The notes beneath the pieces were generated by a model. That model ran no database searches. It had not been told where the DNA came from and saw nothing but the letters and a program-made list of their open reading frames with translations. Positions 1 to 30,118 of a DNA stretch of 30,118 nucleotides are shown one piece after another. The stretch lies in IMG/VR virus record IMGVR_UViG_3300032296_001364, positions 1 through 30,118 of that record; one strand, 5' to 3'. Numbering within the stretch: the first letter of the stretch is position 1; each line of letters begins with the position of its first letter. This DNA is from a virus. The position numbers and the translations under genes were made by a program.

Positions 1-2
1 GA

Positions 3-116
3 ATGATTATGGAGACAAATAATATCGAAAAGTGTACTTTATTTGCCTCCCACAACCACTGGCATGCCTATACCGAATATTTAAATAAGTTATACTGCAA
101 CTCATATAATGAGTGA
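3..116 (+). CDS. Short or 5'-truncated ORF at left edge, unknown
   Basis: An open frame runs from the window edge to a TGA at 114-116. It contains an ATG at 3-5, giving 37 residues, but may equally be the C-terminal end of a gene that begins to the left. The peptide is rich in His, Asn, Tyr and Trp (an HNHWH segment near the middle) and matches no family I recognise. It converges with the leftward gene at 185-514, and the hairpin at 143-176 lies between them, which fits a gene end here. Evidence is limited to the open frame and layout. Confidence 0.3.
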   Translation: MIMETNNIEKCTLFASHNHWHAYTEYLNKLYCNSYNE

Positions 117-142
117 GTGAATGATACGCTATAATAATAAAA

Positions 143-176
143 AAAGAACTTTAGTCTGTTAAGACTAAAGCTCTTT
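143..176 (-). terminator. Intrinsic terminator of the leftward gene
   Basis: Arms 143-157 and 162-176 form a 15-bp stem with a 4-base loop. Read on the minus strand, every position pairs (one as G-U), and the stem is followed by a run rich in T (complement of 131-142). On the plus strand the same position is an A-C mismatch. It therefore best serves the leftward 109-aa gene, whose stop lies 9 bases before it, though it could also stop rightward transcription. Confidence 0.75.
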
Positions 177-184
177 AATTAGGA

Positions 185-514
185 CTAATCGCAAGCGATT
201 ATCCTAATCCAACTGATAGACTTCATAGTCTTATCAGCTTGCTCAATATCGGATTGGAAGAATCCGATAGTGAGAGTGTCTGATGTTGCGACAGCATCAG
301 ACAATGTAGCATCAAACTTCAAGGTGAAACCTTGAACGTTGAATGCTTTTGTGGGACGGCCAGACGCAGTCTTGCCTTCCACTAAGGACTTCATAAAAGG
401 CCTTACTTCAGCCGTGTTAACGGTGAAGGTTTTGAACGGCAATGCTACTTGTTGCATTCCGGAAGTTTTAGCTTCAGCTAAAACTGATTCAAAAGAAACG
501 ATAGTTTTTTCCAT
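185..514 (-). CDS. Conserved-looking 109-aa protein, unknown
   Basis: The leftward frame can be opened by a GTG at 569-571, but the ATG at 512-514 is preferred. It gives a protein starting MEKTIVSFES and leaves a normal leader. The product is soluble, with no membrane segment or signal peptide. It alternates short beta-like stretches (VALPFKTFTV, GFTLKFDATL, TLTIGFFQSD) and ends with KSISWIRII. Codon use is more GC-rich than the A-rich rightward genes next door. I do not recognise the family; a small nucleic-acid-binding or virion protein would fit the beta-rich look, but nothing proves it. It is transcribed away from the late genes and ends at a clear terminator, so it probably closes the oppositely oriented gene block of the phage. 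Confidence 0.7.
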   Translation of the reverse strand: MEKTIVSFESVLAEAKTSGMQQVALPFKTFTVNTAEVRPFMKSLVEGKTASGRPTKAFNVQGFTLKFDATLSDAVATSDTLTIGFFQSDIEQADKTMKSISWIRIIACD

Positions 515-665
515 AATGGGGATCACGTTAGTGTGCCCATTAGTCGGGGGTGTTTTTTTGACCTGCCACACTCTCTCACAGACTTTCCATTTTTAAAAAA
601 ATAAAAAAAATAAAATTTTGATTTTCAACACTTTATATATTTATGTTCAACTCACAATCATTTAA

Positions 666-748
666 CTCTCTCAATGTCAGTAACTTCCTTAATGAAATTA
701 TAGTATTAATATATACTATAATTTGAACATTCTTCTCTCTCAATATCA
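666..748 (+). repeat. Two-copy 14-base direct repeat CTCTCTCAATRTCA
   Basis: Copies at 666-679 and 735-748 are identical at 13 of 14 positions and start 69 bases apart, inside the divergent control region. Each lies downstream of a TTGAACAT-type word (inverted before copy 1, forward before copy 2). Together they look like protein-binding sites, but no function can be read directly. Confidence 0.5.
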
Positions 749-778
749 ATGAGTTACAACTTGCTCCGTTGAACATAG

Positions 779-808
779 TTGTAAATATAGATATTGTTCA
801 TATATTTG
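779..808 (+). promoter_or_regulatory. Bacteroidota-type promoter for the 833-2276 operon
   Basis: TTG at 779-781, a 19-base spacer and TATATTTG at 801-808 match the Bacteroidota primary sigma consensus TTG-N(about 19-21)-TAnnTTTG. Transcription would begin near 815 and leave an A-rich leader ending AAAAAGG before the GTG at 833. An inverted repeat, TGTTCA (795-800) N6 TGAACA (807-812), brackets the -7 element and is a natural operator position. Confidence 0.7.
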
Positions 809-832
809 AACATTGAAATAAACAAGAAAAAG

Positions 833-1066
833 GTGAGTAAAAAAAGAATATTAAGTAATGGTTATTCATCTTATTATAAAGATGATATTGTCAAGCCTAA
901 AAAAGAAAAGTTTACAGAAGCACAAAGAATACTTAGAAATGCTTTTTCAAAAAGTAACGTTAAGAAAAATGCTGAAAGAGACTTAATACTTTATATGGGT
1001 AGAAGTAGTATGGAAGCGTTTGACAAAGCAATGAAAGAAGAATTAATAAAACAAAGATTGATATAA
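833..1066 (+). CDS. Small basic protein, 77 aa, unknown
   Basis: The GTG at 833-835 is chosen as start. The frame opens further upstream with a TTG at 794, but that codon lies inside the promoter and would not be transcribed. An AAAAAGG stretch directly precedes the GTG. The product begins MSKKRILSNG, is strongly lysine/arginine-rich, and is predicted mostly helical from about residue 25 on (FTEAQRILRNAF, ERDLILYMG, EAFDKAMKEELIKQRL). There is no cysteine cluster or membrane segment. It is the first gene of the rightward operon and its TAA overlaps the next start (TAATG), so it is probably co-translated with the RepL-like protein. A small DNA-binding or regulatory role is a guess from charge and position. 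Confidence 0.65.
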   Translation: MSKKRILSNGYSSYYKDDIVKPKKEKFTEAQRILRNAFSKSNVKKNAERDLILYMGRSSMEAFDKAMKEELIKQRLI

Positions 1067-1599
1067 TGAGTAAACATACACCAGAAGGTCTTAAGTCAGC
1101 TAAATCTCCTTTTATTGAAGGGTTGAACATACCTGTAATAGGTCTATATAAGATAGAAGCTAGAATAGATCCGTCTAAAATTAAGTTAGAAGACGGTAAT
1201 GTTAGCTCTGTAGGTATGGTGGACCATGTTAAAAAGACATTTTTGGTAGAAAAAGACAGGAAGATTAGCTTGTATTATGAGAACAATGGTGTAGATTTGA
1301 AACCGTATTACCTAAATCTATCTAAAGAAGGAAGGCAATTACTAGATTATATCTTACTTTATTGTATAAGAGAAAACAAACTACATTGTTACATAGATTC
1401 ATCTGAGTTTATGGAGGTATATGGAGTATTATCTAGAACTACTTTCTGGAATAGTAAGAAAAACTTGATAGATAATGGTTTTATAGCAGCTACTTCTTAT
1501 AAAGGATGGTATTGGATTAACCCAAAGTTCTTTTTTAGAGGAGAAAGAATCAAATGTCATGAACTTAAAGACAATATTGATTACAAAAAGTTAGATTAA
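1066..1599 (+). CDS. RepL-like winged-helix replication initiator
   Basis: This 177-aa protein has a winged-helix region at about residues 84-160. A helix-rich part (LSKEGRQLLDYILLYC) is followed by a recognition-helix-like stretch at 122-140 (LSRTTFWNSKKNLIDNGFI). The wing then ends in YWINPKFFFRGERI at about 149-162. That last block resembles the C-terminal part of plasmid RepL/RepA-type initiators, and plasmid-like RepL proteins are known from crAss-like phages such as phi-crAss001. Family members bind DNA near replication origins; here it could start replication or regulate the divergent region upstream. It overlaps the preceding gene (TAATG) and is followed immediately by the 32-aa ORF. 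The fold is fairly secure; the replication role is inferred. Confidence 0.65.
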   Translation: MSKHTPEGLKSAKSPFIEGLNIPVIGLYKIEARIDPSKIKLEDGNVSSVGMVDHVKKTFLVEKDRKISLYYENNGVDLKPYYLNLSKEGRQLLDYILLYCIRENKLHCYIDSSEFMEVYGVLSRTTFWNSKKNLIDNGFIAATSYKGWYWINPKFFFRGERIKCHELKDNIDYKKLD

Positions 1600-1698
1600 A
1601 TGGAAGAAATACTCAAGATAGCTTGTCAGTTAACAATGGAAGACGTTGAGTATGAAATAGTTATTGGAGAAAACGAAATAAATATAGAAATAAAATAA
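1600..1698 (+). CDS. 32-aa micro-ORF, unknown
   Basis: The ATG at 1600 follows the upstream TAA with no gap and its own TAA at 1696-1698 is one base before the next ATG, so it fills the gap exactly. It encodes a 32-residue acidic peptide starting MEEILKIACQ and ending in alternating beta-like residues (INIEIK). The tight packing argues for translation; no function is apparent. Confidence 0.5.
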   Translation: MEEILKIACQLTMEDVEYEIVIGENEINIEIK

Positions 1699-1699
1699 A

Positions 1700-2098
1700 A
1701 TGAAAGAAACAAAAGGAAGATTATCAGTTGCTGAAGACGGTGAATTGGTAGAAACAAACGAGTTAGATGTCACTAAGATTGACAAACTAGCAAAGATCGA
1801 AGGTGAAGTTGCAGAAAGTAGAATTATTCTACAACCTCTACCTAGAAAAGAGAAGACTATTGGTGGTATTATATTACCAGCAGCTTTAAATGGTGAATTT
1901 AGATGTGCAGTAATTGCAGCACACAAAGATTCCAAGTACAAAAGAGGAGACGTGGTTATGTTAAAGTTATCTGACTTTCCTCCTGGACCTAACGGTGAAC
2001 CATATCCTCCAAGAGTAGATTTTGTAGAAGGAAACCCTTGTGTTGTATTATACGAATCTTTTATTTGGTATAAGTATGGATACAGAATTGAAGACTAA
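1700..2098 (+). CDS. GroES-like co-chaperonin (Cpn10 fold)
   Basis: This is a 132-aa protein whose core, about residues 40-120, reads like a GroES subunit. RIILQPLP corresponds to the first strand. KEKTIGGIILPAA at about 50-62 matches the GroES mobile loop, whose hydrophobic tripeptide docks on GroEL. FRCAVIAAHKDSKYKRGDVVML corresponds to the 'V-x-A-x-G-x-G..KVGD' core. It carries about 40 extra acidic N-terminal residues and a C-terminal extension (GNPCVVLYESFIWYKYGYRIED), so it is longer than a cellular GroES of about 95 residues. Phage T4 gp31 is a known phage GroES substitute that helps fold the capsid protein; the same job for the crAss MCP is a reasonable inference. It sits in the operon expressed from 779-808, ahead of the virion genes. 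Confidence 0.7.
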   Translation: MKETKGRLSVAEDGELVETNELDVTKIDKLAKIEGEVAESRIILQPLPRKEKTIGGIILPAALNGEFRCAVIAAHKDSKYKRGDVVMLKLSDFPPGPNGEPYPPRVDFVEGNPCVVLYESFIWYKYGYRIED

Positions 2099-2276
2099 TC
2101 AAGATTACAGAGACAAAGCAATAGAACAAGGTTTTGCTGTAGAGATTAGACCTAACTTCTTAATGTTTAGTACTTTAAGTAATGAAAGATTATCGTTTGA
2201 GACTTTTGAAGAATATAAGTTCAGACAAAAAATGTCTAAGATAGCTGTTAAAAAGTTTTTAAAGAAGAAAAAGTAG
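2076..2276 (+). CDS. Small lysine-rich protein, 66 aa, unknown
   Basis: The ATG at 2076 lies inside the end of the GroES-like gene (23-base overlap). The frame extends further upstream but only inside that gene. The protein starts MDTELKTNQD, has a beta-like middle (FAVEIRPNFLMFSTL) and ends with a very basic tail (KKFLKKKK). It is the last gene before a -7-like element at 2277-2284. No family recognised. The overlap and its position as last gene of a tight operon support expression. Confidence 0.6.
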   Translation: MDTELKTNQDYRDKAIEQGFAVEIRPNFLMFSTLSNERLSFETFEEYKFRQKMSKIAVKKFLKKKK

Positions 2277-2284
2277 TATATTTG
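2277..2284 (+). promoter_or_regulatory. -7 element TATATTTG before the 2292 gene
   Basis: TATATTTG followed by TAGC matches TAnnTTTG and the extended TTTGTA seen before other late genes. No TTG lies 17-23 bases upstream. The G is only 7 bases from the ATG, so a transcript from here would be nearly leaderless. It directly abuts the stop of the previous gene. Confidence 0.35.
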
Positions 2285-2291
2285 TAGCAGA

Positions 2292-2927
2292 ATGGAATTG
2301 TTTACAGTCGACTATGCGCTAAATTATGAAGGTTGGGCTTACGATAAAGAAGTAGCTCCGTATAACGTATACACGTTAGACCAATTTACCATTAGAGTTA
2401 GACGTAATGATTTCTTTCTGCTACTCTATATTACAAACGAATGTGACGAATTAGTATTTTGTGGTAGAATATACACTATACAAGAATATGAAGAAAAAAT
2501 AAAAAAGAAGTTAAACAAGTGGAAGTGTAGAGTTTATAGTACAGTTAATCCTACTCCTTCTGACAATTTAGATATTGTACCTAGAGTAATTAACTTAACA
2601 CTTGTTGATGGTGATAATGTAGATGAAAATGTAGCAAATGTATTCAATGAATCTGTTACACAACTGAATACATCAACTGTTCCCGGTTTAACAATAAGAG
2701 TAATTACTAGTGGTTTAGACCAAATTATAAATGTTTTTGCAGAACCTTTGTCTTCAACACCTTCTGTTTATACAGATACTATTAATTATATAGGTGAAGA
2801 AAGTTTAACGGTAATACAAGTTGTATTTAATATAACTATATTACCTCAAGATTCATTTATTGTTTTAGAACACGATGGTCCTATACATTTAGAAAACGGT
2901 TTGGGTAAAATTAATTTAGAAATATAA
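2292..2927 (+). CDS. Unknown 211-aa protein, beta-rich C-terminal half
   Basis: The N-terminal third (to about residue 80) is aromatic and charged, with a cysteine pair region (NECDELVFCG) and a basic helix (EEKIKKKLNKWKC). The remainder alternates short Ile/Val/Thr strands such as VINLTLVDGD, GLTIRVITSG and VIQVVFNITI, typical of virion beta-sandwich domains. There is no signal peptide or membrane segment. It ends two bases before the next ATG, and that neighbour is also virion-like, so both may be head-fibre or decoration proteins. Function is not identified. Confidence 0.65.
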   Translation: MELFTVDYALNYEGWAYDKEVAPYNVYTLDQFTIRVRRNDFFLLLYITNECDELVFCGRIYTIQEYEEKIKKKLNKWKCRVYSTVNPTPSDNLDIVPRVINLTLVDGDNVDENVANVFNESVTQLNTSTVPGLTIRVITSGLDQIINVFAEPLSSTPSVYTDTINYIGEESLTVIQVVFNITILPQDSFIVLEHDGPIHLENGLGKINLEI

Positions 2928-2928
2928 T

Positions 2929-3519
2929 ATGGCAAACGAAAAAATATCAGAAATGACGTATAAGCAATTAGCTGCTGACGACATGATTCCTTCAGTAAAT
3001 CCTACTACTGACCCTACAGAAAATTATAATTTTTTAGGAGCAGATATTCCTCTTTTAGTAGGTGTTTCTGTATGGGATGCTTCAGCAACATATGCTGCAG
3101 GACATATAGTTATATATAACGATAGTACTATAAAGGGAATGTTTTTAGTTACTACTACTACAAGTGCTGGAGACAGTCCGGCCGGTACAGGAGCAAGTAA
3201 ATTTAAATCTGTAGGGTTAGGTTATGTAGCAAATTCACACTCTGCTTCTGATAATATAGGGTACGAGAGAACAGGTTTTATAACTGTTAGTTTGACAGGA
3301 GCTACTGTAGATAACTTTAATATTTCTAGTAGTATAGTTACAGATGCTAATTCTCATAAAATATCAGCTACTTTATATAGAAGCGGAACATCATTTGTGT
3401 CTGAAGATATTTTAATTAAATCTTTAGGTATTTCTGCCGGAAGTATAACTTTTTATGTAGAGAAAACAACAGTAGGTGGGTTAGGAAACGTTAGAATTTC
3501 TTATACTATAGAAGGATAA
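2929..3519 (+). CDS. Putative head or tail fibre protein with CBM5/12-like segment
   Basis: The first 20 residues (MANEKISEMT...DDMIPSV) form the short adaptor-like N-terminus often seen on fibre proteins of Bacteroidota phages. Residues about 46-94 carry W, Y-x-AGH-x-V-x-Y and a Gly/Pro-rich closing segment (GDSPAG) before KF. This resembles the small aromatic-rich carbohydrate-binding modules of families 5/12. The C-terminal 90 residues are Ser/Thr-rich beta structure (TGFITVSLTG, GSITFYVEKT) as in jelly-roll fibre heads. A capsid fibre or host-surface-binding protein is likely; the exact virion site cannot be read. Its stop overlaps the HU-like gene start (TAATG). Confidence 0.6.
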   Translation: MANEKISEMTYKQLAADDMIPSVNPTTDPTENYNFLGADIPLLVGVSVWDASATYAAGHIVIYNDSTIKGMFLVTTTTSAGDSPAGTGASKFKSVGLGYVANSHSASDNIGYERTGFITVSLTGATVDNFNISSSIVTDANSHKISATLYRSGTSFVSEDILIKSLGISAGSITFYVEKTTVGGLGNVRISYTIEG

Positions 3520-3785
3520 TGAATGACTTTTTAAAACCAAAAATAAAAGAATTAGCTATACAATATAAATTGACTCAAAGTGAAATCATTGATATATTTT
3601 ATTCTCAATTTAAATATGTAGCTAAAGTAATGTCTGAAGATTCTTTCAAAAATTTAAATGAAAGAAGAAGTGTAAAGATAAAAGGAATTGGTACTTTTGA
3701 ATACAATGAAAGAAAGGCAAGAAAAATAACAGAAATTAAAAATAAAGAAGATGCAAGAAAGAACTTGGTTAAAACCGCTTCCTAA
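3519..3785 (+). CDS. HU/IHF-family DNA-binding protein (divergent)
   Basis: An 88-aa protein of the usual HU/IHF length. The N-terminal half is helical. Residues 50-70 (RSVKIKGIGTFEYNERKARKI) match the HU signature region 'v.i.GfGtF..reRkaR', with the conserved Gly-x-Gly-Thr-Phe turn. The beta-arm normally carrying the Pro intercalation residue is short: after ARKI the sequence goes straight into TEIKNKEDARKNLV. So the DNA-wrapping arm looks reduced. IHF-like subunits are a conserved feature of crAss-like genomes and may bend or compact DNA for packaging, which fits its place just before the packaging block. Confidence 0.65.
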   Translation: MNDFLKPKIKELAIQYKLTQSEIIDIFYSQFKYVAKVMSEDSFKNLNERRSVKIKGIGTFEYNERKARKITEIKNKEDARKNLVKTAS

Positions 3786-3978
3786 ATTAGAAAAGGAAAT
3801 TGAAATTATTAAAATATGTTTGGATTCATTACAAACTTGTGCAATGCTACCTAAAACTCCAACCACAAGTAAAATTCAAACTGATACCGAAAACATTTTG
3901 ATGAGATACATGTCTCAATTAGAAGTGTTGACTAGGCCTAATGAGAAATCAATAAAAACAGAAATAGATGATAACTAA
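3751..3978 (+). CDS. 75-aa protein bridging HU-like and phosphoesterase genes, unknown
   Basis: The ATG at 3751 lies inside the HU-like gene (35-base overlap) and the stop at 3978 overlaps the next gene by 11 bases, so the frame spans what would otherwise be a 180-base gap. The product is helical and mixed-charge with two cysteines (IIKICLDSLQTCAML) and a polar tail. No family recognised. The double overlap supports translation in the operon. Confidence 0.55.
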   Translation: MQERTWLKPLPKLEKEIEIIKICLDSLQTCAMLPKTPTTSKIQTDTENILMRYMSQLEVLTRPNEKSIKTEIDDN

Positions 3979-4957
3979 AGAAATGGAAGAAATGGTTCTA
4001 TCAATGTATAGAACTGAAAAACGCTATTCTAGAATTGCAGATGTATTGTGTGCAGAATACAATATGGCTCATAGAACAGCAAGAAGGTATGTTTCGTTAA
4101 TAGTAAACAAACCTTTACCTGAAGTTGTTACTGATAAAAAAGTAGGAACTTTTAACTGGAGAGAAGCTGTTGAGCATGTTCAAAAAGGACAAAGTCTTTT
4201 TGGAAGAGCTAAAAGTAGTCAAGACAAAGGAGTTTTTACTATTAAAACAGATGAACCAATTTATGTAATGGCTTTAGGAGACGCTCACTTTGGAAGTTTT
4301 GGTACTGACTATGAAGTACTTAAACAAATCACAGATGAAATTCTGAACACTCCTAACCTCTACGTTATTCTTTTAGGAGACCTTGCTCAAATGTCAATTA
4401 AACTTAGAAATGTTTTAGAAGTTAGCGATAACGCTTTACCACCTAAGTATCAGATGATGCTGTTAGACAGTTGGTTAGACGAAATAAAACATAAAGTTAT
4501 TTGTTCTACTTGGGATAATCACAGTGTAATGAGAGAAGAAGCTGTAACAGGTTATTCTAAATATGCTGAAATCTTTGAAAGACATGTAATGTATTTTAGT
4601 GGTATTGGACATTTAGATTTAGGTGTAGGAGAACAAGTTTATAAAATAGCAGTGGCTCATTTTTATAGAGGTTACTCTATAGAAAATCCTTGTCATGGTG
4701 GTATGAGATACATGAGAAGAATGGCTCAAGACCGTGAAATAGCAATGGCAGGAGATTCACACAATCCGGGTATGATTAAATATGTAGATGGAGATAGAAC
4801 CAGATGTGTTTTGAATTCTGGAACAGCACAAACAAATAGCGGTTATGCTAAAAGATTCTTTTCTTTACATACTTCATCAGCATTTCCTGTACTTAAACTA
4901 GATCCTAAAGAACACATTTTTACACCATTTTGGACATTAGAGGAGGCAATGAAATGA
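3968..4957 (+). CDS. HTH-metallophosphoesterase fusion protein
   Basis: This is a 329-aa protein with two parts. Residues 1-46 look like a helix-turn-helix (RIADVLCAEYNMAHRTARRYV). From about 97 on it is a calcineurin-like metallophosphoesterase: GDAHFG at 104-109 (motif GDxHxG), GDLAQ at 137-141 (GDxxD, last residue changed), WDNH at 182-185 (GNHD/E, altered), AHF at 230-232 and GDSHN at 262-266 (GHxH, altered). The metal ligands in motif 1, the Asp of motif 2 and the key Asn-His are kept. Family members cleave phosphomono- or diesters, including DNA (Mre11/SbcD) and cyclic nucleotides. Sitting in the terminase block with a DNA-binding head, it may process DNA during packaging or replication; that is inference. 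Confidence 0.75.
   Translation: MITKEMEEMVLSMYRTEKRYSRIADVLCAEYNMAHRTARRYVSLIVNKPLPEVVTDKKVGTFNWREAVEHVQKGQSLFGRAKSSQDKGVFTIKTDEPIYVMALGDAHFGSFGTDYEVLKQITDEILNTPNLYVILLGDLAQMSIKLRNVLEVSDNALPPKYQMMLLDSWLDEIKHKVICSTWDNHSVMREEAVTGYSKYAEIFERHVMYFSGIGHLDLGVGEQVYKIAVAHFYRGYSIENPCHGGMRYMRRMAQDREIAMAGDSHNPGMIKYVDGDRTRCVLNSGTAQTNSGYAKRFFSLHTSSAFPVLKLDPKEHIFTPFWTLEEAMK
4941..4946 (+). promoter_or_regulatory. Strong Shine-Dalgarno AGGAGG
   Basis: AGGAGG lies 7 bases before the ATG at 4954, inside the end of the phosphoesterase gene. Most other starts here have only A-rich leaders, so this is unusual and decides the start of the 92-aa gene over the upstream TTG at 4930. Confidence 0.55.
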
Positions 4958-5232
4958 GATTTGTAGAATTAAAAGTTAAGTGTTATACTGAAGATACGGA
5001 TAGTCCGGATTTATCAAGTTTAGGTATTTTTACTACAGATGACGGTAAAGATTACTTTTGGAAAAAAATAAACTTTAATGCTAAACTATTGGAAGAAGAA
5101 GCTTTCCAAATATTTACAGAAGAAAGAGAGTTTAATGATGAATTAGAAAAAGTAACAGTTGTTAAGTTTTTTGACAATCGTAGTTTCTATGTTAAAGAAA
5201 CCGAAGAAGAAGTAATGGAGAAATTAAAATGA
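4954..5232 (+). CDS. Acidic 92-aa protein, unknown
   Basis: The start ATG at 4954 overlaps the previous stop (ATGA) and is preceded by an AGGAGG site. The protein starts MRFVELKVKCYTED and is acidic overall. It carries a beta-like first half, a middle segment KKINFNAKLLEEEAFQIFTEE and a C-terminal helix rich in Glu. No known motif. It overlaps the metallopeptidase gene (ATGA), so the phosphoesterase, this protein and the peptidase are translationally coupled. It could be a partner or regulator of one of them, but the sequence does not say. Confidence 0.65.
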   Translation: MRFVELKVKCYTEDTDSPDLSSLGIFTTDDGKDYFWKKINFNAKLLEEEAFQIFTEEREFNDELEKVTVVKFFDNRSFYVKETEEEVMEKLK

Positions 5233-5558
5233 TACCACAGTCGTTCAGCGTTTTAGGACATACTTACAAAGTTGTGATTGATAATGAACATTGTCATAAG
5301 AACGAATGTTTAGGAATGTTTGACGACAAAACTAATACCATCTATCTTGCGGAAAAATACAAAAGTCCAAAAGGTAGATGGTTATCTTATAAGAAAGATA
5401 TAGTCGAGCATACGTTTTACCATGAACTTGTGCACTGTATTCTTATTAATATGGGTGAAATGAAATTATATGAAAATGAAAGGTTTGTAGATTCTTTTGG
5501 AGGAATCCTACATCAGATAATGTTGACACAAAATGGAGAAAGTATTAAAATTAAATGA
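5229..5558 (+). CDS. HExxH zinc metallopeptidase-like protein
   Basis: A 109-aa protein with HELVH at residues 65-69, the HExxH zinc-binding and catalytic signature, at the end of a helix (VEHTFYHELVHCIL). Acidic residues E82 and E84 and a further His (H95) downstream could supply the third ligand. The N-terminal part (HTYKVVIDNE, NTIYLAEKY) forms the beta-sheet expected before the active helix in small single-domain metallopeptidases. Such short HExxH proteins are common in phages, but their substrates are mostly unknown. Its location between the phosphoesterase and TerL and ahead of the capsid genes makes a role in head maturation conceivable; an immunity-type or host-directed role is the alternative. 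Confidence 0.7.
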   Translation: MIPQSFSVLGHTYKVVIDNEHCHKNECLGMFDDKTNTIYLAEKYKSPKGRWLSYKKDIVEHTFYHELVHCILINMGEMKLYENERFVDSFGGILHQIMLTQNGESIKIK

Positions 5559-6168
5559 AGAATTAAATTTAGAAATAGCTGCAGAACTTCTTGAAATTGA
5601 ACAGTTTAAAACTATTATTAGAAGAGTTAAAGTAGGAAGAACTGACTCTGAAGGTAAAAAGAAACTTATAGCTATAAAAGAGATTGCTTATGTTTATCAT
5701 ATGGCTAATCCTTTATCACCTTATTACAATTACTCAGAAACAGATAGGATTAAAAAGCTCAAATCTGATTTGTTTGCAGGTATAGATGATACTTGGGAAC
5801 CAGATGATGAAGTTAGGGCTTGTATAGTAAAATACAGAGAGTTAACTAAAACTCCATCTCTTCATGCTGTAGATAGTATGCTCAATAGCTTACATGAATG
5901 TAATGACATTATTATTGAGATTACTAAACAATTAAAGCAAGATTTGAAAGATGGTAAACACAAAAGTGGTATAAATAATAAGAGAGGTCAGATAGTATCT
6001 GGTACTGAACTTATGTTGAACGATTTAACTGCTTTGTTAAAAGTGTCTAAAGAGATACCTAATCACATTGAAGTGTTAGAAAAACTACAAAAGAAACTGC
6101 AAGAAGAAAGAAAAATGAGTAAAGTTAAAATAAAAGGTAACGTTTACGTAAGCGATAGAGAAAGATAA
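5533..6168 (+). CDS. Helical protein in small-terminase position
   Basis: A 211-aa, mostly alpha-helical protein starting at the ATG at 5533 inside the peptidase gene and ending 2 bases before TerL. Residues about 50-75 contain IAYVYHMANPLSPYYNYSE, a block I associate with a conserved crAss gene next to TerL. The C-terminal half is long amphipathic helix (DIIIEITKQLKQDLKDG, LEKLQKKLQEE) with a basic tail. Small terminase subunits are helical oligomers that recognise packaging sites and usually sit immediately before TerL, so TerS is the first guess. I see no classical helix-turn-helix in it, and the HTH of the phosphoesterase three genes upstream is a competing candidate for DNA recognition. 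Confidence 0.6.
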   Translation: MEKVLKLNEELNLEIAAELLEIEQFKTIIRRVKVGRTDSEGKKKLIAIKEIAYVYHMANPLSPYYNYSETDRIKKLKSDLFAGIDDTWEPDDEVRACIVKYRELTKTPSLHAVDSMLNSLHECNDIIIEITKQLKQDLKDGKHKSGINNKRGQIVSGTELMLNDLTALLKVSKEIPNHIEVLEKLQKKLQEERKMSKVKIKGNVYVSDRER

Positions 6169-6170
6169 TT

Positions 6171-8213
6171 ATGTTTAGTGTTGATTTTAGTTTCATAAAT
6201 ACAGAAGAGTTTTCTCCGGAAGCAAAAAGATTTCAAACAAATGCTTTAAGGGGAAAAGAATGCTATATTGACGAACCAAAAGAATCGTTAGCTTGGAAAG
6301 AATATTGGGATGAACAAGAATATTATTGTAGAAACGGATATTCTGTAGGTGGAATTAGAATTACAGGAGAACATTATTTTTATCTAAACTTTTGTCAGAT
6401 TAAATTAACTGCTGCTGGTAATGCTAAAGAAAGAGTTTCTAAACAAAAAGTAGAAAAGCAAGTTACATTTCCTGCATTTTGGGATAGTGACTGGTTTTAT
6501 TTTACAGAATGTGAAATAGCTAGAGAGTTGGGTGAACACATGATCATCCTTAAACCTAGACGTAGAGGGTATTCTTATAAGAATGCTGCAAAGTGTGCTT
6601 GGATGTATACCTTTACTAGAGCATCTACTTCATTAATTGTAGCTGAACTATCTACATACTCTGAAGAAACTATGGGTATGGCTGTTAACTATTTGAACTT
6701 TTTATCTTTATATACTGACTTTGGTAAGAACAGATTGGTCGATAAACCTAAAGAAGAAATACTTGCAGGGTTTGAACAAGATGGTATTAAACAAGGTTCT
6801 TTTAGTAAGATACTTGCTTTTACAACTAAAACTAATGCAGGTATTTTAAGGGGAAAAGATGCAAACATTGTATTGTTTGAAGAAGCAGGTACTTTTGGTA
6901 ACTTGCTTGCTACGTATAATGCAACTAAAGCTCTTGTACAAGAAGGTACAAATGTAAGTGGTCAAATGTTTGTTTTTGGAACAGGTGGGGACTTTGCAGG
7001 TGGTCAAGTGGATTTTGAAAAAATGTTTTATGATCCTGAAACATATGGGTTTAGAGCATATCAAAATGTATATGATGACGGTAGATCCGGAACAACTATT
7101 GGTTACTTTTTACCAGATTATTATTCTAAAGGTGGTTATATAAATAAAGGTATATCTGAAATAGAACCTGCTAAAATGGCTATTGAACAAGAAGTTGAAA
7201 GACTTAAAAGAAGTTCAAAAGACAGAAATGCTTTAGATGCTTATCTTGCAGAATTTCCAAGAACTCCCTCAGAAGCATTTATTAAAATAGGAACTAATAT
7301 TTTTCCTAAAGCTGAACTAAACCAACAGATTAATGAAATACGTTCTAGAAAAGAACTTCAGTATTTAGGTACTTGTGGTGAGTTATCAGTTAATCCTCAA
7401 GGAGTTGTAATTTTTGAACCCAAAGATGATTTAAAACCAATATTGAATTTTCCTTATAAACCTGATGTAGATGGTGAAGGTTGCTTTATACAATACCAAC
7501 CTCCTTATAAAAATGGTGGAGTTGTGCCCGCAGAACTATATTATATTGCTGTCGATCCTTATGCTATTGATAAAGGTAAAGATAAAAAGTTAACCAAAAG
7601 AGACTCATTAGGAGCAGCTTATGTTTTTAAAAGAGTAAATAATTTTTCAAAACCTTACGATTTAATTGTAGCTGAATACGTAGCTAGACCTAATTTACAC
7701 GATACTTTTAACAAAACTCTTTTTGATATGGCTGATTATTACAATTGTAAAATTGTATACGAGAACGATAGGGATGGTGATATAGAATCTTATGCTAGGG
7801 TTAATAAAAAACTTCATAGATTAGAATTTGAACTTACTGTTTACGATAGTAATGATGCTCCAAGAAGACAACTTGGAAGACGTTATGGTGTGAGTATGAG
7901 CAACATAGAAGTAAAAAAGACTGCTGTTTCTTATTTAAGAGATTGGCTTATAGCACCAAGAGATAAAGACATAAACGGTTTACAAGAACTAAATCTTCAT
8001 AAAATATATAGTATTCCTTTATTAGAAGAAATTATTAAATTTGATTATGAAGGAAACTTTGATAGGGTTTCTGCTTTACTTGTAGCAATGTTGTATAAAA
8101 AAGAACTTTTGTTAAAACCTGCTGTAACAGAAAAAAGATATAATCCCTATACAGATGATGAGTTTTTTAGAAGATTTGAACCTGATTTTGGTAATAATAG
8201 ATTAGAATATTAA
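6171..8213 (+). CDS. terL: Large terminase subunit (packaging ATPase-nuclease)
   Basis: A 680-aa protein with both terminase domains. The ATPase has a deviant Walker A at 129-137 (PRRRGYSYK) and a Walker B at 233-240 (IVLFEEAG) with the catalytic Glu pair. The RNase H-like nuclease shows D462 in YIAVDPYAID, an acidic block near E531 (ENDRDGD) and D631 in FDRVSALLVAM, the three expected acidic positions. TerL binds the portal, pumps DNA into the prohead and cuts the concatemer. The length and the R-rich Walker A agree with crAss-like terminases. It follows the candidate TerS by two bases and precedes the portal promoter. Confidence 0.93.
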   Translation: MFSVDFSFINTEEFSPEAKRFQTNALRGKECYIDEPKESLAWKEYWDEQEYYCRNGYSVGGIRITGEHYFYLNFCQIKLTAAGNAKERVSKQKVEKQVTFPAFWDSDWFYFTECEIARELGEHMIILKPRRRGYSYKNAAKCAWMYTFTRASTSLIVAELSTYSEETMGMAVNYLNFLSLYTDFGKNRLVDKPKEEILAGFEQDGIKQGSFSKILAFTTKTNAGILRGKDANIVLFEEAGTFGNLLATYNATKALVQEGTNVSGQMFVFGTGGDFAGGQVDFEKMFYDPETYGFRAYQNVYDDGRSGTTIGYFLPDYYSKGGYINKGISEIEPAKMAIEQEVERLKRSSKDRNALDAYLAEFPRTPSEAFIKIGTNIFPKAELNQQINEIRSRKELQYLGTCGELSVNPQGVVIFEPKDDLKPILNFPYKPDVDGEGCFIQYQPPYKNGGVVPAELYYIAVDPYAIDKGKDKKLTKRDSLGAAYVFKRVNNFSKPYDLIVAEYVARPNLHDTFNKTLFDMADYYNCKIVYENDRDGDIESYARVNKKLHRLEFELTVYDSNDAPRRQLGRRYGVSMSNIEVKKTAVSYLRDWLIAPRDKDINGLQELNLHKIYSIPLLEEIIKFDYEGNFDRVSALLVAMLYKKELLLKPAVTEKRYNPYTDDEFFRRFEPDFGNNRLEY

Positions 8214-8218
8214 CTTTG
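8188..8218 (+). promoter_or_regulatory. Promoter for portal gene
   Basis: TTG at 8188-8190, a 20-base spacer and TAACTTTG at 8211-8218 fit the Bacteroidota consensus exactly. The extension TAAC after the motif recurs at other late promoters. The portal ATG is 17 bases further on, giving a short leader. Confidence 0.65.
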
Positions 8219-8235
8219 TAACTTAAATACTTAAA

Positions 8236-10575
8236 ATGGAAGAAACTAACCAGGTAGGTATGATATTTGACATTCCGAATCAAAATATCAGCTATAACGA
8301 TAAAGTAAAGAAAGACTATGAATGGGGTAAATTAACAATTAATGCCTATATAGGTAGATCTACGTTTACTACTAATACTTGGAAACTTTGGTTAAAAAAG
8401 TTATACGATTACTATAACGGTAATATAAACATTGATGATTACAAACTAATTACAGAACCTTTTGGTAAACCTATTGAAGGTGAGTGGGCTGATGTAGAAA
8501 ATTATCCTATTATCAAAACTAAAGTAGATTTATTACATTCTGAGTTTAATAAACGTCCTAAAAGAGAAATGGTTTATGTTGTTAATGACGACGTTATTAC
8601 CAACATGACCGAAGAACTTAATGCTCAAATTAACACTTCTCTTGAAGATCTTTTTGTAAACAACTTAAATAAACTAGGTGTTCCTACCGGAGTTGAAGCT
8701 GAAGAGCCTGAAATTCCTGAAAGAATTAAAGAACAATTTGAACAAAGCTATCTAGACAAAAGAGCGATAAATGGACAAAAGGCATTGAATTATATTAAAA
8801 TGCAACAAAGGCTAGATGAAAAGTTTAGTTTAGAGTTTTTCCATTGGTTAGTAGCAGGTGAAGTTTATTCTTATAGAGGTGTGCTTCATGATGAAGTTAT
8901 ATATGAGCCAGTTAATCCGTTAGATATGGATTTTGATAAAGATCCGGACATTCAATTTGTTGAAGATGGCGATTGGGTCGTAAGGAGAAAATATATGCAC
9001 CCTTCAAGTATCATAGATGCTTTTTATGACGAACTATCTCCTGAAGACATTAAACAAATTGATACTTTAGCTATACAAGGACCAGCTATTACTTCTAACT
9101 CAGCAGTGTATTGGGATAGGTCTACAGGATTCAAACAATGGTCAAGACTTATTGAAGTAATGCACGTTTGTTGGAAATCTCGTAAGAAAATAGGTATTGT
9201 AGATTTTATAGATGAATTCGGTCAAGCTCAATCAGTAGAAGTTGATGAGGTTTATACACCTGCAGAAAACGAAACTATTACTTGGCATTGGGTTAATGAA
9301 GTATGGGAAGGTTATAGAATAGGTACATTAATGTTTAAAAAGATAAGACCTGTACCTAATCAAAGAGGAAACTTAGACAATCTTTCTAAATGTAAATTAC
9401 CTTATAACGGTAGAATACTTTCAAATGTAAATTCAACTAATGTATCTTTAGTATCCTTAGGTATACCTTATCAAAAACTATATAATGCAACTTTTCATCG
9501 TATGAAATTAGCTATGGCTAAAATGAAAGATGATATGGCATTGATTGATATTAATTGGAAACCTACAGGTTGGACAATGGATAAATGGTTAGAGTATGCT
9601 GATAGAGTAAGTATGTTGTTTGTTGATTATGCAAAAGATTCAGTTAAAATGAATGCTACTCATCAAACAAGATTGCAATTAGCTTCTCAAACTATAAAAA
9701 TGTATACAGAACTTTTAGCATTTATTAAAAGTGAATGGGAAGAAGTTTGTGGTATAACCAGACAAAGAGAAGGTCAAGTAAATACTTCTGAAACAGTAGG
9801 TGGTGTAGAGAGAGCAGTATTACAAAGTTCATTAATTACTGAAATATATTTTACTCACTTTGATCAATTTAAAAAACGTGACTTAGAAGCACTTATTGAT
9901 TACTCTAAGATTGCTTGGATTAATGGTAAAAAAGCAAGTTTTGTAATGCCTGATTCTGCTGGTCCTATTTATATGGATATTAACGGAATAGAACATTGTG
10001 AAACGGAATACGGTATTGGAGTTTCTGATTCAAGTAAGGAACAAGAAAGAGCTAATACTATTAAACAATTAGTTCAACCAATGTTACAAAATGGTATTCA
10101 AGCATCTGCAGTTGCAGAAGTTATTGACTCAGAAACTATAGCTGAAGCAAAAACTAAACTTAAAGCTGCTGAAAGAAAACTTCAAGAATACGAACAATTT
10201 GTAGCTAAACAAGAACAAGAAGCTCAAGTAGCTCTTGTAGAAAAACAAAAAGAAGTTGTTACTTTACAGCAAGAATATACTTTAGAACAAATAGATAGAA
10301 AAGGTGAGTGGGATTTAAGAGGTAAAGAACTTACTGCATTAGGTATGGATGAAGGCGATGACAATGCAGCTATCCAAAAAGCAATGATTGATGCAGGTTT
10401 AAAAGAAAAAGAACTCTTGTTAAAAAATAAAGAAATTGATGCTAATCAATTGAATGATGATAAGAGAATGAGACACGAAAAAGAAATGAAAGAAAAAGAC
10501 CTTGAAATTAAAAATAAAGAGATAGCTAGTAAAGAAAAAATAGCTAGATCTAAACCAAAACCAAAAAGTAAATAA
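8236..10575 (+). CDS. Portal protein
   Basis: A 779-aa protein directly after TerL, as expected of a portal. The N-terminal region (YEWGKLTINAY, LYDYYNGNIN, YPIIKTKVDLLHSEFNKRP) resembles crAss-like portals: a helical wing followed by the 'N-G-x-I' and 'L-x-(G/S)E-x-x-KRP' blocks. The middle holds the clip and stem-forming stretches. From about residue 636 to the end it becomes a long charged coiled coil (EAKTKLKAAERKLQEYEQF..., and KEKDLEIKNKEIASKEK) with a Lys/Pro/Ser tail. This would form the barrel/crown inside the head. Portals form the dodecameric vertex through which TerL pumps DNA and on which the neck rings assemble. Confidence 0.88.
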   Translation: MEETNQVGMIFDIPNQNISYNDKVKKDYEWGKLTINAYIGRSTFTTNTWKLWLKKLYDYYNGNINIDDYKLITEPFGKPIEGEWADVENYPIIKTKVDLLHSEFNKRPKREMVYVVNDDVITNMTEELNAQINTSLEDLFVNNLNKLGVPTGVEAEEPEIPERIKEQFEQSYLDKRAINGQKALNYIKMQQRLDEKFSLEFFHWLVAGEVYSYRGVLHDEVIYEPVNPLDMDFDKDPDIQFVEDGDWVVRRKYMHPSSIIDAFYDELSPEDIKQIDTLAIQGPAITSNSAVYWDRSTGFKQWSRLIEVMHVCWKSRKKIGIVDFIDEFGQAQSVEVDEVYTPAENETITWHWVNEVWEGYRIGTLMFKKIRPVPNQRGNLDNLSKCKLPYNGRILSNVNSTNVSLVSLGIPYQKLYNATFHRMKLAMAKMKDDMALIDINWKPTGWTMDKWLEYADRVSMLFVDYAKDSVKMNATHQTRLQLASQTIKMYTELLAFIKSEWEEVCGITRQREGQVNTSETVGGVERAVLQSSLITEIYFTHFDQFKKRDLEALIDYSKIAWINGKKASFVMPDSAGPIYMDINGIEHCETEYGIGVSDSSKEQERANTIKQLVQPMLQNGIQASAVAEVIDSETIAEAKTKLKAAERKLQEYEQFVAKQEQEAQVALVEKQKEVVTLQQEYTLEQIDRKGEWDLRGKELTALGMDEGDDNAAIQKAMIDAGLKEKELLLKNKEIDANQLNDDKRMRHEKEMKEKDLEIKNKEIASKEKIARSKPKPKSK

Positions 10576-10603
10576 GTGCTATATATATAAGTACTAATGA
10601 TAT

Positions 10604-10636
10604 TTGAAATTAAGAACGAATAACAATTTAAATTTG
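10604..10636 (+). promoter_or_regulatory. Promoter for scaffold-capsid unit
   Basis: TTG at 10604-10606, a 22-base spacer and TAAATTTG at 10629-10636 fit the consensus with a slightly long spacer. The motif continues TAAT, close to the TAAC of the other late promoters. The ATG at 10646 follows after 9 bases, so the leader would be very short. Confidence 0.45.
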
Positions 10637-10645
10637 TAATAGAAA

Positions 10646-11731
10646 ATGAGTGAACCAAAACCAAGTGAAGGGTTTGACGATTTAGATTTTGATTTATCTA
10701 AAGTAGTCCCTGACCCGAAGGGAGATAGTCTTAAGACAGACTTAGACCCTGAGCCTACACCGGAACCAACTCCGGAACCTAAAAGAGGTAGGCCTAAAAA
10801 AGTTGAACCAACTCCAGCTCCAGTTGTTGATCCAGAACCAGAGCCGGAACCAGAACCTGAACCTACAGATGATCCTGAACCTATTGAGTCAAGTTTGTTT
10901 AAAACTTTAGCTGAATCGTTAGGGATTGAATTAGGTGAAGAAGATGAGTATGAAGAGACTGAAGAAGGATTAGCCAAGTTTGTTTCTACTACTGCTGATA
11001 AATTAGCAGATTCGAAACTAAACGGTTGGTTAGAATCTCTTCCTTCTGTAGCTTCTGATTTCTTTGATTATCTTCAAATGCTTGGTGAAGAAGCAAACGA
11101 AGATAACGTTAAAAAGTTCTTTACTTCTGTGAACCCTGAAATAGATTTTAAATCTATTGATTTGACTAATGAAGATGCTCAAAAAGCTGTAATGCGTACA
11201 TTCTATAAAAAGATGGATTATACAGATGAAGAAATTAAAGAAGCATTAGATGATTTAGAAATTGGAGGTACTTTAGCAAAGAGTGCTAAAATTGCTTCTG
11301 CTAAATTAGCTGCTAAACAAGATCTAGAAAGAAATGAGCTTATTGAAAAACAAAAAGCTGCTGATTTAGAAAAAAGAGAAAAAATTAAAAGGTATTGGGA
11401 TAGTGTAGGCTCTACCATTAAATCCGGTAAAGTTGGAAACTTTAACATTCCTACTACTGAACAACAAGGAGTTTTAGAATATATGTCTAAACCTACTAAA
11501 TCAGGAGTTCCACAATTGCAAGAAGATTTAAATGCAATGAGTGTAGAAGACAGAATCCAGTTAGCAATAGCTGTAAAAAACAAATTTAATCTAAGTAAGT
11601 ATATATCAGCTGCTGTAAAAACAGCACAAGCTTCTACTCTAAAAGATAGACTCGCAAAAGGCGGTGTTAAACTTAAGGGTGGTGCTCAAGCTACAACTTT
11701 ATCAGATGATATAGAGTTTACTATTAAATAA
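10646..11731 (+). CDS. Acidic head scaffolding-like protein with AT-hook
   Basis: A 361-aa acidic protein between portal and MCP, the usual scaffold position. Residues 34-79 are Glu-Pro/Thr-Pro repeats, interrupted at 46-52 by KRGRPKK, a textbook AT-hook (basic-GRP-basic). The rest is helical: GIELGEEDEYEETEEGLAKF, a coiled coil at about 210-250 (DLERNELIEKQKAADLEKREK) and a basic C-terminal part (KTAQASTLKDRLAKGG). Scaffolds are elongated, charged, helical proteins that template capsid assembly and leave or are degraded. The AT-hook is odd for a scaffold and might attract DNA or only be low-complexity drift. A permanent internal head protein is the alternative. Confidence 0.65.
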   Translation: MSEPKPSEGFDDLDFDLSKVVPDPKGDSLKTDLDPEPTPEPTPEPKRGRPKKVEPTPAPVVDPEPEPEPEPEPTDDPEPIESSLFKTLAESLGIELGEEDEYEETEEGLAKFVSTTADKLADSKLNGWLESLPSVASDFFDYLQMLGEEANEDNVKKFFTSVNPEIDFKSIDLTNEDAQKAVMRTFYKKMDYTDEEIKEALDDLEIGGTLAKSAKIASAKLAAKQDLERNELIEKQKAADLEKREKIKRYWDSVGSTIKSGKVGNFNIPTTEQQGVLEYMSKPTKSGVPQLQEDLNAMSVEDRIQLAIAVKNKFNLSKYISAAVKTAQASTLKDRLAKGGVKLKGGAQATTLSDDIEFTIK

Positions 11732-11763
11732 AAAAACAATTTAAAAAAAAATAAAAACAAACA

Positions 11764-13212
11764 ATGGCACAATTTCTAATGGACCAAGTGTGGAATGAAC
11801 AAATGAAAAGCAATGATGCTTCGTTTGCTCGTTTGATTAACGCACAACCTGACAAAATCGCTCCTGTACTCACACATATGATGGGTCAAGAGAGTTCTCG
11901 TTTCCCGCTTATGTATCTTTCTGAAGGTATGCAAGCTATTCAAGAAGTTGATGGTGATGAGTTTGAATACGACGTAATTGGTCGTATGCTCAAAGCTGTT
12001 CCTCTTCAAGCTCCTCCTACAGGTTCTTATGCAAGCTCTTCTGGAGTTAGCGGAACTGAATTTACTCTTTACTTTAATGAAGGTATCTTCCCTGTAGGTT
12101 ACACTATTCTTTCACCTTTAGGTTACCAACTTCGTATTACAGGACGTAATAACAGTAATGGTAACTGGGCTTACACTGTGAAGTTAGTAGTTAAAAATCT
12201 TTCAGAGTCTTTACCTGCAAGTGAGCTTGCAACCGGTGCATTGTATGCTTGTGGTTGGAACTCTGTAGCAAGTTTCGGTTCATTCGGAAGTTTGTCTACT
12301 TCAACTGCTCCTGTTAAAGTTCGTGGTGATGTGGGTACTATTCGTAAAGGTTATGCTTACGAAGGTAACATCAAATATCGTAAAGCTAAGACTGTTCAAC
12401 TTGACACTAAAAATGGTGGAACAAAAGAAATGTATTGGCCTTATGAAGAGTATCAGCACAATATGAGTTTCCGTATCGAATGTGAAACTAACTACTGGTA
12501 TTCTCAATCAAACCGTGATGCTTATGGTGTTATCAATGAGCGTGACGAACAAGGTAATCCTATCGTAAGGGGTTCAGGTATGTTTGAGCAAATTAGTAAC
12601 AAAGATACTTATGGTACTTTGACTGCTGATAAGATTGACCAAACTATTCGTGATACTTTCTACGGTATGAGTGATGCTGAAAATAAAGTAATTACTCTTT
12701 TCACCGGTGTGGGTGGACGTATGGCTTTTGACCAAGCTATGAAGGCAGAACTTTCTAATCGTGGTTACATCAAATTAACTGACAACAAGTTTGTTGGTGG
12801 ATCTGGTTACAACTTGAGTTTAGGTGGTTTCTTCGATACTTACCAACACGTTGATGGTTACAAAGTAATTATCAAAACTGCATCTCTTTTTGATAATGGA
12901 CCACAAGCTTTAGCTTCTCCTAAACACCCTAATTATCCTAACCTTCCTCTTGAGTCTTTCAGGATGGCATTCGTAGATACTTCTACTTATGATGGTATGA
13001 GTAACTTGGTTATGGTGTCTAAAAAAGGACGTGCTATGTTACGTGGTATGGTTAAAGGTATCAACGAAGCTGCTTCAGGTACTAGCTTCTCTGCAAACGA
13101 TGTGATTTCTACCGATAAAGATGGTAGCTCAGTTCACTTCTTAAAAGCAGGTCAAGTAGTATTGAGACGTTTCAATACCTCAGTAGATCTTAAGTGTATT
13201 GCTGGATTGTAG
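11764..13212 (+). CDS. Major capsid protein (HK97 fold, crAss type)
   Basis: A 482-aa protein whose N-terminus (MAQFLMDQVWNEQ, then PVLTHMMGQESSRFPLMYLSEG) matches crAss-like MCPs as I know them. The rest is consistent with an HK97-fold shell protein: an E-loop-like region (YDVIGRMLKAVPL), a long mixed middle with many Gly/Asn turns, and a C-terminal A-domain-like end (GQVVLRRFNTSVDLK). Arginine is almost always CGT here, against AGA in TerL and the portal, the sign of very high expression. The leader is an A-rich run ending AAAACAAACA with no Shine-Dalgarno. An intrinsic terminator follows at 13225-13255. Confidence 0.92.
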   Translation: MAQFLMDQVWNEQMKSNDASFARLINAQPDKIAPVLTHMMGQESSRFPLMYLSEGMQAIQEVDGDEFEYDVIGRMLKAVPLQAPPTGSYASSSGVSGTEFTLYFNEGIFPVGYTILSPLGYQLRITGRNNSNGNWAYTVKLVVKNLSESLPASELATGALYACGWNSVASFGSFGSLSTSTAPVKVRGDVGTIRKGYAYEGNIKYRKAKTVQLDTKNGGTKEMYWPYEEYQHNMSFRIECETNYWYSQSNRDAYGVINERDEQGNPIVRGSGMFEQISNKDTYGTLTADKIDQTIRDTFYGMSDAENKVITLFTGVGGRMAFDQAMKAELSNRGYIKLTDNKFVGGSGYNLSLGGFFDTYQHVDGYKVIIKTASLFDNGPQALASPKHPNYPNLPLESFRMAFVDTSTYDGMSNLVMVSKKGRAMLRGMVKGINEAASGTSFSANDVISTDKDGSSVHFLKAGQVVLRRFNTSVDLKCIAGL

Positions 13213-13224
13213 ATTATAAATAAT

Positions 13225-13255
13225 AAAGGGGGAGAGTAAAATCTTCCCCTTTTAT
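13225..13255 (+). terminator. Intrinsic terminator after MCP
   Basis: Arms 13225-13235 and 13242-13252 pair over 11 bp, one as G-U, with loop GTAAAA and a T-rich tail beginning inside the right arm (TTTTATT). It would end most MCP transcripts and let readthrough supply the genes after it. Confidence 0.8.
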
Positions 13256-13287
13256 TAAAAAAATAAAAGAATAAAAGAAAAAGAAAA

Positions 13288-14166
13288 ATGAAAACGATTA
13301 AAATTCAAAGAAAAGAAGTCCGTAGATACGGTGTTCACGTTTCGTTGACCCAAGAAAGGTCAGCAACAATCGGAGGTTACTTGTTAAAATCAGGAGCCAC
13401 CGGAACAGGTTTAACTTTTGACCAAATGAAAAAATGGATGCCGGGTATTCTAGGAGTAGAATATACTGACCCTAAATTCAGAGCAGAAGTTACAAAACAT
13501 TTTAACAATGTAATGATTCCTATTCCTTATGAGGGAAAAGAACTTAACATTACATTAGATGAAAGTGGAGAACCTGAAAATCTTGATGATTATATTAAAT
13601 ATCTTTTTGTAAAGAATCATCCAAAAGTAGCAGAATCAAAAAGTGTTTCTGATATGGACCAATACAAAGAGTACTATATTGAAGATCAAGAGTTAGAGCA
13701 ATCTAAGAAAACTAAAAAACTTAGGTCTAAAACTTCAGCTACTATTAAATTTGCTGAATTGATTAATGACGAAGTTAAGTTGGATTGGGTAGCTAGAGAG
13801 CTTACGGTAAAATATCCTAAAGAGTTAGGTTCTATTGCGGTTCTTACTTCTTTACCTAAAGAAGAAAAAGAACTTAAAGTTTCTGAAGTGTTTGAGAAAG
13901 ACCCAGATTACTTTATGCAAGTAGTATCAGATTCTGATTTGTCTTACAAAGCTCAAATCGCTTCTATGGTTGAAAGTCAAATCATTCAGAAAGTGGGTAA
14001 CGAATATGTTTATGGTTCTGAACCATTAGGTAACTTAGAAGGTGCAATTGCATATTTGAAAAATCCTAATAACTCTGAAGCATATACTATTATGTTAGCT
14101 AAACTTACTAATATGGGAGTAGGCTTTAAACAAAAAGAGGCAAAAAAAGTTGAAAAAGTAAAATAA
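13288..14166 (+). CDS. Post-capsid structural protein, crAss-conserved type, unknown
   Basis: A 292-aa protein right after the MCP and its terminator. The N-terminal 70 residues hold IQRKEVRRYGVHVSLTQ and TFDQMKKWMPGILGVEYTDPKF, followed by a beta stretch with MIPIPYEGKELNITLDESGEP. The second half is helical (IKFAELINDEVKLDWVARELTV) and ends in a basic tail. The position after MCP fits a capsid auxiliary or vertex protein of crAss-like phages, but I cannot assign it to a specific virion part. Arginine codons return to AGA, so it is expressed less than the MCP. It has no promoter of its own, so it depends on readthrough of the MCP terminator. Confidence 0.65.
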   Translation: MKTIKIQRKEVRRYGVHVSLTQERSATIGGYLLKSGATGTGLTFDQMKKWMPGILGVEYTDPKFRAEVTKHFNNVMIPIPYEGKELNITLDESGEPENLDDYIKYLFVKNHPKVAESKSVSDMDQYKEYYIEDQELEQSKKTKKLRSKTSATIKFAELINDEVKLDWVARELTVKYPKELGSIAVLTSLPKEEKELKVSEVFEKDPDYFMQVVSDSDLSYKAQIASMVESQIIQKVGNEYVYGSEPLGNLEGAIAYLKNPNNSEAYTIMLAKLTNMGVGFKQKEAKKVEKVK

Positions 14167-14171
14167 AAAAA

Positions 14172-14199
14172 ACTCACCTATTGTAAAAGATAGGTGAGT
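14172..14199. other. Stem-loop between structural gene and tRNA
   Basis: A perfect 10-bp stem (14172-14181 with 14190-14199) closes an 8-base loop. The T-run needed for rightward termination is absent; instead an A-run precedes it, so it would terminate leftward transcription, where no gene is seen. It ends only 4 bases before the tRNA and could instead mark or shape the 5' processing site, or stabilise the upstream mRNA end. Confidence 0.5.
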
Positions 14200-14203
14200 A
14201 TAT

Positions 14204-14277
14204 CGTGGGATGGAGCAGCTTGGTAGCTCGTTGGACTCATAATCCAAAGGTCGAAGGTTCAAATCCTTCTCCCGCAA
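14204..14277 (+). tRNA. Initiator-type tRNA-Met (anticodon CAT)
   Basis: A complete 74-base cloverleaf without encoded CCA; bases after A73 read CAA. The anticodon CAT is at 14238-14240 in loop CTCATAA. It carries three initiator marks: an unpaired C1-A72 end of the acceptor stem (CGTGGGA against TCCCGCA), a D stem GAGC/GCTC with A11-T24, and close overall likeness to bacterial fMet tRNAs (GGAGCAGC..GGTAGCTCG, AAGGTCG). Of the three anticodon-stem G-C pairs typical of initiators, two remain and the innermost is A-T (TTGGA/TCCAA). It lies in the same direction as the structural operon. It may boost initiation late in infection. Confidence 0.9.
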
Positions 14278-14290
14278 CAAATAAAATGAT

Positions 14291-15361
14291 ATGAATATAC
14301 AAGAAATGCACGTAGCTATCAACACTGAAATGAATAAAATCAATTCAGCTTTGTTTGAGGTTCTTTTACCTCAAGAGATAGACTTTGCAATAAACAATAG
14401 TATATTACGTTTCATCAAACAACGTTATAGTGCTGACTCAAATCTTAAAAGAAAAGGTTTTGAAATGAGTCAGAAAAGAATTGATGATCTTAGAACTTTA
14501 ATTACACCTAATTATACAGCAAAAGCATTTGTACCTAATTCTTATGACCCGGATTTAGCAGAAAAAGTTTTGTTTTATTTTCCTGGAGATTATATGTTTT
14601 CTGTAAATGCTAGGTTTAAAGTAGCTGATAACGAATGTGGTACTTTTACTTATACTACGTCTACAGTACAATATTCTTTAGATATGTTAGACATTAATGC
14701 TTTGGGTATAACTAACTGGGCTAATTTTAGAATTAGAAACAATACTGATAGTTATGTATTAAGTTTGGGTGCCGATGCTACTGAATACAATGCAACTGAT
14801 GATTTAACTTACATTGTAAGGATAATTCTTCAAAAACTTAGAGACCAATATAACTTTTCACAATATGAATTTTATTGGGAAAATTATCATGGTACTTATT
14901 ATAAAAATAAAATAATTATAGTTAATAAGACTGCTACTGATTGGGAATATGCAACAGATGGTAGTACTTATACTGATTGGACTGCTTCTACAGAAACAGC
15001 TTTGACGTATTATAGTAATACGCCAAATTCTACAACAAGTGGAAAGTTAGTTCAAGAAGATGATATATTTGCAATGCAAGTTGATCCGTTTAACAAGACG
15101 GTACCTGACTTTCCATTGTACTTTACGTCTAACTATAACTATAACGTTTATATAGATAGAAATATATTTGTTGTAACAGATGGAATTTTATCGTATATTC
15201 GTAACCCGAAAACTGTATCTTTTTATTTAAATCAGGATTGTGATTTACCTGAGCATACACATAGTGAAATTGTAAGTATGACTGTAGATTATATTCTTGA
15301 GACTGTGCAAGCAGGAGAAAGATACAAAACGCATCAAGAAATTGTTGCGACAAATGAGTAA
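14291..15361 (+). CDS. crAss-like neck ring protein (portal-proximal type)
   Basis: A 356-aa protein whose start, MNIQEMHVAINTEMNKINSA followed by LPQEIDFAINNSILRFIKQRY, resembles conserved crAss-like neck proteins that form rings below the portal. The first 80 residues are helical, ending in FEMSQKRIDDLRTLI, a block typical of this family. The remainder is beta-rich with many aromatic residues (DRNIFVVTDGILSYIRNP) and ends in a short helix (HSEIVSMTVDYILETVQAGERY). By analogy it contacts the portal and begins the tail. It is separated from the other two ring-type genes by 9 kb of fibre and lysis genes. It starts 14 bases after the tRNA. Confidence 0.75.
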   Translation: MNIQEMHVAINTEMNKINSALFEVLLPQEIDFAINNSILRFIKQRYSADSNLKRKGFEMSQKRIDDLRTLITPNYTAKAFVPNSYDPDLAEKVLFYFPGDYMFSVNARFKVADNECGTFTYTTSTVQYSLDMLDINALGITNWANFRIRNNTDSYVLSLGADATEYNATDDLTYIVRIILQKLRDQYNFSQYEFYWENYHGTYYKNKIIIVNKTATDWEYATDGSTYTDWTASTETALTYYSNTPNSTTSGKLVQEDDIFAMQVDPFNKTVPDFPLYFTSNYNYNVYIDRNIFVVTDGILSYIRNPKTVSFYLNQDCDLPEHTHSEIVSMTVDYILETVQAGERYKTHQEIVATNE

Positions 15362-15399
15362 ATTTTTTAATTATTAATAACAACTAAACAAACAAAACA

Positions 15400-16719
15400 A
15401 TGTCAAAAACTGTTTTATTCGGAAACGCAGCAGCTTATACAAGTGCTGCAAATCCTGCTCTCTTGGCAAGTGGAGAAATCGGTGTGTATTCAATTGCAGC
15501 TGATGGTGCTTTCACTTTAATCACTACTACTTGTAGTGCTGCCCAAAAACAACTTCCTATCATGGTCGCTCAAGGTGGAGTAACTGGCGGAAACTTTAAA
15601 AATGTAATCATCTATCCTAACGGTGTCGTTAAAGCTCCGACTGCTGCTACCTCATATGTAGCTCCGGTTCCTAACGTATTCGTGGTAGGATATGCCGGTA
15701 GCGGTTCCGATGATATTCAAGCTGAAGTTGCTGGTACTTACAACCTTACTGTGACAAACACTACTAAGGGTACTATCCCTATGCCTTTCAACTTGGCATC
15801 TACTTACTACCAAACTGCTGCAGCTGCTACTTCATTTAACGTAGCTTATGATTGGGCTAAACTTGTTAACGCTAAAACGTTAAATGCTAGTTTGTTCCCT
15901 TTCAACAGGTTTGTAATGGCTGAAGTTTTGACTAATCAAAGTTCAACTCAATTAGCTACTTCTGCTCCTGCAAACATTACTGGTACTTTTGTTAACGGTT
16001 CTACTGCTGTAACTTTATCAGGTGCTCCTGCTTCTGCGTTAACTGCTGGTCAGTATTTACGTGTAGGTCATGCAACAACCACTACTTTAGCAGTTTACAA
16101 AATTGCAACTGTAGTATCAACTACTGCTTTGATTTTGGATGCTCCTTATGTAAATCCTAGTGTAGCAATTGGTGCAAGTGTATCAAGTGTAGCTTTGGGT
16201 CTTTTAGATGCAACTCCTGACGCTTCTGATTTAGCAGGTGTTCGTTTGACTGCATTTGGTAACTGGTTTGACGGTACTACTTTCAAAGAATTACAACCTA
16301 ACACTTCAATTGCTGCCGGTGTATCTGGTAACGCTCTTGGAACTGTTGTAGTTCATAACGGTACTACTGCTCGTAGTTACTTAGCTGCTGCTGGTACTAT
16401 CACTTCAGGTGTTTACTCTATGGGTTATGGAGTAGGTTATCAAGCACAAAAGCAAGAACTTGAAGCTCAAGGTTTCCAAGGTAACATGAACAGAAGTTGG
16501 TTGCCTTATCCTGTACAGTTGTTTGCTTCTGCAACTTCTAACTACGATGGATATGCTGTAACTTACAAATCTTTCCCTAACAGTGGTGCCAACGATGGTA
16601 ATGCTAAAGAAGAAATTCATAGCTTACAATTGTTCTGTATCACTCCTGCTACTGATAGCGGTGACACTTTGGCTTCTGCAAAAGTTCCAACTATCTTGAG
16701 TTCTTATATTAACGCATAG
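15400..16719 (+). CDS. Abundant structural protein, 439 aa, role unresolved
   Basis: An Ala/Thr/Ser/Gly-rich beta protein with no signal peptide, so its composition reflects a secreted-looking virion surface rather than export. Residues about 190-252 form a compact barrel-like segment (GTFVNGSTAVTLSG, GQYLRVGHATTTT, STTALILDAPYV), a pattern seen in virion decoration and tail proteins. The leader ends AAACAAACAAAACA, almost the same as the MCP leader, and arginines are mainly CGT, so expression should be close to that of the MCP. A strong terminator follows. Candidates are a capsid decoration or major tail/neck protein; I cannot choose between them from sequence. Mass spectrometry of virions would be expected to show it next to MCP. 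Confidence 0.7.
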   Translation: MSKTVLFGNAAAYTSAANPALLASGEIGVYSIAADGAFTLITTTCSAAQKQLPIMVAQGGVTGGNFKNVIIYPNGVVKAPTAATSYVAPVPNVFVVGYAGSGSDDIQAEVAGTYNLTVTNTTKGTIPMPFNLASTYYQTAAAATSFNVAYDWAKLVNAKTLNASLFPFNRFVMAEVLTNQSSTQLATSAPANITGTFVNGSTAVTLSGAPASALTAGQYLRVGHATTTTLAVYKIATVVSTTALILDAPYVNPSVAIGASVSSVALGLLDATPDASDLAGVRLTAFGNWFDGTTFKELQPNTSIAAGVSGNALGTVVVHNGTTARSYLAAAGTITSGVYSMGYGVGYQAQKQELEAQGFQGNMNRSWLPYPVQLFASATSNYDGYAVTYKSFPNSGANDGNAKEEIHSLQLFCITPATDSGDTLASAKVPTILSSYINA

Positions 16720-16740
16720 TTATAATCTGTTTCTCTTATA

Positions 16741-16772
16741 AAGGCCGTTACTTAATTGTAACGGCTTTTTTT
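16741..16772 (+). terminator. Intrinsic terminator after the 439-aa gene
   Basis: GCCGTTAC at 16744-16751 pairs with GTAACGGC at 16758-16765 (8 bp, extendable by G-U and two A-T pairs), loop TTAATT, followed by seven T. It is a textbook rho-independent terminator 22 bases after the stop. Confidence 0.88.
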
Positions 16773-16799
16773 ATTTATTATAATTTTTAAAATAAATAT

Positions 16800-16807
16800 T
16801 ATCTTTG
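16800..16807 (+). promoter_or_regulatory. -7 element TATCTTTG before fibre cassette
   Basis: TATCTTTG followed by TAAC matches TAnnTTTG and the late-gene extension. It is 18 bases before the ATG at 16826 and just after a terminator, where a new promoter is expected. No TTG is seen at the -33 position, so it is weaker evidence than at 8188. Confidence 0.5.
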
Positions 16808-16825
16808 TAACATAACATTATAAAA

Positions 16826-17245
16826 ATGGCAAAAAACACATTAGGTGATTCTCCTCTTCAAAATGAAGACAGAATAATTATAGAAAGAAAAGGCGTTCCT
16901 TCTGAAATTTCATTAAGAAAACTTAGAACTTACGCTAATGGTACTGAACCTGTAATTGCTACAGGTAGTACTTTACAATTAGATTTTGCAAACGCATTGT
17001 TATTCGATATAACTTTAACTGCAAATGCAACTTTTACTTTTGTCAATGCTTCGCCAGGAGTTTATATTATTAAATTAACTCAAGGAGGTTCAGGAAGTTA
17101 TACTGTAACATTTCCTTCAAGTGTAAAATGGGCAGGAGGATCTGCACCAACTCTTACTACTACTGTAGGTGCTTGGGACTATATAACTTTAATATACGAC
17201 GGAACTTATTTTTCAGCAACATCAACTCTTAATTTTGTAGTATAA
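16826..17245 (+). CDS. Small beta-rich fibre-base or adaptor protein
   Basis: A 139-aa protein. The first 40 residues hold a short polar adaptor (LGDSPLQNEDRIIIERKG) with a charged helix (ISLRKLRTYANG). The remaining 100 form a small beta domain: GSTLQLDFANALLFDITLTANATFTF, then PGVYIIKLTQGGSGSYTVTF and WDYITLIYDGTYF. That layout is common in small fibre-linked or distal domains of Bacteroidota phages and is repeated in style by other genes of this cassette. It is the first gene of the fibre cassette, overlapping the next (TAATG). Role in fibre attachment is inferred. Confidence 0.6.
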   Translation: MAKNTLGDSPLQNEDRIIIERKGVPSEISLRKLRTYANGTEPVIATGSTLQLDFANALLFDITLTANATFTFVNASPGVYIIKLTQGGSGSYTVTFPSSVKWAGGSAPTLTTTVGAWDYITLIYDGTYFSATSTLNFVV

Positions 17246-18066
17246 TGTTAGCACCATTTAGTTTTATGGGAAGTAGTGGAGCAGCAAACACTCCCCGAAC
17301 ACAAGCGTTTTTAGATGCTACGGGAATAAGTGACGCAACCATTACAGCAGCGTTAAATACTCTTGATACTACTTTAATAACTTTAGGATTGTTACCAAGT
17401 GGAACGGGTTCGGGTACTATTAAAGTACTTTATCCATTAGTAGGCGGTTCGGCAAGTACTCATAAGTACAACTTTGTAGACCCACAAGATACTAACGGGG
17501 CTTATAGATTAGGATTTAGTGGAGGTATTACCCACGACTCAAATGGCATGACGGGCAACGGGACTAATGGTTATGCAAATACTTACTTTAACCCTGATGG
17601 AATTATTAGTTTAAATAGCTTTAGTTTCGGTTTTTACTCAAGGACAAATATTTCAGAGAACTCTTACGATATGGGTTTGTTTGATAGTTCTACCACTCCC
17701 GCAAATTGTCAAGCGCAAATACAAGCGAGGTTCGTAGATTTAAATTGGGGCGCAGTAAATCAAGATGACCCACCTGCCACACCTGCCACAACTGATTCGA
17801 GGGGATTCCATGCGATTAGTAGAGTAAACTCAACTCAAGAAACAAGAAACATAAGAGGCACAAATACCACTTATTCAAGGACATCTAAGGACATCCCAAA
17901 CTTGAATATGTTTTTAATGGCGGTTAACTTTAATGGTTCACCGTTTGGTTATGCTTCAAGAAACTACGCATTTTATTATTTATCAGATGGTTTAACTACT
18001 ACCCAATTAAACGATTTAAACACAGCAGTAATTGATTTTGAAACAGATTTAGGGAGAAACGTATAA
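17245..18066 (+). CDS. Lectin-like (concanavalin-type) adhesin, likely receptor-binding
   Basis: A 273-aa protein. The first 50 residues include TQAFLDATGISDATITAALNTLDTTLI, a short helical connector. From about residue 60 a single beta domain follows (KVLYPLVGGSASTHKYNFVD, GNGTNGYANTYFNP, SFSFGFYSRTN), which looks like a LamG/concanavalin-type jelly-roll fused to phage fibres in Bacteroidota. Several 60-base lines of its DNA are clearly richer in G+C than the surrounding genes (48% and 53% in two I counted), suggesting a module swapped in from another genome. It overlaps both neighbours. It is probably a receptor-binding tip; sugar specificity cannot be read. Confidence 0.6.
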   Translation: MLAPFSFMGSSGAANTPRTQAFLDATGISDATITAALNTLDTTLITLGLLPSGTGSGTIKVLYPLVGGSASTHKYNFVDPQDTNGAYRLGFSGGITHDSNGMTGNGTNGYANTYFNPDGIISLNSFSFGFYSRTNISENSYDMGLFDSSTTPANCQAQIQARFVDLNWGAVNQDDPPATPATTDSRGFHAISRVNSTQETRNIRGTNTTYSRTSKDIPNLNMFLMAVNFNGSPFGYASRNYAFYYLSDGLTTTQLNDLNTAVIDFETDLGRNV

Positions 18067-18275
18067 TGGTAGGACTTTTAACAACCGAGCAAAAAAATAG
18101 CCTTATAGGGCAACAATACGCACCTGATAGCTATTTTAACCCTATTCAAGATAATAACAATAATTGGATAATCTCAACACAAGAGATTGAAGATTGTGTT
18201 AACGAAGAATTTATTTGGGTAAAAGATTTACCTTTAATTGAATTTGAACCAAAACAAATTAATCTAAATTTATAA
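18066..18275 (+). CDS. 69-aa fibre-cassette accessory protein
   Basis: The start overlaps the adhesin stop (TAATG). The product (MVGLLTTEQKNSLIGQQYAP, then SYFNPIQDNNNNWIISTQEI and FIWVKDLPLIEF) resembles small proteins that travel with adhesin genes in Bacteroidota phages and prophages. It is short, acidic and soluble. It may be a fibre chaperone or a small tip subunit. The adjacency and overlap support a joint role with the adhesin. Confidence 0.6.
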   Translation: MVGLLTTEQKNSLIGQQYAPDSYFNPIQDNNNNWIISTQEIEDCVNEEFIWVKDLPLIEFEPKQINLNL

Positions 18276-18285
18276 ATTTAACATA

Positions 18286-19095
18286 ATGGCTTTACAAACA
18301 CAAATAGATCTATCAGTTTCTTCAGATTGGAGAACTATAACAATTACAGATAAAACAGGTTATGGTATAACAGGTTACGGTAGCAATCAAAGTCCTGTAG
18401 GTAAAAGAGAAGCTTCTGCAAGTGGAACAGATATAACTTCAACTCAAATAGTTTTAACTTCACCTAGTGGAACAGTTTACACTTTTGACCTTACTGCTTC
18501 ACAAGCATATAATGCTACACTTAATGGTTATAGTATTACTAATGTAAATTTAGGTTATGCTATTGATGAAGATATTGAAGAAGGTATTTGGACAGTAACT
18601 TACACTCCTTTTTTTGGTTCTAATGTACCTACTATAGGTGTAACTGCAGCTTCTACAACTGTAACTTATAACATTGCAGGTTCTGAAGCAAATGATACTT
18701 TTAGAGGAACTGGTGTTTTAAAAACAAATGTTTCAGGTACTGCAGTTTATTATGACATTTCTTCAGTAAATACTTCAACCGGTATTATTACTTTAGCTAC
18801 GGCTTATGCTTCTACAACTAATGCAAGTTATTCAAATTATCAAGTAGGTTATAAAGCTACTGAATACATTCCTATAGTTAAAACCATTAAAGATTGTTTA
18901 GATGCTAAAGTAGCAGCTTTACCTACATCAACTTGTCCTTGTAAAGATAAGCAAGTTAATACTTTAATGAATAACTACTTACTTTATGATGGTATGTTTA
19001 TAAATGCAGCTAATCAAAATGCAACTAAAGCTGAGTATATATATGACATACTGTCAAACTATTGTTCAGACTCTGATTGTAAATGCAATGGATAG
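18286..19095 (+). CDS. Beta-rich virion protein with Cys-rich C-terminus
   Basis: A 269-aa protein. The first 190 residues are Thr/Ser-rich beta repeats (TDITSTQIVLTSPSGTVYTF, GIWTVTYTPFF, TAVYYDISSV). The end (from about 200) is helical and carries clustered cysteines: CLDAKV, STCPCKDK, then ILSNYCSDSDCKCNG. These seven cysteines could bind a metal or cross-link subunits. A domain with this ending, an amphipathic NTLMNNYLLYDGMF helix between the clusters, occurs in other crAss-like structural genes in my memory, but I cannot name its role. It lies in the fibre cassette; the next gene overlaps its stop by 8 bases. Confidence 0.6.
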   Translation: MALQTQIDLSVSSDWRTITITDKTGYGITGYGSNQSPVGKREASASGTDITSTQIVLTSPSGTVYTFDLTASQAYNATLNGYSITNVNLGYAIDEDIEEGIWTVTYTPFFGSNVPTIGVTAASTTVTYNIAGSEANDTFRGTGVLKTNVSGTAVYYDISSVNTSTGIITLATAYASTTNASYSNYQVGYKATEYIPIVKTIKDCLDAKVAALPTSTCPCKDKQVNTLMNNYLLYDGMFINAANQNATKAEYIYDILSNYCSDSDCKCNG

Positions 19096-19336
19096 TACAC
19101 AAAATTTATCAATAATTAATAACATTAATCTTGTTATTCAAAAAATAAGTAATAACTTTGTAAATAAGTTAAGCTTTGGAGTCATTTCTGCTCAACACTT
19201 AAATGAAGCTAAGCTTCTGTACTTGTACAGACGTGTTCTTGAAGATAGAACTTTCACTGAAAGCGATTATCTTACAGATGACGAATACAATGAAATATAT
19301 ATAGATGTTCAACGTATAACTAAAAAATTAATATGA
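19088..19336 (+). CDS. Small helical protein, 82 aa, unknown
   Basis: The ATG at 19088 overlaps the previous stop by 8 bases; an upstream extension of the frame lies wholly inside that gene and is not used. The protein (MDSTQNLSIINNINLVIQKI...) has a long N-terminal helix, then ISAQHLNEAKLLYLYRRVLEDR and an acidic/aromatic end. No recognised motif. It overlaps the next gene (ATGA). A promoter-like sequence at 19131-19160 lies inside it. Confidence 0.6.
   Translation: MDSTQNLSIINNINLVIQKISNNFVNKLSFGVISAQHLNEAKLLYLYRRVLEDRTFTESDYLTDDEYNEIYIDVQRITKKLI
19131..19160 (+). promoter_or_regulatory. Possible internal promoter inside the 82-aa gene
   Basis: TTG at 19131-19133, 19 bases, then TAACTTTG at 19153-19160 and TAAA. 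This matches the consensus as well as the portal promoter does, but it lies within a coding region of AT-rich DNA, so chance is a serious alternative. If real, it would drive the 93-aa and 598-aa genes separately. Confidence 0.3.
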
Positions 19337-19614
19337 GTGGATTAACCGCAGGAGAATCATTTCTCCGTTCTTTATTAGACTTAGTAAGGTCTAAAACAAC
19401 TGCAGGTTGCAGATCAGTAACTACAAGTTTAACCGGTACTGCTACTGCTTTACCTGCATTTAAATGCAAAGCTGTAGAATTTTTAGGAACTGTAACACTT
19501 ACTTTAGGTGGTGGAGACGCTGTATCTTATACAGGTGGTGTCGTTCCTTGCAACGATGCTAGTGAAATATTAGTATCTGGTTCTGGTTCTGTATCTTACA
19601 TCATTTATTTATAA
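19333..19614 (+). CDS. Small beta-rich virion protein, 93 aa
   Basis: ATGA overlap with the previous gene fixes the start. The protein has a short N-terminal helix (GESFLRSLLDLVRSK) and then beta strands with three cysteines (GCRSV, FKCKAVE, VVPCNDASE). The strand pattern (VTLTLGGGDAVSYTGG, GSGSVSYIIYL) is typical of small phage structural modules. It ends 5 bases before the large fibre gene, so a fibre-base or joint role is a reasonable guess. No named family. Confidence 0.55.
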   Translation: MSGLTAGESFLRSLLDLVRSKTTAGCRSVTTSLTGTATALPAFKCKAVEFLGTVTLTLGGGDAVSYTGGVVPCNDASEILVSGSGSVSYIIYL

Positions 19615-19619
19615 TTATC

Positions 19620-21416
19620 ATGGCAGGAAGTATATCAATAGTTGTTGGTAAAAAATCATCAGGTGGTGGCGGAGGAGGCTCTGTTAATACTGGTGTACTA
19701 CAAATATCAGGTGGAGTAGCTTTAGATACTACACTTAGAGCAGTTACCGACCAAGCAAACACAGCTTCTCCATTACAATTAAGTACTACGCAGGTTCTTG
19801 TAAATAGCAAACTTACTATAAATAACACTCTTGAAGGTAGCACTTCAGGACGTATGAATATTGTTGCACAATATGATTTAGCGTTAGTAGCAGGTAATAG
19901 TGCAAGTGGTGTAGGCGGAGTGTTTGTAGGTGGCTCAAGTGTAGCACCAACCGCAAGGCTTCACGTTAGAGGTGACGGTACTAATCCTGTTGCAAGATTT
20001 GAAGATAACTCAGGCTTAGTAACATTAAGAGTAGATAACTCTTTGATTAGGTTTGGTGGTTCAACTGCTTTTGGTTCATTAGCTTATGCTATGACAGGAA
20101 CTACATTTAGTGGTAACAACAATGGAACAGGTTTAGGATTTTACTCTCAGTTTAGTATTGCAGGAAGCTCTGACCGATATGATTTTGGTTTTGGTGGTGA
20201 TGCAGTAGCTAATACAGCAGGTTCAGTTACTCACTTAGCAATATCAAGAAACTTTGCAGCAGGAGCAGGTTCAGCTAATTTTAGACCTTTTGGTATTTAT
20301 TATACCATTAACAACTCAGGCGCACAAACAGGAATAGCTACAGGTATTTATTTAGATGCTACTGAAACTGCATTGAATAGCATGACCCACAATCTCATAG
20401 ATTTACAGATTGGTGGAGTAAGTAGATTTAAAGTAGGTAGAGATGGTATAATTCAAACTTATGCTGCCGAAATGTTATTTGGTACAGGTTCAAGGTTAAT
20501 GACAGACGGTAACGGGACATTTAGACTTTCAAATTTTGATAAAAATAATTTTAGTTTACTTCTGTTAGGTGGCACTACCAATGCTTTCCCTGCAATAAAA
20601 CGTAATGGAGCAGCTATTGATTTTAGGTTAGCAGATGATAGTAACTACGCTAATTTTAATGCAGGTACTATTGTTTCTTATTCAGGAGCTACTTATGTTC
20701 AAATAACCCCAACCGAAATTGTTAATGATGGTAATATAGATTTAAGTATTTCAAATGCTTCAACAACAAAATCTATTATATTTAAAACTAACACAGGTGC
20801 AGGTAGAGTTGAAGTAGGTAGGTTTAGTAGCACAGGAGCATTTTCAACTCAAAGCACTATTACATCAGGTTCAGATATTAATATGAGTGGTAATTTAATT
20901 CGCTTTTCCAGAGGTAGAATTAATTTTTACGGTACTGATGGTGATATTACTTTAACAAACTCAACTGAAAATGGGTTTGGTTTATTAAAGTTTGGAGGTT
21001 TAACAACAGCGTTTCCTGCTATTAAAAGAAGCAGTGCTGAATTACAAATTAGATTGGCAGATGATTCAGGCTATGCTAATTTAAGAGCAAATGCTATTTA
21101 TACAGAAGGTGGTTTAATATCTAAAGACAATACTTCTTTAAGTGGTGCGGGTGATGGTCGTATATCATTCAAATCATGGAATAACATGATTCTTAATTTG
21201 AGTGATAATGGTGTAGCCGTAAGAGATAACAACTATACTGCTAATGTTGCTAGTTCTATTTTAGAATTAACTTCTACTACAAAAGGTTTCTTACCACCAA
21301 GAATGACTACAACTCAAAGAGATAACATTGCTACTCCTGCTGAAGGATTAGTAATTTACAACACAACGACACAAGTATTAAACTTTTATAATGGTTCTGC
21401 TTGGGGTGCAGTTTAA
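19620..21416 (+). CDS. Long tail/head fibre protein with internal repeats
   Basis: A 598-aa fibre-like protein. The first 20 residues end in a flexible glycine run (SSGGGGGGS). Then follows a long Asn/Gly/Thr-rich beta region, with two related blocks at about 310-351 and 451-492 (both with FPAIKR and RLADDS and 'YAN'), about 140 residues apart. It ends with a domain starting at about residue 545 with SSILELTSTTKGFLPPRMTT and closing in FYNGSAWGAV. That C-terminal block is frequent on fibre-type proteins of Bacteroidota phages. Fibres bind host surface glycans; the repeats probably lengthen the shaft. Context (lectin-like gene upstream) fits a multi-part adsorption apparatus. Confidence 0.75.
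   Translation: MAGSISIVVGKKSSGGGGGGSVNTGVLQISGGVALDTTLRAVTDQANTASPLQLSTTQVLVNSKLTINNTLEGSTSGRMNIVAQYDLALVAGNSASGVGGVFVGGSSVAPTARLHVRGDGTNPVARFEDNSGLVTLRVDNSLIRFGGSTAFGSLAYAMTGTTFSGNNNGTGLGFYSQFSIAGSSDRYDFGFGGDAVANTAGSVTHLAISRNFAAGAGSANFRPFGIYYTINNSGAQTGIATGIYLDATETALNSMTHNLIDLQIGGVSRFKVGRDGIIQTYAAEMLFGTGSRLMTDGNGTFRLSNFDKNNFSLLLLGGTTNAFPAIKRNGAAIDFRLADDSNYANFNAGTIVSYSGATYVQITPTEIVNDGNIDLSISNASTTKSIIFKTNTGAGRVEVGRFSSTGAFSTQSTITSGSDINMSGNLIRFSRGRINFYGTDGDITLTNSTENGFGLLKFGGLTTAFPAIKRSSAELQIRLADDSGYANLRANAIYTEGGLISKDNTSLSGAGDGRISFKSWNNMILNLSDNGVAVRDNNYTANVASSILELTSTTKGFLPPRMTTTQRDNIATPAEGLVIYNTTTQVLNFYNGSAWGAV
20541..21092 (+). repeat. Internal duplication within the fibre gene
   Basis: Two diverged copies near 20541-20670 and 20964-21092 encode matching blocks: 'LLxxGGxTxAFPAIKR...RLADDSxYAN'. 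The spacing is 423 bases, or 141 codons, so the frame is kept. The duplication probably reflects repeat-driven fibre extension. Confidence 0.6.
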
Positions 21417-21447
21417 TTAATAAATAATAATTTATAAAAACAACAAT

Positions 21448-21738
21448 ATGATACAATCAACAGGAACTATTCCAGCCCAAGATGGCGTAAGCGAATACAA
21501 AGACCAAACGATTACAGTTTACATGGTATCACCATCAAAGTATCAACCTACATTAGGTGTTGCTCAGATTGGTAAATACACAGAAGCTACACAAAATCAA
21601 CCTGCAAGTTTTAGCCCTATTGCACAAGTAGGTACTTATACTCATGAAGGAGCTAATCCATCATTTGAAGAAGTGCAAGCAACTGTGTTAGCAGGTTTGC
21701 AAGCAGATTATCCAACTGTAACTTTTGAAATAGTTTAA
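21448..21738 (+). CDS. 96-aa fibre-cassette protein, unknown
   Basis: A small soluble protein (MIQSTGTIPAQDGVSEYKDQ...) with a central strand-rich part (TITVYMVSPSKYQPTLGVAQIGKY) and a helical end. It sits in the fibre cassette between the long fibre and the 148-aa gene with an A-rich leader (AAAAACAACAAT). No recognised family; a small adaptor or a fibre-folding helper are the options. Confidence 0.55.
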   Translation: MIQSTGTIPAQDGVSEYKDQTITVYMVSPSKYQPTLGVAQIGKYTEATQNQPASFSPIAQVGTYTHEGANPSFEEVQATVLAGLQADYPTVTFEIV

Positions 21739-21749
21739 TAAAAAGAAAT

Positions 21750-22196
21750 ATGAAGAAATCAGAATTTTTGATAATATACAATACAGCAGTACAAGTTAGT
21801 AATACAGCATTTAGTAAGTTAGGTTTAGCTTCTAAAAAGTTTACTAAAGTATTTGCTGATGAGTATAGTGATTTAGCAGATGAGCAACACTTTATTGATA
21901 AAGATTTTGCTGAATTAGATGAAAATAAAAAACCTAAAAAGGAACAAAATGGCTCTTTTATTATAGACAATAATAAAGAAAAGGAACATTTTACTGCTAC
22001 TAAAGCTTGGAAAAAAGAAGAGATAGAAGTTGACTTTAGCAAGTTTACACCTATTAAGTTAGAAGGTAAATTGTTATTTATGTCTGCTCCTATTTACGAT
22101 ACTTTAAATGGATATGTTTTTGACGTAGCTGAAGAAGTATATTTAGAAGCACTAGAAGCAGAAATGATTCGCCAACAAGAAGAAAACAATAAATAA
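21750..22196 (+). CDS. 148-aa phage protein, unknown
   Basis: A charged, mostly helical protein (MKKSEFLIIYNTAVQVSNTA). Residues about 45-75 are very charged (HFIDKDFAELDENKKPKKEQ), followed by ATKAWKKEEIEVDFSKFTPI and a C-terminal helix (EEVYLEALEAEMIRQQ). Proteins with this look accompany fibre cassettes in Bacteroidota phages and prophages. A fibre-assembly chaperone is possible, since such helpers usually follow the fibre gene. Direct evidence is absent. Confidence 0.55.
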   Translation: MKKSEFLIIYNTAVQVSNTAFSKLGLASKKFTKVFADEYSDLADEQHFIDKDFAELDENKKPKKEQNGSFIIDNNKEKEHFTATKAWKKEEIEVDFSKFTPIKLEGKLLFMSAPIYDTLNGYVFDVAEEVYLEALEAEMIRQQEENNK

Positions 22197-22216
22197 ATTT
22201 AATATTCGACCTACCC

Positions 22217-22423
22217 ATGTTAACAATAATTAATCAAAATAAAACTATAATATTAGAAAATATAGCTGCTTGGTTTTTAGCAATAGGAGTTACCGCATCT
22301 CAAATAATGCCATTGTTCCAAATACTTGCTTATGCCACAGCATCTATTGTTTCTATATTAACAGCAATCAAAGTGTTAAAAGATCTTTTTAAAAAACAAA
22401 CTAATGACAATGGACAAGTATAA
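22217..22423 (+). CDS. Holin-like small membrane protein A
   Basis: A 68-aa protein with two adjacent hydrophobic stretches (about IAAWFLAIGVTASQIMPL and FQILAYATASIVSILTAI), the layout of small phage holins, and a charged basic C-terminal tail (KDLFKKQTNDNGQV). It starts the lysis cassette. Holins oligomerise in the inner membrane and permeabilise it at a set time. It overlaps the next gene by 20 bases. Whether it is the holin or an antiholin cannot be decided from sequence. Confidence 0.6.
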   Translation: MLTIINQNKTIILENIAAWFLAIGVTASQIMPLFQILAYATASIVSILTAIKVLKDLFKKQTNDNGQV

Positions 22424-22637
22424 TTACGGTTTTAAATATTTTTTTAAACCAACTCCAAAAAATATAGCTAGACTTGGAATGTCTATTTTTTTAACATGTT
22501 CAACGGTTGCCGGTACTTTTGCTTATTTTGGTGAAAACAAAGCTGCTATGGTTGTAGGTATATTGGGTGCTACAGGTTTATTCTTATCTAATTTTTTTGG
22601 AAATGGAAATCAAGGTAATCAGGAAAACATTCAGTAA
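22404..22637 (+). CDS. Holin-like small membrane protein B
   Basis: A 77-aa protein with two hydrophobic segments (GMSIFLTCSTVAGTFAYF and AAMVVGILGATGLFLSNFF) separated by a short charged loop (GENK), a basic N-terminal cytoplasmic part and a polar tail. This is the two-membrane-span holin form. The start may be the ATG at 22404 or the second one at 22410; both lie inside the preceding gene. It overlaps the lytic enzyme gene by 35 bases. A pair of holin-like genes suggests holin plus antiholin control. Confidence 0.6.
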   Translation: MTMDKYNYGFKYFFKPTPKNIARLGMSIFLTCSTVAGTFAYFGENKAAMVVGILGATGLFLSNFFGNGNQGNQENIQ

Positions 22638-23031
22638 AGAGTCTACTATCGGGGAATTGCATATTAACGGCAAGTTCTTTTGTTACACATTAGAAGATTT
22701 CGATAGAGATAGTAATAAGGACGGGGATTTAGATGACGCAGGTGAAGCGAAAGTCTACGGTCTGACCGCAATCCCTCGTGGTAAATACAATCTCGTTCTT
22801 TCTTTTTCTAATAGGTTTCAAAAGTACTTGCCTGAAATACCTAATGTAAAAGGATTTGAAGGAATTCGCATTCATGCAGGTAATAAAGCAGCAGATTCAC
22901 ATGGTTGTATCTTATTGGGTACAACTAAAGGGGAAAATTTCATTGGTGCAAGTGTTGCTGCAATGACAAGATTTATGGCTGAGTTAAAGAGAGTTGAAAA
23001 AACAGAAAAGATTACTATTGAAATAATGTAG
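22603..23031 (+). CDS. DUF5675-family protein, probable peptidoglycan-active lysis enzyme
   Basis: The ATG at 22603 is chosen; an upstream GTG (22567) would extend 12 residues into the holin-like gene. The 142-aa protein follows the DUF5675 pattern: GELHINGKFFCYTLED, AIPRGKYNLVLSFSNRF, GFEGIRIHAGNKAADSHGCILLG. The last block (H91, S99-H100-G101-C102) looks like the [S/T]HGC active site of YkuD L,D-transpeptidases, so C102 could be a catalytic nucleophile. A loop at about 34-45 (DRDSNKDGDLDD) resembles a calcium-binding EF/dockerin loop. No signal peptide, so the holins upstream would release it. Family identity is fairly sure; catalysis is inferred from motif and context. Confidence 0.75.
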   Translation: MEIKVIRKTFSKESTIGELHINGKFFCYTLEDFDRDSNKDGDLDDAGEAKVYGLTAIPRGKYNLVLSFSNRFQKYLPEIPNVKGFEGIRIHAGNKAADSHGCILLGTTKGENFIGASVAAMTRFMAELKRVEKTEKITIEIM

Positions 23032-23033
23032 CC

Positions 23034-23132
23034 ATGCTCGTATATATTTGTATTTTTGTTATAGTTATTATGCTAATCAAAATGGAATATGAATATAGAA
23101 GAGAAGTTAGAAAAACTAAAGGTAAACGTTAG
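23034..23132 (+). CDS. 32-aa single-span membrane peptide
   Basis: The ATG at 23034 is 3 bases after the lytic enzyme stop. The peptide (MLVYICIFVIVIMLIKMEYEYR...) is one hydrophobic helix followed by a basic tail (KTKGKR), a natural inner-membrane topology. Its position in the lysis cassette suggests a lysis accessory such as an antiholin or a small spanin partner. It overlaps the next micro-ORF. Confidence 0.55.
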   Translation: MLVYICIFVIVIMLIKMEYEYRREVRKTKGKR

Positions 23133-23205
23133 TTTATTTAGACAAGATGATGAAGAACTTCTTTTAATTCTTGAGATATTAGAAGATTTAATTAAAAAGA
23201 AATGA
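23089..23205 (+). CDS. 38-aa acidic helical micro-ORF
   Basis: The ATG at 23089 lies inside the preceding micro-ORF and the TGA overlaps the next ATG (ATGA at 23202). The peptide (MNIEEKLEKLKVNVSLFRQD...) is an amphipathic helix rich in Leu and Glu. It may be translated only as a coupling link, but the exact ATGA junction with the lipoprotein gene argues for expression. Confidence 0.45.
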   Translation: MNIEEKLEKLKVNVSLFRQDDEELLLILEILEDLIKKK

Positions 23206-23663
23206 AACATTTAAACATTATAGTATTATTGTTATTTTTAACATCTTGTTCTGCTGAATGGCATTTGAAAAGAGCAATTAAAAAGAACCCTAAATATGGA
23301 GATTCTACAAAAACTGAAACACTTGTTATTGTCCACGATACAGTACATGATACTCTTTTTGTACCAAGTCACAATTTCGAGTTTACTCTCGATTCTTTGC
23401 ACAATCTTATGGATAGTTTTAGCGTGGTGTATAGTGATTCCTTTATCTCTGTTTATGGTAAATTAGATAGTTTAGGTAAATTAAATTTTAAAGGAAAAGT
23501 TAAAGAAAGACTTATTCCTTTTGAAGTAATAGTACATGATACAGTTAAAATAGAAACTAAATGTCCACCCAGTGTAACTGTAATTGAAGGTTATCCTAAA
23601 TGGTATTTATGGGTATTAATTTGTATATTTGCGATTATAGTTTTAATTAAAATATTCAAATGA
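23202..23663 (+). CDS. Candidate unimolecular spanin (u-spanin)
   Basis: A 153-aa protein with a lipoprotein signal peptide at the N-terminus, ending in lipobox LTSC with Cys16 as the acylation site. It also has a C-terminal transmembrane helix at about 134-150 (WYLWVLICIFAIIVLIKIF). The periplasmic part between them is beta-rich with VIVHDTVHDTLFV and a later HDTV repeat. One protein spanning from outer-membrane lipid to inner-membrane helix is the defining topology of u-spanins such as phage T1 gp11, which fuse the two membranes at lysis. It sits directly after the lytic enzyme block. The ATG of the HNH gene overlaps its stop (ATGA). Confidence 0.72.
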   Translation: MKHLNIIVLLLFLTSCSAEWHLKRAIKKNPKYGDSTKTETLVIVHDTVHDTLFVPSHNFEFTLDSLHNLMDSFSVVYSDSFISVYGKLDSLGKLNFKGKVKERLIPFEVIVHDTVKIETKCPPSVTVIEGYPKWYLWVLICIFAIIVLIKIFK

Positions 23664-24310
23664 CAAAAAAGGAAGAAAATGTTTCTGTAAAAAAATGTTC
23701 AAAATGTAATAAAGAAAAATCTTTAGATAACTTTTCTAACGATTCGCAGAAATCTTGCGGTAAAACATCTAGATGTAAAGACTGTATAAATAAAAACTAT
23801 TTAGAAAATAAAGAAAATATATCAATAGATAGAAAAAATTATTATATCAAAAATAAAAATGTTATTAAACACAACTCTAAAAAAAAATATTGGGAAAATC
23901 CATTAAAAAATAGAGAAAGTTCTCTTGTTTATTATTATAATAATAAAGATAAAAAAAGAGTCTATTCTAATAATTATAATAAAGAAAGATTAAAAACAGA
24001 TATAGATTATAGAATACGTAAAAACATAAGAAGTAGAACTTATACTGCAATTCGTAACAAATACAAAAGCGGTTCTTCTATAAAAGATCTTGGTTGTTCA
24101 ATAGAAGAATTAAAAGTTTATTTTTCGTCTTTATTTTCACCTGAAATGAACTGGGATAATTACGGTCATTATTGGCACATAGATCATAAAATACCATTAT
24201 CTTTGTTTAATTTAAGTAACGTTAACTGTTTTAAAAAAGCTGTTCATTATACTAATTTACAACCGTTAGAAAAAATAGAAAACATTAAGAAAGGAAACAA
24301 ACATGACTAA
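23660..24310 (+). CDS. HNH homing endonuclease with zinc ribbon
   Basis: A 216-aa protein. An N-terminal zinc ribbon (CSKC at 13-16 and C39, C42) is followed by a very basic, Asn/Lys/Tyr-rich linker. The C-terminal HNH site is at about 170-214: WHIDHKIPL (H173, D175, H176) and NLQPLEKIENIKKGNK. This is the free-standing type that cuts DNA to copy itself into new phages. It is markedly more A-rich than its neighbours, as expected for an independent mobile gene. It sits between the spanin and a ring gene and overlaps both (ATGA on the left, 8 bases on the right), so it interrupts the structural operon without breaking coupling. Confidence 0.88.
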   Translation: MTKKEENVSVKKCSKCNKEKSLDNFSNDSQKSCGKTSRCKDCINKNYLENKENISIDRKNYYIKNKNVIKHNSKKKYWENPLKNRESSLVYYYNNKDKKRVYSNNYNKERLKTDIDYRIRKNIRSRTYTAIRNKYKSGSSIKDLGCSIEELKVYFSSLFSPEMNWDNYGHYWHIDHKIPLSLFNLSNVNCFKKAVHYTNLQPLEKIENIKKGNKHD

Positions 24311-24968
24311 ACGTGAAATAGTTTATAATTGGCTCAATTTAATTGAGTCAGGTAGAATACATGATGATTTTACTCCTAGCTATAATCAATTAAGTTTTAT
24401 AGCAGATTATAAACGAGCACAATACATTAGACAAGATCAAACTAAAAATTATTTTGATAATGACCAATTCTACCAAGACTTAGGTTGTATCAATATGATT
24501 AAAGTTGATAAAGCTGAATGTTGCACAATTGGTTTAGATTGTGATGTTTTAAGAACAGAAGTTCAAATTCCTGCTGTAATTAGATTAAAAGAAAAATTAG
24601 GTTTAAAAATATCAGCTATTGATAGGCAATCTAGATTTTCTATAATTCTTCCGGAAAGATCGCCTTTCTTAGGAAATACTAAGTTTCCTTCTTTGACTAT
24701 TAAAGTATATTGGTTGAACGGATATTTGTATATACCTGAAACTCTTGATATTAGACAAATTAATGTAAGAGGTTTGTTAGAACAACCTACAAAAGCCAAG
24801 ACTTTTATTTGTGACGGTGAAGCATGTTATACGGATGATTCTGATTATCCTATGCCTATGGACATGTATGATTTGATTACAAAAGACGTAATGAGTACAG
24901 AATTGAAATTTTTATTATCGATAGCCCCAGACGGAAGTAATGACGGTCAAGACAAAAACGAAGGATAG
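24303..24968 (+). CDS. crAss-like neck ring protein
   Basis: A 221-aa protein. The first 60 residues (REIVYNWLNLIESGRIHDD, QLSFIADYKRAQYIRQ) are helical and resemble ring proteins of crAss-like necks. The middle includes FYQDLGCINMIKVDKAECC and the rest is beta-rich (FPSLTIKVYWLNGYLYIPET). There is no membrane segment or signal. By analogy it stacks as a ring between portal and muzzle. It overlaps the HNH gene before it (8 bases) and the next gene (29 bases). Family placement is from remembered sequence likeness. Confidence 0.72.
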   Translation: MTKREIVYNWLNLIESGRIHDDFTPSYNQLSFIADYKRAQYIRQDQTKNYFDNDQFYQDLGCINMIKVDKAECCTIGLDCDVLRTEVQIPAVIRLKEKLGLKISAIDRQSRFSIILPERSPFLGNTKFPSLTIKVYWLNGYLYIPETLDIRQINVRGLLEQPTKAKTFICDGEACYTDDSDYPMPMDMYDLITKDVMSTELKFLLSIAPDGSNDGQDKNEG

Positions 24969-25434
24969 TTATAATTGGTATAAGGAAAAATATAAAAGTG
25001 AAATATCGCAAACCATATACAATAAAATTAATGCAGAATTAAATAAAGCAGTTATTGACCATTTACTTGAAGGTAATGGTAATAAGTTTTATTTTAATTC
25101 AAGGTTGGGATTTTTAACTATATATAAGTTTCATAGAAAAATACGTTTAGATGCTAATGGTAAACTTATAGCTCCTCCTGATTGGGGTAAGACAAACAAA
25201 CTTCGTAAAGAAGGTAAGTTAGACAAAGGTAAGGTAGTTTATATAACAGATAGCTATTATATTGGTTTTAAGTGGGTTAAAGAACATTGTAACGTAAAAG
25301 GTCAAAATGGTTACAGTTTTAAATCTTCAAGAACAAATGGTGTAGAAAGTACTTCAGGTGCCAATAACAGACTTAGAAAAATACTTAAGGATTCTTTACA
25401 ACATTTTAAATTTCCATATATAGGAGAAAATTAA
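24940..25434 (+). CDS. crAss-conserved neck/HU-like protein, unknown
   Basis: A 164-aa basic protein that starts at the ATG at 24940, inside the ring gene. The first 50 residues are helical (MTVKTKTKDSYNWYKEKYKS). The part about 45-65 (GNKFYFNSRLGFLTIYKFHRK) is a Gly-centred turn between strands reminiscent of the HU/IHF core. The rest is Lys/Arg/Asn-rich (KTNKLRKEGKLDKGKV, GYSFKSSRTNGVE). This strong positive charge suggests DNA contact. It sits among neck genes in the style of conserved crAss structural genes whose function is unproven. Ends 27 bases before the next ATG. Confidence 0.58.
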   Translation: MTVKTKTKDSYNWYKEKYKSEISQTIYNKINAELNKAVIDHLLEGNGNKFYFNSRLGFLTIYKFHRKIRLDANGKLIAPPDWGKTNKLRKEGKLDKGKVVYITDSYYIGFKWVKEHCNVKGQNGYSFKSSRTNGVESTSGANNRLRKILKDSLQHFKFPYIGEN

Positions 25435-25435
25435 T

Positions 25436-25443
25436 TATCTTTG
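25436..25443 (+). promoter_or_regulatory. -7 element TATCTTTG before neck-muzzle unit
   Basis: TATCTTTG followed by TAACTC gives the same extended motif as at 16800 and the same 18-base distance to the ATG (25462). No TTG is seen at the expected -33 position, but the repeated motif and spacing support it. Confidence 0.5.
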
Positions 25444-25461
25444 TAACTCAATTGTAACAAT

Positions 25462-26187
25462 ATGAATTATAAAGCCGTATCCTGTAAGAGAAACATAGAT
25501 AAAGTGTTCGGTACTTATGGTAATTTATTATCTCAACATACTGATAGACTTTTAGGTGAAGGAATCGTTTGGGTAGGTGATGCTATCGAATCTATAGGTT
25601 CTGTAATGAATTTAGAAGATAAAACAGCACATTTAACTATCGTTAACGGTAGAACTTCCTTACCTTGTGATTTACATATTATACAGTCTGTGTCATATAA
25701 AGGTAATTGGTTAAGATATGGTAGTCAAACTTTTAATTATAATTTACATTGCGATGATTGTGTTAATGCTACTATCTCTCAAGGCGATTACAGCTATACA
25801 GTTAATCCTAATTATATTAACACAAATATAAAAGACGATGAAGAAATTTGTGTTTTTTACAAAGCTATTCCTACAGACGAAGAGGGTTACCCTTTAGTTC
25901 CGGACCACGTTGCGGTAAGTAACTGTATATTTTGGTACATTACAATGCAATTAATGTTAGGTGGTTTTGAACATCCTAATAGACAAATCAATTTTGACAA
26001 GGCAGAATATAATTATATAAAATACAGAACTCAATCTGAAAATCAACTTGAAATGTTTGATATACCTAGATTTGAGTCTTTTGCTAATAGTTGGGCTAGG
26101 TTAATACCTAATACTAATGCAGCAACTAATTTCTTTTATAATAATTCTATTCCTGAAGTATTTGTTAAACAAAAATATCGTAGATAA
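25462..26187 (+). CDS. crAss-like neck ring/tail-stabilisation-type protein
   Basis: A 241-aa protein with a long aromatic-rich body. CDLHIIQSVSYKGNWLRYG and YSYTVNPNYINTNI, followed by CVFYKAIPTDEEGYPLVP, match blocks I associate with the crAss ring/tail-stabilisation family (phage P22 gp4-like in role). The C-terminal half is helical (NCIFWYITMQLMLGGF...) with many Tyr/Phe residues. It forms a ring of the neck just before the muzzle. Its TAA overlaps the muzzle gene (TAATG), so the two are translated together, consistent with adjacent parts in the virion. Confidence 0.75.
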   Translation: MNYKAVSCKRNIDKVFGTYGNLLSQHTDRLLGEGIVWVGDAIESIGSVMNLEDKTAHLTIVNGRTSLPCDLHIIQSVSYKGNWLRYGSQTFNYNLHCDDCVNATISQGDYSYTVNPNYINTNIKDDEEICVFYKAIPTDEEGYPLVPDHVAVSNCIFWYITMQLMLGGFEHPNRQINFDKAEYNYIKYRTQSENQLEMFDIPRFESFANSWARLIPNTNAATNFFYNNSIPEVFVKQKYRR

Positions 26188-29100
26188 TGCAACCTTTTCT
26201 ATTAAATACAGATGGTGATCCTAAAAATCAGCCAGATAAAAGTTCTAGATTAAATATTAATGTTAATTTAGATTACGAATATGGTACGATTTCTACTGAA
26301 GACGGTAACAATCCTTTACATTTATTTCCTACAGAAGAAACTCCTAGAGCAACTATTATAGGAAAAATACCTTTAAGAGACGGTAATATTGTACAACTTT
26401 CTGTAATTTCAGGTAACTCTACAATTAACGGTATATCTAAAAGATTAGTTACAGGAGAAATTGGTATACTTTCACCTAATAATAATTATAGAGTTGTCGT
26501 TAGAGATAACGGTCCAGACCCTGAAGCAGGAGACATCAATACTTTTGGTTGGAATTTAAATACACAAATACAAGGTATCTATAAAATAAATGCAGATAAC
26601 ACTATATCTATTTATTGGGTAGACGGTATAAATCCATTAAGAACTTTAAATATAGATAATCCTCAAGTAGAAACAGATAACTACAATAGAATTGTAAGTG
26701 CAGCTGAGTTTTCTAAACTTTTTGCATTATCTGATTTTACGCAACCAAGTATAACATTAACCTCTGTAGATAATAATGGAAATTTACCTACAGGTGTTTA
26801 TTATACTGCATTGGCGTATGCAGATGAAAATTATAACGAAACTAATTTTTCATTTCCTTTTGGACCGGTTTCTATTATTAATGAAATAGTACATGCTCCT
26901 GTATCAGAATATGATGGTGCACCTGCTAACAGTCCTTCTTCTAAATCTTTTACAATAAGTGTTACTGCTGCAGATACAACATTTGCTTATTTTAGAATAT
27001 ATGTTATTGCTAAAATAGATTCTGTTTATACAGTTTATGATTATGGCTATCAAGCTATATCTTCTACTGGTGATTGTGCATATCAAATAGATACTTTAAA
27101 TAATAAACCTACAACAAGTTTAGATGCACTTACTAATAGAGTTAATTGGATACCTAAAGTAATTACTCAATTAGACAATAAAGCTTATCTTTTTAATCTT
27201 AAAGAAAAAGAAAGACCTAATCTTCAACCGTGGATTAACGGTATTGTAGTAGATGTATCTAGTGATATAACCGCTGATCAAGATACCAAATCGTTTAGCC
27301 AAAGTTTTCATAATGAATTAAACGTAACTTCTCAAAGAGTATTTCAGTTTGATGAAGTATATGCTCTTTATGCTTCTGTAATATTCAAAGACGGTTCTGA
27401 AAGCGAACTATATCATATTCCTGGAAGAGATGCAGTAAATGTAGATTTACCCGAATCTACTGCATCAACAGTAACTGTATTAGAAAACGCAAGTATATCT
27501 TCTGCTATATTAGCAGCAAATTATGACCCTTGGACATTTAATGGTGGTGATTCAAGTGACACAAGTCCGGGTGGAGAATTGTTTAATTTAGATACTTCTG
27601 TTAAAATATTTCAAGCTTTTAACTGTTCAAATAACGCAAACGTTACTGATGTTAAAGGTACAGGTCTATCTTCTAAATTAGGTTTTTGGGAAAACAAAAA
27701 TGAAAACTATCCTGACAATTTAGACTGGGTTATACGTCAATCTGATGGAACAATTTATGGTGAAGACTTAAGAACTCAAGTAGTTAGACATCATAAGATG
27801 CCTGCAGTTGAAGATTTACAACAAAACGGTGACCCTTGGCTATTTAACAGACTTGCTTTAAAATTTTCAAACATTCAGTTTCCTGCACAATATTCAGGAG
27901 AAATTACTCATATTAGATTTCATTATGCTAAAAGAACTAATGAAAATAGATTAATTTTTGGACAATCAATATTATTTCAAGACAATACTTTATTAGACAA
28001 AGACAATAACGCATTTGTTGACGGTTCAGGTTTATATTCAAATAACTTTTCATTTAGTTTAGGTACAACAGTAGAACTTGAAGATTTTCAAACTGGTGGT
28101 ACAGGACTAACTGAATGGAAAAATATGCCTTTATTAGCTAATAGGTTTAGAATGTCTCCTTTTGATTCTATGATAGGTGACATTGATCCTTCTGCATCAT
28201 CATATATAAAAATATTTTCTTATTTAAAAGGTACTTTTTCCGGTGCAACTGAGTCTATTAGCAATGCTTCTCCTATATTAAATTATACAGTTAAGTTAAC
28301 TTTTACTCCTTCTGCAGTAGCAGATGTAACAAATTATGCTAACTATTTAAGAAGACTTAAAGGCTCTGCTACTTTAGCAGATTCTATTCCTGCGTACCCT
28401 AATGGTGACGTAGGATATGCTGTAAATGCTGGTTCTTTAAATTATGTAAAAAATACAGTACATTATCAATCTGAAAAACATATCATTATAGAAACGTATA
28501 ATGATGTAGATAAGGCTATTCTTTATCCTGATGGTATATTAACTTTTACTACAAGTTCAGGTACTCAAGGTGTTAGAGATTTGCTTTTAGCAAACTTATG
28601 TATTTATAAAACAGATTTGTATAATTCTTTTGATAGTCAGGAAACTGTAGCTATGACTGGATTTACTCAACTAACTGCAGATGCTTTTAATGGTACTTCT
28701 GATACAATAAATACAGTATATGGTGGCGATACATTTGTTAGCATTTATGGACACAGAGGTGTTGCTGATGCAATACCTGCTTTGAACATGGCTACTCCTG
28801 GTAATACTTCAGGTGAATGGAGAGTTCTTCATATATATCTTTGTGAATCAAACGCTAATATAAATTATAGACATCAAGGTCCAAATCAGTACGATTTGTA
28901 TTATCCTAAATCTACAGTTGATAGTGTATTAGCTATACCTTTAGCTCCTAACGGAGAAGGTAATTATTATGGGTACAATAATGATTATACATCGGTTAAT
29001 GATTTAAATCAACCGGCTATACATTCTAAAAATCCTATTACGCAAGTAACACATTTTCCTACAAGAATAGCTAGATCTGCTACAGATAATCCTGAGTCTG

Positions 29101-30118
29101 TTCAAGATAACTACAGAATTTATTTAGCAAATGAATATGTAGATATTGAAAAGTCTAAAGGTGCTATTATAAACGCATTTAATTACAACAATAGATTAAT
29201 TATAAACCATGAAACTTCTGTTAAAGCAACAGCTACTAGAGATAGAATTAAAACTGATGAAAGCGAAGCATTTGTTGGAGCAGGTGATTTATTTGATTAT
29301 CCTCCTAAAGATCTTACATTAACCGATACAGGTTATGCCGGTCTTAAGCATCAATTTGCAAGCTTACTTACTCAGTACGGTGTATTCTTTTTAGATTACA
29401 ACACTAATAAACTTTTTTGTTTAGGTGAAAACTTAGAACCTATTTCTGATAAAGGATTGTCTATATTCTTTTTAAAGAATACAAAACTATCTTTTGAAAC
29501 TTATTATAGAGATTTAGTGTTTTCATTGACTCCTACTTGGACAAACACTACTTACCTTGCAACAGGTAAAATTGTAAAGTATAACAATTCATTGTGGAAG
29601 AACAATGTTGTTATTAATCCTGCAGATGGAAATCCTCCATCACAATCAAATCCTAATTGGGACTTTATTTATACATATGATAATTTTTCTTTTGAAGGAG
29701 AAGATTCTGTATATTATGGTTACATAGCAGGTTTTGATAATTATTACAGAAGATTCTTAATAACCAAAAAAGATATAGTTGCTACTAATACTTTTGCTAC
29801 TAACTTTAAAGGTGAGTATGATGAGACTTTGATAAGCTCTTGGTCAACTAACACAGCACTCTTTATATATAACAAACAGTTATACATTAAGCGTTCAGGT
29901 GCAGGAGTTGATATTGTATCTTTACCTGGAGGATATTTTGGAGAACCTATTTATTTTAACAACCTTACTTATTTCACACCTAATAGATTTACGATAGCTT
30001 ACTATCCTGAATATAAAGGTTGGGCAAGTTGGTACAATTATTATCCTGATAACTACATGGCTAACAGTGAACAATTCTTTTCTCAAAGAGATACTGTTTT
30101 GTCAGAAATGAATAAATC
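26187..30118 (+). CDS. crAss-like muzzle/tail-tip protein (3' truncated by window)
   Basis: An open frame from the ATG at 26187 to the right edge, over 1,310 residues and still open. It is beta-rich and aromatic with long strand repeats, and the late segment (SVYYGYIAGFDNYYRRFLITKKD) resembles the distal crAss muzzle protein. The protein has no signal peptide or membrane helix and no obvious catalytic motif. Residues about 1115-1160 contain W1118, a Y-x-x-GKIVKYNN turn, W1137 and W1158 with the spacing of small carbohydrate-binding modules (CBM5/12-like). The muzzle closes the tail and is the first part to touch the host. It overlaps the ring gene before it. The terminal part and full length lie outside the window. 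Confidence 0.8.
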   Translation, partial: MQPFLLNTDGDPKNQPDKSSRLNINVNLDYEYGTISTEDGNNPLHLFPTEETPRATIIGKIPLRDGNIVQLSVISGNSTINGISKRLVTGEIGILSPNNNYRVVVRDNGPDPEAGDINTFGWNLNTQIQGIYKINADNTISIYWVDGINPLRTLNIDNPQVETDNYNRIVSAAEFSKLFALSDFTQPSITLTSVDNNGNLPTGVYYTALAYADENYNETNFSFPFGPVSIINEIVHAPVSEYDGAPANSPSSKSFTISVTAADTTFAYFRIYVIAKIDSVYTVYDYGYQAISSTGDCAYQIDTLNNKPTTSLDALTNRVNWIPKVITQLDNKAYLFNLKEKERPNLQPWINGIVVDVSSDITADQDTKSFSQSFHNELNVTSQRVFQFDEVYALYASVIFKDGSESELYHIPGRDAVNVDLPESTASTVTVLENASISSAILAANYDPWTFNGGDSSDTSPGGELFNLDTSVKIFQAFNCSNNANVTDVKGTGLSSKLGFWENKNENYPDNLDWVIRQSDGTIYGEDLRTQVVRHHKMPAVEDLQQNGDPWLFNRLALKFSNIQFPAQYSGEITHIRFHYAKRTNENRLIFGQSILFQDNTLLDKDNNAFVDGSGLYSNNFSFSLGTTVELEDFQTGGTGLTEWKNMPLLANRFRMSPFDSMIGDIDPSASSYIKIFSYLKGTFSGATESISNASPILNYTVKLTFTPSAVADVTNYANYLRRLKGSATLADSIPAYPNGDVGYAVNAGSLNYVKNTVHYQSEKHIIIETYNDVDKAILYPDGILTFTTSSGTQGVRDLLLANLCIYKTDLYNSFDSQETVAMTGFTQLTADAFNGTSDTINTVYGGDTFVSIYGHRGVADAIPALNMATPGNTSGEWRVLHIYLCESNANINYRHQGPNQYDLYYPKSTVDSVLAIPLAPNGEGNYYGYNNDYTSVNDLNQPAIHSKNPITQVTHFPTRIARSATDNPESVQDNYRIYLANEYVDIEKSKGAIINAFNYNNRLIINHETSVKATATRDRIKTDESEAFVGAGDLFDYPPKDLTLTDTGYAGLKHQFASLLTQYGVFFLDYNTNKLFCLGENLEPISDKGLSIFFLKNTKLSFETYYRDLVFSLTPTWTNTTYLATGKIVKYNNSLWKNNVVINPADGNPPSQSNPNWDFIYTYDNFSFEGEDSVYYGYIAGFDNYYRRFLITKKDIVATNTFATNFKGEYDETLISSWSTNTALFIYNKQLYIKRSGAGVDIVSLPGGYFGEPIYFNNLTYFTPNRFTIAYYPEYKGWASWYNYYPDNYMANSEQFFSQRDTVLSEMNK

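Follow-up and report, generated by a model that had tools for sequence, protein, structure and literature searches.

A hairpin and an exchangeable tRNA-shaped element between capsid and ring genes of crAss-like phages: a putative transcript-processing module

Between the capsid and tail-ring genes of a group of crAss-like phages lies a hairpin followed, a few nucleotides on, by a tRNA-shaped element. Comparison of relatives establishes the architecture of this pair, its fixed spacing, the turnover of the element that fills the slot and covariation in the structure of that element. Selection appears to keep a tRNA shape at a fixed distance behind the hairpin rather than an anticodon, so that the body may be an initiator tRNA, a tRNA-Trp or a mimic. 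We think it somewhat more probable than its negation that hairpin and tRNA together serve to process, or punctuate, the transcript of the late structural genes. A wider proposal, in which a class of crAss-like phages uses a hairpin and tRNA mimic as an RNase P-dependent device for forming mRNA 3′ ends and separating capsid from tail messages, with the slot tRNA interchangeable with mimics that Rfam misses, seems to us evenly balanced. The evidence throughout is comparative sequence: relatives comprise about 100 contigs gathered by capsid-protein searches, counts refer to related contigs, and the IMG/VR contigs are fragments.

The window (the whole 30,118-nt stretch analysed, IMG/VR record IMGVR_UViG_3300032296_001364) is a genome fragment of 30 kb from a crAss-like phage, with portal and large terminase genes upstream of the major capsid gene; its crAss-type major capsid protein, portal and terminase place it in the Crassvirales (PF23898, E 2e-59; phrog_6547; phrog_6681). 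The tRNA gene sits within the capsid operon and on its strand, between a gene for which family searches gave no match and the ring-like gene (Table 1). A promoter-like motif precedes the gene at 10646, and a search of the window for this motif found no further copy from there to 16190. A terminator-like hairpin follows at 16740. From these patterns, capsid genes, module and ring genes are probably on a single transcript. Another TTG-N-TAnnTTTG motif is located at 8211–8218, directly upstream of the portal gene. Motifs resembling a Shine-Dalgarno sequence were seen in just 3 of the 28 window genes inspected. Bacteroidota ribosomes make no use of such motifs (PMC9976891), and their scarcity is as expected for a Bacteroidota host, an assignment made solely from Bacteroidota-like signals.

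Table 1. Features of the window around the hairpin–tRNA module
Feature	Position	Strand	Basis or remark
Bacteroidota-type promoter-like motif, TTG-N-TAnnTTTG	10629..10636	+	motif match; ahead of gene 10646, which precedes the capsid gene
Major capsid protein	11764..13212	+	Pfam Crass_capsid, E 2.3e-59
292-aa gene between capsid gene and module; probable head auxiliary protein	13288..14166	+	function from position
Perfect 10-bp hairpin, ACTCACCTAT / ATAGGTGAGT, 8-nt loop	14172..14199	+	proposed 3′-end stabiliser of capsid mRNA
Single-stranded spacer ATAT, 4 nt	14200..14203	+	proposed RNase P leader; predicted cut after 14203
Initiator-type tRNA(CAU): C1×A72, A11-U24, G29-C41/G30-C40/A31-U39, A73, no encoded CCA	14204..14277	+	ARAGORN, Rfam, direct reading
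Short A-rich leader left on downstream mRNA after putative tRNA excision	14278..14290	+	no Shine-Dalgarno motif
Ring-like protein, first gene past module	14291..15361	+	Pfam CrAss_Ring_3_4 (below its cut-off); phrog_15924
Intrinsic-terminator-like hairpin with T-run, end of presumed transcription unit	16740..16776	+	terminator pattern

ARAGORN and Rfam agree on one tRNA(CAU) at 14204–14277/8 and on no other tRNA in the window; it scores 62.4 bits (E 1.8e-11). A chance tRNA-like fold is ruled out by this 62-bit score and by the covariation described below. A sequence-only reading of this DNA had proposed an initiator tRNA, citing a C1-A72 mismatch and an A11-T24 pair, and direct reading bears out both. 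C1 (14204) is opposed to A72 (14276), consistent with the absence of a strong 1–72 pair in initiators (C1×A72, or U1-A72 and U1×U72 in Bacteroidota), and A11 (14214) with U24 (14228) provides the purine 11–pyrimidine 24 pair. The anticodon CAT occupies 14238–14240. The tRNA is 0.89 identical to its best match among about 100 distinct bacterial initiators, and the true elongator-Met and Ile(CAU) genes in host loci all have an elongator D stem (AGCTC..GAGC) and a GG.. acceptor. In that comparison, the ‘best other CAT’ gene, L232, was a variant initiator itself. The A11-U24 pair, the acceptor stem and the likeness to host initiators thus rule out elongator Met or tRNA-Ile(CAU), and by D-stem type and similarity the gene is classed as initiator type.

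The anticodon stem is less canonical, in agreement with the earlier reading: G29-C41 and G30-C40 are joined by A31 (14235)-U39 (14243), which replaces one of the three G-C pairs of initiators, and relatives have AGG, AGC or GGG. Among about 155 matches listed for Bacteroidia host initiators, three depart from GGG/CCC, all as AGG/CCU, and none has GGA; since these are almost all GGG/CCC, the relaxed motif is mostly a phage feature. When all three pairs are altered in an E. coli initiator, the tRNA is still charged and formylated but does not initiate (PMC10486304); phage CAU forms alter one or two of the three. The missing third G-C weakens the description of the window tRNA as fully canonical and leaves its initiator type standing. 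The bases after A73 (14277) are CAAA and the gene thus lacks an encoded CCA, again as first read; many Bacteroidota initiator genes likewise lack it, and its absence is ordinary. The gene encodes a real initiator-type tRNA, which ribosomes could probably use as well.

The stem-loop noticed earlier four bases upstream is confirmed as a strong fold (−15.8 kcal/mol, z −7.1, 0 of 200 shuffles as good), and the accompanying guess that it helps processing looks like the centre of the matter. Followed on the + strand by ATATCGTG, it does not have the T-run of an intrinsic terminator, which rules out a coding-strand terminator role; it fits the terminator pattern on the − strand only.

The same arrangement recurs across relatives. 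In the sister clade and the basal lineage, all 26 contigs that extend beyond the capsid gene (including L037, which ends inside the element) have a hairpin, 3–5 nt, a tRNA-shaped element and an ACAA-type end directly after that gene. In the window's own clade, the module is placed one gene later, after the gene following the capsid gene, and is present in 9 of the 19 contigs covering the site. Hairpin and element are 3–5 nt apart in every relative carrying the element. That 10 of the 19 do without the tRNA implies a function that is dispensable or replaceable; a short conserved hairpin is found at the site in L002, L003, L004, L012 and L023, a hairpin with T residues in L017, L018, L020 and L021, and nothing clear in L016. 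The first of these, GAGCCGACGAGTTTAGTCGGTTTCACA, is an exactly conserved 27-nt hairpin (L004:5459-5485 and the same gap in the other four) confined to those five contigs within the viral collection; it may be a processing site of a different kind or a site for protein binding. In more distant relatives the capsid gene is followed by a plain hairpin, usually with a T-run, and the median longest T-run is 2 with an element behind the hairpin versus 4 without (Mann-Whitney p 4.5e-4, the sequences being related). The gut crAss phages crAss002, Rudgehvirus, cr107_1 and Carjivirus were rejected as carriers, as they leave about 17–26 nt between the capsid gene and the next, which is too short. BLAST of the module against named phages returned nothing beyond tRNA-to-tRNA or hairpin matches, and the collection of papers searched contained none on a tRNA punctuation role in phages.

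The slot is filled by initiator-type CAU tRNAs (11 distinct variants), by tRNAs with a CCA (Trp) anticodon and G73 (L052, L059) and by elements outside either class. TLS-1 (L029, L030, L032, L036, L063, L073, L074) has a 5-pair acceptor, a D arm and a T arm and, at the anticodon-arm position, a covarying stem with a 6-nt loop of sequence unrelated to an anticodon loop; its L029 copy gave no match to the Rfam tRNA model even at E 1. TLS-2 (L024–L027) folds as a cloverleaf whose anticodon loop has 6 nt and whose D loop is reduced, and the L056 element combines a 7-bp acceptor and a T arm with a long arm of about 60 nt, scoring 17 bits against the Rfam tRNA model (cut-off 29). Common to all types are an acceptor-like stem and T arm, plus a D-like arm. 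Acceptor stem and T arm are the part of a tRNA that RNase P recognises.

Conservation in TLS-1 indicates that this anticodon-less family is not decaying. Its pair cells are paired in 96.6% of cases (86.2% in shuffles), 9 of 21 pairs show double changes (0 of 500 shuffles), and covariation reaches 0.365 (0 of 500 shuffles; slid controls at most 0.10), with the replacement arm covarying at 6 of 7 pairs and the D and T loops conserved. The CAU group is similarly constrained (98.3% paired, 44 double-change cells, covariation 0.576). Its anticodon loop CTCATAA, A11-U24 and G30-C40 are the same in all 11 variants, and changes fall instead in pairs 29-41 and 31-39; U1-A72 occurs in 9 of the 11, a state with host precedents. 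As the loop never varies, the anticodon-bearing copies are probably working tRNAs as well, and these invariant features, which count against a role in punctuation only, suggest that the CAU copies probably still decode.

Occupants turn over in a constant frame. Mapped onto a tree of capsid proteins from 33 phages, the occupant requires about 12 changes among 6 states. L035 (initiator) and L030 (TLS-1) carry unrelated bodies in flanks whose identity is 99.93% across 3 kb upstream and 99.75% across 0.8 kb downstream, which is a body-for-body replacement; an assembly chimera is unlikely, as L036 repeats the swap from another sample and as L006/L023 and L056/L057 are further exchanges in the region. 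L006 and L008, with flanks 99.6–99.8% identical, show how fast the body alone can change: of their 8 tRNA differences, 6 fall in three anticodon-stem pairs, each of them compensated, and the loop is the same in both. TLS-1 is also found in the basal lineage (L073/L074).

A processing role would operate as follows. RNA polymerase would read from the capsid genes into the tail-ring genes, and the tRNA fold would draw host tRNA-processing enzymes. RNase P cleavage at 14203/14204 would leave a capsid mRNA ending in the hairpin and a 4-nt tail, resisting 3′ exonucleases, and a cut at the tRNA 3′ end would give a ring/tail mRNA whose short leader, A-rich and unstructured, is of a type that Bacteroidota translate without Shine-Dalgarno pairing. 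Stabilisation of the mRNA and unequal expression would follow from these putative cleavages. As such a role predicts, the element has a tRNA-shaped fold with an acceptor–T stack and is placed between cistrons on the same strand, on what is probably a single transcript, and the conserved and swapped anticodon-less occupants provide evolutionary evidence for a function that is independent of the anticodon. The commonest mimic, with its 5-bp acceptor, 3×2 internal loop and absence of an RCCA end, may however be a poor RNase P substrate.

The earlier reading had instead suggested a dedicated initiator that raises late translation. If decoding were the purpose of the slot, the phage's own initiator would boost late initiation or replace that of the host, and the mimics would be decayed pseudo-tRNAs. 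The initiator determinants of the window tRNA, the loop kept in all CAU variants despite varying stems and the CCA anticodon and G73 retained in two Trp variants are consistent with this. As an account of the slot it is nevertheless unlikely, because compensatory change in the anticodon-less family is strong and its D and T loops are conserved, which is not a pattern of decay, because that family extends to the basal lineage, and because initiator and mimic are swapped in near-identical backgrounds, so that a decoding role is not constant. The initiator identity is supported, but raised late translation is not supported as the main function: the slot in close relatives houses tRNA-Trp or anticodon-less mimics, exchanged within flanks up to 99.9% identical.

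It is less likely still that the slot is a cassette for tRNAs resistant to anticodon nucleases such as VapC, with rapid exchange of bodies and mimics serving as decoys. VapC cuts initiator tRNA and phage tRNAs have been proposed to evade such nucleases (PMC10264068, PMC12482277), and the L006/L008 pair, re-paired around its loop in near-identical flanks, would fit. However, the mimics do not have an anticodon loop, which is where these nucleases cut, and in the CAU group that loop is invariant; one study found that phages as a rule did not encode tRNA-fMet where it is a VapC target (PMC10264068), and the hairpin and its fixed spacing are left unexplained. Replacement of a host initiator lost to a tRNA-cutting defence, also raised earlier, is possible for the CAU subset, whose loop is invariant while its stem is repeatedly re-paired, and leaves the anticodon-less forms unexplained.

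Strong transcription is usual for late operons. If the excised RNA were itself a small regulator or an enzyme inhibitor, acting for example on a host RNA-binding protein, and the operon served it as a strong late promoter, this would draw on that transcription and on structure conserved without decoding. Such a function is nevertheless improbable, since at least three unrelated body sequences fill the slot, making a sequence-specific regulator unlikely, and the fixed hairpin spacing suggests a role in cis.

Supply of codons by a tRNA set is ruled out by the content of two relatives. The near-complete G001 has one canonical tRNA and one Leu-like element with a long insert and no other above the cut-off, which makes bulk codon supply unlikely, and the tRNA-less relative G002 has no tRNA above it. 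Leu-like tRNA elements that have long inserts and lack a clear anticodon arm (L144, L145, L147; G001:11962-12074, G010:50961-51073, G002 about 30838-30960) lie, in G001 and G002, among the replication genes and ahead of one beginning MK(K/R)TW(I/V)YDLEVFKEI. Other tRNA-like elements were also observed: a 63-nt element with acceptor, D-like and T arms and apparently no anticodon arm (L273; G004:24618-24680, −), and three lying within 3 kb of one another among the early genes of a related phage, two of them degenerate (L275; G009:53859, 56076, 56593). In a distant crAss-like phage (capsid about 41% identical), an 8-bp hairpin, ATTT (4 nt) and a tRNA with a UCU anticodon lie between two small genes, which repeats the hairpin, leader and tRNA design at another locus (L272:3084-3155 reverse complement; G007:78846-78917, −).

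Processing of the transcript would account together for hairpin spacing, the missing T-run, anticodon-less occupants and their exchangeability, whereas decoding or nuclease evasion alone would cover only the CAU and Trp subset. Processing and decoding are compatible, in that a slot kept for the former may on occasion receive a useful tRNA. The presence of tRNA genes in phages is a long-standing puzzle, for which codon supply or nuclease evasion is the usual answer. Close relatives here offer a natural experiment, since their near-identical genomes differ in one respect only, the slot being occupied either by an initiator tRNA or by a non-decoding mimic. If the processing model is correct, it is their shape that preserves some phage tRNAs, a set of functional RNA elements in phages escapes standard tRNA annotation, and it becomes possible to test a simple way in which an abundant phage group could express the genes of its structural operon unequally.

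The arrangement resembles mitochondrial tRNA punctuation, in which tRNAs lie between coding genes and excision would free the flanking mRNAs, but here there is one slot in a phage operon, with a hairpin in front and often an anticodon-less mimic, and cleavage is predicted. To our knowledge, bacterial operons cut by RNase P, such as his, contain no tRNA gene or dedicated tRNA-shaped module. Intercistronic RNase P processing of the kind envisaged here has been described for bacterial polycistronic mRNAs including the his operon (Alifano 1994; Li and Altman 2003; both as cited in PMC11143913). Like the phage-encoded tRNAs of T4-type clusters, for which evasion through the anticodon loop has been hypothesised (PMC10264068), the window has a gene for a complete tRNA; unlike them, it is a single initiator-type tRNA inside a structural operon, in a slot whose identity is not conserved. 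In the mammalian MALAT1/mascRNA and NEAT1 (MENβ)/menRNA pairs, RNase P cleavage at a tRNA-like RNA forms the 3′ end of the upstream RNA, which bears its own protective structure, as the phage hairpin would. The phage module differs in belonging to a bacterial virus and a protein-coding operon, in having a simple hairpin in place of a triple helix and in an occupant that is exchangeable and may be a true tRNA. By this analogy, the module could, with about equal chances for and against, be in effect the bacterial-virus counterpart of MALAT1-type 3′-end formation.
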